Source: Oscillospiraceae bacterium
Lineage (GTDB): Bacteria; Bacillota; Clostridia; Oscillospirales; Ruminococcaceae
Reading direction: 5' to 3'
NCBI GenBank assembly: GCA_022768545.1
Contig: JALELV010000078.1
Span: forward strand, 1-64,000
Length of the DNA stretch: 64,000 bases
Shown here: one piece after another, positions 1-64,000 of the stretch
How positions within the stretch are numbered: the stretch's first letter is position 1
Layout of the letters: each line of letters starts with the position of its first letter
Made by a program: the position numbers and the translations under genes
The notes under the pieces: generated by a model
Told to the model about the DNA's origin: nothing
What the model saw: only the letters and a program-made list of their open reading frames with translations
The model's database searches: none

Positions 1-71
1 ACCGCCTCTTCCAGGCTATCGGCCCGGGCACCGGTCAGAATACGGGATGCGCTGAGATACTGTTCGAGCAT
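1..71 (-). CDS. Partial CDS, unknown product (N-terminal end only)
   Basis: The first 23 residues of a minus-strand gene are visible, starting at an ATG at 69-71 and running off the left edge (MLEQYLSASRILTGARA...). It begins 5 nt after the nth stop codon, so it is probably co-transcribed with nth. The fragment is too short to assign. The N-terminus faintly recalls the opening of PTS IIA-type domains, but that is only an impression. Confidence 0.55.
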   Translation of the reverse strand, partial: MLEQYLSASRILTGARADSLEEA

Positions 72-76
72 GGCGT

Positions 77-715
77 TCACCTCTCTGTTTCTTTGGCATG
101 GGCACAGATATCCTTCATCACACAGACAGAGCACTGAGGGCTGCGGGCTTTGCACACCGCGCGCCCGTGCAGCACCAGGCGGTGGCAGAAGTCGTTGGAT
201 TTTTCCGGCGGAAGCAGCGGGCGCAGCTCCCTCTCGCAGCGGGCTGGATCCTTCGTAGTGGTAAGGCCCAGCAGGTTGGTGATGCGGATGCAGTGGGTAT
301 CGCAGACTACAGCGGGCTTTCCGTACACGTCCCCCAAAATGAGGTTGGCGCTCTTGCGCCCCACCCCGGAGAGGGAGAGAAGATCCTCCATGTTGTCCGG
401 CACAACCGACCCGAAGTTTTCCTCCAGCTGGCGGCACATCTTTACAATGTCCCGGGCCTTGGTCTGGTACAGCCCGCAGGGACGGACGATGGCCGCCACG
501 TCCTCCACATCCGCCGCGGCAAAATCGTGGACAGAGCGGTATTTGGCAAAGAGCTCCTTCGTCACAATGTTCACCCGGGCGTCAGTGCACTGGGCCGCCA
601 GCCGCACGGAGATCAAAAGCTCGTGGGGCGCGGTGGTGTTGAGGGAACAGACGGCTTCCGGATAGGCCTCCTCCAGAAGCCTGACCGCCTCCAGCGCCTT
701 CTGTTCTTTGGTCAT
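77..715 (-). CDS. nth: Endonuclease III (DNA glycosylase/AP lyase)
   Basis: A base-excision repair enzyme that removes oxidised pyrimidines and cleaves the abasic site. The 212-aa length is normal for the family. The helix-hairpin-helix LSGVGRKSANLIL (about residues 115-127) carries the catalytic Lys121, and CDTHCIRITNLLG carries the catalytic Asp139. The C-terminal iron-sulfur cluster ligands are C188-x6-C195-x2-C198-x5-C204. The ATG at 713-715 follows an AGGAGGAGC ribosome site. It lies 26 nt downstream of a Cof-type phosphatase gene and just upstream of a partial gene, so it is probably part of a short operon. Confidence 0.96.
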   Translation of the reverse strand: MTKEQKALEAVRLLEEAYPEAVCSLNTTAPHELLISVRLAAQCTDARVNIVTKELFAKYRSVHDFAAADVEDVAAIVRPCGLYQTKARDIVKMCRQLEENFGSVVPDNMEDLLSLSGVGRKSANLILGDVYGKPAVVCDTHCIRITNLLGLTTTKDPARCERELRPLLPPEKSNDFCHRLVLHGRAVCKARSPQCSVCVMKDICAHAKETER

Positions 716-741
716 GGCAAGCTCCTCCTTTTCCCGGGAAA

Positions 742-1554
742 TTACAGCAGGAATTTTTCGATCACGTGGGCGATACCGTCCTCGTCATTGGAGGGGGCTA
801 TGTAGTCCGCGGCGGCTTTTACCTCGGGCTTGCCGTTCTGCATGGCCACACCCAGCCCGGCGTACTCGATCATGGATTTATCGTTAAAGCCGTCTCCGCA
901 GCAGATCATCTCCTCCCGGGTCATGCCCAGGTGCTCCAGCAGTTTGCCCAGGGAATAGGCCTTGTCGATGTTCTTCGGCATGACCTCCAGGAAAAACGCC
1001 TCGGAGCGGCAGACGCTGAGCTCATCCCCCACCGCGGCCTTTACCTTTTTTTCCACCTCGCCCAGATAATCGCCCTCTTCCACCATGAGGCACTTGTTCA
1101 CCGGGAAGGTGACATAATCCTTAAAGCTCTCCACTTTTTTGATGGTCATCTTGTTGATGCGGGACTCCAGCTCCACATACTGGTCGTCCGGTTTCTCGGT
1201 GATGATGTTCTCATCCTGATAGGTCATGATGTTCACCTTGTGCAGCTGCGCCAGGTCGTAAAGCTCACCCGCCTTTTCCGCGGAGAGGATGCGCTCATAG
1301 ATCACCTCGCCGGTCGTGCAGTCGGTAATGCGCCCGCCGTTAAAGGAGAGGATGTACCCGCCCTTGCGGGCCAGATCCAGCTCCTTTGCCAGGGGGACGA
1401 TCCCGTAAGTGGGGCGCCCGGAGGCAAGCACTACCTTGACCCCTTTTTCCATAGCCCGGTCAAGGGCGGCATGGGTAACGGGGGTGATCTCTTTTTTCGA
1501 ATTGGTCAGAGTGCCGTCCAGGTCCAGCACCAGCATTTTGTAAGCCATTGGCAT
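742..1554 (-). CDS. Cof-type HAD-superfamily phosphatase
   Basis: A 270-aa HAD hydrolase of the Cof/YidA subfamily. The nucleophile motif I is LDLDGTL near residues 10-16 (Asp plus Asp+2), the Ser/Thr motif II is VVLASGRP, and motif IV is CCGDGFNDKSMIEYAG close to the C-terminus. The middle is a C2-type cap domain. Such enzymes dephosphorylate small phosphorylated metabolites such as sugar phosphates or flavin precursors; the substrate cannot be read from the sequence. The start could be the ATG at 1552-1554 or the second ATG two codons later. A promoter lies about 120 nt upstream, with a leader containing small hairpins. Confidence 0.9.
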   Translation of the reverse strand: MPMAYKMLVLDLDGTLTNSKKEITPVTHAALDRAMEKGVKVVLASGRPTYGIVPLAKELDLARKGGYILSFNGGRITDCTTGEVIYERILSAEKAGELYDLAQLHKVNIMTYQDENIITEKPDDQYVELESRINKMTIKKVESFKDYVTFPVNKCLMVEEGDYLGEVEKKVKAAVGDELSVCRSEAFFLEVMPKNIDKAYSLGKLLEHLGMTREEMICCGDGFNDKSMIEYAGLGVAMQNGKPEVKAAADYIAPSNDEDGIAHVIEKFLL

Positions 1555-1619
1555 GTTCCACCTTTTTTACAGTCTTTTTCATTCTATCTCCCGTCTGTGC
1601 GGGGCCCGCCCGAGCCAAA

Positions 1620-1657
1620 CCTTTGAAAGGCAAAGCCTCCGCCAGGCGTTCCGCCTG
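1620..1657 (-). other. Small hairpins in the leader of the HAD gene
   Basis: The untranslated leader contains consecutive short inverted repeats: CCTTTGAAAGG (1620-1630), GGCAAAGCC (1629-1637) and CAGGCG-TTC-CGCCTG (1643-1657). They lie between the predicted promoter and the start codon. I do not recognise a known riboswitch or ribosomal leader. They may just stabilise or fold the 5' end. Confidence 0.35.
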
Positions 1658-1673
1658 CCGGGAATACAGCTTT

Positions 1674-1702
1674 ATCTTAACATATTTCCCGCCCCTTGTC
1701 CA
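1674..1702 (-). promoter_or_regulatory. Sigma-A-type promoter for the HAD gene
   Basis: On the minus strand, TGGACA (1697-1702), a 17-nt spacer and TAAGAT (1674-1679) match the sigma-A consensus at 5 of 6 and 4 of 6 positions. This predicts a start of transcription near 1667 and a leader of about 110 nt. Confidence 0.5.
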
Positions 1703-1817
1703 CGAGGAGCCAGGGCACAGAACGCCGAATTTCCGCTAGGCTGCGGCATGGTTTTTGTACCATCGGCCTGCCAATGGCGCCTTTTCAGCGACGTCCCGCC
1801 GCGGCAGGGCACGCAGC

Positions 1818-2327
1818 TTAAAAGCGGCTTTCCTCCCCGTTCTTTTCCTGGGAAATACCACACTCCTTTTTCTCCCTCCCATGCACAGGAAGGTTTCCCA
1901 TGGAGGGTTCCGCCGCCGCGCGGCTGCCCCAGAGGTCGGCCCAGCGCTCTGGGGAAAAATCGTAATACGACATTTTTCTCCTTTCCCGCAGCCGCACGCA
2001 CGCCGGAAGAAAACACCACAGGGCGGAGGGCAGGGCAATCAGCGGCAGGTACAGTGGCCCCAAGAGCATCGACTGGAGAAAATGCCCGTATTCATGGACG
2101 CGCATGGCGCGAAAAAGCGCGGGGCATCCGGGGCCGTCAAGGCCCTCCGGCAAAAAGAGGAACAACCCCAGCGAAGCTCCGGCCCTTTGCTTCCAGCAAA
2201 GCACCAAGGCGCCGCGCCAAAAGACCGGGCGCTTTCCCGGGCAGAACAGCAGCCAGAATACCGCGCCCAGCAGCGTCTGCGCGGCCCCCCAGCTGCACTG
2301 GCAGAGAAAACACAAAGTTTTCTTCAT
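1818..2327 (-). CDS. Small membrane protein with HEYGH metalloprotease-like motif
   Basis: A 169-aa protein of unknown function. The ATG at 2325-2327 has an excellent AGGAGG site 7 nt upstream. Hydrophobic segments occur at about residues 10-25, 30-60 and 85-110. The motif MRVHEYGHFLQS (about residues 75-86) resembles the HExxH zinc site of membrane metallopeptidases, although the last position of the core is shifted (HEYGH). A downstream YYDFSPERWADLWG motif near residue 130 is reminiscent of small bacterial membrane proteins that pair an HEYGH motif with a C-terminal Tyr/Trp/Asp motif. No catalytic activity is proven. The C-terminal 35 residues are polar and may be a divergent tail. Confidence 0.6.
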   Translation of the reverse strand: MKKTLCFLCQCSWGAAQTLLGAVFWLLFCPGKRPVFWRGALVLCWKQRAGASLGLFLFLPEGLDGPGCPALFRAMRVHEYGHFLQSMLLGPLYLPLIALPSALWCFLPACVRLRERRKMSYYDFSPERWADLWGSRAAAEPSMGNLPVHGREKKECGISQEKNGEESRF

Positions 2328-2467
2328 TTTATATCCTCCTCCCTTTCCGCCCTCTCCGGCTCGGCGGAATAAACAGCTCAAACCCGCCGGGGTAGGGCAA
2401 AGCTTTTTTCTGCCGGAAACACAAAGTGCTTTCTCTTCTCCGGGCCCCAGCCCATGGCAGGGGCCTG

Positions 2468-2745
2468 TCACTCCCATCCCGGCAGGGCATCGTCTCCGAT
2501 ATGTAGCTTGGCCATGCCGGTGACCTCCGGGCCCGGAGTTATGGACGGCTCCCCGTCTATCCAGCGGAGGAACACCTCGCAGGCCTCCCGGTCAAAGCCT
2601 CGTTCCGGCAGAAGGGACCCACGCCCTCTCCGGCGCGGCCCAGGTACCGCGGCTGTCCCGGTGAAACACAGAGGCCGATCTTCTCCCCATCACGGAGCCG
2701 GGCGCCCTCCCTGCGCCGCAGATAAGCTTTCTTCCGGTTTTCCAC
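2468..2745 (-). pseudogene. Frameshifted small gene, unknown
   Basis: Two minus-strand reading frames join into what looks like one protein of about 90 residues. It starts near GTG 2743-2745 (MENRKKAYLRRREG...), switches frame around 2605-2615, and continues as LPERGFDREACEVFLRW to the TGA at 2468-2470. The second half has a convincing charged and hydrophobic pattern ending in KLHIGDDALPGWE. Either a one-base frameshift inactivated it or the sequence contains an error. I do not recognise the family. It sits between the transketolase terminator and the HEYGH gene. Confidence 0.4.
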
Positions 2746-2771
2746 AGGCCGGCCCCACTCCTCCGCTTTGG

Positions 2772-2807
2772 AAAAACCGCCCCCCGCAAGCCTGCGGGAG
2801 GCGGTTT
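2772..2807 (-). terminator. Rho-independent terminator after transketolase
   Basis: A 14-bp stem (2775-2788 paired with 2793-2806, one G-T pair) with a 4-nt loop is followed on the minus strand by a run of five T. It begins about 10 nt after the stop codon of the transketolase C-terminal subunit. Confidence 0.9.
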
Positions 2808-2816
2808 ATGGCTCCG

Positions 2817-3761
2817 TTATTTTTTAAGGGCCTTTTTCACTACACTTACGATATTTCCGGCACAGAGCCCAAACTGCTCCAGTAGCACGGGGGCGGGGCC
2901 GGAATAGCCGAAGCGGTCCTCCACGCCGATCTTGATGACCGGGACGGGGTACTGTTCGCACACCGCGCTGGCAACGGCCTCGCCCAGGCCGCCGATCACG
3001 TTGTGCTCCTCCACCGTCACAATGGCCCCGGTCTCCCGGGCGGCCTTGACGATGAGCTCCCGGTCCAGAGGCTTGATGGTATGGATATTGATGACCCGGG
3101 CGTCCACGCCCTCGCGCGCCAGCTCGGCGGCAGCTTCCACCGCCTGCGCCACCATCAGGCCGGTGGCCACGATGGTGATATCCCTGCCATCCCGCAGGGT
3201 AACGCCGCGCCCCATTTCAAAATGATAAGTCTCCGGGTCATTGATGACCGGCACGGCCAGGCGCCCAAAACGCAGATAGACCGGGCCCTCGTACAGCGCC
3301 GCGGCGCGGACAGCGGCCTTTGCCTCCACATCGTCCGCGGGGTTTAAGATCACCATTCCGGGGATAGTGCGCATCAGGCCGATATCCTCGCAGCACTGGT
3401 GGGTGGCACCGTCCTCACCCACAGAGATACCCGCGTGAGTGGCGCCAATCTTGACATTCAGGTGGGGGTAGCCCACGGAGTTGCGGATCTGTTCAAACGC
3501 CCTGCCCGCCGCGAACATTGCAAAGGACGACGCAAAGGGGATCTTTCCGCTGGCCGCCAGGCCCGCCGCCACGCCGATCATATTGCCCTCGGCAATGCCG
3601 CAGTCAAAAAAGCGGTTCGGGTATTTCTTTTTAAAAATGCCGGTCTTGGTGGCTGCGGCCAGGTCTGCATCCAGCACCACCAGGTTCGGGATCTCCTCCG
3701 CCAGCTCGGTGAGCGCCTCGCCATAGCTCTCTCTTGTCGCTTTTTTTATGATCTCTGCCAT
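2817..3761 (-). CDS. Transketolase, C-terminal (pyrimidine-binding) subunit
   Basis: A 314-aa protein carrying the pyrimidine-binding and C-terminal domains of transketolase. The visible features are the Glu-containing DCGIAEGNMIGVAAGLA segment that activates thiamine diphosphate, GATHAGISVGEDGATHQ, and the C-terminal swivel domain (VEEHNVIGGLGEAVA). It works with the N-terminal subunit encoded 4 nt upstream, interconverting pentose phosphates and glycolytic sugars. The ATG at 3759-3761 follows GGAGGGG, which fits better than an upstream in-frame start. Two-gene transketolases are common in Clostridia, so this is not a broken gene. Confidence 0.94.
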   Translation of the reverse strand: MAEIIKKATRESYGEALTELAEEIPNLVVLDADLAAATKTGIFKKKYPNRFFDCGIAEGNMIGVAAGLAASGKIPFASSFAMFAAGRAFEQIRNSVGYPHLNVKIGATHAGISVGEDGATHQCCEDIGLMRTIPGMVILNPADDVEAKAAVRAAALYEGPVYLRFGRLAVPVINDPETYHFEMGRGVTLRDGRDITIVATGLMVAQAVEAAAELAREGVDARVINIHTIKPLDRELIVKAARETGAIVTVEEHNVIGGLGEAVASAVCEQYPVPVIKIGVEDRFGYSGPAPVLLEQFGLCAGNIVSVVKKALKK

Positions 3762-3765
3762 GTGT

Positions 3766-4608
3766 TTACCCCTCCAAACCGGCCAAAACCGCATTTAAAT
3801 CCTTCACCGCAACCTCGTACTGCTCCGCATTGGGGGCGGCGCCGTGCCAGTTTACGTTGTTCTCCATAAAGGAAACGTCTTTTCCCTTCACCGTCTTGGC
3901 GATGATTGCAGTGGGCTTGCCCTTTACCGCTTTAGCCTCCTCCATGGCGGCCTCGATCTGGTCGTAGTCATGCCCGTCGATGTTGATCACATGGAAGCCA
4001 AAGGCCGCAAACTTCTCGGGGATCGGGTAGGGGGAACAGACCTCCGCCACCGGCCCATCGATCTGGAGCCCGTTGTTGTCTACGATCACACAGAGGTTGT
4101 CCAGCTTGTAGTGGGCGGCAAACATGGCGCTCTCCCACACCTGTCCTTCCTCGATCTCGCCATCCCCCAGCACCGCGTAGACGCGGTAATCCTTCTCGGA
4201 TATTTTCCCCGAAAGGGCCATACCACAGGCGGCGGAGACGCCCTGTCCCAGGGAGCCGGTGGTCATATCCACGCCGGGGATGTGCTTCATGTCGGGGTGC
4301 CCCTGCAGCATGGCGCCCGGGTGGCGCAGGGTCTTCATCTCATCCATGGAAAAATACCCCCGCAGTGCCAGCGCCGCGTAAAGGCTGGGGCAGGCATGCC
4401 CTTTGGAGAGCACAAAGCGGTCCCTGTCCTCCCATTTGGGGTTCTCAGGGTCGATGCGCATCTCCTTGAAGTAGAGATAGGCCAGAAGATCCGCGATCGA
4501 AAGGGCCCCGCCCGGGTGCCCTGCCTTTGCGCAGAATACGCCTTCCACCGCTCCCAGCCGGATCTGACAGGCTTTTCGTTTCAAATTGCGTTTTACATGC
4601 TCATCCAA
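3766..4608 (-). CDS. Transketolase, N-terminal (pyrophosphate-binding) subunit
   Basis: A 280-aa thiamine-diphosphate-binding half of transketolase. The GHPGGALSIADLLAYLYF segment (about residues 26-43), FVLSKGHACPSLYAAL, TGSLGQGVSAACGMAL and the diphosphate/Mg motif VLGDGEIEEGQVWESAMFA followed by VDNNGLQIDG are all present. The start appears to be TTG at 4606-4608, 9 nt after a GGAGG site; the nearby ATG is in another frame and stops at once. It forms an operon with the C-terminal subunit directly downstream and is driven by a promoter at about 4698-4726. Confidence 0.94.
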   Translation of the reverse strand: MDEHVKRNLKRKACQIRLGAVEGVFCAKAGHPGGALSIADLLAYLYFKEMRIDPENPKWEDRDRFVLSKGHACPSLYAALALRGYFSMDEMKTLRHPGAMLQGHPDMKHIPGVDMTTGSLGQGVSAACGMALSGKISEKDYRVYAVLGDGEIEEGQVWESAMFAAHYKLDNLCVIVDNNGLQIDGPVAEVCSPYPIPEKFAAFGFHVINIDGHDYDQIEAAMEEAKAVKGKPTAIIAKTVKGKDVSFMENNVNWHGAAPNAEQYEVAVKDLNAVLAGLEG

Positions 4609-4697
4609 CGATACATACCTCCGTTTATCTTACTTTTCCGCCCCCGTCCACGCCGGACAGAGCAAAAATACCGTGCTTTTTTCTATTTCCGCTTCAC

Positions 4698-4726
4698 AGT
4701 ATACCGCAAACCGGCCGCCGTTGCAA
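4698..4726 (-). promoter_or_regulatory. Promoter of the transketolase operon
   Basis: Minus-strand TTGCAA (4721-4726), a 17-nt spacer and TATACT (4698-4703) lie about 90 nt upstream of the transketolase N-terminal subunit, in the gap after the neighbouring HAD gene. Confidence 0.55.
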
Positions 4727-4736
4727 TCGCCCGCCC

Positions 4737-5546
4737 TCAGCGAAGCCCCTCTTTTTTCTCCAGATATTCGATCAGGTCTGCCGCCGCGCCCCCGGCACAA
4801 GGGCCCACCGTCATATCGCACATGGCGCGGATCTCCGGCGCTCCATCCCCCACCGCTACCGAGGTGCCGGCGGCCTTGAGCATGGAGACATCGTTGAAAT
4901 AATCTCCGATGGCAAAGGTGTTTTCTATGGGAATACCCAGGACACGGGCGAGCTTGCGGAGGCCCTCCCCTTTGTTCACCGTCTTTTCCATGATCTCGCA
5001 GAGGGATGCGGCGGAATTGACATAGCAGCATCCGGGCAGCGGGTTCTGGTCCAGATAGGCATGGAGCTCCGTCATTCCCTCCGCCTCCCGAAAAAGCAGC
5101 GCCTTGTACCATTCCCCCGGAACATCCTCCGGCCGGGTGAGGGGCAGTTCCTCGCACCATCTCCGGCACACCTCCGTGACAACACGCGGCTGGTTCAGGC
5201 GGATAAAACTGTGTTCGTCAAAAACCGCCAGACAAACGTCCGGAAAGTACTCCGCCGCCTTCAGAAGCCCTTCCCGGGCCTCCCGGGGCAGATAGGTGGG
5301 CTCGATCTCCCGGTCCGCGGCGGGGTCGTACAAATATGCCCCATTGCAGTGGATGGAAGGGATGCGGATCCCCAGCTCCTTCAAAAGGGAGCTGCATCCA
5401 AAATGTACCCGTCCGGTATTTAAGGAAAAATTCCCTCCTTCGGCGATAAAACGCCGTACCGCTTCCACTGTGCGGCGGGGCAGCTCCCCGTCCCCGGGCA
5501 GCAGCGTCCCGTCCACATCGGAGACAATTAAATAATCAGAAAGCAA
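4737..5546 (-). CDS. HAD-superfamily hydrolase (Cof-like)
   Basis: A 269-aa HAD phosphatase with motif I SDVDGTLLPGDG (residues 8-19), motif II FSLNTGR and motif IV FAIGDYFNDVSMLKAAG near the C-terminus. It is a second Cof-like protein in the window, distinct from the one at 742-1554. The start is TTG at 5544-5546, with AGAGGAG upstream at a rather long spacing. Substrate unknown; sugar-phosphate or similar metabolite dephosphorylation is expected from the family. It is preceded by rluD with a 24-nt gap, so it may be read through from the lspA-rluD operon. Confidence 0.88.
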   Translation of the reverse strand: MLSDYLIVSDVDGTLLPGDGELPRRTVEAVRRFIAEGGNFSLNTGRVHFGCSSLLKELGIRIPSIHCNGAYLYDPAADREIEPTYLPREAREGLLKAAEYFPDVCLAVFDEHSFIRLNQPRVVTEVCRRWCEELPLTRPEDVPGEWYKALLFREAEGMTELHAYLDQNPLPGCCYVNSAASLCEIMEKTVNKGEGLRKLARVLGIPIENTFAIGDYFNDVSMLKAAGTSVAVGDGAPEIRAMCDMTVGPCAGGAAADLIEYLEKKEGLR

Positions 5547-5570
5547 CTGTGCAGCGCTCCTCTCAAAAAA

Positions 5571-6491
5571 TCAGGCCCTCAGCGTATTTAAAAAACGGAT
5601 AAAATATTCCGGAAGCGGGCTTGTAAATTCCATACGCTCCCCTGTCCGCGGATGAACAAACCCCAAGGTGCGCGCGTGCAGGCACTGGCCGTTCAGCTGC
5701 CGGATCACTTTTTTGGGGCCGTACACGTCGTCCCCCGCCAGGGGATGACCGATATATGCCATATGCACGCGGATCTGATGGGTGCGCCCGGTCTCCAGGC
5801 GGCACTGAATATGGGCAAAGCCCCCATACTGCGCCACCGTGTGGTAATGGGTCACCGCATTGCGGGAGTGTAGCTTTGTCACCGTCATCTTTTTGCGGTG
5901 GACAGGGTCCCGCCCGATGGGGGCATCCACTGTGCCGTCCGACTCTTTCATCACGCCATAGACCACCGCCTCGTACATTCGGGTCATGGAATGGGCCTTC
6001 ACCTGCTCCGCTAGGCACAGATGGGCAAAATCCGTCTTTGCCACCAGCAGCAGCCCGCTGGTATTTTTGTCGATGCGGTGAAGGATGCCGGGGCGCTCCA
6101 CCCCGTTGATGCCGGAAAGCTGCCCGCGGCAGTGGTGCAGCAGGGCATTGACCAGCGTGCCCTCATAGTTCCCCGCGGCGGGGTGCACCACCATGCCCTT
6201 GGGTTTGTTCACCACCAGCAGGTCGGCGTCCTCATAGACCACATCCAGAGGGATGTCCTCCGCCTTGGTGTCCAGGGGTTTTGCCTCCGGCAGAAGGACA
6301 GAAATACTGTCAAGGCTTTTTACTTTATAGCTCTTGGCAAGAGCCGTTTGGCCGCACCTTACAAAGCCTTCATCACAGAGCTTCTGCAGCCCGGAGCGGG
6401 TAAGCTGCGGCATTTTGGCGCAAAGCCATTTGTCCAGGCGCTCCCCCGCCTCTTCCGGGGGCACCTCCCACAAAAACTGCTCCAAGCTCAT
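5571..6491 (-). CDS. rluD: RluA-family 23S rRNA pseudouridine synthase
   Basis: A 306-aa pseudouridine synthase. An N-terminal S4 RNA-binding domain (ERLDKWLCAKMPQLTRSGLQ) is followed by the catalytic domain with the family signature GILHRIDKNTSGLLLVAKT, containing the catalytic Asp. The motif VVNKPKGMVVHPAAG is also typical, as is RTHQIRVHMAYIGHPLAGD near the C-terminus. The ATG at 6489-6491 overlaps the lspA stop codon by 4 nt (ATGA), showing translational coupling. The lspA-rluD order is classic for Firmicutes. The RluD-versus-RluA target assignment is by context and length only. Confidence 0.92.
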   Translation of the reverse strand: MSLEQFLWEVPPEEAGERLDKWLCAKMPQLTRSGLQKLCDEGFVRCGQTALAKSYKVKSLDSISVLLPEAKPLDTKAEDIPLDVVYEDADLLVVNKPKGMVVHPAAGNYEGTLVNALLHHCRGQLSGINGVERPGILHRIDKNTSGLLLVAKTDFAHLCLAEQVKAHSMTRMYEAVVYGVMKESDGTVDAPIGRDPVHRKKMTVTKLHSRNAVTHYHTVAQYGGFAHIQCRLETGRTHQIRVHMAYIGHPLAGDDVYGPKKVIRQLNGQCLHARTLGFVHPRTGERMEFTSPLPEYFIRFLNTLRA

Positions 6492-7057
6492 CCCTCCGAG
6501 TTCGGTTTTTCCGGAGGCTCTTCCGGCTTTAAAAGCTTCTCCGCCTTTGCCTTTTTGCTGTCGGAGATCAGAATATACCCGGCGATCAGGATCGTCCCAA
6601 TGACCACACAGCAATCCGCAAAATTGAAGATCGCAAAATTGATGGCCCTGAAATCGATATAATCGATCACAAAGCTGTTCCCGATATGTTCCCAAAAGGT
6701 GAGCTGCCGCCCCGGCTCTGCAAACCGAAACCCGTTGATCACCCGGTCGATCAGGTTGCCCACGCCGCCGGCGATCACCAGCCCGGCCGACCACATCAGG
6801 AATTTCCCTTTCAGCCGCCCGGAGAGCAGCAGCCATACCCCTATGCCGATCATGACGGCGGTGAGCAGAATGAGCAGCCACTGTTTGCCGGAGAGCATGC
6901 TGAAGGCGGCGCCCTGGTTTTCCACATAGGTCAGATGCAGTACCCCGTTGATCAGCGGGATGGTATCCACCTGAGAGAGCTCGGTCACCGCCCAATATTT
7001 GATCAGCTGGTCGACCCCCACTAGGGCCGCCGCTGCCAGAAGTATCACATACGCCAC
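6488..7057 (-). CDS. lspA: Lipoprotein signal peptidase (signal peptidase II)
   Basis: A 189-aa membrane aspartyl peptidase that cleaves prolipoprotein signal peptides after lipid attachment. Four hydrophobic helices are visible. The conserved motifs are VENQGAAFSML, AGGVGNLIDRVI (first catalytic Asp) and NFAIFNFADCCVV (second catalytic Asp). The start is GTG at 7055-7057, with GGGGGAT just upstream. The C-terminal 35 residues are a charged tail after the last helix, slightly longer than the usual 150-170 aa. Confidence 0.95.
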   Translation of the reverse strand: MAYVILLAAAALVGVDQLIKYWAVTELSQVDTIPLINGVLHLTYVENQGAAFSMLSGKQWLLILLTAVMIGIGVWLLLSGRLKGKFLMWSAGLVIAGGVGNLIDRVINGFRFAEPGRQLTFWEHIGNSFVIDYIDFRAINFAIFNFADCCVVIGTILIAGYILISDSKKAKAEKLLKPEEPPEKPNSEG

Positions 7058-7109
7058 AAGATATCCCCCATCCGCGTTTTATTTTAGATCCAATAGCGGG
7101 TAATCACTA

Positions 7110-7143
7110 AATTTGCGGTGTGTCAGACGGCACACCGCAAATT
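7110..7143 (-). terminator. Perfect 13-bp inverted repeat between divIVA and lspA
   Basis: AATTTGCGGTGTG (7110-7122) and its exact complement (7131-7143) flank an 8-nt loop, starting 7 nt after the divIVA stop codon. Only a short T-rich tail follows on the minus strand, so it may act as a weak terminator, an attenuator before lspA or an mRNA stabiliser. Confidence 0.5.
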
Positions 7144-7149
7144 AAAAGG

Positions 7150-7890
7150 TCATTTTCTTCTGTGAGTACCGCGGGAGCTTCCGCCCTCACGGGTGAGGTC
7201 GTACCCCTCGCCAAATTTAAGCTGTCCAAAGCGGGACTCCCTTTTGGGGGCCTGTTCTTCGCGCAGGGGCTCATCCGGTTCGTCAAAATCGTCCTCGGCA
7301 TCCTCGCGGGGCTCCTCTTCCGGGGTCTCCGCCGTTTCCCTGTCATCCTGCTCCCCCCGCTCTTCCCGGGCCGTCTCCGGCTCCTGCGGCTGCGGTGCGG
7401 CGGAGGTCTCTTCCTTCTCCTCTGCGGGGGCGGCGGCGTCCCCGCTGCTGGGCAGGGCGCTGATCAGCTCCAGATGGCTTTTATACATGGAGAGCAGGCG
7501 GTTGCGGAAGCTTCCCACCTCTTTTTGCAGGCGGGCCAGGTTCATTTTCTCCCGCTCCAGCCGGGCCTGGTTGGCCTCGATGGCACGCTCCGATTTTATG
7601 GTGGCGTCGTGCAGGATCTCCTCCGCCTTTACTTTGGATTCCTTGACGATGCTGTCTCCAAGCTTTTGGGCTCCGAGCAGGGCGGTACGGAGGCTCTCCT
7701 CGTCGGCACGGTACTCTTCCAGTTTGCCGGCCAGCACCTCCAGCTTGTCCTCCAGCTCTTCCTTCTCCCGCAGCAGGGCGGCATAGTCGCCGGCTACCTC
7801 GTTTAAAAACACATCGACGTCGTCCGGGCGGTAGCCAAAAACACCGGCCTTGTCAAATTTATGGTTTAAAATATCACTCGGAGTCAGCAT
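7150..7890 (-). CDS. divIVA: DivIVA-domain cell division protein
   Basis: A 246-aa protein. The N-terminus LTPSDILNHKFDKAGVFGY (residues 2-20) is the DivIVA lipid-binding head. It is followed by coiled coil from about residues 25 to 155 (heptad-rich, with many Glu, Lys and Leu). The last 80 residues are a disordered acidic tail rich in Glu, Pro and Arg. DivIVA binds curved membrane at poles and septa and organises division or wall-growth proteins. The start is ATG 7888-7890 after AAGGGGAG. It is the last gene of a yggS-sepF-ylmH-divIVA order. Confidence 0.93.
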   Translation of the reverse strand: MLTPSDILNHKFDKAGVFGYRPDDVDVFLNEVAGDYAALLREKEELEDKLEVLAGKLEEYRADEESLRTALLGAQKLGDSIVKESKVKAEEILHDATIKSERAIEANQARLEREKMNLARLQKEVGSFRNRLLSMYKSHLELISALPSSGDAAAPAEEKEETSAAPQPQEPETAREERGEQDDRETAETPEEEPREDAEDDFDEPDEPLREEQAPKRESRFGQLKFGEGYDLTREGGSSRGTHRRK

Positions 7891-7906
7891 GGTGGATCTC
7901 CCCTTC

Positions 7907-8677
7907 TTATTGATATTGAAATGCCTTGAGATGCAGGCGCCCCTTTTTGGTCAGGCCGTCGAAGCGCTCCAGCAAAAAACGCCCGTACCCGCGGATGGAA
8001 ATACGGCTGTTCTCCTCCACGGTGCGGGAAACATCCTCCACCGTTTCAAAGTTGACCGAGACAAGCCCCTGGCGGATCATCTGCTGGGCTTTGTCCCGCC
8101 CTGTTCCCGCCAGGAAAGCGGTCACCGCGTCAAGCCGGGGGGAAGCTATCGTCCCCTCCCGCGGCAGCAGGTCCTGCTCCAGCGGCAGCTTTTCCGGCAT
8201 GCCCTCCTGAACCTGTACGCCCACCCGTCCTATTTTGACGATCTCGCTTTGGATCAGCCGGGCGGCGGAGGGCAGAGCAAACAGCACGCCCACGCCCTCT
8301 CCCACTAAAATATCACCGATCGTCTCCCGCTTGATTCCAAGGGCCATGAGAGCCCCTAAAAAATCGCGGTGGGAGAGCTTGTCCGCCCTGCGGAAGGAGA
8401 AGGTAAGCGCCGTTAGCTCCCACCAGTCCCCGGCGGCATCCGGGTCGATATAATCGGGAAAGCAGCCAAAGAGAACGCGGGAGGCCTCCGGGTATCCGCC
8501 CCAGAAGCGGTAATCGTAAAACCCGCTGCTGCGGCAAACCTGCGCCGCAATGGCGCGCTGGCGCTCGTCCAGGAAGCCTATTTGGCGGCCACGGTTCTGC
8601 CGGGCCGCGGCAAGAACAGCGTCCTCCGCCCGGGCGGCAAAAACCCGTTCCTGCGCCGAAAGATTTTGAAGATTCAT
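7907..8677 (-). CDS. ylmH: YlmH-like S4-domain RNA-binding protein
   Basis: A 256-aa protein of the YlmH family. The N-terminal two thirds is the conserved family domain (FLDERQRAIAAQV, FYDYRFWGGYPEASRVLFGC, LSHRDFLGALMALGIKRETIGDI). The C-terminal S4 RNA-binding domain begins near residue 180 (SPRLDAVTAFLAGTGRDKAQ, then GLVSVNFETVEDVSRTVEEN). Family members bind ribosomal RNA, and a role in rescuing stalled 50S subunits is reported. The start overlaps a weak AAGGG site, so translation is probably coupled to sepF, which ends 3 nt upstream. Confidence 0.9.
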   Translation of the reverse strand: MNLQNLSAQERVFAARAEDAVLAAARQNRGRQIGFLDERQRAIAAQVCRSSGFYDYRFWGGYPEASRVLFGCFPDYIDPDAAGDWWELTALTFSFRRADKLSHRDFLGALMALGIKRETIGDILVGEGVGVLFALPSAARLIQSEIVKIGRVGVQVQEGMPEKLPLEQDLLPREGTIASPRLDAVTAFLAGTGRDKAQQMIRQGLVSVNFETVEDVSRTVEENSRISIRGYGRFLLERFDGLTKKGRLHLKAFQYQ

Positions 8678-8680
8678 CCC

Positions 8681-9139
8681 TTAAAAGAACACGCCGTTGT
8701 TTTCCAGCTCATCCAGAAGGTCGCCCATAATATCAACATTGTAGGGCGTGATGATGTAGGTGCTGTTGGCCACCCGCTGGATCTGCCCGTTGTTTGCGTA
8801 GGCAACGCCGCTCAAAAAGTCGATAAGCCGGCGGGAAACATCCTTGTTGGTGGATTCGAGGTTCAAAACCACCGTGCGCTTCTCATTGAGATGGTCTGCC
8901 ACGGAGCGGGCGTCGTCAAAGCGCTCCGGCTTTACCAGCACCACCTGAAGCTGGGTGGTGGCATGGATGTTCACCACTTTATTCCTGCGCCCGGAATCGG
9001 CATAGGCGGGGCCGCGGTCGGCCCGTTCGCTCTTTTCAAACTCCTCATGGGGCAGGTACTCTTCCTCTTCATATTCTTCATCTTCGTAATCCTCTTCGGG
9101 AAAGCCCATAAACTCCTTGAATTTAGCCATCAAACCCAT
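8681..9139 (-). CDS. sepF: Cell division protein SepF
   Basis: A 152-aa FtsZ-binding septum protein. The N-terminal amphipathic membrane-binding helix (MGLMAKFKEFMG) is followed by an acidic linker of Glu, Asp and Tyr (residues 15-45) and a compact C-terminal SepF domain (VVLVKPERFDDARSVADHLN, then RLIDFLSGVAYANNGQIQRV). The ATG at 9137-9139 has AGGAGG 7 nt upstream. SepF tethers FtsZ to the membrane and bundles filaments. It lies in the conserved cluster next to yggS and ylmH. Confidence 0.95.
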   Translation of the reverse strand: MGLMAKFKEFMGFPEEDYEDEEYEEEEYLPHEEFEKSERADRGPAYADSGRRNKVVNIHATTQLQVVLVKPERFDDARSVADHLNEKRTVVLNLESTNKDVSRRLIDFLSGVAYANNGQIQRVANSTYIITPYNVDIMGDLLDELENNGVFF

Positions 9140-9157
9140 GCCGAAACCTCCTGTGTT

Positions 9158-9871
9158 TTATTTGCGTCCACCAAACAGAGACGTACCGATGCGGACCATA
9201 TTGGCGCCGCTGAGAATGGCGGATTCAAAATCCTGGGACATGCCCATTGATAAAAAGTCCATATTAATATTATCTATTTTTTTGCTCTGTATGTCAACAA
9301 ACAGTTGGCGCATCCGCAAAAAATAATAGTCATTTTGAGCTTCCGGCGGCGTTTTGGGAGGAATTGCCATCAAACCGCGGACATGAATATTTTTAAACCC
9401 GGAAATTTCCGGAAGCGCTTCCTCCAGACACTCCGGCAAAAAGCCGCTTTTGCTCTCCTCCGCGCCGATGTTCACCTCCAGCAGCACATCCATCACCCTG
9501 CCGTGCTTTTTCGCCTGGCGGTCGATCTCCCGGGCGAGGCGGATGCTGTCCACCGACTGGATCATATCCACTTTGTCGATGATGTATTTTACTTTGTTGG
9601 TCTGAAGCGTTCCGATAAAATGAACGGAGCATTTATCCAGTGGGTAATGGGGGTATTTTCCCAAAAACTCCTGTACGCGGTTTTCCCCCAGCACGGAAAA
9701 ACCCGCTTCCACCGCCCGGCCGACCCGCTCCCAGGGAACGGTTTTGGTCACCGCCAGGATCCGGATCTCCTCCGGGGCGCGGCCGCTTTGCACCGCCGCC
9801 TTCGCCGCGCGGTCAAAAATATCCCTGGCGTTTTCCCATATCGGGTCAGTTGCCGAGAGGTTTTCCATCAT
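9158..9871 (-). CDS. yggS: YggS-family PLP homeostasis protein
   Basis: A 237-aa pyridoxal-phosphate-binding TIM-barrel protein (YlmE/YggS/PROSC). The lysine motif ILAVTKTVPWERV (about residues 43-55) contains the PLP lysine, and the C-terminal phosphate-binding segment FLSMGMSQDFESAILSGANMVRIGTSLFG is typical. It binds PLP and maintains vitamin B6 and amino-acid pools, without a firm catalytic role. The start overlaps the end of the HlyD-like gene by about 26 nt (less if the second Met is used), so the two are translationally linked. Confidence 0.93.
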   Translation of the reverse strand: MMENLSATDPIWENARDIFDRAAKAAVQSGRAPEEIRILAVTKTVPWERVGRAVEAGFSVLGENRVQEFLGKYPHYPLDKCSVHFIGTLQTNKVKYIIDKVDMIQSVDSIRLAREIDRQAKKHGRVMDVLLEVNIGAEESKSGFLPECLEEALPEISGFKNIHVRGLMAIPPKTPPEAQNDYYFLRMRQLFVDIQSKKIDNINMDFLSMGMSQDFESAILSGANMVRIGTSLFGGRK

Positions 9872-11060
9872 ACAGATCGGTCCCTTCCACTATGATATCA
9901 TCGTAAAGCTGGACCCTTTCCGGGTCGTTTCCATCCATGGCGCTGAGGAAAAAATCCACCCCTTCATACAGCACCTCCACCCGCTTGAAGCGTACCTGCT
10001 GCCCGTCGCTGGTGTAAACGCCCTGCACCCCGTCCTCAAAGCGCAGCGCCCGGTTTGGGATCTTGAGCCCGCTGTAGGTTTTAAACTCCACCTGGGCGCT
10101 GGGGTTTCGCAGGGCTGAGAGCTGCGGGGACATATAGCTGCACTCAAAGACCACCGCGGATGTGCCGTCCTCGTCGGTGATAAGCTGCACCACCGTACCG
10201 GGGACCGATGCCGAAGAAAACCCGCTGAAGCTGAGGCTCACCTGCACGCCCGGGGTAAATTTCACGGCTTCGTCCTCGTCCACCAAGGCGGCGTAGTACC
10301 ATTGGTACCCCTCTATGACCTTGCCCGCGCAGGCCCTGTCCACTGGGTATTTCTTTGCTGCAAGTTCTGCAAGCTCCGCCGCCGTGCACTCCTCCAGGAG
10401 CGAGACGGAGATCTCCTCCACACCCTCGTCGCAATAGCTGGAAAAATACCCGTATTCCGGGGTGGAGATCACCTCCAGGGCACCATCGTCGCCGCTGACC
10501 AGCGCTTCCCGCTCCGCCTCCAAAGCGGCGATGCGGGCGGAAAAATCCGTCTTTTCCCCGGTAACAGCCTGGCGCTTGTTTAAAGCCTGCTGCAAAGTGG
10601 AGGCCAGCTCTCCGCCACCCTCCACCATGCCGCTGTCATTCATGGCGATGATCTGCCCCAGCGCCTCCTGCGCCTGCCTGAGGGCGGAGTCGTAGGAAAT
10701 GGAGGTCTCCCCCTCCTCCTGCACCTGCCGGAGCAGAGCGGCCTCCTCCTCCAGCTGCGCCGCCCGCAGGGTGTTCAGCACGGCCTCGCGGCTTTCCCGC
10801 ACCTCGGCCACCGCCATGCCCGGGATCACCCGGACGCCGTCCTCGTAGTAGTAGCGCACCACGCCGTCCGCGGAGGCCCTCACCGGGGTCTCATCCCGGA
10901 TGACCAGCCCCTTGACCTGAAGCGTATCCTGAATGGTGTAGTCGATCACCGTCTCCGTCTTGATAGGGGAATAGAAAAAACGCCACACGTTGAAAACAAC
11001 GTAAGCCAGCAAAAACAGCGACAAAACAGCCGCCGTGATCTTTCCGCTCAGTGTGTTCAT
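9846..11060 (-). CDS. HlyD-like membrane-anchored protein in the sep cluster
   Basis: A 404-aa protein with one N-terminal transmembrane helix (about residues 8-28), then a lipoyl/HlyD-type hairpin segment (VKGLVIRDETPVRASADGVV), a coiled-coil region at about residues 95-200, and beta-rich C-terminal domains. It resembles periplasmic adaptor (membrane fusion) proteins. There is no partner ABC transporter gene next to it. Its location directly upstream of yggS-sepF suggests an envelope or division role, but that is inference from position. The ATG at 11058-11060 follows GGAAAGG. Confidence 0.75.
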   Translation of the reverse strand: MNTLSGKITAAVLSLFLLAYVVFNVWRFFYSPIKTETVIDYTIQDTLQVKGLVIRDETPVRASADGVVRYYYEDGVRVIPGMAVAEVRESREAVLNTLRAAQLEEEAALLRQVQEEGETSISYDSALRQAQEALGQIIAMNDSGMVEGGGELASTLQQALNKRQAVTGEKTDFSARIAALEAEREALVSGDDGALEVISTPEYGYFSSYCDEGVEEISVSLLEECTAAELAELAAKKYPVDRACAGKVIEGYQWYYAALVDEDEAVKFTPGVQVSLSFSGFSSASVPGTVVQLITDEDGTSAVVFECSYMSPQLSALRNPSAQVEFKTYSGLKIPNRALRFEDGVQGVYTSDGQQVRFKRVEVLYEGVDFFLSAMDGNDPERVQLYDDIIVEGTDLYDGKPLGN

Positions 11061-11090
11061 GGAAAATACCTTTCCTGTTTATTCTCCTGT

Positions 11091-11339
11091 TTATTCCTCC
11101 GCGCCGTCGCGATCGGCAGCATCCAAAATGCTGATGTGACGGGAGGGCGTGATGGTGGAGATGGCATGCTTGTACACCAGGTTCTGCTTTCCATCGGAGT
11201 CAAGGATGACCGTGTAGCTGTCAAAGCCCTTTACCGTGCCTTTAAACTGAAAACCATTGACCAGGTAGATGGTGATGGAGATCTTCTCCCGCCGCGCCTG
11301 ATTGAGAAAAACATCCTGCAGATTCATGCCTTTTACCAT
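11091..11339 (-). CDS. hfq: RNA chaperone Hfq
   Basis: An 82-aa Sm-like RNA chaperone. The Sm1 region is [20 protein letters not shown] and the Sm2 core is [16 protein letters not shown], where the usual YKHA-ST pattern is intact. The ATG at 11337-11339 has AGGAGG at good spacing; an upstream extension of 23 codons has no ribosome site. Hfq hexamers bind A- and U-rich RNA and help sRNA pairing. It follows miaA, as in many bacteria. The C-terminal tail is short and acidic ([10 protein letters not shown]). Confidence 0.95.
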
Positions 11340-11450
11340 TTTTCTTTCCTCCTGCTTTTGCCCGGAGAGCCTTCTCTCCCGGGAAATTAAATAAAATAAA
11401 AACATCAAAACAGAAAAACCTCTGTTTCGGGCAAAAAAATTTTTGATGGG

Positions 11451-12413
11451 TCACTGCGTGCACTCCGCGCCCTCCAAAAGAAAAGCCTCTGCAAGCCCGC
11501 AGGCCTCTGTCATAAGCTCATTATAATCCCTGAAATCCTCTGTGTAAAGCCAGTGAACCTGTTCCATCCTCCGAAACCAGGTGAGCTGCCGCTTTGCATA
11601 CCGACGGGATTCCTGTTTTACCCGGGCGGCGGCCTGTTCCAAAGTCTCCTCCCCTTTCAGGTACCGGAAGAACTCCTTGTAGCCGATGGCCTGGGCCGCC
11701 GTGGCGGAAAAATGCTCCGAGAGGCTTCTCACCTCGTCCAGCAGGCCGTCCTTCAGCATCTGGTCCACCCGCAGGTCGATGCGGCGGTAGAGAAGCTCCC
11801 TATCCCGGAAAGCAAGCCCCAGGACAAGGGCGCGGTAGGGGGATGGCTCCCGCCGGGAACGCTCCTGCTGGACGCTCATGGGCACCCCCGTCAGGCGGAA
11901 GGCCTCAATGGCCCGGATCACCCGGCCGAGATTATTGGGGTGCAGCCGCCGGGCCGAGACGGGGTCTATGCGCAGCAGCTCCTCCCAGAGGGCCTGGGCA
12001 CCCTCTTCCCGAGCCCTTTGGGCAAGCTCCTCCCTGAGGGCGGGGTCGCCGCGGTTTTCCTCAAAAAGGACGTTGTCCAGCAGGGAACTGACATAGAGCC
12101 CCGTCCCACCCGCCAAAACCGGCAGCTTTCCCCGGGAGCACACCTCCCGGATCACCGAGCGGGCATCTTCCACATACTGGGCGACGCTGTAGCTCTCCCC
12201 GGGGTCCAGAATATTCATCATATGGTGGGGAACGCCGCGGCGCTCCTCCTCTGTGGGGGTGGCGGTGCCGATATCCATATGGCGGTAGATCTGCATGGAA
12301 TCGGCCGAGACCACCTCTCCGCCAAGGCGCAGGGCCAGGTCCACCGCCAGCCGGGTCTTTCCCGAGGCTGTGGGCCCCACCAGGGCGACCAGCGGGGTCT
12401 GTGTATCGCTCAT
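11451..12413 (-). CDS. miaA: tRNA dimethylallyltransferase
   Basis: A 320-aa enzyme that adds the dimethylallyl group to A37 of tRNAs reading UNN codons. The P-loop GPTASGKTRLAVDLALRLG lies at the N-terminus and is followed by SADSMQIYRHMDIGTATP, which contains the catalytic Asp. AIGYKEFF and the Arg-rich RYAKRQLTWFR segment near the C-terminus are diagnostic. The start is taken at ATG 12411-12413, 8 nt after GGAGAGG; a TTG two codons earlier is too close to that site. Its product is the substrate of MiaB, encoded at 17.7-19.1 kb. Confidence 0.96.
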   Translation of the reverse strand: MSDTQTPLVALVGPTASGKTRLAVDLALRLGGEVVSADSMQIYRHMDIGTATPTEEERRGVPHHMMNILDPGESYSVAQYVEDARSVIREVCSRGKLPVLAGGTGLYVSSLLDNVLFEENRGDPALREELAQRAREEGAQALWEELLRIDPVSARRLHPNNLGRVIRAIEAFRLTGVPMSVQQERSRREPSPYRALVLGLAFRDRELLYRRIDLRVDQMLKDGLLDEVRSLSEHFSATAAQAIGYKEFFRYLKGEETLEQAAARVKQESRRYAKRQLTWFRRMEQVHWLYTEDFRDYNELMTEACGLAEAFLLEGAECTQ

Positions 12414-12437
12414 GCGCAAAACCTCTCCAAAAGCCGC

Positions 12438-14462
12438 TTACGCGCGGCCGAATTGTTTTTCAAAATCCCGTCGGGAAAACACGATGCACACCGGCCTCCC
12501 GTGGGGGCAGTGGCGGATCTCCGGGTCCTCCCGGAGCAGCCGCACGATCTCCTCAAGTTCCTCCCGGGAGGAGCTGTCCCCGCCCTTGACGGCGCTGCGG
12601 CAGGCGATGTTGTGGTAAAGCCAGTCCAGTTTTTCCGGCGTCACGTCCGCCTTACCCTCGCAGAGGGAGCCGCAGATCTCGCTGACCACCAAAGCCGCCT
12701 CCCCGCTCTCCACCCACATGGGGGCGGTGCGGATGAGCAGCGAGCCGCCGAAATCCTCCGTTTCGAAGCCGCACCGGGCCAAAAGCTCCCGGTGGGTCAG
12801 AGCGGCGTCGTATTCCTCTTTGGAGAGGGCGGCGCTCACCGGAACAAGCAGCTGCTGGCAGTATTCCCGCCCGGCGCCGCTTTTCAGCCGGTTATAGAGC
12901 ACCCGCTCGTGGGCGGCGTGCTTGTCCACCGCGATCAGGCTGTCCCCGTCCTCCAGCAAAATGTAGGTGTGAAATACCTCCCCGATGTACCGGGGCTCCC
13001 GGAAAAGGCCTTTGGGCGGCATCTCCCCGGGGGCTTCCCGCGGGGGAAGCCCCCCGGCAGGCTGCTGCCCGGAAGAAGACGGCTCAGGGGCAGCCTGCCG
13101 CTCCTGCGGAAACTCTTCTCCGGCAGGCTGACGCTTTGGCCCCTCAAAAGAGCCGGGGCGCAGCGGGGGCTTCGGCGGCTCCTCCACCTCTATATCGATC
13201 TTTTTGCGCAGCACCACGGAGGGCGCCTCTGCCCCGGAAAGGTAGGGCTGCCGGGCTTCGGAAAAAGAGAGCCCTTCCCCACCTGACAGTATAGCACTCC
13301 GGGAGGCGGCGGGAGCGGCGATTTTTGTCGAAAGCCCGGGCGTTTTTTCGGACGTTTCTCCGGCAAAGCGCTCCCGGTACTCCCGGGCAGAAATGCTCTG
13401 CTGCACCGGTGCCGCCGGCGCGGCGAAGCTTTTGGCCGGGGCGGCCTGGGGCAGTTTTGCCTCCACAGGGCCGTCCTGAGCGCTTAAAGCGGAGCGCACG
13501 CCGAAATAGATCAAATCAAAAATATTTTTTTCGTTTTGAAAGCGCACCTCTATTTTAGCCGGGTGGACATTTACATCCACAAGCTCCGGCGAAACGGTGA
13601 GGTCCAGCACACAGGCGGGGAATTTCCCCACCATCAGGGCGTGCTTGTACCCCTCTTCCAGTGCCGCCGTGCAGGTGCGGGACTTGATATACCGCCGGTT
13701 GACGTAAAAGGTCTGCATCGAGCGGTTGGCCCGGGCGGCGTGGGTGCAGGAAATATACCCCTGCACCCGGTACCCGTTCATCTCGTAATCCACCGGGATC
13801 AGCCCGGCGGCAAACTCCCGCCCGTACACCGCATAGACGGCGGAGAGCAGCTTTCCGTCCCCGGGGGTAGAGAGCCTGCGCTCCCCATCCCGGATAAACT
13901 GAAAGGCGATGCCGGGGTACGCCAGGGCGATCTTCTCCACAGCATTCGCCACAGCGTTTGATTCGGAGGTATCCTTCTTTAAAAATTTGAGCCGGGCGGG
14001 GGTGTTGTAAAAAAGCTCCCGAACCAGCACGGTACTGCCCTCGGGGCAGCCCGCTTCGGCGTTTTCCCGCTCCTCCCCGCCCTCGATGCGGTAGCGGGTG
14101 CCCATGGTCTGTCCCCTTCGCCGGGTAAGCAGCTCCACTTTTGCCACCGCCGCCACCGAAGCAAGCGCCTCGCCGCGGAAACCCATGGTGCGGATGGCGT
14201 CCAGGTCCCCGGCATCTCTCACTTTACTGGTGGCGTGGCGCAGAAAGGCAAGGGGCACATCCTCCGGGAAAAAGCCGCACCCGTTGTCGGTGACGCGCAG
14301 AAAAGTCATGCCGCCGTTTTTTACCTCCACCACGATCTGCCCGGCGCCGGCGTCGATGGCGTTTTCAATGAGTTCCTTTGCCACGGAGGCGGGGCGCTCC
14401 ACCACCTCCCCGGCGGCGATGAGCTCCGCCACGCTTTTATCCAAACAGTTGATCACACCCAA
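12438..14462 (-). CDS. mutL: DNA mismatch repair protein MutL
   Basis: A 674-aa mismatch-repair ATPase. The GHKL ATP-binding motifs ELIENAIDAGAGQIVV, DNGCGF and TMGFRGEALASVAAV are at the N-terminus. The middle (about 330-460) is a long disordered linker rich in Pro, Ala and Glu. The C-terminal endonuclease motif reads VDKHAAHERVLYNRL, with Lys where Gln is usual in DQHAxxER, and CPHGRP lies near the end. This marks a nicking MutL, as expected where no MutH exists. The start is TTG at 14460-14462 after AGAGGTG. It is co-oriented with mutS 29 nt upstream. Confidence 0.96.
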   Translation of the reverse strand: MGVINCLDKSVAELIAAGEVVERPASVAKELIENAIDAGAGQIVVEVKNGGMTFLRVTDNGCGFFPEDVPLAFLRHATSKVRDAGDLDAIRTMGFRGEALASVAAVAKVELLTRRRGQTMGTRYRIEGGEERENAEAGCPEGSTVLVRELFYNTPARLKFLKKDTSESNAVANAVEKIALAYPGIAFQFIRDGERRLSTPGDGKLLSAVYAVYGREFAAGLIPVDYEMNGYRVQGYISCTHAARANRSMQTFYVNRRYIKSRTCTAALEEGYKHALMVGKFPACVLDLTVSPELVDVNVHPAKIEVRFQNEKNIFDLIYFGVRSALSAQDGPVEAKLPQAAPAKSFAAPAAPVQQSISAREYRERFAGETSEKTPGLSTKIAAPAASRSAILSGGEGLSFSEARQPYLSGAEAPSVVLRKKIDIEVEEPPKPPLRPGSFEGPKRQPAGEEFPQERQAAPEPSSSGQQPAGGLPPREAPGEMPPKGLFREPRYIGEVFHTYILLEDGDSLIAVDKHAAHERVLYNRLKSGAGREYCQQLLVPVSAALSKEEYDAALTHRELLARCGFETEDFGGSLLIRTAPMWVESGEAALVVSEICGSLCEGKADVTPEKLDWLYHNIACRSAVKGGDSSSREELEEIVRLLREDPEIRHCPHGRPVCIVFSRRDFEKQFGRA

Positions 14463-14491
14463 GCCTTTTCACCTCTTTGCGGGAATGTTGT

Positions 14492-17107
14492 TTACAAAAG
14501 CCCTTTGAGCTCGTACAGCAGGTTCAGCGCCTCGATGGGGGTCAGGGTATTGACGTCCACCTGGCGCAGCCGGGCGCTCACCGCGTCCCCTGCCTCCGGC
14601 AGGAAGGTCATCTGCCCGTCGGAGAGCTCGGTGGGGGGCTGCTTTTTCCCCTTTTTCTTCTCCACCGTCACAGCCTGTCCGTCCTCCAGCTGGCCCAAGA
14701 TCTCGTGGGCGCGCTGGATGACCCAGTCCGGTATGCCCGCCAGCTTGGAGACCTCGATGCCGTAGCTGTCGTCCGCCCCGCCGGGGATGATGCGGCGCAG
14801 GAAGGTGATATCGTCCCCCCGCTTTTTTACCGCGATGTTGTAGTTTTTGACCGAATCAAGGTCCTCCTCCACGGCGGTGAGCTCGTGGTAATGGGTGGCG
14901 AACAGGGTCTTGGCTCCCAGCTTTTTCTTATCCGCAATATATTCCAGCACTGCCCGGGCAATGCTCATACCGTCGAAGGTGGAGGTTCCCCGGCCGATCT
15001 CATCGAGGATGAGCAGACTCCTGGCTGTGGCGTGGCGCAGGATATAGGCCACCTCGTTCATCTCCACCATGAAGGTGGACTGCCCGGAGGACAGGTCATC
15101 AGAGGCGCCCACCCGGGTATAGATGCCGTCCACCACGCCGATGGAAGCCGCCGAGGCCGGCACAAAGGAGCCGATCTGAGCCATGAGCACAATGAGTGCC
15201 ACCTGCCGCATATAGGTGGATTTGCCCGCCATGTTGGGGCCGGTGATAATGGCGATCTGCCGGTCGGTGCGGTTGAGGTTTGTGTCGTTGGGCACAAAGG
15301 GCGCCCCCGAGAGCAGAGCCTCCACCACCGGATGGCGGCCATCCTCGATGACCAGGTCTCCGGAGAGGTTTACCTCCGGCCTGGCGTAGTTGTTTTCCCG
15401 CGCCACCGAGGCGAAGGAACAGAAGACGTCCAGCCGGGCCACGGCGCTGGAAGTGCTCTGGGTGCGGGAGACCTGGTCGGCTATCCTGGTGCGCACCTCG
15501 TCAAACAGTGTCTGCTCCAGGCGGATGATCTGATCGCTGGCGCCGAGGATCTTTTCCTCTAAGACCTTCAGCTCTTCGGTGATATAGCGTTCCCCGTTTG
15601 TCAGGGTCTGTTTGCGTATGTAATCCGCCGGCACCTTGTCGGCGTAGCTTTTCGAAACCTCCAGATAATAGCCGAACACCCGGTTATACCCGATCCGCAG
15701 GGTCTTGATGCCGGTGCGCTCCTTCTCCCTGGCCTCGATGCCGGCCAGGTATTCCTTGGAATGGGCCACCAGATCCCGCAGCTCGTCCAGAGGAGGGTGA
15801 TACCCCGGCCGGATAACGCCTCCGTCCTTGAGCACCACGGGAGGCTCCTCCCGGATGGCGTCCGAGATCAGGCGGGCGACGTCCTCCAAAGGGTCCAGGT
15901 GGTCGTAAATATCCCGCAGAAAGATGCTTTTGACCTCCGCAAGCTTTTCCCGCAGGGCGGGCAGCCGCTCCGCCGTGGCCTGGATGGCCTTTAGATCCCG
16001 CGGGTTGGCGCTGCCGAACACCACCTTGGTCATCAGGCGGTCCAGGTCGAACACGCCGGCAAGGTCTGCCTCCAGCTCCTGGCGCAGCACGCCGTCCCGG
16101 TAAAGCTCCTCCACGGCGTTGAGCCGCTTGTTGATGATGGCCGGGTTGATGAGGGGCTGGTCAAGAAAGCTCTTCATCATCCGCTTTCCCATGGCGGTGC
16201 GGGTCTTGTCCAGCACCCAAAGCAGGGAACCCTTTTTCTCCCCGGTGCGCATGGTGCGGGTGAGCTCCAGGTTGCGCCGGGCGATCAGGTCCAGGTTCAT
16301 AAACTGGCTCTCGTTGTAGTAATCGATGGAGAGCAGCCGCTCCAGCCCCACTTTCTGGGTCTCCTTCAGGTAAACGAGCAGCATGGCCACGGCGCTGCGG
16401 CAGAGGGGCTTGTCCTCCAGCGAAAGCTGGGAGAGATCCTCCACATGAAAATGCTGTTTGACCACTGCCTCGCTGTCCCCGGGGGAAAACTCCCCCTCTG
16501 TCATCAGGGTGGCAGAGCAGCCGAGCTTTTCCTTGATAAAACCGACTACCGTCTTTTTATCCAAAAGAGCCTCGGTAAACACCGCCTCGCTGGGGGCAAA
16601 ACGTCCCAGCTCCTGGGTGAGCTTGTTCTGAAAATCCTGGCCCGCATACTCCGTCACATGGAGCTCCCCGGTGGAGATATCGGTAAAGCAGGCGCCGAAG
16701 CCCTCCCCCTCGCACCAGATGGAGGCGATATAGTTGTTGGCGCTCTCGTCCAGCATGCTGGTCTCCACAATAGTGCCCGGGGTAATGACCCGGATCACAT
16801 CCCGTTTCACCAGCCCCTTGGCCAGGGCCGGGTCCTCCATCTGCTCGCAGATGGCCACCTTATACCCTTTCTTGATGAGACGGGCGATGTAGGCCTCACA
16901 GCTATGGTAGGGCACCCCGCACATGGGGGCCCGCTCCTCCTGGCCGCAGTCCCTCCCCGTCAGGGTGAGCTCCAACTCCCGGGATGCCGTTTTGGCGTCA
17001 TCGTAAAACATCTCATAAAAATCGCCCAGGCGGAAAAACAGGATCTGGTCCTGATGCTTGCTCTTGATCGAAAAATACTGCTCCATCATGGGGGACAGCT
17101 TGGCCAT
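14492..17107 (-). CDS. mutS: DNA mismatch repair protein MutS
   Basis: An 871-aa mismatch sensor. The N-terminal mismatch-binding domain carries the FFRLGDFYEMF motif (residues 24-34), including the Phe-x-Glu used to probe bases. A connector and core region follow, then the ATPase domain with Walker A GPNMAGKSTYMRQ, LDEIGRGTSTFDG and LFATHYHEL. The short C-terminal dimerisation tail ends in LTPIEALNLLYELKGLL. The ATG at 17105-17107 has GAGGAGG upstream. It sits in the order miaB-ylbF-mutS-mutL-miaA-hfq. Confidence 0.97.
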   Translation of the reverse strand: MAKLSPMMEQYFSIKSKHQDQILFFRLGDFYEMFYDDAKTASRELELTLTGRDCGQEERAPMCGVPYHSCEAYIARLIKKGYKVAICEQMEDPALAKGLVKRDVIRVITPGTIVETSMLDESANNYIASIWCEGEGFGACFTDISTGELHVTEYAGQDFQNKLTQELGRFAPSEAVFTEALLDKKTVVGFIKEKLGCSATLMTEGEFSPGDSEAVVKQHFHVEDLSQLSLEDKPLCRSAVAMLLVYLKETQKVGLERLLSIDYYNESQFMNLDLIARRNLELTRTMRTGEKKGSLLWVLDKTRTAMGKRMMKSFLDQPLINPAIINKRLNAVEELYRDGVLRQELEADLAGVFDLDRLMTKVVFGSANPRDLKAIQATAERLPALREKLAEVKSIFLRDIYDHLDPLEDVARLISDAIREEPPVVLKDGGVIRPGYHPPLDELRDLVAHSKEYLAGIEAREKERTGIKTLRIGYNRVFGYYLEVSKSYADKVPADYIRKQTLTNGERYITEELKVLEEKILGASDQIIRLEQTLFDEVRTRIADQVSRTQSTSSAVARLDVFCSFASVARENNYARPEVNLSGDLVIEDGRHPVVEALLSGAPFVPNDTNLNRTDRQIAIITGPNMAGKSTYMRQVALIVLMAQIGSFVPASAASIGVVDGIYTRVGASDDLSSGQSTFMVEMNEVAYILRHATARSLLILDEIGRGTSTFDGMSIARAVLEYIADKKKLGAKTLFATHYHELTAVEEDLDSVKNYNIAVKKRGDDITFLRRIIPGGADDSYGIEVSKLAGIPDWVIQRAHEILGQLEDGQAVTVEKKKGKKQPPTELSDGQMTFLPEAGDAVSARLRQVDVNTLTPIEALNLLYELKGLL

Positions 17108-17160
17108 CGCGCTTCCTCCTCACAAGGGCCCGGCGCTCTGCGGGGCCTTTTTTCCATAAA

Positions 17161-17193
17161 CGGCGCGGGCCCCTTTCGGAGCCCCGCGCCGCC
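17161..17193 (-). terminator. GC-rich hairpin between ylbF and mutS
   Basis: GGCGCGGG and CCCGCGCC can pair across a loop of about 14 nt, just after the ylbF stop codon. The T-run after the stem on the minus strand is poor, so it may only partly terminate transcription before mutS. Confidence 0.35.
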
Positions 17194-17215
17194 CGCGGCT
17201 TTTTACAGGGAGCTC

Positions 17216-17623
17216 TCAGTGGCAGCCGGAGCAGCTGGAACAGCTTCCGGTGCAGGAGCTCTGGGCCGCCTCGGCGTATTCCGGGTCTTCCCCGTTGACG
17301 CTCATGGTCAGGATCTGGTTGATCAGGTCCATCACAGAATCCATCTCCTGCTTGGCGGCCTGGAACACCATCATTTTGGGGTTGCCCATAATGGCGGCAT
17401 ACAGCTCCTTGATCTCCTTGTCCAGGGCGTTCATTTTGTCCTGGTCCCGCTCTTCCTTCTGGATCTCCTGGTTGAGGGACATGCGCTTGAGGTTAAACTC
17501 CCCGATCTGGGCCTGAAGCTGCTCGTCGTTGTCGTTTGCCTCCATGGCAAGGCGAAGGGTCAGGTAGCGGTCGTCCTGCTGAATTGCCTTGCCAAGGTCT
17601 TTTGCCATGCGAATAATATCCAT
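17216..17623 (-). CDS. ylbF: YlbF-family regulator with Cys-rich tail
   Basis: A 135-aa, mostly alpha-helical protein of the YlbF/YmcA family (MDIIRMAKDLGKAIQQDDRY, then coiled helices to residue 110). In Bacillus subtilis, YlbF (RicF) works with YmcA and YaaT to promote RNase Y-dependent mRNA processing, sporulation and competence. The C-terminus here is SSCTGSCSSCSGCH, with four Cys in 10 residues. That would suit an iron-sulfur cluster or zinc, consistent with reports of iron-sulfur clusters in the Ric complex. The ATG 17621-17623 follows GGGAGG. It lies between miaB and mutS. Confidence 0.85.
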   Translation of the reverse strand: MDIIRMAKDLGKAIQQDDRYLTLRLAMEANDNDEQLQAQIGEFNLKRMSLNQEIQKEERDQDKMNALDKEIKELYAAIMGNPKMMVFQAAKQEMDSVMDLINQILTMSVNGEDPEYAEAAQSSCTGSCSSCSGCH

Positions 17624-17692
17624 TTTCTGTTTCCTCCCAAAAATCTGTTTAATGATAAACTCCTGTTTTCAGGGCGCTTTCCGCCCTTTGTG

Positions 17693-19111
17693 TCAAACCA
17701 GCTCTCCAAACACTGCCCAGTTGAGGGAACGGGTGATCCGCACATCGGAAAACTGCCCGATCCTCTCCGGCGGGGCGGCAAACTCCACCGTGATGTTTCC
17801 CGGGCTCTTCCCCGAAAGGTAGCCCGGCCCGCTCTTGCCCTCGCCTTCCGCCAGCACCCGGAGGGTCTTGCCCACCAGGGCCTCGTTTCGCCCGGCGCCG
17901 ATCTCCTCCTGCGCCGCCAAAAGCTCCCGGAACCAACGGGACTTTTCCTCCGCGGGCACAGGGTCCTCCATGGAGGCGGCCCGGGTGCCCACCCTGGGGG
18001 AATAGAGGAAGGTAAACAAAAAGTCGTACCGAACCTCCCTGATCAGGCTGAGGGTCTCGCAGAACTCCTCGTAGGTCTCCCCGGGGAAGCCCACGATGAT
18101 GTCGCTGGAGAGGGTAAGCCCCGGGATCTTTTCCCGGGCATAGCGCACCAGCTCCAAATATTTTTCCCGGTCGTAGTGCCGGTTCATAGCGGCAAGTACC
18201 CGGTCGGAGCCGGACTGTACCGGGAGATGGAGATAGGGGCAGAGCTTTTTGCTCCCCGCTATGGTATCGATGAGCTCATGGGTGCAGTCCTTGGGGTGGG
18301 AGGTCATAAACCGCACCCGAAACTCCCCTGGGATCTTTTCGATCTCCCGCAGGAGCCCCGCAAAGGTGACATCCCCTGTCAGCCCTTTGCCGTAGGAGTT
18401 TACGTTCTGCCCCAAAAGGGTGATCTCCTTATAGCCCTGCTCCGCCAGCTCCCGCACGTCCCGCAGCACATTTTCCAGGCGGCGGCTGTGTTCTCTTCCC
18501 CGCACATAGGGCACCACACAGTAGGTACAGAAATTGTCGCACCCCTGCATGATGGGCAGCCAGGCTTTGATATTCCCGTCCCGGCGGATCGGCAGTCCCT
18601 CCACAAACTCCTCGGAGCGCTCTGCAGTGTCGAATACCCGCTTGTTTTCGGTGAGCACCCGGTACAAAAGCTCCGGCAGAAGCTGCAGCGCGTGGGTACC
18701 GAAAACAAGGTCTACATACGGGTAGCTCTTCCGGATCTTTTCCGACACATGCTCCTGCTGCATCATGCAGCCGCACAGGCCGATGACAAGGCCCGGGTTT
18801 TTCTTTTTAAGCCCCTTCAGCGCCCCCACGTTGCCGAACACCCGGTCCTCTGCGTTTTCCCGCACAGCGCAGGTATTGTAAAAGATAAGGTCCGCGTCCG
18901 AGACAGAATCGGTAAACCCGTAGCCGCTGCGGGCCAGGATTCCCTTGATCTTCTCCCCGTCCGCCACGTTTTGCTGGCACCCGTAGGAGTGGACATGGGC
19001 CAGAGGCGGGTGATCCATCCTCTCCGAAAGCAAAAGGCGCACCCTGTCACAGTATTCCCATTGCTCCCGGGGAAAAACAGCCCCTTCCCCGTTATTCTTG
19101 CTTTGCTCCAA
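17693..19111 (-). CDS. miaB: tRNA-2-methylthio-N6-dimethylallyladenosine synthase
   Basis: A 472-aa radical-SAM methylthiotransferase that thiolates and methylates i6A37. The N-terminal auxiliary-cluster cysteines lie in SYGCQQNVADGEK, FYNTCAVRENAED and GLCGCMMQ. The radical SAM cluster is CDNFCTYCVVPYVRG, and a TRAM domain lies at the C-terminus. I place the start at TTG 19109-19111, which has GGGAGG 7 nt upstream; longer versions have no ribosome site. The substrate is made by MiaA, encoded downstream. A strong promoter lies about 115 nt upstream. Confidence 0.95.
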   Translation of the reverse strand: MEQSKNNGEGAVFPREQWEYCDRVRLLLSERMDHPPLAHVHSYGCQQNVADGEKIKGILARSGYGFTDSVSDADLIFYNTCAVRENAEDRVFGNVGALKGLKKKNPGLVIGLCGCMMQQEHVSEKIRKSYPYVDLVFGTHALQLLPELLYRVLTENKRVFDTAERSEEFVEGLPIRRDGNIKAWLPIMQGCDNFCTYCVVPYVRGREHSRRLENVLRDVRELAEQGYKEITLLGQNVNSYGKGLTGDVTFAGLLREIEKIPGEFRVRFMTSHPKDCTHELIDTIAGSKKLCPYLHLPVQSGSDRVLAAMNRHYDREKYLELVRYAREKIPGLTLSSDIIVGFPGETYEEFCETLSLIREVRYDFLFTFLYSPRVGTRAASMEDPVPAEEKSRWFRELLAAQEEIGAGRNEALVGKTLRVLAEGEGKSGPGYLSGKSPGNITVEFAAPPERIGQFSDVRITRSLNWAVFGELV

Positions 19112-19225
19112 AAAACGACCTCCCGACAGGCCGGAAAACAGCCTGGTGTATTTTGTAAAAAAGCGGGACGCGGCCAAAAGGAGCCTGCTCTCAAAAGCCT
19201 GTCCCCAAACTCACTTTGAAATTAT

Positions 19226-19254
19226 ATTTTATCATGACAGGATCTCTTTTTCAA
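19226..19254 (-). promoter_or_regulatory. Promoter of the miaB transcript
   Basis: Minus-strand TTGAAA (19249-19254), a 17-nt spacer and TAAAAT (19226-19231), continuing into TATAAT, lie about 115 nt upstream of the miaB start. The same hexamer pair is found upstream of rnfC and efp. Confidence 0.7.
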
Positions 19255-19289
19255 TGCCCGCTTTTGCCGGAAGAGCGGCGTTTTCCCAA

Positions 19290-19321
19290 ACGGGGCGCGG
19301 AGCAAAAGCCCCGCGCCCCGT
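19290..19321 (-). terminator. GC-rich hairpin after the 551-aa membrane protein gene
   Basis: An 11-bp perfect stem (19290-19300 paired with 19311-19321) starts 8 nt beyond the stop codon. Only three T follow directly on the minus strand, so termination may be moderate. Confidence 0.55.
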
Positions 19322-19329
19322 CTGCGCTT

Positions 19330-20985
19330 TTATTTCTGCTGGTACATCAGGTTATCGAAGGTCCCCACCTCTTTGGTCACCCGGATATCCTCCGCAAAAT
19401 ACTCCAGCGTCACCCGGTCACCCGGGACGGTGAGCGCAAGCTCCGGGCTCAGCTGGGAATTCGCGTTAAAGATCAGGTTCGGGTACTCCGACAAAATCAT
19501 GCGGTAGTCGGTAGAGTCGCCGTTATACTCGGCGGCAATGCGTTCCACCGTGCCGGTGACGCTCTTCTTTTCCGCGGACTGGTCGAGGTTCGGCTGGGCT
19601 CCGGTGTTCTTGATGGCCTGCTCATAATCCCGCAGGGCGGCCTGGATGGTCTCTCCGGTACCCACCACGGAATAATCGGTGACCGAAACCATGGCGTATT
19701 GCTTGATAAGGCCTTCGTAATCCTTCAGCGTCATAAAGTAGGTAGGCTCGGAGTTTACGTTGAGGATCAGCGGGAAGGAAGCAGTGTATTTCAGATGCTG
19801 CACCTTGCCCTGGGCGCTGCTTTGGGCCGCCGACTCCGTGGCGCCAGCCATCTGATACTGGAAAGAATCCTTCGTGACCATGTTCACCATAATAAAACCG
19901 ATGGCGCTCTCGTCGGAGCCCACGCTGGTAAGGCCGGTGAACAGATAGCACTGCCCATTGTTGTAGACGATGATCTCGCCCTCCGAGGTACGGAATTTAT
20001 CTTTGTTGGCCCAGTTGAGAAAACCGTTGATATACTCGCCCCGGTTGTTGATCTGCTGCATCACAAAGCTCTCCGGCTGCACCCGGTCCACCCAGGAGGG
20101 GACATTTTCAATGGCATATTTCTGCGTCTCGCCCGTGGTGGCGTGCACCAGCACGACCCCCGTAGCCTCCGGCAGGCTGAAACCGCGCAGGTTTTTATAG
20201 GTGGAGATCACCCAGTAGGGCTCGCCGCTGTCGTCAAGCTCAAAGGAATAATCCACAATACCGGTAAAGAGCGCCGCCCCAAAGCGGGTATACCGGGTAA
20301 GGTTCTGGAAGAAATAGGCCCCCGGCTGGTATTTGAGGTACTTTCCATCCACATATTCCACATCTTTTACATTGGTAGCGGAAACGGTGATATACCCGGG
20401 AGTTCCCTCCAGGTTGGTAAGCCACTTGAAAAAGCCGGAATGGTGCAGCGGCACCACCCACTGCAGCTTTCCGTCCACCATCTGGATGGTGGGCTCCCCC
20501 AGCACCACCTGGCTGCCCATGGAGGGGCGCTCGCCCAGCTTTTTGTCGGCCAACTTGCGGGCAAGCTGCTCATCCACCACCGGCACCTGAGAGATATCGA
20601 TGGCCTGCACCTCTTCGCTGAATTTGCGGATCTCCGACTCCCCGATCTGAGAACGGTAGGCGCTGCAGTTAAAGAAAACGCTGGAGCCTATCACGGTGAC
20701 CGCGATCGCCGCCCAGGGGATACCAATGATCCATTTTGCCTGTTTGGGAAATTTTCCTCCCGGGACAAGCTCGAACACGCCGCGATGGAGCTCATCCTGC
20801 ACCATGCGCACCCCGCCCATCCCTGTCAGCACCCAGACAAGGGTGTACACTGTGATGGTAAAGGCCCAGAACAGCGCCCCGTCCAGGTACAGGGGGTTTA
20901 AGTTGACCGATTTGACCAGCACATACAGAATAAGCGCCAGGGTAAGCGCCAGATAAATCCAAACCCTTTTCTTTTTTAAATTCAA
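19330..20985 (-). CDS. Conserved-looking membrane-anchored protein, unknown function
   Basis: A 551-aa protein. Three hydrophobic helices lie at about residues 9-26, 37-54 and 84-104. The remaining 440 residues are probably outside the membrane and beta-rich. Two similar sub-motifs, ATGVVLVHATTGETQKYAI and IGFIMVNMVTKDSFQYQMA, suggest repeated PepSY-like units, but this is a visual impression. I place the start at TTG 20983-20985 (AGGA 8 nt upstream), because an upstream in-frame ATG overlaps a good -10 element and lacks a ribosome site. No catalytic motif is recognised. It follows the AI-2E permease gene but has its own promoter. Confidence 0.7.
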   Translation of the reverse strand: MNLKKKRVWIYLALTLALILYVLVKSVNLNPLYLDGALFWAFTITVYTLVWVLTGMGGVRMVQDELHRGVFELVPGGKFPKQAKWIIGIPWAAIAVTVIGSSVFFNCSAYRSQIGESEIRKFSEEVQAIDISQVPVVDEQLARKLADKKLGERPSMGSQVVLGEPTIQMVDGKLQWVVPLHHSGFFKWLTNLEGTPGYITVSATNVKDVEYVDGKYLKYQPGAYFFQNLTRYTRFGAALFTGIVDYSFELDDSGEPYWVISTYKNLRGFSLPEATGVVLVHATTGETQKYAIENVPSWVDRVQPESFVMQQINNRGEYINGFLNWANKDKFRTSEGEIIVYNNGQCYLFTGLTSVGSDESAIGFIMVNMVTKDSFQYQMAGATESAAQSSAQGKVQHLKYTASFPLILNVNSEPTYFMTLKDYEGLIKQYAMVSVTDYSVVGTGETIQAALRDYEQAIKNTGAQPNLDQSAEKKSVTGTVERIAAEYNGDSTDYRMILSEYPNLIFNANSQLSPELALTVPGDRVTLEYFAEDIRVTKEVGTFDNLMYQQK

Positions 20986-21022
20986 AGCAGCCCATCCTTT
21001 TCTTTTGTCTCTTTTTTCCCAC

Positions 21023-21053
21023 CTCATTGTACCACAAGGGCGGGGGCTTCTCC
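21023..21053 (-). promoter_or_regulatory. Extended -10 promoter of the 551-aa protein gene
   Basis: On the minus strand TGGTACAAT (an extended -10, TGnTACAAT) overlaps the upstream in-frame ATG, with a weak TGGAGA 17 nt upstream. This places transcription start inside the longer reading frame and supports the TTG start at 20985. Confidence 0.5.
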
Positions 21054-21083
21054 ACCGGAAAGCGCATAGTTTACGGACTATTC

Positions 21084-21125
21084 AAAAATAGGCCCGCGCC
21101 CTCCCCGTCCGGGAGGGCGCAGGCC
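21084..21125 (-). terminator. Rho-independent terminator of the AI-2E permease gene
   Basis: A 15-bp stem with one mismatch (21091-21105 paired with 21111-21125) is followed by TATTTTT on the minus strand, about 30 nt after the stop codon. Confidence 0.85.
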
Positions 21126-21155
21126 CCGGGGCAGGCTGCCGGGACATCCGGCGCC

Positions 21156-22358
21156 TTATTTCTTTTTGAGCAGCGGATGCCGCCGGGACGCATATTCCGA
21201 GGTGGCGGAGGGAAGCCCCCGCTTTTCCAGCCGCAGCTCCACGACGGTGCGCAGCAGAGAATAGATCACCGCAAAGGTGGGCACGCCGACAAACATGCCC
21301 AGCACTCCAAAGTATCCGCCGAAGAGCAGGATGGAAAAGATCACCCAGAAGGCAGAGATCCCGATGGAGCTGCCCAGGATCTTCGGCCCCAGGATGTTTC
21401 CGTCAAACTGCTGCAGCACCAGGATCATGACGAGGAACCAGAAGGCCTTGACCGGGTCTATGATAAAGATGATGAGCGCACTGGGGATCGCCCCGATAAA
21501 CGGCCCAAAGTAAGGGATCACATTGGTGACCCCCACAATGACACTGACCAGCATGGCCATGGGCATTTTGAACAGGGACATGCAGATAAAGCAGAGGATG
21601 CCGATGATCAGGGAATCCAGAAGCTTGCCGGTGATAAAGCCGCTGAAAACCTGGTTGCTGGTATGGGTAATGTCCACCATCCGGTCCACAGCGCGGGTGG
21701 GGAAAAACGCATACAGGGTCTTTTTGGTCTGAGCAAAAAAACGCTCCTTGCCCATCAGAAGGTAAATCGAGATGATGATGCCGAGGATGGAATTTGTCAC
21801 TCCTACGGTAAGGGAGCGGGTAAAGCTGAGCGCCAGGGGCAGCGAAGAGGCAAGCCAGGCGTAAAACGCCTCCAGGATCTTTTCCGCCGACTGCATCACC
21901 TTTCCCAGGAGCTCCTGGATATACGGGTCGGAGGGAAGCTTGTCCAGGACCCCCTCCAGCCACTGGGTGGCGGCCGGGATATAAGAGGAGATGTTGGAGA
22001 CGATACCGGATATGCTGGAGGCCACCTGGGGCGCTACAATGGAGAAAAATACCGTGATCACCGCGATGGAACAGAAATAGGTCAGCACAATGGCTGCCAC
22101 CCTTTTGGCCCGGGTGGAAATTTTCTCCCGGAATATTTTCCCCAGCACCTTCTGTTCGAAAAAGCGCATGACCGGGTTTAACACATAGGCGATGGAAAAA
22201 CCGTAGATCATGGGGAGCATAATGGCCACGAAGCCGTCCCAAAAGGTTTTCAGCGCTTTAAAATGGTTCATGCCCGCGTAAAACAGCATCGCCGCGGCAA
22301 TGACCAAAAAGGCATAGACCGCTATGGTAGTATACTTGCGGTTCCAGTCTATTTTCAT
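21156..22358 (-). CDS. AI-2E/PerM-family transporter
   Basis: A 400-aa polytopic membrane protein of the AI-2E (PerM, YtvI) family. About seven or eight hydrophobic helices are visible, with the family segments NVIPYFGPFIGAIPSALI (about residues 300-317) and LQQFDGNILGPKILGSSIGI (about 340-359). Members have been linked to autoinducer export, ion antiport or sporulation-related secretion, so the substrate is unknown. The ATG at 22356-22358 follows GAGAGGG; a TTG seven codons earlier has no ribosome site. It is followed by its own terminator. Confidence 0.88.
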   Translation of the reverse strand: MKIDWNRKYTTIAVYAFLVIAAAMLFYAGMNHFKALKTFWDGFVAIMLPMIYGFSIAYVLNPVMRFFEQKVLGKIFREKISTRAKRVAAIVLTYFCSIAVITVFFSIVAPQVASSISGIVSNISSYIPAATQWLEGVLDKLPSDPYIQELLGKVMQSAEKILEAFYAWLASSLPLALSFTRSLTVGVTNSILGIIISIYLLMGKERFFAQTKKTLYAFFPTRAVDRMVDITHTSNQVFSGFITGKLLDSLIIGILCFICMSLFKMPMAMLVSVIVGVTNVIPYFGPFIGAIPSALIIFIIDPVKAFWFLVMILVLQQFDGNILGPKILGSSIGISAFWVIFSILLFGGYFGVLGMFVGVPTFAVIYSLLRTVVELRLEKRGLPSATSEYASRRHPLLKKK

Positions 22359-22406
22359 GACGGACCCTCTCTTTCCCAAATAAAATCCGGTGGGGTCTGG
22401 CTTTGT

Positions 22407-24338
22407 TTATGTCCCCAGCTCTTCGGAAAGTGCCGCCCAATCGTCGTAGGCACGGGCCAGCAGGCCCTTTGTCTCATCAAGCTGCGCGCACTTCTCAGCC
22501 ATGAGCTTATAATCTCCGCACACTTCCGGAAGAGCGATCTCCTCCTCCAGGGCCGCCGCCGTCTCCTCGTAGGAGGCGATGGTGCTTTCCAATTGCTTCA
22601 GCTCCTGCTTCAGACGGTTTTCCTCGCTCTTCTGCCGGCGGTTCCGGTATGCCCGGCGGGCGGAGGACTCTTCCTGTTTCACCGGCTTGGGAGCGGGAGG
22701 CTGCTCCTGCTGTTGTTTCTCCTTCTGGGCCAGGTAATCGTCATAATTTCCCTTATACTGTGTCACGCCGTCTTCGTGGAACTCCACGATCCGGCTGGGC
22801 ACGCGGTTGAGCATATAGCGGTCATGGCTCACCATAACAATGGTACCGGTAAACTCCATCAGTGCCTCCTCCAGCTCCTCCTTGGAGGCAAGATCCAGAT
22901 GGTTGGTGGGCTCATCCAAAACAAGGACGTTGCCCCTCTGCAGCATCAGCAGCGCAAAGTTGAGCTTTGCCTTTTCTCCACCGCTTAGCACCCCCACCTT
23001 TTTATAGACATTTTCTCCCGTGAGCAGCACGCCGCCTAAAATACTGCGCACCCGGTTCTCGGTCATGGCAGGGTAACGGTGCCAAACCTCCTCCAGGGCC
23101 GTAAGCTCCGGATGAAGGTTTTTGATCTCCTGCTCATAATATGCGGTCTTTACGTTTTTGCCCCAGGTAAAACCGCCCTCCTCCTGGGGGATCAACCGCA
23201 GCACCGTCTTTAAAAAGGTGGATTTTCCCACCCCGTTGGCGCCGATCACCGCCACCTTGTCCCCCCGCTCCACCAAAAGGTCGATGTGGGAGGCAAGTAT
23301 TTTGTGTTCCGTGCCGCTTCCCACCCCCAGGGCAAGGTCCCGGGTGGAGAGCACGTCCTTGACAGGCTCCCGGTCGTATTCAAAGCGCAGATGGGCGGAC
23401 TTCAGCTCTCCCCCCGGCTTTTCCAGGCGCTCCATGCGCTCCAGGGCGGCGATGCGGCTCTGGGCACGCTTGGTGGTGGAGGCCCGTACCAGGTTGCGGG
23501 CTACAAAGTCCTCCATGGAGGCGATCTCCTGCTGCTGGATCTCATATTCCTTCTGGAGGCGGGCCAGACGCTCCTTTTTCAACGCCTGATATTTGGTATA
23601 GTTCCCTTTGTAGGATACAAGCTTTCCCCGCTCCAGGTCCCACACGGTGGTCACCAGCTTATCAAGGAAGTACCGGTCGTGGGAGACGATGAGCAGCGCG
23701 CCCTTGTAAGAGGCCAGATATTCCTCCAGCCAGGTGAGGGTCTTAAAATCCAGATGGTTGGTGGGCTCGTCCAAAATCAGCAGCTGGGGCTGTTCCAGCA
23801 GAAGCTTTGCCAGGGCAAGACGGGTCTTCTCGCCGCCGCTCAGGGTGGAGATGATAGTCTCCGGGGGCTTGTCCCCAAACCCCATGCCGTTGAGGATTGT
23901 CCGGATGCGCACCTCGACCAGATACCCGTCAGCCTTGTCAAACTGCTCGTCCAGGCGTGCGTAGCGGTGGGAGAGCTCTTCATAGCGCTCCCGCTCCCGC
24001 TCCGTGTCCAGGGCCGCCATCTCCCGCTCCAGGGCCCGAAGCTCCTTTTCCATGGCCAGAGTGCCTTCAAACACCCGCAACATCTCTTCCCAAAGGGTAT
24101 TTTCTCCCTCCAAGCCGCTGTTCTGTTCCAAAAAGCCCACCGACACCTGCCGGGACAGGGCAAGCTCTCCGTCATCCGGCAGCTCCCGTCCGGTAAAAAT
24201 TTTAAGCAGGGTGGATTTTCCCGCCCCGTTGACCCCCACAAGGCCAATGCGGTCGTTGTCCTCTATTTTGGCGGTGATGTCCGTCAGGACGACGCTGCCG
24301 CCAAAGCTTTTATTTAAATGTTCCGCGGATAATATCAT
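22407..24338 (-). CDS. ABC-F family ATPase (ribosome-associated)
   Basis: A 643-aa soluble protein with two ABC domains and no membrane segment. The Walker A motifs are GVNGAGKSTLLKIF and GANGVGKSTFLKTV; the signature motifs are LSGGEKTRLALAKLL and LSGGEKAKLNFALLM; the Walker B motifs end in LDEPTNHLD. The inter-domain linker has the ABC-F pattern, and there is a C-terminal coiled coil (EENRLKQELKQLESTIASYE). This matches YdiF/Uup-like translation factors that act on the ribosomal E site. The ATG at 24336-24338 follows GGAGGG. Its promoter is back-to-back with that of aroB. Confidence 0.92.
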   Translation of the reverse strand: MILSAEHLNKSFGGSVVLTDITAKIEDNDRIGLVGVNGAGKSTLLKIFTGRELPDDGELALSRQVSVGFLEQNSGLEGENTLWEEMLRVFEGTLAMEKELRALEREMAALDTERERERYEELSHRYARLDEQFDKADGYLVEVRIRTILNGMGFGDKPPETIISTLSGGEKTRLALAKLLLEQPQLLILDEPTNHLDFKTLTWLEEYLASYKGALLIVSHDRYFLDKLVTTVWDLERGKLVSYKGNYTKYQALKKERLARLQKEYEIQQQEIASMEDFVARNLVRASTTKRAQSRIAALERMERLEKPGGELKSAHLRFEYDREPVKDVLSTRDLALGVGSGTEHKILASHIDLLVERGDKVAVIGANGVGKSTFLKTVLRLIPQEEGGFTWGKNVKTAYYEQEIKNLHPELTALEEVWHRYPAMTENRVRSILGGVLLTGENVYKKVGVLSGGEKAKLNFALLMLQRGNVLVLDEPTNHLDLASKEELEEALMEFTGTIVMVSHDRYMLNRVPSRIVEFHEDGVTQYKGNYDDYLAQKEKQQQEQPPAPKPVKQEESSARRAYRNRRQKSEENRLKQELKQLESTIASYEETAAALEEEIALPEVCGDYKLMAEKCAQLDETKGLLARAYDDWAALSEELGT

Positions 24339-24524
24339 TTTGCCCTCCGAAAAAACGCCCGGGATAAACCCGTCGGCATTGCTTCCGCCCCGGCCAGACA
24401 AGGAAACCGTCCGGCCCTCGGGGCATTTTGCAGCTGCGCCGCTCCCCCGTCTGTCAAAAGCAGAGCCGCCGGAGCCGGCGCCGCTGTACCCGCCGTCAAA
24501 AGCGGCACGACACATACTGCGGTT

Positions 24525-24553
24525 ATTATATCATAGGCCCTTTTTTTCGGCAA
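24525..24553 (-). promoter_or_regulatory. Promoter of the ABC-F gene
   Basis: Minus-strand TTGCCG (24548-24553), a 17-nt spacer and a perfect TATAAT (24525-24530). The -35 element lies only 6 nt from the -35 of the oppositely directed aroB promoter. Confidence 0.7.
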
Positions 24554-24559
24554 CTGATA

Positions 24560-24588
24560 TTGACAAAAGCACTTTGGGACGATATCCT
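24560..24588 (+). promoter_or_regulatory. Promoter of the aroBAC operon
   Basis: A consensus TTGACA (24560-24565), a 17-nt spacer and TATCCT (24583-24588). This predicts a transcription start near 24595 and a leader of about 190 nt before aroB. Within the rest of the 445-nt gap between the ABC-F and aroB starts I see only the divergent promoters and the leader hairpins. Confidence 0.75.
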
Positions 24589-24628
24589 TTTTAAAGGAAA
24601 CTGCGGAGGGGAAACCCGCGCCGGCGGG

Positions 24629-24714
24629 GCGCTTCCGGGCTTTTCCGGAGGCGCTGTCCGCCCCATTCCGCCACAGCCTGTTCAGCCGGTGTTTTTAACA
24701 CCGGCTGAACGCTT
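24629..24714 (+). promoter_or_regulatory. Structured, attenuator-like leader of aroBAC
   Basis: Two hairpins lie between promoter and aroB. The first pairs 24629-24638 with 24645-24654 (10 bp, including G-T pairs). The second is a perfect 14-bp stem (24680-24693 with 24697-24710) with a 3-nt loop and a TTTT tract at 24713-24716. The second looks like an intrinsic terminator, yet no plus-strand gene ends here, so premature termination of the aro transcript is the simple reading. I see no T-box core (AGGGTGG) or known riboswitch. Confidence 0.55.
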
Positions 24715-24783
24715 TTATCCCCCTGACTGTACAAAGATCCTGCGCCGGGAGTTTTTCTCCGCGGCGGGAAACGAGGTTTTGCC

Positions 24784-25842
24784 ATGAACAGTATATCCGT
24801 AAAAACCGGACGCCCCTATGAGATCCGGATAGAAAAAGGCCTGCTGACAGGGACAGGTGCGCTGATGAAGCCCCTCTTTGAGGGCCGGCGCCTTGCCGTT
24901 GTCTCCGACAGCCGGGTGGCGCCGCTGTACCTGCGCTCCCTGCTCGATTCCCTCGCCGCGGCGGGTTTTGAGCCCCCCGCCACCTTCACCGTCCCCGAGG
25001 GGGAGGAGTCCAAGTCCCTTAAAATGGCCTCCGTCCTCTACGATTTTTTGGCGGAGCACCGCATTCGCCGCAGCGACTGCCTGATCGCCCTGGGCGGCGG
25101 CGTGGTGGGAGACCTCACCGGTTTTGTCGCCTCCACCTACTGCCGCGGCATGTGCTTTGTCCAGGTGCCCACCACTCTGCTCGCCCAGATCGACTCCTCC
25201 GTGGGCGGTAAAACCGCTGTAAACCTCGCCGCCGGCAAAAACATGGTGGGCACCTTCTGGCAGCCCTCTTTGGTGGTGTGCGACCCCGACACGCTGAACA
25301 CCCTCCCGGAGGACATCTTTGCCGCGGGGGTAGCCGAAGCCATCAAGTACGGAATGATCCGGGACGAGCGGCTCTTTGCGCTTTTGGAGGGAGGAGATGC
25401 CCGCGGGCACATCGATGAGGTGATCTCCCGCTGTGTGCAGATCAAACGCGATATTGTCCAGCACGACGAGCGGGATACCGGAGAGCGCATGCTGCTCAAC
25501 TTTGGACATACCCTGGGGCACGGGGTGGAAAGCGACAGCCGCTACGCCCTCTCTCATGGGTTTTCCGTGGCCATCGGCATGAATATGATCGTTAAAGCCT
25601 CCGCCGCCCGGGGGATCACCGACCCTTCGGTGCAGGCCCGCCTGGAGGCGGCCTGCCACCGCTGCGGGCTGCCCACCTCCTACGACGGAGACCTGGAGCG
25701 GGTGCTCTCTCTCTGCCGCGGCGACAAAAAAAGTGAGGCGGGCGGGCTGCGTGCCATCCTGCTCCGCCGGTTGGGGGAGGGCTATATCCAGCCCTTTACC
25801 TTTGAGGAATTTGAAGCCTTTGTAAGGGAGGGTCTGGCCTGA
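24784..25842 (+). CDS. aroB: 3-dehydroquinate synthase
   Basis: A 352-aa enzyme that converts DAHP to 3-dehydroquinate, the second step of the shikimate pathway. It uses NAD and zinc. The glycine-rich NAD motif GGGVVGDLTGFVASTY lies near residues 102-117. The metal ligands are in VAEAIKYGMI (Glu), FGHTLGHGVE (His) and SHGFSVAIGMN (His). The ATG at 24784 has GAGG 8 nt upstream. Its stop codon overlaps the aroA start (TGATG). It is the first gene of the plus-strand aro operon. Confidence 0.96.
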   Translation: MNSISVKTGRPYEIRIEKGLLTGTGALMKPLFEGRRLAVVSDSRVAPLYLRSLLDSLAAAGFEPPATFTVPEGEESKSLKMASVLYDFLAEHRIRRSDCLIALGGGVVGDLTGFVASTYCRGMCFVQVPTTLLAQIDSSVGGKTAVNLAAGKNMVGTFWQPSLVVCDPDTLNTLPEDIFAAGVAEAIKYGMIRDERLFALLEGGDARGHIDEVISRCVQIKRDIVQHDERDTGERMLLNFGHTLGHGVESDSRYALSHGFSVAIGMNMIVKASAARGITDPSVQARLEAACHRCGLPTSYDGDLERVLSLCRGDKKSEAGGLRAILLRRLGEGYIQPFTFEEFEAFVREGLA

Positions 25843-27107
25843 TGGACCGAAGGATCTCCCCCCGCAGGCTGTCGGGAACGGTACAGCCTCCTCCCTCCAA
25901 AAGCGTGTGTCACCGGGCGCTCATCGCCGCCGCCCTGGGCAGCGGAGTGAGCCGTGTCTCTCCGGTGGAGCCCTCCGCCGATATTTTGGCCACCATCCGG
26001 GTGCTGCGCGCCTTTGGCGCCGGGGTCCTCTTAGAGGGCGGCGCCGCCGTTGTGCAGGGCCTTGCGGGCAGGGCCCTGCCCCGCGCCGAGGTCGACTGCG
26101 GGGAATCCGGCTCTACCCTGCGCTTCTGCCTCCCCATCGCCGCGGCGCTTGGGACAGAAGCCTCGTTTTTCGGCTCCGGCAAGCTTCCGGAGCGCCCTCT
26201 CACTCCTTACTGGGAAGCTCTCCCAAGTAAAGGCATTTCCCTTGACAGCAAGCATCTTCCCCTCACCGTCCGGGGGAAGCTTACTCCCGGGCGGTACTGT
26301 CTGCCGGGCAACATCAGCTCCCAATTTATCACCGGGCTGCTGTATGCTCTGCCCCTTTTGGACGGGCCCAGTGAGATCGTCCTAACTACGGAGCTTGAAT
26401 CCGCTCCCTATGTGGATATCACACTCGAAGTTCTCGCCGCCTACGGCATAGAGGTCGTCAAGACCCCCTCCGGGTTCTCGGTGCCGGGGCCGCAGCGGTA
26501 CAAAGCCTCCGATTACCGCGTGGAGGCGGATTACTCCGCCGCCGCGTTTTTCCTCACCGCCGGTGCTCTGTCCGGCGAGGTCACCTGCCTGGGCCTTTCG
26601 GAAAATTCCATGCAGGGGGACCGGGCCATCGTTCCGCTGCTGCAAAAGCTCGGCGCGGATATCCGCAGAGAGGGCGGAGCCGTCACGGTGCGCGCCTCCT
26701 CCCTGCACGGGGCCGAGATAGACGGCGGCGATATCCCGGATATCGTCCCCATCCTCTGTGTGGCCGCAGCCGCCGCCCAGGGAGAGACGGTCATCCGCCA
26801 TATCAAACGGCTGAAGATCAAGGAGTGCGACCGCGCCGCCGCCATGATCGACGGGCTCACCCGTCTGGGGGCCGATATCCGGGAGGAGGGGGATTCTCTC
26901 CGCATCCGGGGCGGGGTGCCGCTGCACGGCGCCGTAACGGAAGGGTGGAACGACCACCGCATTGCCATGTGCATGGCGGTGGCGGGGCTCCTCTGCTCCG
27001 GAGACACCGTCATCCGCGGAACGGAATGCGTCAAGAAGTCCTATCCCGCGTTTTTTGAAGATTACTGTATGTTGGGAGGAAAAGCAGATGTCATCAGCCT
27101 GGGGTGA
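25842..27107 (+). CDS. aroA: 3-phosphoshikimate 1-carboxyvinyltransferase (EPSP synthase)
   Basis: A 421-aa enzyme joining shikimate-3-phosphate and phosphoenolpyruvate. The substrate-binding PPPSKSVCHRALIAAAL is at residues 17-33, with DCGESGSTLRFCLPIAAAL near residue 86, GNISSQFITGLLYALPLL and the catalytic GGDIPDIVPILC. The C-terminal EGWNDHRIAMCMAVAG is typical. The start is coupled to aroB by a 1-nt overlap. The end overlaps aroC by 20 nt, so the three genes form a tight operon. No shikimate kinase or shikimate dehydrogenase gene is seen in this window. Confidence 0.96.
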   Translation: MDRRISPRRLSGTVQPPPSKSVCHRALIAAALGSGVSRVSPVEPSADILATIRVLRAFGAGVLLEGGAAVVQGLAGRALPRAEVDCGESGSTLRFCLPIAAALGTEASFFGSGKLPERPLTPYWEALPSKGISLDSKHLPLTVRGKLTPGRYCLPGNISSQFITGLLYALPLLDGPSEIVLTTELESAPYVDITLEVLAAYGIEVVKTPSGFSVPGPQRYKASDYRVEADYSAAAFFLTAGALSGEVTCLGLSENSMQGDRAIVPLLQKLGADIRREGGAVTVRASSLHGAEIDGGDIPDIVPILCVAAAAAQGETVIRHIKRLKIKECDRAAAMIDGLTRLGADIREEGDSLRIRGGVPLHGAVTEGWNDHRIAMCMAVAGLLCSGDTVIRGTECVKKSYPAFFEDYCMLGGKADVISLG

Positions 27108-28176
27108 CACCCTGAAGCTCTCTATTTTCGGAGAATCCCATGGCCCCGCCGTCGGCGTGGTAATCGACGGCCTCCCCTCCGGGGAGGAGCTGGATATGGA
27201 GCGCATCCTGCGCTTTATGGACCGCCGGCGCCCGGGAAAGGACCCCTACTCCACCCCCCGAAAGGAGACAGATCTTCCCCGCGTCCTCTCCGGAGTATAC
27301 AACGGAAAGACTACCGGCACTCCCCTTGCCGTCATGATCCAAAACAGCGACACCCACAGCGCGGATTACAGCGAGCTTGCCTCGGTGGCCCGCCCCTCCC
27401 ATGGAGATTTTACCGGTTATGTCCGGTACCACGGGTTTAACGACCCCCGGGGCGGAGGGCATTTTTCCGGGCGGCTCACAGCCCCGCTCTGCTTTGCCGG
27501 GGCGGCCGCCATCCAGATGCTGGAGCGGCGGGGGGTCTCGGTAGGCGCGCATCTTGCTTCCGTTGCGGATATTCCGGACCTGCGCTACAGTACGGCGGAG
27601 CTCACCGTTCAGGAGCTGCTTGCCCCCGGGCAAAAGAGCTTTCCCGTGCTGGACGACGGCGCGGGAGAAAAAATGCGCCGCCGTATCGAGGAGGCCCGTC
27701 TGGCGCAGGATTCCGTGGGTGGTACGGTGGAATGCGGAATTCTGGGCCTCCCCGCCGGAGTGGGATCCCCCATGTTCGGCGGTGTGGAAAATGTCCTCTC
27801 CTCCCTGCTGTTCGGCATCCCCGCCGTCAAGGGCGTGGAGTTCGGCCTGGGGTTTGAGGGAAGCCGGCTCACCGGCTCCCAGTACAACGACAGCTTCTGT
27901 GTGCGGGACGGGGAGATCCGCACCGGCACCAACCGTCACGGCGGTATTTTGGGCGGCATCTCCTCCGGAATGCCCATTCTGTTCTGCGCTGCCTTCAAGC
28001 CCACTCCCTCCATCTCCCGCCCCCAGCAGACGGTGGATTTTATCCGGAAGGAACCCAGAGAGCTCGTGATCAAGGGCCGGCACGACCCCTGTGTCGTCCC
28101 CCGGGCGGTGCCCTGCGTGGAGGCCGCCGCGGCTTTCGGCATTCTCTCGCTCTGGCTCTCCTGCGGCGGAAAATAA
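27088..28176 (+). CDS. aroC: Chorismate synthase
   Basis: A 362-aa, FMN-dependent enzyme that makes chorismate from EPSP. The signature GDTLKLSIFGESHGPAVGVV lies at the N-terminus, RPSHGDFTGYVRY near residue 100 and RGGGHFSGRLTA (about 122-133), the form common in Clostridia. ISSGMPILFCAAFKPTPSI and RHDPCVVPRAVPCVEAA lie near the C-terminus. The ATG at 27088-27090 has GGGAGG 8 nt upstream; it starts inside the end of aroA. A strong terminator follows. Confidence 0.96.
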   Translation: MSSAWGDTLKLSIFGESHGPAVGVVIDGLPSGEELDMERILRFMDRRRPGKDPYSTPRKETDLPRVLSGVYNGKTTGTPLAVMIQNSDTHSADYSELASVARPSHGDFTGYVRYHGFNDPRGGGHFSGRLTAPLCFAGAAAIQMLERRGVSVGAHLASVADIPDLRYSTAELTVQELLAPGQKSFPVLDDGAGEKMRRRIEEARLAQDSVGGTVECGILGLPAGVGSPMFGGVENVLSSLLFGIPAVKGVEFGLGFEGSRLTGSQYNDSFCVRDGEIRTGTNRHGGILGGISSGMPILFCAAFKPTPSISRPQQTVDFIRKEPRELVIKGRHDPCVVPRAVPCVEAAAAFGILSLWLSCGGK

Positions 28177-28203
28177 CCCGGGGCAGAAGTATATTTCCCG
28201 TGA

Positions 28204-28238
28204 AAAAGGCGTTCTTCCCAAAGGGAAGAACGCCTTTT
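28204..28238 (+). terminator. Terminator of aroBAC
   Basis: A perfect 16-bp inverted repeat (28204-28219 with 28223-28238) with an AAA loop and A/T-rich ends. It can act on both strands, and lies 27 nt after the aroC stop codon. Confidence 0.9.
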
Positions 28239-28268
28239 CTGCCGCTGCGGATCACAGCGTCCGGCAGC

Positions 28269-28298
28269 AAAAAAGGAGAGCCGAAGCTCTCCTTTTTT
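28269..28298 (-). terminator. Terminator of the reverse rubrerythrin gene
   Basis: A perfect 13-bp inverted repeat (28269-28281 with 28286-28298), a CGAA loop and six T on either side. It lies 10 nt after the rubrerythrin stop codon. With the aro terminator it separates the two converging genes. Confidence 0.9.
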
Positions 28299-28308
28299 AA
28301 CTTAGCAC

Positions 28309-28857
28309 TTATTTGCCAAAATATCTCTTCAGCATACCCTCAAAAGCGCAACCGTGCCGGGCTTCGTCCTTGGCCATCTCGTGAACGGTATCGTGGATGG
28401 CATCCAGACCCAGCTCTTTGGCCTTTGCAGCCAACTTCTTTTTGCCGTCGCACGCGCCGTTCTCAGCGGCCACACGCAGCTCGAGGTTCTTTTTGGTATC
28501 GGCATTGACTACCTCGCCCAGCAGCTCCGCAAACTTGGCGGCGTGCTCAGCCTCTTCCCAGGCGGCCTTCTCGTAATACAGGCCAACCTCAGGGTAACCC
28601 TCGCGATGAGCCTGGCGGGCCATAGCCAGATACATACCGACCTCGGTGCACTCGCCGGTGAAGTTCATTCTCAGGCCCTCAATGATCTCGGGATCCACAC
28701 CGGCGGCCACGCCGATGCGGTGCTCGTCCGCCCAGGCGGTGGCGCCGGAGACCTGCTCCTCAAACTTGGAAGCGGGGGCCTTGCACTGCGGGCAGAACTC
28801 GGGGGGCTCTTTTCCGGTATAAACATAACCACAGATGGTGCAGATATAAGTTTTCAT
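28309..28857 (-). CDS. Reverse rubrerythrin (rubredoxin domain first)
   Basis: A 182-aa non-heme iron protein that reduces hydrogen peroxide and oxygen in anaerobes. The rubredoxin domain is at the N-terminus (CTICGYVY and CPQCKAP, residues 6-30), the opposite order to classical rubrerythrin. The ferritin-like di-iron domain follows, with [19 protein letters not shown] and [11 protein letters not shown] supplying the Glu and His ligands. The ATG at 28855-28857 follows AAGGAGG. The promoter has a 17-bp palindrome in its spacer, which suggests control by a repressor, perhaps a peroxide or redox sensor. Confidence 0.93.
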
Positions 28858-28905
28858 TTTAAAGTACCTCCTTAAAATTGTGTGATCTCGTATTGTCTTG
28901 TTTAT

Positions 28906-28934
28906 AGTATACCTTGTAGGTATAATTCAGTCAA
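28906..28934 (-). promoter_or_regulatory. Rubrerythrin promoter with embedded operator palindrome
   Basis: Minus-strand TTGACT (28929-28934), a 17-nt spacer and TATACT (28906-28911). The spacer region carries the perfect palindrome TATACCT-ACA-AGGTATA (28908-28924), which overlaps the -10. A protein bound there would block or remodel RNA polymerase. The regulator is not encoded nearby. Confidence 0.75.
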
Positions 28935-28988
28935 GTTATTTTTGTAAAAAAATTTGAATTAATTTATGTACAGGCCACTCTGTGCAAT

Positions 28989-29774
28989 TTATTTCTGATG
29001 GCACGCCAGCAGCGCCTTTTTTGCTCTCTCCTGCTCCTCCGGGCCCATGGGGTCGTCACATTTATATTTTACGATATAACGCAGCATCTCTGCCCCTTTT
29101 CCCGGAACAAACGCATCGCCGCGGTGGAAATTGACATTGAGCCTGATATAGGAATTGCTGAAATACACCATTGGTTTTACTTTGGCCGAAACCCCCGCAT
29201 CCTTGAGGATACTTTCCACCGTGCGGGCATGTCCCATCACCTGCTTCAGCGGATTGTAAAGCTCCCGTCGCTGTACTTCCCCGCCCTTGATCTTGCGGGA
29301 GTGAACCAGGTTGTTGCTTTCCCGGCGGCCGGAGACCACGCCCGCCACGTTTTTGGTCTCGATCAGGAAAATCCCATTGGGGCCGATCACGCAGTGGTCA
29401 ATCTGGCTTTTGTATCCGTTGTGCTGAAGGTTCAGGTCGGATACCACCGTATAATTGGCCGGCAGGTCTTTCAGCAGCTGCACACCGCGGTTTTCCCCCG
29501 AAAGGCCGGAGTTTAAAATTTCCACCTGCTTTTTGATCTGCCTGCACAAAATAAAAAAGAGAAAATAAAAAGCGGCCGCCGCAGTGCTGAAAACTGTAGC
29601 CTGCCAGTGCAGGGAACGCATCAAAAAGCTGGGGACCGGGGCTGTAAGCAGCAGCCCCGCCATAAGAACGGAGGCCGCAAGAGCACCTTTGCTGAAAATC
29701 AGTTTGTCCCGCTGTGCGGAAAGCGAGTTCTGCGGGTTCGCTTTGATCATTTTTGCCAAACACTTCACCGTCAC
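28989..29774 (-). CDS. NERD-domain membrane protein
   Basis: A 261-aa protein. Two hydrophobic helices lie at about residues 31-52 and 60-78. A NERD (nuclease-related) domain follows from about residue 90: GVQLLKDLPANYTVVSDL, then QIDHCVIGPNGIFLIETKN (residues 121-139), with the Asp and Glu-x-Lys pattern of the PD-(D/E)xK nuclease fold. Enzyme activity is not shown for most such proteins. The start is uncertain: GTG 29772-29774 or ATG 29748-29750. A strong promoter, a hairpin leader and a possible short upstream reading frame precede it. Confidence 0.8.
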   Translation of the reverse strand: MTVKCLAKMIKANPQNSLSAQRDKLIFSKGALAASVLMAGLLLTAPVPSFLMRSLHWQATVFSTAAAAFYFLFFILCRQIKKQVEILNSGLSGENRGVQLLKDLPANYTVVSDLNLQHNGYKSQIDHCVIGPNGIFLIETKNVAGVVSGRRESNNLVHSRKIKGGEVQRRELYNPLKQVMGHARTVESILKDAGVSAKVKPMVYFSNSYIRLNVNFHRGDAFVPGKGAEMLRYIVKYKCDDPMGPEEQERAKKALLACHQK

Positions 29775-29798
29775 TTCTTCGCCGCCGGTACTTTACCC

Positions 29799-29897
29799 TC
29801 AGTGAGGAGGGAGCTGCCGCGCAGGCGTTTCAGGTACCCGGAGCTGCCCTGCCAAAACGATGGGCCTCAGGCCCATCTCCTGCAGCTTTTTCGACAA
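29799..29897 (-). CDS. Possible short upstream reading frame (32 aa)
   Basis: A TTG (29895-29897) lies 7 nt after GGAG and opens a 32-codon frame, SKKLQEMGLRPIVLAGQ..., ending at TGA 29799-29801. It is located in the leader of the NERD gene, between its promoter and its start. The translation has an ordinary codon pattern but no recognisable family. It could be a leader peptide or chance. Confidence 0.25.
   Translation of the reverse strand: MSKKLQEMGLRPIVLAGQLRVPETPARQLPPH
29859..29877 (-). other. Leader hairpin upstream of the NERD gene
   Basis: A perfect 8-bp stem, GATGGGCC (29859-29866) paired with GGCCCATC (29870-29877), with a 3-nt loop. It lies in the predicted 5' untranslated region and inside the short upstream reading frame. 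No T-run follows, so it is not a terminator. Confidence 0.45.
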
Positions 29898-29936
29898 AAC
29901 TTTACTCCTTATGCACCATTTCCTTAGTTATTTTTT

Positions 29937-29965
29937 ATTATACCACTTTCTAAACTTGCCGTCAA
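29937..29965 (-). promoter_or_regulatory. Sigma-A promoter of the NERD gene
   Basis: Minus-strand TTGACG (29960-29965), a 17-nt spacer and a perfect TATAAT (29937-29942). It predicts a leader of about 155 nt. The -35 is one base from the -35 of a divergent sigma-G-like promoter. Confidence 0.75.
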
Positions 29966-29966
29966 A

Positions 29967-29996
29967 AGAATAATCAAAAAGTTTTTTCAAATACTA
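29967..29996 (+). promoter_or_regulatory. Sigma-G-like sporulation promoter
   Basis: AGAATA (29967-29972), a 17-nt spacer and AATACTA (29990-29996) match the sigma-G consensus TGAATA/CATACTA at 5 of 6 and 6 of 7 positions. The predicted transcription start is near 30003, only a few bases before the ribosome site, as in genes for small acid-soluble spore proteins. Confidence 0.55.
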
Positions 29997-30020
29997 AGAG
30001 AGCAAAGGAGGTGAAGTACC

Positions 30021-30158
30021 ATGGCCAATAACGAGCAGAACAACAGAAACAGCCAGAACAGCCAGAACAACCAGAACAATCAGCAGAAGCAGAGCCAGAA
30101 CAACAAGAAAGAGGAGCAGAACAAAAAGCAGAACTCCTCCAACCGATTCGAAAACTGA
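30021..30158 (+). CDS. Small Asn/Gln/Lys-rich protein, probable spore protein
   Basis: A 45-aa hydrophilic protein made almost only of Asn, Gln, Lys, Ser and Glu (MANNEQNNRNSQNSQNNQ..., ending SSNRFEN). The ATG at 30021 has a perfect AGGAGGTG site 7 nt upstream. The composition recalls gamma-type small acid-soluble spore proteins, which serve as amino-acid stores, and the upstream promoter is sigma-G-like. There is no sequence-level proof of that family. It is one of only four plus-strand genes I call and is too short for many gene finders. Confidence 0.7.
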   Translation: MANNEQNNRNSQNSQNNQNNQQKQSQNNKKEEQNKKQNSSNRFEN

Positions 30159-30230
30159 GCAGGCTTTCCCATAAGGCCGGTTATCTGTCAGAACGGAAAT
30201 ATTTTTCTGCCTGAACATAGGCGGCCGCAC

Positions 30231-30270
30231 AGAGAGGAGAAGGATGGCGACATCCCTCTCCTCTCTTTTT
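30231..30270 (+). terminator. Terminator of the small Asn/Gln-rich gene
   Basis: A 16-bp stem with one mismatch (30231-30246 with 30251-30266), a GCGA loop and TTTTT on the plus strand. It also lies 2 nt beyond the minus-strand ABC exporter stop codon, but the T-run suits the plus strand. Confidence 0.6.
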
Positions 30271-30272
30271 GG

Positions 30273-32102
30273 TCACGCGATATTGCCGGCCGAAAACTGG
30301 CTTTGATACAGCTGTGCGTAAAACCCGCCTTTGTCCAAAAGCTCCTGATGGCTGCCTGTCTCCACGATATCACCGTCCCGGAGCACCAGAATCCTGTCGG
30401 CGTCCCGAATGGTGGAAAGCCGGTGTGCAATGATAAAACTGGTCCTCCCTTTCATCAGGGTCTCCATGGCTTTCTGGATGAGCACCTCCGTCCGGGTATC
30501 CACCGAGCTGGTGGCCTCGTCCAGGATCATGATCTCCGGATCTGCCAGGAGGGCGCGGGCAATGGTAAGCAGCTGCCGCTGCCCCTGGGAAATGTTGGTG
30601 GCGTCCTCGTTGAGCACCATTCCATAGCCTCCGGGCAGCTGTTTGATGAAGGTATGGGCGTGGGCGGACTTAGCCGCCGCCACGATCTCTTCCTCCGTGG
30701 CGTCCAGCCTGCCGTAGGCGATGTTATCGCGGATGGTCCCGCCGAAGAGCCAGGTGTCCTGAAGCACCATGCCGAACAGTTCCCGGAGGCCGTACCGGGT
30801 CATCCGGGTGATGTCCACCCCGTCTATGGTGATCCGCCCGCCGTTCAGCTCATAAAACCGCAGCAGGAGGTTTACGATCGTTGTTTTCCCAGCTCCAGTG
30901 GGCCCCACAATGGCGATCTTGCTGCCGCTTGGAATATCAATATTCAAATCGTGGATCAGGATCTTATCCTGACTGTAGCCAAAGCGCACATGCTCAAAGC
31001 TCACAGCCCCCCGGGCGTTTTGGAGCAGAACGGGGTGCTTTTCCTCCGGGATCTCCTCCGTTTCATCCAACATCTCAAAAATGCGCTCCGCCGCCGCAAG
31101 GGTAGACTGAAGCATATTCATGATGTTGGCCGTCTGGGAGATAGGCTGGGTAAATTGCCGCATGTACTGCACAAAGGACTGGATCTCCCCCACCAGGAGC
31201 TTCCCGGCGATGACCGTCAGTCCGCCTGTCACGCAGACAAGGAGATATCCGATGTTTCCGATAAACCCCACGATCGGCATCATGATGCTGGAGAGAAACT
31301 GCGCTTTCCAGCCGCACCGGTAAAGACGGGTATTGATCTCCTCAAACTCCTCCGTCACCTTATCCTGGCGGTTAAAAGCCTTCACCACATTGTGCCCGGA
31401 GAACATCTCCTCCACATGGCCGTTCAGGTCCCCAATCTCCTTCTGCTGGGCCCGGAACCATCTCTGGGATTTTTTTACGATGAACATACTGGAGAACAGC
31501 GAAAGCGGAAGGGTCAATACAGCAATCAGCGTCATTAACGGGCTGATAGAGAGCATCATGATAAAGATGCCGATCACCGTGGTGACCGACGTGATCACCT
31601 GTGTGACACCCTGCTGCAGGGTGTTCTGCACCGTATCCACATCGTTGGTGATGCGGCTGAGCACCTCGCCGTTGGTTTTGGTGTCAAAATAGCGCAGGGG
31701 CAGGCGGCTGATCTTCTCATCCACCGCCCGGCGCAGGTCATACATCGTCCGCTGGGCCACACCGGCCATCAAAAACTGCTCCAGATATTTAAATGCGGCG
31801 TTTAGTACATACAGCGTTCCCAGAGTGAGTAGAATCTTTACGATCAGTTCAAAATTTATGCCGCTGCCAGGCTCCTGAACGCCCCGGAACAGCTCACTGG
31901 TCACCATCCCCTGCACCAGCGGGGAAAAAATAGACGCCAGTGTGGAGATCAGCGAAAATATTATGGCCAAAACAAAGCCGGTTTTATATTTTCCCACATA
32001 GGAAAACAAACGCAGGGTCGTTTCCTTCATATTTTTGGGCTTTTCGCCCTCCATCTGCGGGCCGCGCCTCGGCCCGCCCATCGGTCCTCCCATAGGCCCC
32101 AT
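30273..32102 (-). CDS. ABC exporter half-transporter (catalytically complete subunit)
   Basis: A 609-aa protein with six transmembrane helices fused to an ATPase domain. The N-terminus is rich in Gly, Pro and Met (MGPMGGPMGGPRRGP). The ATPase has Walker A GPTGAGKTTI, signature ISQGQRQLLTIARAL, Walker B MILDEATSSVD with catalytic Glu, and an H-loop His in IIAHRLSTI. The start is ATG 32100-32102, 7 nt after GGGGGAG. It lies 16 nt after the stop of the partner half-transporter, and the two probably form a heterodimeric multidrug-type exporter. Confidence 0.93.
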   Translation of the reverse strand: MGPMGGPMGGPRRGPQMEGEKPKNMKETTLRLFSYVGKYKTGFVLAIIFSLISTLASIFSPLVQGMVTSELFRGVQEPGSGINFELIVKILLTLGTLYVLNAAFKYLEQFLMAGVAQRTMYDLRRAVDEKISRLPLRYFDTKTNGEVLSRITNDVDTVQNTLQQGVTQVITSVTTVIGIFIMMLSISPLMTLIAVLTLPLSLFSSMFIVKKSQRWFRAQQKEIGDLNGHVEEMFSGHNVVKAFNRQDKVTEEFEEINTRLYRCGWKAQFLSSIMMPIVGFIGNIGYLLVCVTGGLTVIAGKLLVGEIQSFVQYMRQFTQPISQTANIMNMLQSTLAAAERIFEMLDETEEIPEEKHPVLLQNARGAVSFEHVRFGYSQDKILIHDLNIDIPSGSKIAIVGPTGAGKTTIVNLLLRFYELNGGRITIDGVDITRMTRYGLRELFGMVLQDTWLFGGTIRDNIAYGRLDATEEEIVAAAKSAHAHTFIKQLPGGYGMVLNEDATNISQGQRQLLTIARALLADPEIMILDEATSSVDTRTEVLIQKAMETLMKGRTSFIIAHRLSTIRDADRILVLRDGDIVETGSHQELLDKGGFYAQLYQSQFSAGNIA

Positions 32103-32118
32103 TCTTTTTCTCCCCCTC

Positions 32119-33846
32119 TCATGCAATTTCATTTTCCGAAAGCTGCGAGCGGACGATCTCCCGGTATACATCGCAGTTTTCCAAAAGCTCTTTGTGAGTT
32201 CCCCGACCTACCATGCGCCCCGCCTCTAAAACCAAAATCTGTTCCGCGTTCATGATGGTGCTCACCCGCTGCGCCACCAAGATCACCGCGGCATCCCCGG
32301 TCTCCCGGGCCAGAGCACTTCGGAGCTCGGCGTCCGTCTTAAAATCCAGAGCGGAGAAACTGTCATCAAAGAGGTATATCTCCGGGCGCTTGACCACGGC
32401 CCGGGCGATGGAAAGACGCTGTTTCTGTCCGCCGGAGACGTTGGCCCCTCCCTGGGCAATGTGAGACTGAAACCCTTCTCCTTTTTCCCGGATAAACTCC
32501 AGGGCCTGGGCCACTTCCGCGGCCTTTTCCACCTCGGCGTCGTCGGCGCCTTCACAGCCAAAGCGGATGTTTTCCGCAATGGTACCGGAAAAAAGCACCG
32601 CTTTCTGGGGGACGTACCCGATCTTCTCCCGGAGCTCCTCCTGCCGGTACTGCCGCACATCCACACCGTCCACCAGCACCCGCCCGGAGCTTGCCTCATA
32701 AAACCGGGGGATCAGGTTGAGCAGAGTGGTCTTTCCGCTGCCGGTGCTGCCGATAATCGCCGTGGTCTGCCCCGGCCTCGCTGTAAAGCTGATCTTTTCC
32801 AGCACTGCGTCGTCAGAATCTCCATAGGAAAAGGAGACATCCTGAAACTCCACCACCCCTTTCCGCCCAGTGGGCTCAGCGGGCTTGTGCGGGTCACAGA
32901 TGCTGTTTTCATGCTCCAGCACCTCGGAGATGCGCTGGGCGGAGGTGCTGGCCCGCGGCAGCATGACCACCACCATGGACATCATCATCAAAGACATCAT
33001 GATATGCATCACATACTGCAGCACCGCCACCAGATCCCCCACCTGCAGCTCCTGCGCCGCTACCCATCCGGAACCCACCCAGAGGATCACAATGGTGGTG
33101 GCGTTGAGCAGCAGCATCATGCCCGGCATCAGCAGGGTCATGATGCGCTGCATTTTCAGGGAGGTTTCGCTGAGGCTGCGGTTGGCCTTGTCAAAACGGC
33201 GGCGTTCATGCTCGTCGGTGTTGAACGCGCGGATCACCCGAAGGCCGTTGAGCTTTTCACGCAGGACCCGGTTCAGGGAATCCAGCCGTGTCTGCATGGC
33301 CTGGGTAAGGGGCATAACAGTTTTGGCGATGGCCGTCACCAGAAGGATGAGAAGGAGCATGGCTGCCAAAATGATACCGGAGAGTCTTCCGTTGCTGCTC
33401 AGCGCCATAAAGACGCTGCCGATCATCATAAAGGGCGACATCAGCACCACCCGGAAAAACATCATGACAAAATTCTGCAGCTGGGTCACGTCATTGGTCG
33501 CTCTGGTGATCAGAGAGGAATTTCCAAAACGGTCCACATCCGCCAGGGAAAAAGACTCTACCTTGTGAAACAGCGCCGAGCGCAGGTTCCTTCCAAAGCC
33601 GGAGGACATGCGGGCGGAAAAATACCCAGTGGCCGCAGTGGCGGCAAACCCAAACACCGCCAGAAGAAGCATCATTCCTCCCTGCGCAAGAATATATCCG
33701 CTATCCCGGTTCACGATTCCCACATCGATGATCCGGGACATCAGGCTGGGCATTCCCAATTCCGCCGCCACATTGCAGACGGTAAAGATCAAGATCATGG
33801 CAATGGAGCCCCCAAAGGGCTTCAGTTCTTTTAAAATGCGTTTCAC
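32119..33846 (-). CDS. ABC exporter half-transporter (degenerate site subunit)
   Basis: A 575-aa half-transporter with six transmembrane helices and an ATPase domain: Walker A GSTGSGKTTL, signature NVSGGQKQRLSIARAV. Walker B reads YLFDDSFSALD, with Asp where the catalytic Glu is expected. The H-loop His is Gln (VAQRVST). This is the asymmetric pattern of heterodimeric exporters such as BmrCD. The start is placed at GTG 33844-33846, which has GGGGAGG 6 nt upstream; longer in-frame starts overlap marR and lack a ribosome site. It is downstream of marR and upstream of the partner. Confidence 0.9.
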   Translation of the reverse strand: MKRILKELKPFGGSIAMILIFTVCNVAAELGMPSLMSRIIDVGIVNRDSGYILAQGGMMLLLAVFGFAATAATGYFSARMSSGFGRNLRSALFHKVESFSLADVDRFGNSSLITRATNDVTQLQNFVMMFFRVVLMSPFMMIGSVFMALSSNGRLSGIILAAMLLLILLVTAIAKTVMPLTQAMQTRLDSLNRVLREKLNGLRVIRAFNTDEHERRRFDKANRSLSETSLKMQRIMTLLMPGMMLLLNATTIVILWVGSGWVAAQELQVGDLVAVLQYVMHIMMSLMMMSMVVVMLPRASTSAQRISEVLEHENSICDPHKPAEPTGRKGVVEFQDVSFSYGDSDDAVLEKISFTARPGQTTAIIGSTGSGKTTLLNLIPRFYEASSGRVLVDGVDVRQYRQEELREKIGYVPQKAVLFSGTIAENIRFGCEGADDAEVEKAAEVAQALEFIREKGEGFQSHIAQGGANVSGGQKQRLSIARAVVKRPEIYLFDDSFSALDFKTDAELRSALARETGDAAVILVAQRVSTIMNAEQILVLEAGRMVGRGTHKELLENCDVYREIVRSQLSENEIA

Positions 33847-33880
33847 AGTATTCCTCCCCGGCGGATAAAAGCTCTCTTTT

Positions 33881-34351
33881 TTATCTTTCCCCATCCACCT
33901 GTTCTTTTTCCCTCTCTTCGCAGTAGCTGAGTATGCGGCCAAGCAGGCGGATCAGCTCTTCGCTGTCCTTTTCCCCCAGGTATCCCGAGAGCTCCTGGAA
34001 CCGTTTTTCCAGACGTTTTCGCTGCTCCCGGCAGACCTCCATCCCCTCGGGGGTCACCTTTAAATAAACGGTCCTTCGGTCCTCCCTGCTGGGGATCCTT
34101 TTGATCAGCCCCTTTTTTTCCAACTGATTCAGCGTCGGGGTCAGCGCGGGAGGGGATACCTCCATTTTGGTGCTGATCTGCGAAGTCTTGACCCCATTTT
34201 CTCCATCCTGGCTGCGAAAAATACAAAACAGCGCCCCCCACTCGCTCCTGCGCAGCTCCGGACAGCTGTTCCAGACCCCAAAGCGCTTTCCAAAGCGGTG
34301 AAACAGCTCTGCCATCTCCATAAATTCCACTTGGTTTTCCTGCGGCGGCAT
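33881..34351 (-). CDS. MarR-family transcriptional regulator
   Basis: A 156-aa winged-helix repressor. The DNA-binding helices are in KTSQISTKMEVSPPALTPTLNQLEKKGLIKR (about residues 55-85), and the wing is RIPSREDRRTVYLKVTPEG. Alpha-helical dimerisation ends are present. It is the first gene of a marR-ABC-ABC unit and probably represses its own operon until a drug or other ligand binds. A TATAAT -10 lies at 34399-34404 with a weak -35, in an AT-rich region that could hold the operator; I could not find a clean palindrome. Confidence 0.9.
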   Translation of the reverse strand: MPPQENQVEFMEMAELFHRFGKRFGVWNSCPELRRSEWGALFCIFRSQDGENGVKTSQISTKMEVSPPALTPTLNQLEKKGLIKRIPSREDRRTVYLKVTPEGMEVCREQRKRLEKRFQELSGYLGEKDSEELIRLLGRILSYCEEREKEQVDGER

Positions 34352-34493
34352 AATCTTCAGTCCTTTAATATTTTTATAAGGTTAAGTAAATTTGTTTTAT
34401 TATAGGCCCATCTTGTTCACAGTGCATGGATAAATTGTAAAGCTTTTTTGACAAAAACGCGCTCTTTTCAACGGGCTGTCACATTCGGCACGC

Positions 34494-34522
34494 AAAAAGG
34501 CCCCGGCAGCGCCGGGGCCTTT
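34494..34522 (-). terminator. Terminator of the rnf operon
   Basis: A perfect 12-bp GC-rich stem (34496-34507 with 34511-34522), a 3-nt loop and a T5 run on the minus strand. It is about 25 nt after the rnfB stop codon. Confidence 0.92.
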
Positions 34523-34547
34523 AAAAAACCGATCTTCTGCGGGGCGC

Positions 34548-35351
34548 TCAGTCCTCCAGGTGGGACTTGATGGCGCCGGTGGGGCAGACCGCCACGCACG
34601 CGCCGCAGTTGGTGCACTTGGCCGGGTCCACAGAGGCCAGGTTGTTGTCCACCGTGATAGCGCCGGAGGGGCAGGTCTTTTCACATTTTTTACAGCCGAT
34701 GCAGCCGGACTTGCACACCTTGCGGGTATAGGCTCCCTTATCGTGGCTGGAACAACCCACATACACATGGCTTCTGGCGTCGATGATCTGAATCAGATGA
34801 TTGGGGCACTTGCGGGCACACATGCCGCAGCCCACGCACTTGTCCTTATCCACATAGGCCACGCCGTCGATCACATGGATGGCGTCATACTTGCACTCCG
34901 CAACGCAGTCGCCAAAGCCCAGGCAGGCGTGGCTGCAGCTGCTGCGGCCCTGGAAAAACGCGTTGCAGGCCTCGCAGGTCTGAGGGCCTTCGTAATCCAT
35001 GATATACTCGGTGGAATGACAGTTTCCGCCGCATTTTACAATGGCGTACTGCTCCTCCACGTCGGCAAAATCCACCCCTAAAATGGAGCTGATCTCACGG
35101 CTTACCGCGTCGGCCCCAGGCACGCAGAGGTTCGTTTTGACATTCGGATCCTCATTGAGGGCTTTGGCATACTGGTCGCAGCCGCTGTAGCCGCAGGCGC
35201 CGCAGTTGACGCCGGGGAGGGCTCCCCGCAGTTTCGCATACCGCTCATCCACCTTGACCGCCATAAACTTGGAGGCGACAACCAGAACCACCGCGCAGAG
35301 GAGACCGGCGCCTGCAATGATCAGGACAGGAAGAATATAGTTATCAAACAT
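34548..35351 (-). CDS. rnfB: Rnf electron transport complex subunit B
   Basis: A 267-aa ferredoxin-like subunit. An N-terminal membrane helix (about residues 7-27) is followed by a cluster-binding motif VNCGACGYSGC. There are further Cys-rich segments around residues 120-145. Two ferredoxin motifs follow, CVGCGMCARKCP and CIGCKKCEKTCP, and a third, CTNCGACVAVCP, is near the end. RnfB receives electrons from ferredoxin. The ATG at 35349-35351 has AAGGAG upstream; a longer start nine codons earlier is less supported. It is the last gene of rnfCDGEAB. Confidence 0.95.
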   Translation of the reverse strand: MFDNYILPVLIIAGAGLLCAVVLVVASKFMAVKVDERYAKLRGALPGVNCGACGYSGCDQYAKALNEDPNVKTNLCVPGADAVSREISSILGVDFADVEEQYAIVKCGGNCHSTEYIMDYEGPQTCEACNAFFQGRSSCSHACLGFGDCVAECKYDAIHVIDGVAYVDKDKCVGCGMCARKCPNHLIQIIDARSHVYVGCSSHDKGAYTRKVCKSGCIGCKKCEKTCPSGAITVDNNLASVDPAKCTNCGACVAVCPTGAIKSHLED

Positions 35352-35386
35352 ATTTTCAGGCTCCTTACTGGCTGACAAAGTCAGCC

Positions 35387-35986
35387 TTATTTGAACAGGC
35401 CGTCTACCACGCCGTTAAAACCCATGAAGGCCACCGCCACAATAGAGGCGGCGATCAGAGTGATCGGCATTCCCTTAAAGCAGGACGGGATCTGGTCGGA
35501 TTCCGCTCTGCTGCGCACGCCGGAAAAGAGCACCATCGCCAGCATAAAGCCAAGGCCCGCACCCAGGGAATTCACCATGGATTCCCAGAAGCCGTAGCCC
35601 TCGGTGATGTTGAGGATGGTGACGCCCAGCACCGCGCAGTTGGTGGTGATCAAAGGCAGATATACGCCCAGCGCCTGATGCAGGGCTGGGATATACTTTT
35701 TGAGAATGATCTCAATGAGCTGAACCAGCGCCGCGATGATCAGGATAAAGATCACCGTCTGCAGGTACCCAAGATTGTAGGGATCCAGCAGATAGGTCTG
35801 GATCGGCCAGGTGACCGCGGTGGACATCAACATGACAAAAATGACCGCGACGCTCATTCCCACAGAGGAATCCAGCTTTTTGGATACCCCCAGGAACGGA
35901 CAGATCCCCAGGAATTTATTGAGGATAAAGTTCTGGGTCAGGATCGCTGTGATCAGGATGACCAGTAAACTTTTAAAAGTTTCCAC
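35387..35986 (-). CDS. rnfA: Rnf electron transport complex subunit A
   Basis: A 199-aa integral membrane subunit with six hydrophobic helices. The FILNKFLGICPFLGVSKKLDSSVGM segment near residue 21 is typical and includes the conserved Cys near the membrane centre. The paired Cys at TNCAVLGV matches the RnfA/RnfE pseudosymmetric pair that carries a [2Fe-2S] cluster across the membrane. The start is GTG 35984-35986 after AGGAGG. It lies 3 nt from rnfE. Confidence 0.95.
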   Translation of the reverse strand: METFKSLLVILITAILTQNFILNKFLGICPFLGVSKKLDSSVGMSVAVIFVMLMSTAVTWPIQTYLLDPYNLGYLQTVIFILIIAALVQLIEIILKKYIPALHQALGVYLPLITTNCAVLGVTILNITEGYGFWESMVNSLGAGLGFMLAMVLFSGVRSRAESDQIPSCFKGMPITLIAASIVAVAFMGFNGVVDGLFK

Positions 35987-35989
35987 TTA

Positions 35990-36664
35990 TCAGCAGCCTC
36001 CTTCCGACGCCTTGGCACAGTGTTCGGCAGAAGGGCAGCCTCCGCAGCCGGAAACTTTGCGCTTCTTCCCTTTTCGTGCCAGGATAAAGTTGACAAGGGC
36101 AATGAGCACGCCGAAGACGAAGAAGCCTCCGGGGGGCTGGGTCATGATGGACATGGGGGTGACGGACTCCGGAATGATCTGGATGCCAAACCAGGTCCCG
36201 GCTCCCAGGATCTCGCGGATGGAGCCCATGACCAGCAACGCCAGAGTAAAACCAAGGCCCATACCAATGGCGTCACAGGCGGACGCCAGGACGGTGTTTT
36301 TGTTGGCAAACATCTCGGCGCGGCCCAGGATGATGCAGTTTACCACGATCAGGGGCAGATAAAGTCCCAGAGCATCGTAGATGGAGGGGGCATAAGCCTG
36401 CACCAGGAAGCCGACGATGGTGACAAACCCTGCGATCAGCACGATGTAACAGGGGATGCGCACCTTGTCGGGGATGATATTCTTAAGCAGAGAGATAGCC
36501 ATGTTGGAGCAGAGCAGCACCAGCGTGGCCGCAATACCCATTCCCACGGCGTTGACCGCCAGAGAGGTAAGCGCCAGGGTGGGACAGGTGCCCAGCACAA
36601 GGATGAGCACCGGATTTTCCTTGATAATGCCGTTGAGAAGGACCTTCCAGTTGCTCTGTTTCAT
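35990..36664 (-). CDS. rnfE: Rnf electron transport complex subunit E
   Basis: A 224-aa membrane subunit related to RnfA, with six helices. NPVLILVLGTCPTLALTSLA (about residues 15-34) and LIVVNCIILGRAEMFANKN (about 104-122) hold the conserved Cys. The C-terminal tail is charged and contains four Cys (SGCGGCPSAEHCAKASEGGC), which is unusual and could bind metal. The ATG at 36662-36664 overlaps the rnfG stop codon (TGATG). Confidence 0.95.
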   Translation of the reverse strand: MKQSNWKVLLNGIIKENPVLILVLGTCPTLALTSLAVNAVGMGIAATLVLLCSNMAISLLKNIIPDKVRIPCYIVLIAGFVTIVGFLVQAYAPSIYDALGLYLPLIVVNCIILGRAEMFANKNTVLASACDAIGMGLGFTLALLVMGSIREILGAGTWFGIQIIPESVTPMSIMTQPPGGFFVFGVLIALVNFILARKGKKRKVSGCGGCPSAEHCAKASEGGC

Positions 36665-37977
36665 CAGCCCAACTCCCCTTTCGCCGCCTCAAACACGCTG
36701 ACCGCACCGGCCACCGCGTCCCGGATGGAATCCGCATGGGCGATCTCGGAAGCTGCCGCAGCGTCCGCGGAGGTTTGGCCCACAAACTGGGACGCATACT
36801 CCTGCGCCGCGTCAAGGGCCGCCGCATCGGGGTAGGAGAGCAGGGTCACACCGGTGATCACGCCGCTCTGGTCAAAGCCCACGGCAGCCTGGACCTCGCC
36901 GCTGGTGACGGAAACCGCCGCACCGGAGCGGACGCTTGCAAACATCACCTGGTCCGCGCCCTCGTAAGGCTGTGCTGCCTCCTCAAAGCCGGAAGCGCCG
37001 GGCAGGATCGCCGCAAGAGACTCCTCGTCGAGCTTGACGCCCTGGCCGGGGAAGCTCGGGAACTGCTCCAAGATTCTGCGGACCGCGCCTTTCACGCCGT
37101 CGGAAGAGACCGTGGCACCCGCCACGGCGGTGATGCCGTCGACACTGTCCTTACCGGTATACTGGTCCAGATAAGCGGCGTCCCCCACCTGGGTGCCCAG
37201 GCCCTGGGTCTCATGGTTCTCCAACATGATCACACCGAGGATCACGCCGTTCTGATCAAGGCCCACGGCAATCTTCATCGGCTCTTCCGTATGATAGCCC
37301 ACGGCCTTGCGCACCGCCACATAGCCCAGGCCGTCCGCCTGGTAGCCGGTGATCTCTTCCTCGGCGGCAAACTCGGTAAACTCGGTGGCGTCGGGGAACA
37401 ACTGGGCCTGCGCGTCCTCCAGCGTCATCGCGCCGGAAGCGGGAACCTCCACGGCGTTGCCGGAAGCGGCGCCGTAGATCTCAAACGCGGTACCGAGGCC
37501 TTTTTTGTAAGCGCCGGAGGTAATGGTAGCACCGGCTACGCCGGCTACATCGCTGAAATCGGCGCTGGATTTTCCCCGATAACCAGCGGCGTAGGATTCC
37601 TCCGCCAGTTTAGCGCCGAAGCCCGGGGTCTCCTGGTGATCCATCATCTGGATACCGGAGATGGTGCCGTCGGCCTTGATGCCCACCATCATATTGAAGG
37701 CGCCGCCGTAACCGTTTGTGGTAACGGTGATCACATATCCGGCGCCGGAGGTCTCCTTATAGCAGTCTACACCACCCTCTGGCATGGTCACATCCATTTT
37801 TTCAAAGCCGGAGGCGCCTTCCAGCACCACGGCCCGTGCCTCGTTGGCTTTGGCGTTTTTCGCTTCCTCAATGACGGGAGCGGTGGCCTGATAAGTAAAC
37901 GCCAGCGCGGCGGAAACCACCAGACAGATAACGGTCAGCACAGCGACCGGGATCAGAAATTCCTTTGTGAGTTTCAT
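36664..37977 (-). CDS. rnfG: Rnf subunit G with three FMN-binding repeats
   Basis: A 437-aa subunit, about twice the usual RnfG length of about 200 aa. One N-terminal membrane helix (residues 8-27) is followed by three similar repeats beginning at about 52, 193 and 324. Each opens with a short L-x-x-A-x-x-F motif (LEGASGF, LFPDATEF, LPGASGF). Repeats 1 and 2 each contain a flavinylation-type AGAT motif, with candidate flavin-accepting threonines Thr151 and Thr289. Repeat 3 lacks it (AAAASEIAHADS), so only two flavins are expected. The 1-nt overlap with rnfE and 4-nt overlap with rnfD show coupling. Confidence 0.93.
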   Translation of the reverse strand: MKLTKEFLIPVAVLTVICLVVSAALAFTYQATAPVIEEAKNAKANEARAVVLEGASGFEKMDVTMPEGGVDCYKETSGAGYVITVTTNGYGGAFNMMVGIKADGTISGIQMMDHQETPGFGAKLAEESYAAGYRGKSSADFSDVAGVAGATITSGAYKKGLGTAFEIYGAASGNAVEVPASGAMTLEDAQAQLFPDATEFTEFAAEEEITGYQADGLGYVAVRKAVGYHTEEPMKIAVGLDQNGVILGVIMLENHETQGLGTQVGDAAYLDQYTGKDSVDGITAVAGATVSSDGVKGAVRRILEQFPSFPGQGVKLDEESLAAILPGASGFEEAAQPYEGADQVMFASVRSGAAVSVTSGEVQAAVGFDQSGVITGVTLLSYPDAAALDAAQEYASQFVGQTSADAAAASEIAHADSIRDAVAGAVSVFEAAKGELG

Positions 37978-38954
37978 TTCGCAATACCTCCAAACGGTCT
38001 TGTTTTGGTATATCTGTCGATCAGCGGAGTCACAATGTTCATCAGAAGAATCGCAAAGGATACACCCTCCACATAGTTGCCGAACAGGCGGATCAGCACA
38101 GTCAGCAGGCCGCAGCCCACAGCATAGATGTACTTGCCCTTCTTGGTAACGGGAGAGGTCGTATAATCAGTGGCCATAAAGAACGCACCGAGGATCAGCC
38201 CGCCCGCCAGGACCTGCTGAACCGGGTTTACACCCAGCAGCCAGCTGAGGACAAACACCGTCCCGATATAGGTCAGGGGGATGATGGGGCTGATGATCTT
38301 TTTGCAGATCAGGTAAATACCGCCGATGAGCAGCGTTATGGCGCAGGTCTCGCCCAGAGAGCCGCCGCGGATACCAAACAGCATCATGAAAATATCCGGC
38401 ACACCCTCCACGCCGCCGAACATCAGCTCGGAATGGTCGGCCAGGGTGGGCATCTGGGCGTTGATGGAAGCCAGAGGAGTGGCGCCCACCACCCGGGTGA
38501 TCACACCGTCTTTAAAGGTCGGAATGACAAAGTTGGCCATATCCTTGGAGAAAGACACCAACAGCACCACGCGGGCCGCAATGGCGGGGTTCGCAAAGTT
38601 CTGCCCAATGCCGCCGAACAGCTGCTTGACCACCACGATGGCCACAAAGCAGCCGATCATCGCCATCCAGATGGGGAAAGTGGAGGGCAGATTGTACGCC
38701 AGCAGCAGGCCGGTCACCACGGCGCTGAAATCCAGGATCGTGTTGGACTGTTTGGTGAGCACCCGGTAAAGGTACTCAAAGATCACGCAGGACGCCACAC
38801 AGACCAGGGTGAGCAGCAGGGCCCGGAAACCGAAGATATAGGTGGACGCAAACAAAGTGGGAAGCAGCGCCGCCGTAACGCAGAGCATGATAGACCCGGT
38901 GCTCGCCTTGTCCTTTACGTGAGGTGCCGGCGCGATCCATAAATTCTTACTCAA
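37974..38954 (-). CDS. rnfD: Rnf electron transport complex subunit D
   Basis: A 326-aa membrane subunit of the NqrB/RnfD family with about nine hydrophobic helices. The covalent FMN site is expected at Thr in VVGATPLASINAQ (about residues 160-172). The N-terminal IAPAPHVKDKASTGSIML and GGIGQNFANPAIAARVVLL are family motifs. The start is TTG 38952-38954 with GAGAGGTG upstream. It ends 4 nt inside rnfG. ApbE encoded at 41-42 kb is the likely flavin attachment enzyme. Confidence 0.95.
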   Translation of the reverse strand: MSKNLWIAPAPHVKDKASTGSIMLCVTAALLPTLFASTYIFGFRALLLTLVCVASCVIFEYLYRVLTKQSNTILDFSAVVTGLLLAYNLPSTFPIWMAMIGCFVAIVVVKQLFGGIGQNFANPAIAARVVLLVSFSKDMANFVIPTFKDGVITRVVGATPLASINAQMPTLADHSELMFGGVEGVPDIFMMLFGIRGGSLGETCAITLLIGGIYLICKKIISPIIPLTYIGTVFVLSWLLGVNPVQQVLAGGLILGAFFMATDYTTSPVTKKGKYIYAVGCGLLTVLIRLFGNYVEGVSFAILLMNIVTPLIDRYTKTRPFGGIAK

Positions 38955-38968
38955 TGTACTTCACCTCT

Positions 38969-40282
38969 CTATTTACTGGTATTTTCCCGCAGGAATTTTT
39001 TCGCCATACGGTTGGTGAACGCCAGGTTCCGCTTGGCAGGGCATACATAGGAACAGCAGCCGCATTCCATGCAGAGGTTTACCTTCAGCGCCTTCAGGGC
39101 GTCCACGTCCTTGGCCTTATAGGCCTTTTCCAGAGCCGCGGGCATCAGGTCAAAGGGGCAGGCCTGCACACAGCGCCCGCAGCGAATGCAGGGCGTCTCC
39201 GGCTCGATGTTGATGAACTCCTCGTCAAAGGCGAGGATCGCGTTGTTGTTTTTGATCACCGGAAAGGCGTCATCGTATACCGCGATACCGGTCATGGGGC
39301 CGCCCATGAGGATGAGCTTCGGCTCTTTTTTGTAGCCGCCGCAGAATTCCATCACGTCGGAGATATGAGTCCCCACCGGGACCACCACGTTCTTAGGCTC
39401 CGCCACCGCGGTGCCATCCACCGTGATGCGTTTGGTCACCAGTGGCATACCGGTTTTAAGATAGCGGGCCACAAAGCCCACGGAGGAGACATTCATCACG
39501 ATAACGCCGGCGTCGGCGGGAAGCTGCCCCTCCCGGATCACGCGGCCGGTGGTCTCGTAGACGAGGACCTTTTCGGCACCCTGGGGGTAGCTGGATTTTA
39601 AGGCGACTACCTCGTATCCCTCGTGTCCCGCGCAGAGCTCCTTCATTTTGGCGATTGCCTCGGGCTTGTTGTCCTCAATGCCGATCTTTACATATTTGAG
39701 CTCCAGGTACCGGGCCACATGCCCGATGCCCTCCAGCACCTCTTCCCCGTTCTCCATAAACTCCCGGTAATCCGTGGTGATGTAAGGCTCACACTCCGCA
39801 CCGTTGATGACCAGGGTGTCCACCTGCTCCGGCTTGGGGGGGTTGAGCTTGATGTGGGTGGGGAAACCGGCGCCGCCCAGGCCAATAAGGCCGGAGGCCT
39901 TGATGGCCGCCAAAAATTCCTCTTTGTTTGTTACCACAGGGGCTTTAACGGAGGGATCCACCCTCTGCTCCCCGTCTGTTTCAATTACAGCGCTCTGTGT
40001 ACGGACGCCGAGAGGGTTGATAAACTCCTCAATGGCAGCTACCCGGCCGGATACGCTGGAGTGGATAGGGGCGCTCATAAATTTGTCGCTGCTGCCGATC
40101 AGCTGTCCGACACAGACTGTATCGTTTACCTTGACCAGCGGCTCACAGGGCGCGCCCATGTGCTGAAGCATCGGCAGGGATACCTTTTGGGGTATCGGCA
40201 TGACGACGGTCTCACAGTCCTTGGTGTTCTTGTGATGAGCAACCTTAATGCCGCTCAGCGTCTTTTTCAAAAAGCTCGACAC
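38969..40282 (-). CDS. rnfC: Rnf electron transport complex subunit C
   Basis: A 437-aa cytoplasmic subunit that passes electrons to NAD. The FMN/NAD-binding Rossmann-like part includes GLIGLGGAGFPTHIKLNPP (about residues 131-149). Two [4Fe-4S] motifs near the C-terminus are CIRCGRCVQACP and CMECGCCSYVCP. The start is GTG 40280-40282 with AGGAGG nearby. It is the first gene of the operon, preceded by a promoter and a short leader hairpin. Confidence 0.95.
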   Translation of the reverse strand: MSSFLKKTLSGIKVAHHKNTKDCETVVMPIPQKVSLPMLQHMGAPCEPLVKVNDTVCVGQLIGSSDKFMSAPIHSSVSGRVAAIEEFINPLGVRTQSAVIETDGEQRVDPSVKAPVVTNKEEFLAAIKASGLIGLGGAGFPTHIKLNPPKPEQVDTLVINGAECEPYITTDYREFMENGEEVLEGIGHVARYLELKYVKIGIEDNKPEAIAKMKELCAGHEGYEVVALKSSYPQGAEKVLVYETTGRVIREGQLPADAGVIVMNVSSVGFVARYLKTGMPLVTKRITVDGTAVAEPKNVVVPVGTHISDVMEFCGGYKKEPKLILMGGPMTGIAVYDDAFPVIKNNNAILAFDEEFINIEPETPCIRCGRCVQACPFDLMPAALEKAYKAKDVDALKALKVNLCMECGCCSYVCPAKRNLAFTNRMAKKFLRENTSK

Positions 40283-40329
40283 ACCTTTATCCTCCTAAAT
40301 ATTATTTCTGCGCAGGCAAACCCCCGCGC

Positions 40330-40347
40330 GTCCGGATCCTTCCGGAC
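40330..40347 (-). other. Short leader hairpin of the rnf operon
   Basis: GTCCGGA (40330-40336) pairs with TCCGGAC (40341-40347) with a 4-nt loop, between the promoter and the rnfC ribosome site. It is a small stem in the leader; I recognise no known regulatory RNA. Confidence 0.4.
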
Positions 40348-40358
40348 AAACACATTAT

Positions 40359-40387
40359 ATTTTACTCTAAACCCGTGCATTTTTCAA
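40359..40387 (-). promoter_or_regulatory. Promoter of the rnf operon
   Basis: Minus-strand TTGAAA (40382-40387), a 17-nt spacer and TAAAAT (40359-40364), extending into TATAAT. The layout is the same as for miaB and efp. Confidence 0.75.
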
Positions 40388-40429
40388 TGAGAAAAAGACG
40401 GAATTTATGCAAAAAGAAACGGACCCAGC

Positions 40430-40948
40430 CTATCTGGGCAAAATGCGCTCCAGAGCCGGCATCACCGTGTGGAGCAAAACGCCGGTCAGCACCCCCATGC
40501 ACACCCCGGAAACAAGCAGCACCGGGAAATAGAAAAATGTAATGGGTGTGGCGGTGATGAGGCAGGCCACGGCCAGCTGCCCCGCGTTGTGGGCCACCGC
40601 CCCGCCTATGCTGACTACAGTATAGGAGAGATCCAGCTTTTTAAACCGAAGCAGGACCAACATGACCACGAGGGAGAGCAACCCGCCGGAAAAGCTCAGC
40701 GCCGCCGCAGTGACCCCTCGGGTGATAAAGACCGAAAGGGACTTCAGCACCGCCAGGGTAAACGCGTGGGAGGGCCCCATAAAAAACAGGCAGTACATCG
40801 TCACGATGTTGGAGAGCCCCAGCTTGACGCCCGGGGGAAGCCCCGGCAGCTGCACCATACTCTCCAAATAAGAGAGCACCACCGCCAGCGCAAACATCAG
40901 CCCCATATAGGCTACCCGCCGCACATCAAACCGCTTTTTTCGCCGCAT
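40430..40948 (-). CDS. Gx transporter family membrane protein
   Basis: A 172-aa membrane protein with about five hydrophobic helices (for example VAYMGLMFALAVVLSYLESM, residues 12-31, and GPSHAFTLAVLKSLSVF). It matches the small family once named heptaprenyl diphosphate synthase component I, now called Gx transporters, often found beside apbE and rnf genes. The substrate is unknown; quinone synthesis is not shown. The ATG at 40946-40948 lacks a strong ribosome site. It ends about 150 nt upstream of rnfC. Confidence 0.82.
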   Translation of the reverse strand: MRRKKRFDVRRVAYMGLMFALAVVLSYLESMVQLPGLPPGVKLGLSNIVTMYCLFFMGPSHAFTLAVLKSLSVFITRGVTAAALSFSGGLLSLVVMLVLLRFKKLDLSYTVVSIGGAVAHNAGQLAVACLITATPITFFYFPVLLVSGVCMGVLTGVLLHTVMPALERILPR

Positions 40949-40981
40949 TTTATACCCTCCCCTTGCCCGGCGCCCGCCGGT

Positions 40982-42052
40982 TTATTTCAAATGAAACCGA
41001 TACTCTTTTTTCTCCCTGTTCGGCACAAAAACCTCCCGGAGCCCATCGGAAAGATAGACATTTTTGTCACGGTCCACCAGGATAAAGTCAAAATCCGGGT
41101 CGGAGGACCGGGCCAGCGCCGCATCCTTCCCCGCGATGAACAGAGCAGTGGAAAGATAATCAGCCAGAGCCCCATCGGCGGAGATGACCGACACCGAGAT
41201 CAGGTCGCTCTCGCATGGGAAGCCGGTGCGCGGGTCGATGATGTGATGGTAGGTCTTGCCGTTTTGTACAAAGTAGCGCTCATAAGTCCCGCTGGTAGCC
41301 ATGGTGCGGTTCGGAAAAGCCACCGTGCCGATGTATTCCTCCGCGCTTCCAAGCGGGTCCCGCACGCCGAACCGGAAGTCCTTCCCGTCGGGCCGGCACC
41401 CTATCACCGCCACATTTCCCCCAATGGAAAAATATCCGGAGCGCACTCCGTACTCCTGTGCGGTCTGCCTGGCCAGGTCTCCGGCGGCGCCCTTGGCCAC
41501 ACCGCCCAGGTCCAGCGCCTGCCCCTCCCGCCGCAGCATCACCGTCTGCGCCTGCGCATCCAAAAGAATATCCCGGTAATCCACCAAAGCAAGCAGTTCC
41601 GCAAGCTTCCCCGGCTCCGGCACATGAGGGTTCTCCCCTGTGATGTCCCACCCCAGTGTCACCGGAGCGACCGTCACGTCAAAAAGGCCTTCCGAGAGCT
41701 CGCCATACCTCCGGGATCGGGAGATCAGCTCAAAAGCCCGCTCCGAGACCGGTACGGCCTCCTGCCCCGCCGCACGGTTGATCTGCGCGATCACGCTGTC
41801 CTGCCGGTGGGCGGAAAACTCCTTTTCAAAGGCCCGGAGCGCATCCTCCGCCGCTTTGACGGCCTCCTTCGCGTTTTTCCCATAAAGGCGCTGCTCCACC
41901 ACCGTGTCCATGATAAACTGGGCGGAAAAAACAGACTCTTTCTCTTCCTGCATGCTGTCCCACAGGGCGCCTGCGCTCAGCAGCACCGCCAGTGCCGCGG
42001 CGCAGGCGGCGCCCGGCACCCACTTTTTTTTCCAAAACCCGTTTTTTTTCAT
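40982..42052 (-). CDS. apbE: FAD:protein FMN transferase
   Basis: A 356-aa flavin transferase that covalently attaches FMN to Thr or Ser in Rnf- and Nqr-type proteins. The N-terminus has a signal-anchor helix (about residues 12-28). No clear lipobox Cys follows, so it may be membrane-anchored rather than a lipoprotein. LDLGGVAKGAAGD, IGGNVAVIG and a HHIIDPRTGFP metal-binding motif near residue 274 are ApbE marks. The ATG at 42050-42052 follows AGAGGGAG. It lies upstream of the Gx gene and rnf operon, fitting a role in maturing RnfG and RnfD. Confidence 0.93.
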   Translation of the reverse strand: MKKNGFWKKKWVPGAACAAALAVLLSAGALWDSMQEEKESVFSAQFIMDTVVEQRLYGKNAKEAVKAAEDALRAFEKEFSAHRQDSVIAQINRAAGQEAVPVSERAFELISRSRRYGELSEGLFDVTVAPVTLGWDITGENPHVPEPGKLAELLALVDYRDILLDAQAQTVMLRREGQALDLGGVAKGAAGDLARQTAQEYGVRSGYFSIGGNVAVIGCRPDGKDFRFGVRDPLGSAEEYIGTVAFPNRTMATSGTYERYFVQNGKTYHHIIDPRTGFPCESDLISVSVISADGALADYLSTALFIAGKDAALARSSDPDFDFILVDRDKNVYLSDGLREVFVPNREKKEYRFHLK

Positions 42053-42126
42053 AAAGCTCCCTCTACTGTGAAAAATAAAAACGGGCTGACACCCGGGCCC
42101 GCTGTGTCCTCCCCGCGGAAGGCGAT

Positions 42127-42159
42127 AAAAAAAGCAGTGTTTCTAACACTGCTTTTTTT
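42127..42159 (-). terminator. Terminator after the CD1247-like gene
   Basis: A perfect 15-bp inverted repeat (42127-42141 with 42145-42159), a TCT loop and seven A or T on each side. It lies 14 nt after the stop codon at 42174. Confidence 0.93.
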
Positions 42160-42173
42160 AAACATACAGAAGT

Positions 42174-42626
42174 TTACTCTTTGTCGCCGCAATCGCCGCT
42201 GCAGCCTTCGTCACCGCAGTCGCATTCCAGGTCGAACTCCAGCAGTTCATCGCAGTTCGGGCAGTGGATGGAGCCTTCGTCCAGCATCTCCTCATTGACG
42301 CAGATGGTATCGCCGCAGGAGGGACAGGTCACTTCATAGAGCTCTTCGTCGTCGAAGTCGTCCTCATCGCACTCATCGTTATACTCATCATCATCATCGT
42401 CGTAGTCGCCGTAGAACTCCTCTTCCAAGGCCTCCAGGTCCTCGTCGACCGCCTCGACCTGATCGCCAAGCTCCGCGATGTCGTCCTCCATATCGGTGAC
42501 GGAAATCGCCAGATCGTCCAGAACATCGATGATCGCTTTGATCACCCTGCCCTCCTTGCTGGTATCGTCGATGCCAAGGCCCTCGCTGAGGCCGCGCAGG
42601 TAAGCAACCTTCTCAGTAGCTGTCAT
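42174..42626 (-). CDS. CD1247-like acidic protein with zinc-ribbon
   Basis: A 150-aa protein that resembles the CD1247 family. The N-terminal helical part (MTATEKVAYLRGLSEGLGI, then coiled coil) runs to residue 70. A run of Asp and Glu follows at about 74-95. The C-terminal part has Cys pairs VTCPSCGDTICV and IHCPNCDELLE, a zinc-ribbon-like pattern, and extra Cys in ECDCGDEGCSGDCGD. Function is unknown. The ATG 42624-42626 has AAGGAGG upstream. It sits 57 nt after the efp stop codon and may share its transcript. Confidence 0.85.
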   Translation of the reverse strand: MTATEKVAYLRGLSEGLGIDDTSKEGRVIKAIIDVLDDLAISVTDMEDDIAELGDQVEAVDEDLEALEEEFYGDYDDDDDEYNDECDEDDFDDEELYEVTCPSCGDTICVNEEMLDEGSIHCPNCDELLEFDLECDCGDEGCSGDCGDKE

Positions 42627-42683
42627 GTTGATATCCTCCTTCGCAATTCAAGTCGCTGTATGGGTCAGAGGTTATTATGAACC

Positions 42684-43241
42684 TCAGGCGCGCTCCATAT
42701 ACTCGCCGGTACGGGTATCCACGCGGATCATATCGCCCTCGTTGATAAACAGGGGAACATTGATCTGGGCTCCGGTCTCCAGGGTGGCGGGCTTCAGTGC
42801 ATTGGTGGCGGTGTTGCCTTTAAAGCCGGGGTCGGTCTGGGTCACCTGGAGCTCCATAAAGAAGGGGGGCTCCACACCGAAAATGTTGCCCTTGTAGGAC
42901 AGGACCTTTACATCGGTATTCTCTTTGACAAACTTGAAGTTGTCGCCCAAAGTGCTCTCGCTGATCGGGATATTCTCATAGGTCTCGTTGTCCATAAAGT
43001 AGTACAGGCCGCCGTCGCTGTACAGATACTGCATATCCCTGCGCTCTACATAAGCGGTGGGAAACTTATCGGTGGGGCTGAAGGTGCGCTCCACCACGGC
43101 GCCGGAAATGACGTTGCGGATCTTGGTGCGGACAAAAGCCGCCCCTTTCCCGGGTTTTACATGCTGAAACTCGATGATCTGGAACACATTGCCGTCCATG
43201 TCAAAGGTCACGCCGTTTCTGAAATCACCAGCAGAAATCAT
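42684..43241 (-). CDS. efp: Elongation factor P
   Basis: A 185-aa translation factor that relieves stalling at consecutive prolines. KOW-like N-terminal domain with the loop [14 protein letters not shown] (about residues 27-40), whose Lys is the tip residue near the peptidyl-transfer site, then two OB domains. The start is ATG 43239-43241 with GGAGG upstream; a longer frame begins without a site. No epmA or epmB modification genes are seen here, as in many Firmicutes. A strong promoter lies about 65-95 nt upstream. Confidence 0.96.
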
Positions 43242-43305
43242 ATATACATCCTCCGTCGTAAATTTCCTGAGGAAATAAAGCTCCTCACAGAATGATAACG
43301 CTTTA

Positions 43306-43334
43306 ATTTTATCGGAAAACAGAGCATTTTTCAA
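43306..43334 (-). promoter_or_regulatory. Promoter of efp
   Basis: Minus-strand TTGAAA (43329-43334), a 17-nt spacer and TAAAAT (43306-43311), the same hexamer pair as for rnf and miaB. The leader is about 60 nt and contains a weak GAGGA/TCCTC hairpin. Confidence 0.75.
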
Positions 43335-43370
43335 GGGGTTACACAAAAATAGTTGTTTTTCTTTCCCGGC

Positions 43371-43829
43371 TCAGTATAAAAGGCTCCGGATGGCCCGTAC
43401 CGCCAGCAGATAACTTTCCTTTCCAAACCCGGCAATCTGTCCGGCGCAGACCGGCGCGATGACGGAGCGCTGCCTGAACTCGTCTCTCCCGTGGATGTTG
43501 GAAAAGTGCACCTCCACGCAGGGGATCCGGATGGCGGAGATGGCATCCCGGATGGCATAGCTGTAATGGGTATAGGCCCCGGCATTGATGATGACCCCGT
43601 CGCACTCGTTCATGGCGCGGTGCAGCTCATCGATGATGGCGCCCTCGTGGTTGGACTGAAAAACAGTGCACTCCAGCCCCTCCTCCTCCGCCAGATGCAG
43701 GATCTCGCTGTTGATGTCATCCAGGGTCTCCTTGCCATATACCCCCGGCTCCCGGAACCCCGTCAGGTTGATGTTTGGCCCGTGGATCACCAGAATCCGC
43801 TTTTTCATCACATTCATGGATACCTTCAT
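43371..43829 (-). CDS. aroQ: 3-dehydroquinate dehydratase, type II
   Basis: A 152-aa dehydratase that converts 3-dehydroquinate to 3-dehydroshikimate, linking to aroBAC at 25-28 kb. The motifs ILVIHGPNINLTGFREPGVYG (the flexible lid with catalytic Arg and Tyr), QSNHEGAIID, INAGAYTHYSYAIRDA and EVHFSNIHGRDEFRQ are present. The ATG at 43827-43829 follows GGAGGGA; later ATGs are alternatives. Its start overlaps the stop of the endonuclease IV-like gene by 4 nt. Confidence 0.95.
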   Translation of the reverse strand: MKVSMNVMKKRILVIHGPNINLTGFREPGVYGKETLDDINSEILHLAEEEGLECTVFQSNHEGAIIDELHRAMNECDGVIINAGAYTHYSYAIRDAISAIRIPCVEVHFSNIHGRDEFRQRSVIAPVCAGQIAGFGKESYLLAVRAIRSLLY

Positions 43830-44701
43830 ACCGTCCCTCCTCTCCGCGCCGCGGCCCGGTACATCTCCCGCATAGCGGCGGCGTCCTCCGCCTGGGTCCC
43901 CGCCGATTCGCAGATAATGGTGGGGGTACAGCCCTTTTGGCAGACGAGCTCCGCCACAGGCTCAAAGTCCGGCCCGAATATCTTGTCCTCAAAGGTAAGG
44001 TGCCGCTTTTCCCCGCCGTTTTCGGTGTATTCAATGCGGCTGAAATGGGAGTGGAAAAGCCGCATGCGGTCCCGCCCAAGGCGGTCCTCCATGGCGTCGA
44101 ATACCGCTTTAAAATCGGCAAAGGTGCGCAGCCCGCCAAAGGTACGGGCATTGAGATGCCCAAAATCGATGCATGGGATGAACCTGTCATCCACCCGGCA
44201 CAGCTCCAGTACCTCTTCCAGGGTCCCCAGCTGGTTTACCTTGCCCATGGTTTCAGGGCAGATGTGTATCTGCTCCAGGCCGTTTTCGCAAAGGACCTGC
44301 TCTGCCCGGCGCAGGGTGGCACAGGCAAGCTCCAGCGCCTCCTGCCGCGTCATCTTGGAGCAGGAGCCGGAATGCACCACGATGCGGCTGCCTCCCATGG
44401 CGGCCACCGCCCGCGCGCTGTCCAGGATATAGCCGATGCTGTTTTCCCGCTTTTCTTCCTCGGTGCTGGAAAGGGAGATAAAATACGGCGCGTGCAGGGA
44501 GATGGCAATATCCCTCGCCGCCGCCAGCCTTCCCAGCTCCGCCGCCGCGTCGACATTTACCCGCACGCCCCGGCCGCACTGGTACTCATAGGCGTTAAGG
44601 CCCATTTTTTCCAGATATTCCGGCACCTGCACCGTCTTTTTATACCCCATGGCGGAAAAACTCTCCGAGTTTCCCGCGGGGCCGAACCGAACCAGATTCA
44701 T
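43826..44701 (-). CDS. nfo: Endonuclease IV-family TIM-barrel protein
   Basis: A 291-aa AP endonuclease family 2 protein. The zinc-binding His, Glu and Asp pattern is visible in SLHAPYF, VVHSGS, ICPETMGK, CIDFGHLNA, LFHSHFS and IICES. These enzymes cut at abasic sites; with Nth it could serve base-excision repair. Slight divergence from typical Nfo leaves some chance of a sugar isomerase-like relative. The start overlaps the yqeG stop by 4 nt (ATGA), so yqeG, nfo and aroQ are coupled. Confidence 0.88.
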   Translation of the reverse strand: MNLVRFGPAGNSESFSAMGYKKTVQVPEYLEKMGLNAYEYQCGRGVRVNVDAAAELGRLAAARDIAISLHAPYFISLSSTEEEKRENSIGYILDSARAVAAMGGSRIVVHSGSCSKMTRQEALELACATLRRAEQVLCENGLEQIHICPETMGKVNQLGTLEEVLELCRVDDRFIPCIDFGHLNARTFGGLRTFADFKAVFDAMEDRLGRDRMRLFHSHFSRIEYTENGGEKRHLTFEDKIFGPDFEPVAELVCQKGCTPTIICESAGTQAEDAAAMREMYRAAARRGGTV

Positions 44702-45207
44702 ACGCCTTCCCTCCCTGTTTTCTTCCGGAGCTTTCGCAGGATCGGGCGCTCCAGCTTTCTTTTGAGCCGAAAGCCCCAGTGCCGTTCCATTTCAAAGGGC
44801 TCCACCAAAATGCTTTTCATCCCGGCGAGGTTCCCCCCCGCGATATCGGTAAAGATCTGGTCGCCCACCACGGCGGTCTGCTCCGCCGGAAGGCTCATCT
44901 GCTCTGCCGCCCGCCGGTACCCCCATGTCATCGGCTTCATGGCCCCGGCCTGAAACGGCAGCCCCAGCTTGCCCGCAAAGGGCTTCACCCGGGAAATGCT
45001 GTTGTTGGAGAGCACGATCATCCTGACCCCGCCCGCTTTCATCCTGTCCAGCCAGCACAGGATCTTCCCGTCCACATCCGGGTGGTTGTGCCGGGTCAGA
45101 GTGTTGTCCACGTCCAGAATAAGCCCCCGTATCCCCAGCTCTTCAAGCTCCTTCAGTGTGATCTCCCAGGCCTTGCCTTTGACCATCGTCGGGGTCAGTA
45201 CAGGCAT
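44698..45207 (-). CDS. yqeG: YqeG-family HAD phosphatase
   Basis: A 169-aa HAD-IIIA phosphatase. Motif I is GLILDVDNTLTRHN (about residues 31-44), motif II MIVLSNNSISR and motif III/IV GDQIFTDIAGGN. Family members relate to YqeG/Gep4 phosphatidylglycerophosphatases; the substrate is not certain. The ATG at 45205-45207 follows GGAGGAGG. The C-terminus is strongly basic. It lies after rpsU and before the endonuclease IV-like gene. Confidence 0.88.
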   Translation of the reverse strand: MPVLTPTMVKGKAWEITLKELEELGIRGLILDVDNTLTRHNHPDVDGKILCWLDRMKAGGVRMIVLSNNSISRVKPFAGKLGLPFQAGAMKPMTWGYRRAAEQMSLPAEQTAVVGDQIFTDIAGGNLAGMKSILVEPFEMERHWGFRLKRKLERPILRKLRKKTGREGV

Positions 45208-45240
45208 CTTGCTTTCCTCCTCCACACCGCCCCATAAAGG

Positions 45241-45267
45241 AAAAAGCGAGCTAAAAGCTCGCTTTTT
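45241..45267 (-). terminator. Terminator of rpsU
   Basis: A perfect 12-bp stem (45241-45252 with 45256-45267), a 3-nt loop and five T on the minus strand. It starts 20 nt after the rpsU stop codon. Some read-through to yqeG is possible. Confidence 0.9.
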
Positions 45268-45286
45268 GCACGGTTTTTCCCGCAAA

Positions 45287-45463
45287 TTATTTAAATTTGC
45301 GCTTACGAGCAGCCTCAGACTTTTTCTTGCGCCTTACAGAGGGTTTCTCGTAATGTTCCCTTTTGCGAACTTCGGCCAGGACACCGGACTTCGCGCAGGA
45401 TCTTTTAAATCTCCGCAGAGCGCTGTCGAGAGATTCATTATCCTTAATACGAATTTCTGCCAT
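45287..45463 (-). CDS. rpsU: 30S ribosomal protein S21
   Basis: A 58-aa basic protein, [20 protein letters not shown] to KRKFK, typical of S21, which helps mRNA binding to the 30S subunit. The ATG at 45461-45463 has GGGAGGG upstream. It has its own promoter about 105-130 nt upstream and its own terminator. It was too short for the usual length cut-offs. Confidence 0.97.
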
Positions 45464-45563
45464 TTCTTATTCCCTCCCCACGCCATGCGGCAGGAGTAAT
45501 CCTGAACCGGGCCCCACGGCGGCCAAAACAAACCAGCCAGACCCGTTTCAAGTAACGAGGTAG

Positions 45564-45593
45564 ATTATACAATAAAACCCATGGGGATGTCAA
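45564..45593 (-). promoter_or_regulatory. Strong promoter of rpsU
   Basis: Minus-strand consensus TTGACA (45588-45593), an 18-nt spacer and TATAAT (45564-45569). All 12 hexamer bases match the sigma-A consensus. The leader is about 95 nt. Confidence 0.85.
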
Positions 45594-45700
45594 GCCCGAC
45601 CGCCCCGGCAGAACTGCAAAATCTCCTGTCTTGCTTTTTATTATAACTCAAACCACCGCAAAGTGCAATTGTTTCTTTCAAAAAGCCTCCATAGCCTTTC

Positions 45701-48109
45701 TCAGCGCACCACCAGGTTTACCAGCTTGCCCGGCACACAGATCTCCTTGACCACGGTCTTCCCCTCCAGGGCCTGGGCCGCCGCTTCCTTCGCACGGGCA
45801 ATGGCCTCATCCTTCGGGCAGTCCGCCGGCAGGTTCACGCGGCATTTGATCTTGCCATTTACCTGGACCGCGATCTCCACCACGGAATCCACACATTTTT
45901 CCTCGTCATAAGAGGGCCAGGCCTGCTGGTTGAGCATGCCGCCGAAGCCCTGGATCTCCCAGATTTCCTCGGTGACATGGGGGGCAAAGGGGTTGAGCAG
46001 GGTAAGCAGGGCCCGGTACTCGGCGCGGTTTATGCTTCCGGCGGCCTCCACGTCATTGAGCAGCGCCATCATGGCGGCAATGGCGGTGTTGAATTTCAGC
46101 TGCTCAATATCCTCCGTCACCTTTTTGATGGTACGGTGCATGGCGGGCTCCAGCGCCGGGCGGTAGCTTTCGCCGTCCTCCAGCACGTTCTGCAGCGCCC
46201 AGATGCGGTCGAGAAAACGCTTGCAGCCCTTGATGGAAGAGGAATTCCAGGGCGCGGCTTTTTCAAAATCGCCGATAAACATCTCGTACAGGCGCATGGT
46301 GTCGGCGCCGTATTCCTGGACGATGGCGTCGGGGTTTACCACGTTTCCGCGGGATTTGCTCATTTTTTCGCCGTTTTCTCCCAGGATCATGCCGTGGCTG
46401 GTGCGCTTGGCGTAGGGCTCCGGCGTGCTCACCACGCCGATATCGTAGAGGAACTTATGCCAAAACCGGGAGTAGAGCAGATGCAGGGTGGTGTGCTCCA
46501 TGCCGCCGTTGTACCAGTCCACCGGCAGCCAGTAGTCCAGTGCCTCCTTGGAGGCCAGGGCGCTGCTGTTTTTCGGGTCACAGTAGCGCATGAAATACCA
46601 GGAGGAGCCGGCCCACTGGGGCATGGTATCGGTCTCACGGCGGGCAGGGCCGCCGCAGTGCGGGCAGGTGGTATTCACCCACTCGTCCATGTGCGCCAGG
46701 GGGGATTCACCCGAATCCGTAGGTTCGTAGGATTTTACCTCCGGCAGACGCAGGGGCAGTTCGCTCTCCGGCAGGGGGACCCAGCCGCATTTTTCGCAGT
46801 ACACCATGGGGATCGGCTCGCCCCAGTAGCGCTGACGGGAAAAGACCCAGTCGCGCAGCTTGTAGTTTACCTTGGCACGCCCTTTCCCGGTCTCCTCCAG
46901 CCAGGCTTTGATCTTCTCTTTGGCTTCCTCCACGGTAAGGCCGTCCAGCATGCCGGAATTTACCATGATGCCGGTCTCGCAGTCGGTAAAGGCTTCCTTC
47001 TCCACGTCGCCGCCCTTTACCACCTCGATGATGGGCAGGTCAAACTTCCTGGCAAAATCCCAGTCTCGGGTATCGTGGGCAGGCACGGCCATGATGGCAC
47101 CGGTCCCGTAGGTCATCAGGACATAGTCGGAGATATAGATCGGGATCTCTTTGCCGTTTACGGGGTTGATGCCCCGCACGCCCCGGATCTCCACGCCGGT
47201 CTTGTCCTTGGCAAGCTCCGTGCGCTCAAAGTCTGACTTTTTGGCGGCCTCCGTCTGATAGGCCTTGATCTCGTCCAGATTTGAGATGCGGTCCGCCCAC
47301 TTTTTGATATAGGGGTGTTCCGGGGAGACCACCATGTAGGTGGCGCCAAAGAGGGTGTCCGGACGGGTGGTATAGACCGTGAGGATATCGCCGGCAGTGG
47401 TGCCAAACTCCACCTCGGCACCGGTGGAACGGCCGATCCAGTTGATCTGGGAGACCTTGACGCGGTCTATGTAGTTGACCAGCTCCAGGTCGTCGATGAG
47501 GCGCTGGGCGTAAGCCGTGATCTTCAGCATCCACTGGCTCTTCACCTTGTGGATCACCTCGGAGCCGCAGCGCTCGCAGACACCGCCCACCACTTCTTCG
47601 TTGGCCAGCACGCATTTGCAGGAGGTACACCAGTTGACGGACATCTCCTTTTTATAGGCAAGGCCCTTTTTATAGAGCTGCAGAAAGATCCACTGGGTCC
47701 ACTTATAGTACTCGGGGTCGGTGGTGTTGACCTCCCGGTTCCAGTCAAAGGAAAGGCCCAGGCTCTTCAGCTGGCTTTTAAAGTGGGCGATGTTCTGCCC
47801 GGTAACGATCTCCGGATGGATGTGGTTTTTGATGGCAAAATTCTCCGTGGGCAGTCCAAAGGCGTCCCAGCCCATGGGGTACAGAACATTATAGCCCTCC
47901 AGACGGCGCTTTCTGGCCACGATGTCCAAAGCCGTGTAGGAACGGGGATGGCCCACATGCAGGCCCTGCCCCGACGGATAGGGGAACTCCACCAGCGCAT
48001 AATACTTGGGCTTCGTATAGTCGTTGGATGCGGCAAAGACATTTTTCGCGTCCCAAATATCCTGCCATTTTTTCTCAACCTGGGCAAAATCGTATTTTTC
48101 GTATTTCAA
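45701..48109 (-). CDS. leuS: Leucyl-tRNA synthetase
   Basis: An 802-aa class I synthetase. The HIGH-type motif is in [16 protein letters not shown] (about residues 45-60), a CP1 editing domain follows, and the KMSKS motif is in [16 protein letters not shown]. The start is placed at TTG 48107-48109, which follows GGGAGGG by 6 nt; the upstream in-frame GTG overlaps that site. No T-box leader is seen; it probably depends on the rsfS transcript, 51 nt upstream. Confidence 0.96.
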
Positions 48110-48160
48110 AAAAAACCCTCCCACCGGATAAACCGGGTTGTTTGATCTGTCAAACGGCGG

Positions 48161-48517
48161 CTACTCCACCGTAATGCCGCTGATATCCACAGGCTCGCCG
48201 TCTGCCCACAGCCTGTCCAGAGAATAAAACTGCCGGGTCTCGCCGGTAAAGATATGGACCAGGACGTCGCTGTAGTCCAGCAGCACCCAGACGGCGCTGT
48301 TGTAGCCCTCCACCCGGCGCGGCTCTATGCCGAGGGCGGAGAGCTTCTCCTCCACCTCGTCGGAAAGCGCCTTGGCGTGGGCGGGGCTTGTCGCACCGGC
48401 GATCACAAAATAATCTCCGATGGAGGTAAGGTCCTTCACCCGGATCGCCTTCAGATCCTCCGCCTTTTTCCGGTCAAGGAGCTTGACGATCTCTTTTGTC
48501 AGCTCTAAAGATGTCAT
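48161..48517 (-). CDS. rsfS: Ribosomal silencing factor
   Basis: A 118-aa RsfS/YbeB/Iojap protein that binds L14 of the 50S subunit and blocks 30S joining in poor nutrients. The motifs SIGDYFVIAGATSPAHAKAL, NSAVWVLLDYSDVLVHIF and YSLDRLWADG are diagnostic. The start is ATG 48515-48517 with GGGAGGG upstream. It follows the LCP gene by 95 nt and sits within the nadD-yqeK-LCP-rsfS-leuS order. Confidence 0.96.
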   Translation of the reverse strand: MTSLELTKEIVKLLDRKKAEDLKAIRVKDLTSIGDYFVIAGATSPAHAKALSDEVEEKLSALGIEPRRVEGYNSAVWVLLDYSDVLVHIFTGETRQFYSLDRLWADGEPVDISGITVE

Positions 48518-48612
48518 TGTATTTTCCCTCCCTTGTACTGGGATGTTTCTAAGCTGCAATATGTCCGGCGCCGGCGCGTAAATACACCCCCGGCGCATGG
48601 ATACGCGTTCTG

Positions 48613-49704
48613 TTACGGGTCTTCCCACACCCAGCGCTCTTCCCCTTCCCAGGGGTCCTCCGGGGCGGGTTCCCCCGCGTCGGAGCCCGTTTCCTCCTCC
48701 AATGCTTCGGAAGGCTCCGAAGCCTGTGAAGAGGGCACGGAGGGGGGCGGGATATAGGGCTTTGGCACCTGCGGCACCAAAAGCGGCCCCTCGGGGAAGA
48801 AGTATTCCGCCAAAAGTTCCTCAAGCGCCGGGGCATCCGCCTCATACACAGCCAGCCCGCCGTGCATGACGCCATTTCCCGGCAGCAGATGCATGCGGAC
48901 GTCATCCGGGTCGATCAGGAACGCCTCGTTTGCCAGGGAGAGTCCCTGCAGCAGCGGAAGGTCGGTATCCACCCGGCTGTAATACTGGCTGGCAATGGAA
49001 AAGAGCTTCCGCCGTCCCAAATCCTTCGCACGGCGCAGGGCCGCATCAAGGAACAGCTGCTGGGCCTGGATGCGCCCGATATCCCCCATGGCATAGCCCG
49101 CGCGATAGCGCACGAACCACTCCGCCTGCTCTCCGCTCAAAGTCTGCGGGCCCGGTTCCAGTACCTTGCCCGGCAGGAATTCGATCCGGGCGGGCACATC
49201 CATGGGGACACCGCCTGCCGCGTCAACGACCTCCCGAAAGGCCTCCAGCCCCAGGACCAGGTGGTGCTCGCAGGCAAGGCCGTACTGCTCCCGCAGCACC
49301 TTCTGCAGGCGCTCCACCGGTTCCAGTGCGCTGTCTCCCCTGGAATAGACGGAGTTGATCTTGCCCGTGGGATATTCCTCCCCCACATAGGTGTCCCGGG
49401 GGATCTGCAGAAAATCCCCGGTGCCGGCTTCAAGGTCCAGCCTGCCGTAGAGAATCACATCGGTGAGCTGCGCCGCGTCGTCCACACCGCACAGCAGCAC
49501 GGTCACCACCTTCTCCCCCGAGGGGGGAAGGGATATCTCTTCCTCCCCGCCTCCATGCGCGGAGGAAGACAGCTCCGAGGACTCCGGCATCACAGGGTCC
49601 TCCGGCCGCTGCCGGAGGACCCATGCCGCAGTTACCGCAGCCGTCACGGTGGCGGCCCCTAAAAGGGCCCCAATCACCAGCCGTTTTGCCGCCTTGGACA
49701 CCAA
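48613..49704 (-). CDS. LytR-CpsA-Psr (LCP) family protein
   Basis: A 363-aa envelope protein that transfers glycopolymers such as teichoic acids to peptidoglycan. One N-terminal membrane helix (about residues 8-30) is followed by the LCP domain: LTDVILYGRLD, FLQIPRDTYVGEEYP and RYRAGYAMGDIGRIQAQQLF. The last motif has Ala where Arg is usual (RIQRQQ). A low-complexity Pro, Glu and Ser tail lies at the C-terminus (about 315-363). The start is probably TTG 49702-49704 (GGGAGG at 5 nt). It is located between yqeK and rsfS. Confidence 0.9.
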   Translation of the reverse strand: MVSKAAKRLVIGALLGAATVTAAVTAAWVLRQRPEDPVMPESSELSSSAHGGGEEEISLPPSGEKVVTVLLCGVDDAAQLTDVILYGRLDLEAGTGDFLQIPRDTYVGEEYPTGKINSVYSRGDSALEPVERLQKVLREQYGLACEHHLVLGLEAFREVVDAAGGVPMDVPARIEFLPGKVLEPGPQTLSGEQAEWFVRYRAGYAMGDIGRIQAQQLFLDAALRRAKDLGRRKLFSIASQYYSRVDTDLPLLQGLSLANEAFLIDPDDVRMHLLPGNGVMHGGLAVYEADAPALEELLAEYFFPEGPLLVPQVPKPYIPPPSVPSSQASEPSEALEEETGSDAGEPAPEDPWEGEERWVWEDP

Positions 49705-49715
49705 ACGCGCCTCCC

Positions 49716-50279
49716 CTATCTCAGGGCGTACTCGTTATAGGCCTCCCAGGTAAAAGAGCACACCGGGGCGCGGCGCTTGACAAGGTCGCCCATGATATAT
49801 TGCAGGGCGTAGAGCATGGCGTCCTGCAGCGAGGTATCCACAAGTTTCTGCATCACCGCAACATCGGGGTAGTCCCGCTCCGCCGAAGTCAGATCCGCCA
49901 GGTAAATGATCTGCTCCAGAAGGCTCATGCCCGCCCGGGCCGTGGTGTGATACCTTACCGCATTTAGTATGTCGGGATCCGACACGTTTAATTCACAGCG
50001 AAGGTACTCCGCCGCTGCAAAGCCGTGCCAAATTTTAGGCTGCTTTAAAAACAGCTCGTCAACGATTATATCAGACTTCCCAAGCCATTGCAACTGCTCT
50101 TCCCGGGGCATTTCCTTGCAGATATCGTGGAAAAAACCCGCAAAAAAAGCCCGCTCCGGGTCCGCCCCCCACTTTTCCGCCAGATGCGCCGCCTGGGCCG
50201 CAACGTTGCGGGAATGAAGCTGCCGAAAGCCGGAGAGCTTCTCCTCAAGCAGCCGGTCCTGCCATCCTTTTTGCTCCAT
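49716..50279 (-). CDS. yqeK: YqeK-family HD phosphohydrolase (Ap4A-type)
   Basis: A 187-aa HD-domain enzyme. HSRNVAAQA, AGFFHDICKEMP (the HD pair) and NAVRYHTTARAGMSLLEQIIYLADL (His and distal Asp) form the metal site. Bacterial YqeK splits diadenosine tetraphosphate symmetrically. The start is ATG 50277-50279, 5 nt after nadD ends, with a GGGAGGTGACGGC site. It sits in the common nadD-yqeK order. Confidence 0.94.
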   Translation of the reverse strand: MEQKGWQDRLLEEKLSGFRQLHSRNVAAQAAHLAEKWGADPERAFFAGFFHDICKEMPREEQLQWLGKSDIIVDELFLKQPKIWHGFAAAEYLRCELNVSDPDILNAVRYHTTARAGMSLLEQIIYLADLTSAERDYPDVAVMQKLVDTSLQDAMLYALQYIMGDLVKRRAPVCSFTWEAYNEYALR

Positions 50280-50284
50280 CGCCG

Positions 50285-50887
50285 TCACCTCCCATACAGA
50301 TGATGCCGCAGAATATAATCCCACACGCCCTCCGGCAGCAGGCCGGAAAGGTCTTCCCCCGCGGCGGCGCGGCGGCGCAGCTCGGTGGAGGAGCATTCCA
50401 CCACCCGGCAGGGCACCACGCGGCAGCTTCCCCCCGCCCGGTGTATTTCCTGCGCCGCCCGCAGAAGGGCCTGTTCCTCCCCCGGGTGCCGTGCCCCGGC
50501 GCAGAACACCGCGCGGGGCAGAAACTCCTCGGCGTTTTTCCACTGCAGCAGGGTAAAAAGCATGTCGGAGCCCACGAACCAGCAGAGCTCCTTTTCCGGG
50601 TACATTTCCTTCAGCTGCCGGATGGTAAGGTAGGTATAACTGGGCCCCTCCCGCACAAGCTCCATATCGCTTGCCTGCAGGCGCGGGTCCGCCCTGGCGG
50701 CCAGGCGGCACATGGCCAGACGATGCTCTCCCGCCGCAAGCTCCGGCGCCTCCTTGTGCGGCGGCGCCTTGTCCGGCATCAGCAGCACCCGGGAAATTTC
50801 CAGCGCGTCGGCCAGCTGGGTGCACAGCGACAGATGTCCCCGGTGGATCGGGTTAAAGGTCCCACCGAAAACCGCCAGCTTTTCCAT
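50285..50887 (-). CDS. nadD: Nicotinate-nucleotide adenylyltransferase
   Basis: A 200-aa enzyme forming deamido-NAD from nicotinate mononucleotide and ATP. The FGGTFNPIHRGHL motif (residues 7-19) and the C-terminal CSSTELRRR (in place of ISSTxIR) are diagnostic. The ATG at 50885-50887 follows GGCGGGGG at 6 nt; an ATG two codons earlier is too close. It is 19 nt downstream of yhbY. Confidence 0.96.
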   Translation of the reverse strand: MEKLAVFGGTFNPIHRGHLSLCTQLADALEISRVLLMPDKAPPHKEAPELAAGEHRLAMCRLAARADPRLQASDMELVREGPSYTYLTIRQLKEMYPEKELCWFVGSDMLFTLLQWKNAEEFLPRAVFCAGARHPGEEQALLRAAQEIHRAGGSCRVVPCRVVECSSTELRRRAAAGEDLSGLLPEGVWDYILRHHLYGR

Positions 50888-50906
50888 GCTCATCCCCCGC
50901 CTTTTT

Positions 50907-51197
50907 TCATTTAAGGTCGTAGATCGGCTTTTTGTGGTTGCGCTTAAAGAGCACAAACCGGCTGCCGATCACCTGCACCACATCGGCGCCGGCCGCCTGG
51001 GCCAGCTGCTGCGCCGTCTCGCGCACAAAGTCCGGGGCGGTTTCCAGCACATGGAGCTTTACAAGCTCCCTTGCCTTCAGCGCGTCCTTTACCTGCTCCA
51101 CCAGTTCCTCGCTGAGCCCGCCCTTTCCCACCTGAAAAATAGAGTCCAGGCCGTTGGCATAACCCCTCAGTTTCGCTCGCTGCTTGCTTGTGATCAA
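50907..51197 (-). CDS. yhbY: CRM-domain RNA-binding protein YhbY
   Basis: A 96-aa protein of the YhbY family that associates with pre-50S particles. RGYANGLDSIFQVGKGGLSEELVEQVKDALKARELVKLHVLE is the CRM core with the GKGGL loop. The start is TTG 51195-51197 after GGAGG. It lies between rdgB and nadD, a familiar Firmicute position. Confidence 0.93.
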   Translation of the reverse strand: MITSKQRAKLRGYANGLDSIFQVGKGGLSEELVEQVKDALKARELVKLHVLETAPDFVRETAQQLAQAAGADVVQVIGSRFVLFKRNHKKPIYDLK

Positions 51198-51265
51198 ATC
51201 AAATTCCTCCGTATCCCGGCCCGCTCCCGGACCGGATAAGATGTCCGCCGCCGGGCAGCCCCCGC

Positions 51266-51868
51266 TTATTGTTCCGTCTTTCGGGCCCGCAGCTTCTGCT
51301 CAAAGGCCCGCAGGGCCCGGCCCCGGTGGCTGATCCGGTCCTTTTCCGCGTCGGAGATCTCGGCAAAGCTGCCGCCCTCTACCAGAAATACCGGGTCGTA
51401 TCCAAAGCCGTTTTCCCCTCTTTTTTCATATCCGATGGCGCCCTCGCAGACGCCCTCCGTCTCCAGGGCCGTCCCGTCGGGGAACACACAGCAGATGGCG
51501 CTGACAAAGCGCGCCGTGCGTTTTTCCTCCGGCACGTCCCGCATGTTTTGCAAAAGCAGGTCGGTGCGGCCGCCGTCCTCAAGGCCCTCCCCGCCGTACC
51601 GGGCGGAGTACACCCCCGGCGCCCCGTCCAGCGCGTCCACACAAAGGCCGGAATCATCGGCGATGGCGGCAAGCCCGGAGAGACGCATGGCGGCCTCTGC
51701 CTTTAAGCGGGCGTTCTCCCGGAAGGTGCTCCCGGTCTCCTCCACGTCCGCCCGCAGGTTCAGGTCCTTTAAGCTGTATACCTCAAAGCCCATGGGCTCT
51801 AATATGCGGCGAAACTCCCGCACTTTGCCGGGGTTTCCGGTGGCGATGACAAATTTTTGCGTTTCCAT
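51266..51868 (-). CDS. rdgB: dITP/XTP pyrophosphatase
   Basis: A 200-aa RdgB/HAM1 nucleotide pyrophosphatase that removes ITP and XTP. The TGNPGKVREFRRIL motif (about residues 10-23), DDSGLCVDALDGAPGVYSARYGG and GYDPVFLVEG are diagnostic. The ATG at 51866-51868 is 3 nt from the ftsY stop codon, showing a tight arrangement. Confidence 0.96.
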   Translation of the reverse strand: METQKFVIATGNPGKVREFRRILEPMGFEVYSLKDLNLRADVEETGSTFRENARLKAEAAMRLSGLAAIADDSGLCVDALDGAPGVYSARYGGEGLEDGGRTDLLLQNMRDVPEEKRTARFVSAICCVFPDGTALETEGVCEGAIGYEKRGENGFGYDPVFLVEGGSFAEISDAEKDRISHRGRALRAFEQKLRARKTEQ

Positions 51869-51871
51869 CTC

Positions 51872-52801
51872 TTACGCCTCCCCGGAACCCGGCTCCGCCC
51901 CGTCAAACAGGGCCTCCACAAACTGGCGGGCGTCAAAGGGCTGCAGGTCGTCGATCTGCTCGCCCACCCCGATGTATTTGATGGGCACCCCCAGCTCCTC
52001 CTTGACGGCGATGACCACGCCGCCCCGGGCGGTGCCGTCGAGCTTGGTGAGCACGATGCCGGTGAGCCCCGCCGCCTCTTTAAACTGTTTTGCCTGGTTG
52101 ACGGCGTTCTGCCCGGTGGTGGCGTCCAGCACCAGCAGCACCTCGGTGTCGCTGTCCGGAGCCTCTCTGTGGATGACGCGGGAGATCTTGCTCAGCTCGT
52201 CCATCAGGTATTTTTTGTTGTGCAGCCGCCCGGCGGTGTCGCAGATGATAACATCCACCCCGCGGGCCTTGCCCGCGGTGATGGTGTCAAACACCACGGC
52301 GGCAGGGTCCGCCCCCTCGGTGTGCTTCACCATATCCACATGGGCCCGCTCCGCCCAAATGCCCAGCTGGTCGATGGCCGCCGCCCGAAAGGTGTCGGCC
52401 GCCCCCAGCAGCACCTTTTTGCCGCGCCGGGTCAGGTCCGCCGCCATCTTGCCGATAGTGGTGGTCTTGCCCACGCCGTTTACCCCGATGACCAGGATCA
52501 CGGAGGGCCGGGTGGAGATCTGCAGCTCCTCGCCGCCAGACATCATCTCCACTAAGATCTCCTTGAGTAGCGCCCGGGCCTTTTCCGGGTCCTTGCAGCC
52601 GGTCTCCTTCACCCGCTCCCGCAGGCGCCCGCACACCTTGGCGGAGGTGACGGCCCCCACGTCGCTCATGATGAGGATATCCTCCAGCTCCTCGTAGAGG
52701 GATTCCTCGATCTTCCCTGAGGAAAACAGGTTCTCAATATTTTTAAAAACGCCTCCCTTGGTCTTGCCAAGGCCTTCCTTCAGCTTTTGAAAAAAACCCA
52801 C
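51872..52801 (-). CDS. ftsY: Signal recognition particle receptor FtsY
   Basis: A 309-aa SRP GTPase. An N domain of helices is followed by the G domain: GVNGVGKTTTIGKMAADLT (P-loop), ICDTAGRLHNK, VLDATTGQNA and TKLDGTARGG. It lacks the long acidic N-terminal extension of E. coli FtsY, as usual in Firmicutes. I place the start at GTG 52799-52801, which follows AGAGGAG by 8 nt; an upstream in-frame TTG lacks a site. It is 33 nt downstream of smc. Confidence 0.96.
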   Translation of the reverse strand: MGFFQKLKEGLGKTKGGVFKNIENLFSSGKIEESLYEELEDILIMSDVGAVTSAKVCGRLRERVKETGCKDPEKARALLKEILVEMMSGGEELQISTRPSVILVIGVNGVGKTTTIGKMAADLTRRGKKVLLGAADTFRAAAIDQLGIWAERAHVDMVKHTEGADPAAVVFDTITAGKARGVDVIICDTAGRLHNKKYLMDELSKISRVIHREAPDSDTEVLLVLDATTGQNAVNQAKQFKEAAGLTGIVLTKLDGTARGGVVIAVKEELGVPIKYIGVGEQIDDLQPFDARQFVEALFDGAEPGSGEA

Positions 52802-52834
52802 GGTCTTGCTCCTCTCCCCGCGCAATGCGGAAGC

Positions 52835-55800
52835 TTATTTCATCCCCAGCTTGCTCTCCAGCTCTGTCACCTCCAGCTCCAGCAGTTTGGAGACGCCCTC
52901 TTCCTGCATGGTGACGCCGTAGAGGACGTCCGCCGCCTCCATGGTGCCCCGGCGGTGGGTGATTGCGATAAACTGGGTCTTGTCGTTGAGCCGGCGCAGA
53001 TAGGCGGCATACTTGGCCACGTTGACGTCGTCCAAAGCCGCTTCGATCTCATCCAGCAGACAGAAGGGGGACGGACGCACCTTGAGGATGGCAAAGTAGA
53101 TGGCGATGGCCACAAAGGCCTGTTCTCCGCCGGAGAGCGCCGCCAGGTTCTTGATGATCTTGCCCGGCGGCTGCACAAAGATCTCGATGCCCGCCTCCAG
53201 TACGTCCTGCTCGTCGGTCAGCTCCAGATGGGCCTTTCCCCCGCCGAACAGTTCCACAAAGATGCGGGAAAAGTTCTCGTTGATCCTGGTAAAATTATCG
53301 GCAAAAAGCTGCCGCATCTCCGCGGTCAGGTCCCGGATCAGCCGGGTGAGCTGGTCGCGGGAGCGCTCCACATCAGAGATCTGGGAGCTCATAAACTCGT
53401 ACCGCTGGGACACCTGTTCGTATTCCTCAATGGCCTCCAGGTTCACCGTGCCCAAAGCACGGATGCGGCTGCGGATCTCGCCCAGGCGCCGGTTCGCCCG
53501 GGGGATATCCTCCAGGGGCTTTGCCGCCGCCTCGGCCTCGGACCGGGTGAGCTCGTACTCGTCCCAGAGCTTTGCCACCATGCCGTCGTAATCCCTCTGC
53601 AGGGAGGTTTTTTTCTCCGTCAGCCGGTCCTGCTCGGCGGCAAGCTGCTCCTTGCGGATGATGACCTCCCGCTCCCGCCCCCGAAGCTCGGTGGATTCCT
53701 TTTCCAGTTCCCGGCGCTTTTGGGCAAGCTCCTCCGCCGAGTCCCTGTTCCCGCGGGCCTCCTGCTGCAGAGCCTCCCGCCTGGCGCCGAGCGCTTCGAT
53801 CTTTCCGGCAAGCTCTTTATTCTGCTGTTCATTCAGACGGATCTCTTCCTCCAGGGCGGCGATCCGGCGCGCGCGGTCCTCCCGGCGGCCCCGCTGCTCC
53901 TCAATGGCAAGGCGCAGCATCTCTTCGTCCTTGTGAAGGCCCATCAGCTGCAGCTGTACCTCCCCGCGGCGGGCCGCCGCGGCCTCCCGGTCGGCGCGCA
54001 GGGCAGCGGTCTCTTCCTCCAGCTGTTCTGCCAGGGCGTTTTTCTCCTCCAGCGCTGCGGAGGCCTCCGCAAGCTCTCGGTCGGAGCCTCCGGCAGAAGC
54101 CTCCAGCTCCGCAAGGCGCAGGGCAAGCGCCTCCCGCTCCTTCGCCGCGCCGTCCCGGGTCTTGGACAGATCCTTTAGGGAAAGCTCCAGGCGGTGCAGC
54201 TCCGCCTCTCCGCGGATGCGGTCCTCCTCGCATGTGCGGATCTCCCCGTTTGTACCGGTGAGCTGAGCCTCCAGGGCGGAGAGCTCTGCATCGATGCGGC
54301 GCAGCCGCTCCCGCAGGGGCTCCAGCTCCGTCTCGGCTCTGTCGGCCTCCTTTTTCAGGCGGTCGATCTCGCCCTGGCGGCTTAAAAGCCCGGAGGACTT
54401 CCCGATAAAGCCGCCGGTCATGGAGCCGCCGGTGTGGAACTGCTGTCCGTCCAGGGTGACGATACGGAATTTATAGCCGTAGGCCTTGGACATGCGGATC
54501 CCCTCGTCCAGGTCCTCCACCACGGCCACCCGCCCCAAAAGGGAATCCACCACGGCGCGGTAGCGGCTGTCACAGCCCACCAGATCCGCCGCCAGGCCCA
54601 CAAAGCCGGAGTATGCGTCCAGCCCCTGCACAGAAAGGCGGCTGCTCTTCACGGCGGTGAGGGGCAGGAAGGTGGCTCTGCCGGAACGGGACTCCTTGAG
54701 CAGGTTGATACAGCGGCGCGCCACATCCTCGTTTTCCACCACAATGTTCTGCAGCGCGCCCCCTAAGGCCACCTCGATGGCGGTGGCATATTTGCCCTCC
54801 ACCTCGATAAGCTTGGAAACGGCGCCGTGAACGCCCTTCACCGCGCCGCTGCGGCCTTGATTCAGCACAAAGCGCACGCTCTGGGCAAAACCCTCCATGC
54901 TCTTTTCCATGTCGAGCAGCAGGGCGGCCCGCTGCCGCTTTTCCTTTGCCTTGGCCTCCCCGGCCTCGATCTCCCGGGCAAGCTCCCTCTGCTTTTCAAG
55001 CCGTCCGGAGCGTTTGAGCTCCAGCCCCTTTACCGTGTTGGCAAGGGCCCGCAGGTTTTCCCCGGCCCCCTCCAGCAGCCCGGCACAGTCCTCGTACTCT
55101 TTCTGTACCTGCTGCAGCTGCCGGGCCCGCTCCTCCTGAGAGCGCTCCAGCAGCTCCGCCCTGGTTTTCAGATCCGCCTGGGAGTTCCGAGCGGTGACGG
55201 CGGCCACTTTAGCCTCCGAAACGCGAAGGGACAGCACGGCGGCCTCGTTTTTTAAGGCGCTCAGCTGCTCCTGCCGCCGCTGGATCTCCTCCCGGCGGGC
55301 GGCTTCGCTTTCCTCTTCCCGGCCGACCTGCTCCTCCAGTTCCCTCTTTTTGATCAGCAGGTGGTCGATCTCCCGGTTTTTTTCCTCCACAAACGCCTCG
55401 GTGTCCTCCCCGGCAAGCTGCTGCTCCCGAATCTCTCCCAAAAGGCGCTGGATGTTCTTTTCGTTGTGGAAAATATTGTTCTTCTCTACCGCCGCCTCGC
55501 TCTCTGCCGCCGCGGCCTCCTCCTCACGGGAGAGGGCCTCCCGGCGCAGCTCATCCATTCGGACAGCGGCCTGCTGCATCCCGGCAAAAAGCTCTTCGAG
55601 GCCCGACTCGATGCCGGAGAGCTCCTCCTCCACGGCCGTACTGTTTCCCTGTACCAGGGCAAGACGATCCTCTTCGGCGCGCAGCTGCTCCTTCAGGCGG
55701 TCCAGGTCCTTGAGCCAGAGGGATACCTCCAACTCCTTCTTTTCCTCCGCCAACAGCACAAATTCCTTTGCCTTTTCCGACTGGGCCCGCAAAGGGCCGA

Positions 55801-56404
55801 TGCGGCTCTCCAGCTCCGCCATGATGTCCCGCAGGCGCAGCAGGTTTTCCCCCGCCTGGGCCAGGCGGCGCTCCGCCTCGGTCTTGCGGTAGCGGAACTT
55901 GGAAATTCCCGCCGCCTCTTCAAAGATCTCACGCCGCTGGGTGCTCTTGGCCCCCACGATCTCCGAGATCTTGCCCTGGCCGATGATGGAGTAGCCGTCG
56001 CGGCCGAGGCCGGTGTCCATAAACAGTTCATGGATATCCTTAAGGCGCACCACCGTCCCGTTGATGCGGTACTCGCTCTCGCCGGAGCGGTACAGCTTCC
56101 GGGTGACCACCACCTGGTCGGCGTCTACCGGCATCTCCCGCGCCGTGTTGTCGATGGTAAGCTGCACCTGGGCGTAGCCCATGGCTCGGCGCAGTTGGGT
56201 CCCGCCAAAGATCACGTCCTCCATGCGGCTGCCGCGCAGGGTCTTGGTGGACTGCTCCCCCAGCACCCAGCGCACCGCGTCGCTGATGTTGCTCTTTCCG
56301 CTCCCGTTGGGGCCCACTACCGCGGTAAGGCCCCCGCCGAAATCCAGTTTTGTGCGGTCGGGGAAGGATTTAAAGCCCTGGAGCTCCAATGATTTTAAAT
56401 ACAA
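52835..56404 (-). CDS. smc: Chromosome segregation protein SMC
   Basis: An 1189-aa SMC ATPase, the usual size. The N-terminal Walker A is GPNGSGKSNISDAVRWVLG. Coiled coils run from about 165-500 and 670-1000. The hinge lies between (VRFVLNQGRSGAVKGVHGAVSKLIEV). The C-terminal head has LSGGEQAFVAIAIYFAIL and LDEIEAALDDVNVAKY. The start is TTG 56402-56404 with GGAGGAGG upstream, which lies inside the end of the radical SAM gene (10-nt overlap). A shorter family N-terminus (LYLKSLELQGFKSF) supports this choice. Confidence 0.97.
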   Translation of the reverse strand: MYLKSLELQGFKSFPDRTKLDFGGGLTAVVGPNGSGKSNISDAVRWVLGEQSTKTLRGSRMEDVIFGGTQLRRAMGYAQVQLTIDNTAREMPVDADQVVVTRKLYRSGESEYRINGTVVRLKDIHELFMDTGLGRDGYSIIGQGKISEIVGAKSTQRREIFEEAAGISKFRYRKTEAERRLAQAGENLLRLRDIMAELESRIGPLRAQSEKAKEFVLLAEEKKELEVSLWLKDLDRLKEQLRAEEDRLALVQGNSTAVEEELSGIESGLEELFAGMQQAAVRMDELRREALSREEEAAAAESEAAVEKNNIFHNEKNIQRLLGEIREQQLAGEDTEAFVEEKNREIDHLLIKKRELEEQVGREEESEAARREEIQRRQEQLSALKNEAAVLSLRVSEAKVAAVTARNSQADLKTRAELLERSQEERARQLQQVQKEYEDCAGLLEGAGENLRALANTVKGLELKRSGRLEKQRELAREIEAGEAKAKEKRQRAALLLDMEKSMEGFAQSVRFVLNQGRSGAVKGVHGAVSKLIEVEGKYATAIEVALGGALQNIVVENEDVARRCINLLKESRSGRATFLPLTAVKSSRLSVQGLDAYSGFVGLAADLVGCDSRYRAVVDSLLGRVAVVEDLDEGIRMSKAYGYKFRIVTLDGQQFHTGGSMTGGFIGKSSGLLSRQGEIDRLKKEADRAETELEPLRERLRRIDAELSALEAQLTGTNGEIRTCEEDRIRGEAELHRLELSLKDLSKTRDGAAKEREALALRLAELEASAGGSDRELAEASAALEEKNALAEQLEEETAALRADREAAAARRGEVQLQLMGLHKDEEMLRLAIEEQRGRREDRARRIAALEEEIRLNEQQNKELAGKIEALGARREALQQEARGNRDSAEELAQKRRELEKESTELRGREREVIIRKEQLAAEQDRLTEKKTSLQRDYDGMVAKLWDEYELTRSEAEAAAKPLEDIPRANRRLGEIRSRIRALGTVNLEAIEEYEQVSQRYEFMSSQISDVERSRDQLTRLIRDLTAEMRQLFADNFTRINENFSRIFVELFGGGKAHLELTDEQDVLEAGIEIFVQPPGKIIKNLAALSGGEQAFVAIAIYFAILKVRPSPFCLLDEIEAALDDVNVAKYAAYLRRLNDKTQFIAITHRRGTMEAADVLYGVTMQEEGVSKLLELEVTELESKLGMK

Positions 56405-57450
56405 GTTTCTGCCTCCTCCTCGCCGCGGCGTCCCGCCGCTTTCTGCCCCTTTTCCTCTTCCAGCCGGAACTCTCCCGGGGAAAGCCCCCCGTCGGAAAGT
56501 ACCCGGATGTTCCAGCCAAGCTCCGCCAGCCTCAGGATATTGCACCGGCGCTGCCCCACCGCCCGGGATATATCCCGGGGGTTTACCCGCAGCACCGCGG
56601 CTTTTGGGTCAAACTGCCGCTCTGAAAGCCCGCTCTGCACCCTTTGGAAAAAGATCCGGCCCTCCGCAAGCTCCCGGAAGGCGGGGTGATACGGCCCCGC
56701 CGTCAGGTCCTTTTCCAACGTCTGCGAGGCGTGCAGCCCCAGCCGGATGACCGGGATGCGGCGCTCCTCCTCAAAAAACAAAAGCAATCCGGCGCAGAGC
56801 TCCACCGCCGCCTCCAGGCTCAAGGGCTCAAACAGCCCCGCCCGGTACAGGCGCTCAAGCTCCGTGCCCGCGATGACCACCGTGGGGTAAATGCGCACGC
56901 AGTCCGGCCGAAGACCCGCCGTTTCGCGGGCCGTCCTCCAGATCGTCTCCTCCGTGTCTCCATAAAGCCCCGGCATGATCTGCAGCCCCACAAAAAAGCC
57001 GTGTTCCCGCAAAACGCCCACCGCCCGGTGCACCGCCGCGCTGTCGTGCCCTCTGCGGTTGAGGGCCAGCACCCGGTCGTCCATGGACTGTACCCCCAGC
57101 TCCACCGTGGTGACGCCGTACCGCTTTAAAATGCGGCAGGTCTCCCCATCCACGGCGTCCGGGCGGGTGGAGATGCGTATCCCGGCGCAGAGCCCCCGCT
57201 CCACAAAGGGAAAGGCCGCCTCCAAAAGCGAAACCATCTTATCGCGGGGAATGGCGGTAAAGCTCCCCCCGAAAAAGGCGATCTCCGCCTCTCTTCCCGC
57301 AAGCCCCTCAAAGACCCGGGCGCAGGCCCGGGACACCTCCCGGGGGTCGGGAGGTCCGCCGCTGCCGGAGATCCGCCGCTGGTCGCAAAAGCTGCAGCGG
57401 TTGGGGCAGCCCAGATGCGGCACAAAAAACGCGACGTTTGCGTGCTTCAC
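56395..57450 (-). CDS. Radical SAM protein (Elp3-like), function unknown
   Basis: A 351-aa radical SAM protein. The cluster motif is HLGCPNRCSFCDQRR (C-x3-C-x2-C, residues 14-28), and the family pattern IAFFGGSFTAI follows. TVELGVQSMDDRVLALNRRGHDSAAVHRAV resembles the Elp3/YtqA branch. There is no clear acetyltransferase domain at the C-terminus. It may act on tRNA or a cofactor, but I do not know. Translation starts at ATG 57448-57450 and overlaps the rnc stop by 4 nt; it ends within smc's ribosome-site region. Confidence 0.88.
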   Translation of the reverse strand: MKHANVAFFVPHLGCPNRCSFCDQRRISGSGGPPDPREVSRACARVFEGLAGREAEIAFFGGSFTAIPRDKMVSLLEAAFPFVERGLCAGIRISTRPDAVDGETCRILKRYGVTTVELGVQSMDDRVLALNRRGHDSAAVHRAVGVLREHGFFVGLQIMPGLYGDTEETIWRTARETAGLRPDCVRIYPTVVIAGTELERLYRAGLFEPLSLEAAVELCAGLLLFFEEERRIPVIRLGLHASQTLEKDLTAGPYHPAFRELAEGRIFFQRVQSGLSERQFDPKAAVLRVNPRDISRAVGQRRCNILRLAELGWNIRVLSDGGLSPGEFRLEEEKGQKAAGRRGEEEAETCI

Positions 57451-58121
57451 TGCCCCATCAGGGCCAGCGCTTCCTTGGCCGCCATCTGCTCCGCGTTCTT
57501 TTTGGATCGTCCCTCCCCCCGGCCGATCACATTGCTGTTGAGGCGCACCTCCACTACAAAGCGTTTGTCATGGTCGGGGCCGGTCTGATCCACCAGCGCA
57601 TAGGAGACATGCTCCTCCGGGTTTTGCTGGATGATCTCCTGGAGCATGGTCTTGTAATCTTGAAAGGTGACCTTGCCATGGTCCTCAATGACGTCCTTGA
57701 CAAAGCCCATGACGAACCGGGCGGCGGGTTCCATGCCGCCGTCCAGGTAGATGGCGGCGATCAGCGCCTCAAAGGCGTCCGCCAGAATGGACGGGCGCTC
57801 CCGCCCGCCGGTGTTCTCCTCGCCCTTGCCCAGCATCAGGCAGCCGCCCAGGCCGATCAGCCCCGCGAACTGGCACAGGGCCATTTCGCACACCAGGGAG
57901 GCCCGCAGCTTGGTGAGCTCCCCCTCGGGAAGATGGGAATAGTGCCGGAAGAGATAATCCGACACGATGATGGACAGCACCGCATCACCCAAAAACTCCT
58001 GCCGTTCGTGGCTGGGGATATTTTTTTTCACCTCGTTGGCATAGGAGGAATGGGTCAGGGCGATAGTAAGATATTTTTCCTGTTTAAACTGATACCCGAT
58101 GATCTGCTGCAGATCCTTCAA
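57447..58121 (-). CDS. rnc: Ribonuclease III
   Basis: A 224-aa double-strand-specific RNase. The signature ERQEFLGDAVLSIIVSDYLF lies around residue 39, with LADAFEALIAAIYLDGG as the second metal-binding segment. A C-terminal double-stranded RNA-binding domain follows from about residue 155 (AEQMAAKEAL). The start is TTG 58119-58121 after GGCGGTG. acpP, usually between plsX and rnc in Firmicutes, is absent. Confidence 0.96.
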   Translation of the reverse strand: MKDLQQIIGYQFKQEKYLTIALTHSSYANEVKKNIPSHERQEFLGDAVLSIIVSDYLFRHYSHLPEGELTKLRASLVCEMALCQFAGLIGLGGCLMLGKGEENTGGRERPSILADAFEALIAAIYLDGGMEPAARFVMGFVKDVIEDHGKVTFQDYKTMLQEIIQQNPEEHVSYALVDQTGPDHDKRFVVEVRLNSNVIGRGEGRSKKNAEQMAAKEALALMGQ

Positions 58122-58157
58122 ACGGTCTCACCGCCTTTTTTCCGATTGCTTTTTGTT

Positions 58158-59168
58158 TTACGCTTCCCCGCCGGTCTCCTTCATTTGGGCCAGCGCCTTC
58201 TCGATCTCGGGGATCACGCCCTCGCCGGCGATCCTGGCCGCCTGGCGCACCGCGTTTTTAAAGGCTTTGGCATTGGAGCTGCCGTGGGCCTTGATAACCG
58301 GCTTGGAGATGCCGATGAGCATGGAGCCGCCGTATTCGGTGTAATCCATGGTCTTTTTAAACTCCATCATGCCCTTTTTCAGGCAAAGGGCGGCCAGCTT
58401 GGTGCCGATGTTTTTATAAAAGACGCCCTTGATCTGGCCGATAAGGGCGGAGCTGAGCCCCTCGGTGAGCTTTAAGATCACGTTGCCGGTAAAGCCGTCG
58501 CACACCGCCACGTCACAGCCGTTTTTCGGAAGCTCCCTGGCCTCCACGTTGCCGATAAAGTTAACGGGGGCCAACTGCAGACGGCGGTAGGTCTCCAGGC
58601 GGAGCTCGTCGCCCTTGGTTTCCTCCACCCCCACGTTCACAAGCCCCACCCGCGGGTTTTTGACCCCCAGGATCTTCTCCATATAAATGGAGCCCATGAT
58701 GCCGAACTGCACCAGCATCTCCGGGCGGCACTCCACGTTGGCGCCGCAGTCCACCAGGGCAAATTTTCCGCCCGCGGAGGGGATGATGGGTGCCAGGGCG
58801 GCGCGCTTGATGCCCTTGATGCGGCGGACAATGGTGGAAGCGCCCACCACAAAGGCCCCCGTGCTGCCCGCGCTGACAAAAGCATCGCCCTGCCCATCGG
58901 CCAGCAGACGCATGCCCACCGCCATGGAAGAATCCCGATACGCGGTGCGGATCTCGGTGGGGTCCGCCTCCATATCCATCACCTGGGAGGCATGGACGAT
59001 CTCCATGCCGTCCAGCGAAATTCCGTTTTCCCCGGCGCATTTCCGGATAGCAGCCTCGTCCCCGGTGAGGACGACCGAAACCTGCAGCTCGTCGGCGGCC
59101 ATGCGGCAGCCCTTTAGTACTTCCAGCGGGGCATTGTCCCCGCCAAAGGCGTCCACAATGATCTTCAT
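58158..59168 (-). CDS. plsX: Phosphate acyltransferase PlsX
   Basis: A 336-aa enzyme that makes acyl-phosphate from acyl-ACP for phospholipid synthesis. The N-terminal MKIIVDAFGGDNAPLEVLKG, then VSAGSTGAFVVGASTIV and ALAPIIPSAGGKFALVDCGAN, then VAVCDGFTGNVILKLTEG are diagnostic. The ATG 59166-59168 follows GGGAGG. It lies between trmFO and rnc. Its partners rpmF, fabD and acpP are not in the window. Confidence 0.96.
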   Translation of the reverse strand: MKIIVDAFGGDNAPLEVLKGCRMAADELQVSVVLTGDEAAIRKCAGENGISLDGMEIVHASQVMDMEADPTEIRTAYRDSSMAVGMRLLADGQGDAFVSAGSTGAFVVGASTIVRRIKGIKRAALAPIIPSAGGKFALVDCGANVECRPEMLVQFGIMGSIYMEKILGVKNPRVGLVNVGVEETKGDELRLETYRRLQLAPVNFIGNVEARELPKNGCDVAVCDGFTGNVILKLTEGLSSALIGQIKGVFYKNIGTKLAALCLKKGMMEFKKTMDYTEYGGSMLIGISKPVIKAHGSSNAKAFKNAVRQAARIAGEGVIPEIEKALAQMKETGGEA

Positions 59169-59186
59169 GCTGATTCCTCCCTGTTT

Positions 59187-60530
59187 TTATCTTAATCCCG
59201 GCAAAGCGGGCGGCGGCACAAAGCCCTCCTCCCGCAGGCAGCGTTCCAGGCTCTCCAAAGCCCGGCGGGCCACCGCGCCGTAGCGCTGGGCCTTGTCGCG
59301 GATACGCTCCTCCAAAGGCGGCAGGAGCCCCATATTACAGCCCATGGGCTGAAAGTTTTCCACCGTCCGGTCGCTGATATAGTGCATCAAAGCGCCGAGC
59401 ATGGTGTCCCGCGGCAGGATGAGAGGCTCCCGCCCCTCAAGGGCCCTGCCCGCGTTGATCCCGGCCAGGATCCCCGACGCGGCGGACTCGATATACCCCT
59501 CCACGCCGGTCATCTGCCCCGCGAAGAAAATGCGCGGGTCGCTTCTCAGGCGGGAGGCGCAGTCCAGTACCCGGGGGCTGTCCAAAAAGGTGTTGCGGTG
59601 CATCACGCCGTAGCGTATAAACTCGGCCTGCTCCAACCCCGGGATCATGCGGAACACCCGTTTCTGCTCAGGGAACTTCAAATTAGTCTGGAAGCCCACC
59701 AGGTTGTACAGGGTGCCGTCCGCGTTTTCCCGGCGCAGCTGCACCACCGCCCAGGGACGGTGGCCGGTACGCGGGTCGGTGAGACCCACGGGCTTCAGCG
59801 GCCCAAAACGGATGGAATCCTCCCCGCGGCGGGCCAGCACCTCCACCGGCATACAGCCCTCGTAAACCCGGAAGTCCCGCTTGTCAAACTCCTTGAGCTC
59901 CACCGATTCGGCCGAGACAAGCGCCGCGTGAAAGCGCTCGTATTCCTCCCGGTTCATGGGGCAGTTGATGTAATCCGCGTCCCCTCGCCCGTAGCGGGCG
60001 GCCGCGAAGGCCTTGTTCATATCCACAGACTCCGCGGAAACGATGGGCGCCGCGGCGTCAAAAAAGCTCAGGCTGCCGTGCCCTAACTTTTCCCCGATGG
60101 CCGCAGAGAGGGCCTCAGCGGTGAGGGGGCCGGTGGCCACCACCACAATGCCCTCCTCCGGAAGCCGCGTGACCTCCCCCTCCTCCAGCCGGATGCGGGG
60201 GTGGGAGCGGATCTTCCCGGTGACAAGGTCGGAGAAAAGAGTCCGGTCAACAGCTAAAGCGCCGCCGGCGGCGACGCTGGTCTGTTCGGCGCAGAGGAGG
60301 ATGAGCGACCCTAAGCAGCGCATCTCCTCCTTCAGCAGCCCGGCGGCCGATTCCACCCGCATGGCCTTCAGGGAGTTGGAGCATACAAGCTCCGCCAGGC
60401 CGGCGTAGGAATGGGCCGGAGAATATTTTTGAGGCTTCATTTCACAGAGCGTCACGTCCACGCCCCGCTGCGCCAGCTGCCAGGCGGCCTCGCACCCTGC
60501 CAGGCCGGCGCCGATCACCGACGCTCTCAA
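59187..60530 (-). CDS. trmFO: tRNA (uracil-5-)-methyltransferase, folate-dependent
   Basis: A 447-aa FAD protein that methylates U54 of tRNA using methylene-tetrahydrofolate. The FAD motif VIGAGLAGCEAAWQLAQRG is at the N-terminus. YAGLAELVCSNSLK and TGVEGYIESAASGILAGINA are typical. The start is TTG 60528-60530, which overlaps the topA stop by 4 nt. The topA-trmFO order is common in Firmicutes. Confidence 0.96.
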   Translation of the reverse strand: MRASVIGAGLAGCEAAWQLAQRGVDVTLCEMKPQKYSPAHSYAGLAELVCSNSLKAMRVESAAGLLKEEMRCLGSLILLCAEQTSVAAGGALAVDRTLFSDLVTGKIRSHPRIRLEEGEVTRLPEEGIVVVATGPLTAEALSAAIGEKLGHGSLSFFDAAAPIVSAESVDMNKAFAAARYGRGDADYINCPMNREEYERFHAALVSAESVELKEFDKRDFRVYEGCMPVEVLARRGEDSIRFGPLKPVGLTDPRTGHRPWAVVQLRRENADGTLYNLVGFQTNLKFPEQKRVFRMIPGLEQAEFIRYGVMHRNTFLDSPRVLDCASRLRSDPRIFFAGQMTGVEGYIESAASGILAGINAGRALEGREPLILPRDTMLGALMHYISDRTVENFQPMGCNMGLLPPLEERIRDKAQRYGAVARRALESLERCLREEGFVPPPALPGLR

Positions 60531-62614
60531 TCCTTTAAGCCCCTTTCGTAGCCGCAGCCTTCCTTGGCGCAGTAGATCCTGCCGGCACGGCCCTTCTTTT
60601 TAAACAGGGTGGCTCCGCACTTGGGGCAGGTCTCGCTCATGGGGGTGTCCCAGGTCATGAAATCGCAGGTCGGGTTCTTTTCACAGCCGAAATAGGATTT
60701 TCCCGTCTTGCTCTTCTTGGCCAGCACCTTGCCCCCGCACTTGGGGCAGAGGCCGCCGGTCTCCTGCACGATCTTCTTGGTATTTCTGCACTCCGGGAAA
60801 CCGGGGCAGGCCAAAAACTTCCCGAACCGGCCGATCTTGATGACCATCTTCCGCCCGCAGAGCTCGCACACCACGTCGGTTTCCTCGTCCGGCACCTTGA
60901 CCCGGGTACCGTCCATATTTTTTTCCGCCGTCTCCAAAGTTTTGGCAAAGTCTCCGTAAAAAGCGCCCAGGGTTCCCACCCAGTCTGTTTTGCCTTCCTC
61001 CACCTGGTCCAGGTTCTGCTCCATCTGGGCCGTGAATGCAGCGTCCACGATCTTGGGGAACTGGTCGATCATCAGCTGGGTCGTCACCTCGCCCAGGGCC
61101 GTGGGCTTAAGGGCCTTGGCCTCCCGCTCCACATAACCGCGGGTGAGGATGGTGGTGATGGTGGGGGCGTAGGTGCTGGGGCGCCCGATGCCGTTTTCCT
61201 CCAGGGCCTTGATCAACGAGGCCTCGGTGTAGCGGGCGGGCGGCTGGGTAAAGTGCTGGGTGCCTTCCAGGCTCTTCAACTTTAAGACGTCGTCCCTGGC
61301 AAGGGGAGGCAGAGCACCGCTCTCCTCCTTTTCCTCATCCTCTTTCTCGCGGCTCTCCTCGTAAAGCACTGTAAAGCCATCGAACTTTACAGTGTATCCA
61401 GAGGCCTTAAAAAGGTATTCGTTGGCCGTGATATCCACCGCCACGGTATCCAGCAGGGCATTCGCCATCTGGCTTGCAATAAAGCGCTCCCAAATGAGCT
61501 TGTAGAGCTTGTACTGGTCCCCGGTCAGGTATTCCTTCGCCTTGTCCGGGGTCATGTCCGCCATGGTGGGGCGGATGGCCTCGTGGGCGTCCTGGGCGTT
61601 GTTCTTGGATTTGAACACCCGGCGCTTCTCCGGCAGGTAGTCTTTTCCGTAGCGGCCCTCCACAAACGCGGCCGCTTCGGCGGCGGCCTCATCGGAAACC
61701 CGCAGAGAATCGGTCCTCATATAGGTGATCAGGCCCACCGCCCCCAGGGCGCCTACCTCCACGCCCTCGTAGAGCTCCTGAGCCGCCTTCATGGTGCGGC
61801 GGGCCTGGAAGCCCAGACGGCGGGAAGCCTCCTGCTGCAGGGTACTGGTGGTAAAGGGCGGGGCCGGGCTCTTGCGCCGCACGCTCTTCTTCACGCCGGA
61901 GACGACATACTCCGCCCCCTCCAGCTGCGCCAGAATGGCGTCGGCTTCCTCCTTGTTGTGGATCTCAAGCTTTTTATCTTTGCCGTAGAGCTTGGCCGCA
62001 AAGGCTTTGCGGCTGGACTTGGCCGTGAGCTTCGCGTCAACAGACCAGTACTCCTCGCTTTTAAACTTCTTGATCTCGTTTTCCCGGTCCACGATCAGGC
62101 GTACCGCCACCGACTGCACACGCCCCGCGGAGAGGCCCCGGCGCACCTTGCGCCACAGAAAAGGGCTCAGCTTGTAACCCACGATGCGGTCCAGGATCCG
62201 CCGGGTCTGCTGGGCGTTTACCAGGTTGATGTCGATCTCCCGGGGGTGCTCCATACCGGATTTTACCCCGGAGCGGGTGATCTCGTTAAAGGTGATGCGG
62301 TTGGCGTCCTCCAGGCTCAGGTTCAGCAGATGGGCCAAATGCCAGGAGATCGCCTCTCCCTCGCGGTCGGGGTCGGTGGCGAGATAGACGGTATCGCTTT
62401 TTTTCGCCTGCTTTTTAAGCCCCGCGATGAGCTCTTCTTTCCCTTTGATATCCACATAGGTGGGCTCAAAGCCGTGGTCCACGTCCACCCCGAGCTTGCT
62501 CTTGGGCAGGTCCCGGACATGGCCCATGGAGGCGACGACCTCATAGCCCTCTCCCAGATATTTTTTAATGGTCTTTGCCTTCGCCGGAGACTCGACGATC
62601 ACAAGGTTTGACAT
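60527..62614 (-). CDS. topA: DNA topoisomerase I
   Basis: A 695-aa type IA topoisomerase. The Toprim domain opens NLVIVESPAKAKTIKKYLG and includes ATDPDREGEAISWHL. The active-site Tyr is in GLITYMRTDSLRVSDEA (about residue 300). Three C-terminal Cys4 zinc fingers follow (CELCGRKM, CPKCGGKV, CPKCGATL). The ATG at 62612-62614 has GGAGAAG upstream; a ten-codon longer start lacks a site. It is followed by trmFO and preceded by dprA. Confidence 0.97.
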   Translation of the reverse strand: MSNLVIVESPAKAKTIKKYLGEGYEVVASMGHVRDLPKSKLGVDVDHGFEPTYVDIKGKEELIAGLKKQAKKSDTVYLATDPDREGEAISWHLAHLLNLSLEDANRITFNEITRSGVKSGMEHPREIDINLVNAQQTRRILDRIVGYKLSPFLWRKVRRGLSAGRVQSVAVRLIVDRENEIKKFKSEEYWSVDAKLTAKSSRKAFAAKLYGKDKKLEIHNKEEADAILAQLEGAEYVVSGVKKSVRRKSPAPPFTTSTLQQEASRRLGFQARRTMKAAQELYEGVEVGALGAVGLITYMRTDSLRVSDEAAAEAAAFVEGRYGKDYLPEKRRVFKSKNNAQDAHEAIRPTMADMTPDKAKEYLTGDQYKLYKLIWERFIASQMANALLDTVAVDITANEYLFKASGYTVKFDGFTVLYEESREKEDEEKEESGALPPLARDDVLKLKSLEGTQHFTQPPARYTEASLIKALEENGIGRPSTYAPTITTILTRGYVEREAKALKPTALGEVTTQLMIDQFPKIVDAAFTAQMEQNLDQVEEGKTDWVGTLGAFYGDFAKTLETAEKNMDGTRVKVPDEETDVVCELCGRKMVIKIGRFGKFLACPGFPECRNTKKIVQETGGLCPKCGGKVLAKKSKTGKSYFGCEKNPTCDFMTWDTPMSETCPKCGATLFKKKGRAGRIYCAKEGCGYERGLKD

Positions 62615-62706
62615 ATCTTCTCCATTCCGCCGCTTTCGCGGCATCTCCTGAATTGATCAAAAACCGGCAGAAGCCGCCCGGCCCGCAAACAAGCCGGCTG
62701 CGCACC

Positions 62707-63843
62707 CTACCGGATGCTGTAGCGCCTTCCCGCGCCCGCAGATACAAAACCCATTATTTCAAGTTCTGAGAGCGCTGTCAAGACTTCTTTGGCATTTTTT
62801 CCTGTTTTCAGCGCAATTTCATCCAGGTTGGCCGGGATCTCTGTCAGAACATCGTAGATCTCCTGCATCTCCGGTGTGGCCCCCTGAAGAGCCTTTTTTC
62901 CCTTGACCGAAAGGTTTTGTTCCTGCTTTTCTGTCTCGGTGGCGATCTCGTCGATATTTATTCTCTCAGAAAAACGGTAGCGGTATTCCTCCAAAATATC
63001 GGCGGCGGAAGCCACAGGGATGGCGCCCAGGCGCAGCAGGCGGAAGGTACCGCGGGAGTTTTCGTTAAAAATATCGTTGGGGACTGCAAAAACATCCCGC
63101 CCCTGTTCCAGGGCCAGGTTCGCGGTGATTAAAGAACCGCTTTTTAAATCTGCCTCCACCACCGTGACCCCCAGGGAAAGGCCGGAGATGATGCGGTTCC
63201 GGATGGGAAAATGAAACCCGGCGGGCTCGGAACCCAGGGGAAACTCCGACACCACCGCCCCGTTGTGAGAGATCACCTCCATCAGCGCCCGGTTTTCCCG
63301 GGGGTAAGGCACGTCCAGCCCGCTGCCCAGCACCGCGATGGTACGGCCCTCCGCCTTGAGCACTGCCTTGTGAGCCACGGTGTCGATGCCCCGGGCCATG
63401 CCGCTCACCACCACGGCCCCGGCGCGGGCCAGCTCGAAGGAGATCTTGGACGCGGCGCGGAAGCCGTAGTCGGAGTAATTGCGGGTTCCGACCACCGCCA
63501 CCGCCGCCTGTTCGTCGATCCCCTTCAGGGTACCGTTTACATACAAAACCGCCGGCTTTCCATAAATGTTTTTCAGCCGGTCCGGGTAATCCGGGTCCTC
63601 CGGCGTGAGGACCTGATACCCTTTATCCAGCGTGCGCTCACACATCCGGAGGGCGTCGGAAAGAGACGTCTCGACAAGACGCGCCCGCTCCCGGGGGGAG
63701 AGAAAGCCCACCGAGGAAAAGCCGCTCTTCTTCTCCGCATATAAAAATTCCGGCGTCTCAAAGGCCTCCATCACCTTGTCCACAGTGCCGCTCCCCGGCC
63801 CCAGTGCATTTGAAAGCCAGACCCAATATTCTTTCCCTGCCAT
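62707..63843 (-). CDS. dprA: DNA processing protein DprA
   Basis: A 378-aa DprA/Smf protein that loads RecA on single-stranded DNA during transformation. AAVAVVGTRNYSDYG (about residues 117-131), SGMARGIDTVAHKAVL, GSGLDVPYPRENRAL and NRIISGLSLGVTVVEADLKSGSL form the Rossmann core. A C-terminal winged-helix domain (ALSELEIMGFVSAGAGRRYSIR) is present. The ATG at 63841-63843 follows AAGGAG. The 92-nt gap to topA holds no clear promoter. Confidence 0.95.
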   Translation of the reverse strand: MAGKEYWVWLSNALGPGSGTVDKVMEAFETPEFLYAEKKSGFSSVGFLSPRERARLVETSLSDALRMCERTLDKGYQVLTPEDPDYPDRLKNIYGKPAVLYVNGTLKGIDEQAAVAVVGTRNYSDYGFRAASKISFELARAGAVVVSGMARGIDTVAHKAVLKAEGRTIAVLGSGLDVPYPRENRALMEVISHNGAVVSEFPLGSEPAGFHFPIRNRIISGLSLGVTVVEADLKSGSLITANLALEQGRDVFAVPNDIFNENSRGTFRLLRLGAIPVASAADILEEYRYRFSERINIDEIATETEKQEQNLSVKGKKALQGATPEMQEIYDVLTEIPANLDEIALKTGKNAKEVLTALSELEIMGFVSAGAGRRYSIR

Positions 63844-63880
63844 GCTGTCAGCTCCTTCCCCGCAAGGGCATCCACTCATT

Positions 63881-64000
63881 CTATTTCCGCTCCCGGCTCA
63901 TCTCCCAGAGCAGCACCGCGGCGGCCACCCCCGCGTTGAGGGATTCCGCTCCGCCTTTCATATCGATAAAGACCGTCCGGCCGCAGCGGGAGAGCACTTC
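63881..64000 (-). CDS. SpoU/TrmH-family RNA methyltransferase (C-terminal fragment)
   Basis: The last 39 codons of a minus-strand gene that begins beyond the right edge. The fragment FIDMKGGAESLNAGVAAAVLLWEMSRERK contains the SpoU motif III (M-x-G-x-x-ESLN-V/A), which places it in the knotted SPOUT RNA 2'-O-methyltransferases (RlmB/TrmH-like). It ends 37 nt before dprA's start. The exact target cannot be told from a fragment. Confidence 0.85.
   Translation of the reverse strand, partial: EVLSRCGRTVFIDMKGGAESLNAGVAAAVLLWEMSRERK

Follow-up and report, generated by a model that had tools for sequence, protein, structure and literature searches.

Within the window, the 64,000-nucleotide stretch of DNA analysed here, the forward strand carries a small open reading frame (ORF) preceded by its own expression signals. 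Read directly from the sequence, a -35 box AGAATA (29967-29972; core GAATA) is separated by a 17-nt spacer (29973-29989) from a -10 box AATACTA (29990-29996), which is followed by an A, and together these elements form a forespore-type promoter. A ribosome binding site, AAAGGAGGTGA, lies at 30004-30014, and the 45-codon ORF (30021-30158) runs from an ATG at 30021 to a TGA at 30156-30158. The first-pass annotation had described this arrangement of promoter, ribosome binding site and Asn/Gln-rich ORF, and its coordinates were confirmed exactly. The encoded 45-aa microprotein is rich in Asn, Gln, Lys and Ser (N16 Q10 K5 S5 E4 R2, with one each of A, F and M); Asn and Gln make up 58% of its residues, its net charge is +3, and it contains 1.82 nitrogen atoms per residue compared to 1.37 in the large ORFs of the window. 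In size and composition it does resemble gamma-type small acid-soluble spore proteins (SASPs), as had been noted at first pass. Searches with the ORF gave no match in Pfam (0 families at E-values up to 10), NCBIfam, PHROGs or PDB.

The divergent neighbour (28989-29774), which encodes a NERD domain by Pfam, is a separate unit from the microprotein gene and has a sigma-A-like promoter of its own on the reverse strand (29937-29965; TTGACG-N17-TATAAT, 11/12). Downstream, an intrinsic-terminator-like hairpin with a T run (30231-30271, forward strand) is common to the ORF and a convergent ABC transporter gene, and the region from 30222 to 30275 folds at -32.7 kcal/mol (z -5.87). Because this hairpin lies between the ORF and the convergent gene and the NERD gene is served by its own promoter, the ORF looks like a one-gene transcription unit. 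A rubrerythrin gene (28309-28857, reverse strand) is found ~1.2 kb upstream of the ORF in both genomes of the window's genus, and in another genus (L006) the distance from a rubrerythrin gene to the Asn/Gln-rich ORF downstream of it is ~0.3 kb.

In G001, the one genome compared from the same genus, a 52-aa ORF is flanked by the same neighbours as in the window. In the alignment of the two upstream regions, CCGTCAAAAGAATAATCAAA and TCAAATACTAAGAG are kept and both promoter boxes are identical, while the spacer has diverged and is longer by one base. Since the first kept block doubles at its left end as the -35 box of the divergent gene, evidence for the forward promoter comes only from the right end of that block and from the second block. 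The ribosome binding site is identical between the two genomes, and in the terminator stem two pairs have changed from G-C to A-T in the relative, with both sides altered. Comparison of the two ORFs gave a dN/dS of 0.23 over 44 codons; by this measure, purifying selection acts on the reading frame of the window ORF. Absence of the ORF or promoter from relatives, which the first-pass annotation had named as evidence against its reading, was looked for, and conservation was found instead.

Taken alone, the forespore motif is at chance level in its own genome and shows no enrichment: GNATA-N17-MATAMTA occurs at 5 sites in the whole 2.1-Mb genome and at 7 in a reversed control, and the own-genome count was rejected as evidence for the promoter. 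Even so, by arithmetic only about one ORF in 10^4 would be expected to have such a motif in the 100 nt preceding it. Scored with a weight matrix whose training set was 26 alpha/beta-SASP promoters from the same family and which was not fitted to the Asn/Gln-rich ORFs, the window promoter reached 12.6 (training range 10.6-20.7); it is the only site scoring 10.6 or more on the forward strand of the 64-kb window, and the reverse strand has two. A BLAST-type search with the ORF in 120 genomes returned its own match and one weak match with internal stops. This result and the motif counts that match the reversed control are what would be expected of a low-complexity ORF that arose by chance and happens to follow a promoter-like sequence, but such an explanation is very improbable given the purifying selection on the frame, the promoter and terminator conserved in the relative, and a recurrence across the class with a spacer-specific promoter match, which is set out below.

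The BLAST-type search was rejected as a test of conservation since the sequence is of low complexity, and for the same reason a codon-pattern search was used instead, which required a ribosome binding site, an ATG and then a run of 12-14 MRN codons and ignored the promoter. This pattern, which superseded an earlier narrower one applied to 148 genomes, was run on overlapping sets of 396 family, 394 order and 391 class genomes. ORFs were kept in 17/396, 18/394 and 27/391 of these genomes, respectively, and these counts are lower bounds because the pattern is strict. In all, 55 distinct Asn/Gln-rich microprotein ORFs from 33 genera were kept (17 from the family, 14 from the order and 24 from the class search). 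In the family search, 7 of 24 matched genomes were dropped: G150 for a 104-aa protein that is N-rich at its start only, and G293, G413, G261, G342, G423 and G054 for another frame or composition. The order search lost 6 of 24, five being Lys/Arg-rich or off frame (G699, G716, G660, G511, G159) and one (G692) opening a longer Gly/Pro-rich ORF, as well as 4 repeats of the family search. In the class search 5 of 32 were dropped (G1021, G1079, G159, G892, G1091), along with a further match in G934 (L128) and 3 repeats. Three class-search ORFs were added late, one of which has the promoter, and the composition and GPR script covered the first 52 only.

Those 52 ORFs are 26-72 aa long (median 40.5) and, pooled, consist of 44% Asn and 29% Gln (73% together). 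In 14 pairs of relatives dN/dS ranged from 0 to 0.23, with saturated dS printed as 0, and ten representative ORFs gave no meaningful family match. The same-genus synteny, the selection and the recurrence in Clostridia bear out the earlier view of the window ORF as a real conserved gene. A link between the ORF and the presence of an alpha/beta SASP (15/17 genomes with the ORF compared to 264/379 without) was rejected as not significant (p 0.17).

Upstream of the group, the SASP-trained matrix gave scores of 6 or more, a cut-off chosen once the first 17 ORFs had been scored, in 41 of 52 regions, compared to 16% of AT-matched windows from the same loci; across 60 rounds, Markov sequences gave 9.1 on average and 18 at most. 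We take the consensus to be GHATR-N17/18-CAHWHTA with at most one mismatch; it was not fitted to these ORFs. It was present in 44/52 upstream regions, whereas Markov sequences averaged 3.1 (maximum 7) and 5.1% of the local windows carried it; with the three late ORFs the count was 45/55, leaving 10/55 with no match. When the spacer was set to 11-12, 13-14, 15-16, 19-20, 21-22 or 23-24, only 5-10 of the 55 matched. Control genes, i.e., other genes in the same loci with a ribosome binding site and 90 aa or more, matched in 9/146 cases (4/81 at 55% AT or more), and at least one of the nine, that in L033, is sigG itself; the Fisher p for ORFs against control genes is 2e-21, a value not corrected for relatedness. 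At least one promoter-positive ORF was found in 24 of the 33 genera. Both the matrix and the consensus counts bear out in silico a forespore-type (sigma-G/sigma-F) promoter, in line with the sigma-G-like one of the first-pass annotation. A sigma-A promoter for the group was rejected (sigma-A-like sites before 11/55 ORFs and 36/146 control genes). The alpha/beta-SASP genes of the family (L043-L072, L003) have in common a long leader whose first bases, immediately downstream of the -10 box, are (G)CAAACGC, as seen in the 26 full-length promoters, which were gathered using that word as an anchor. In three species of one genus (L017, L018, L019), a short GCGG...CCGC inverted repeat, perhaps a 5' hairpin, lies between promoter and ribosome binding site.

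The gene context of several loci is also sporulation-related. The ORF immediately follows sigG in L032 and L033, which represent two species of the same genus, and immediately precedes spoIVB in L110-L116 (two genera of one family), with family models for these neighbours at L032, L111 and L116; in L117 a sigma-factor-like stretch 32% identical to SigG lies upstream of the ORF. An rRNA as common neighbour of L016, L032-L034, L082 and L095 was discarded, having no Rfam match. Compared to neighbouring ORFs, the microprotein ORFs use AAC more at 43/54 loci, including 19/19 AT-rich loci, and CAG more at 34/46 loci, a preference that resembles that of highly expressed genes and suggests a similar expression here.

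The host genome has Spo0A and one alpha/beta-SASP gene, which was the only gene returned by the PF00269 search and is not the window ORF. It also encodes a full-length SigG-like sigma factor scoring 425 bits (next best, 179 bits), under the 457-bit cut-off of TIGR02850. The SigG of a relative passes NF006071 (420 bits; cut-off 372) and reaches only 403 bits with TIGR02850, so little weight is placed on the host's shortfall.

In Clostridioides difficile, according to one study, sigma-F promoters are distinguished by a conserved G preceding the -10 box and sigma-G promoters by an A following it (PMC3789822). By that rule the window promoter, which has no preceding G and has an A after the -10 box, is sigma-G-like. 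Across the 45 promoters of the group the flanking bases are mixed, with a G directly before the -10 box in 14 and an A directly after it in 12, so only the forespore type is claimed for the group; the regulons of the two factors are described as overlapping in a further paper (PMC7438776). Because the promoter is conserved in the relative, the group match is specific to spacing, the matrix fits and some ORFs adjoin sigG or spoIVB, expression of the microprotein gene in the forespore is very likely, as judged in silico.

Gamma-type SASPs such as SspE (PF04259, Bacilli) have an Asn/Gln-rich composition and contain GPR cleavage sites. Like them, the microproteins are small and soluble, with a forespore-type promoter and no expected fold; they differ in being shorter, far more biased in composition and found in Clostridia. 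PF04259 did not match the window ORF or any of 100 relatives, with a positive B. subtilis control, and a GPR-type cleavage site, searched for as a sequence pattern, occurred in 0/52 ORFs. Membership of the SspE/gamma-SASP family, raised at first pass, was thus not upheld, there being no Pfam match and no GPR site, and a gamma-SASP by descent is not supported by the sequences; that the microprotein works like one is likely. Two of the Asn/Gln-rich ORFs, L108 and L109, have an extended tail containing TEFSED and VQFSEE, which by eye are like a distant form of GPR cleavage site. Two papers report clostridia to be without gamma-type SASPs (PMC3533761, PMC8452069), and the latter describes the gamma-SASP as a hypothesised amino-acid reservoir. 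With gamma-SASPs reported missing from Clostridia, the microprotein may be a functional counterpart, i.e., an amino-acid or nitrogen reserve.

We propose that sigma-G, alone or together with sigma-F, would turn on a single-gene unit in the forespore, and that the product of this unit, predicted to be a small, disordered and mildly basic chain rich in Asn and Gln, would accumulate in the spore core. There it could be an expendable store of amino acids and amide nitrogen, to be spent at germination and outgrowth. The gene, the selection on its protein, the promoter type, the class-wide recurrence and the codon bias are established in silico. A spore role, as the first-pass annotation had suggested, is probable, and accumulation in the spore core is rather likely; the chances of a reserve function appear evenly balanced. 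The absent GPR site weakens the reserve reading, and breakdown of the microprotein would need other peptidases. Taken whole, a forespore-made microprotein working as a gamma-SASP-like reserve is the best explanation, and we lean slightly towards it.

The same promoter evidence would serve equally for a forespore hydrophilin, a disordered chain that shields core proteins or membranes from dehydration and heat and is not food. The microproteins are strongly hydrophilic and nearly devoid of hydrophobic residues (35/52 ORFs have no W, F or Y), and their sequence does not separate this function from that of a reserve, but the extreme Asn/Gln bias of the pooled ORFs would seem unnecessary for it, and we consider a hydrophilin unlikely. 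SASPs of other kinds bind DNA, and the net positive charge (+2 or more in 47/52 ORFs) would suit a minor SASP that coats DNA or RNA. Set against such a nucleic-acid-binding role are the low charge per residue and the lack of both a Pfam match and the alpha/beta-SASP motif, which make it quite improbable. The alpha/beta-type SASP genes (PF00269) are alike in that the same promoter matrix fits and the host genomes are mostly the same, whereas the microprotein has neither a PF00269 match nor the DNA-binding SASP motif.

Literature searches limited to the main texts of open-access papers listed no Asn/Gln-rich forespore microproteins in Clostridia; the nearest protein among them is GerG of C. difficile, described in one paper as an Asn-rich, low-complexity spore protein (PMC5241399). 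GerG differs in being longer, in its Asn/Met/Pro/Ser repeats, in being known so far from C. difficile only and in acting on the germinant-sensing Csp proteins. Its Asn-rich repeats are reported there to gel in vitro, and the comparable low-complexity composition of the microproteins raises the idea of a self-associating gel or condensate former that gives order or stiffness to part of the spore. That role is improbable, as the microproteins are much shorter than GerG and have many charged residues, and the same source describes the repeats as dispensable for GerG function.

Returning to the reserve, we tentatively suggest, at somewhat less than even confidence, that Clostridia own a class-wide counterpart of the gamma-SASPs in the form of GPR-less, Asn/Gln-rich forespore microproteins storing amino acids and amide nitrogen. 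Such microproteins would have gone unseen because they are small, are caught by low-complexity filters and have no profile models, and the case shows how masked low-complexity microproteins slip past family databases. If spores across Clostridia carry a separate Asn/Gln-rich protein, the source of fuel for their outgrowth becomes testable by deletion of a single tiny gene, and the microprotein could mark sporulation capacity in uncultured gut bacteria.

Two further sites were noted in the same genome. The only other well-placed SASP-matrix site in the window (42672-42702, reverse strand; GTATAT-17-CATAATAA, score 12.8) overlaps the end of an EF-P-like gene, so named by eye, and is followed by an acidic 150-aa ORF with CxxC motifs (42626-42174, reverse strand), possibly a second forespore gene. 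Elsewhere, on contig C47 (L100; 957-985, reverse strand), GTATA-N17-CATACTA and a ribosome binding site directly precede a 57-codon ORF (MSPKELLYLEDALGHEKF...), which has no Pfam match and is a further forespore-gene candidate.
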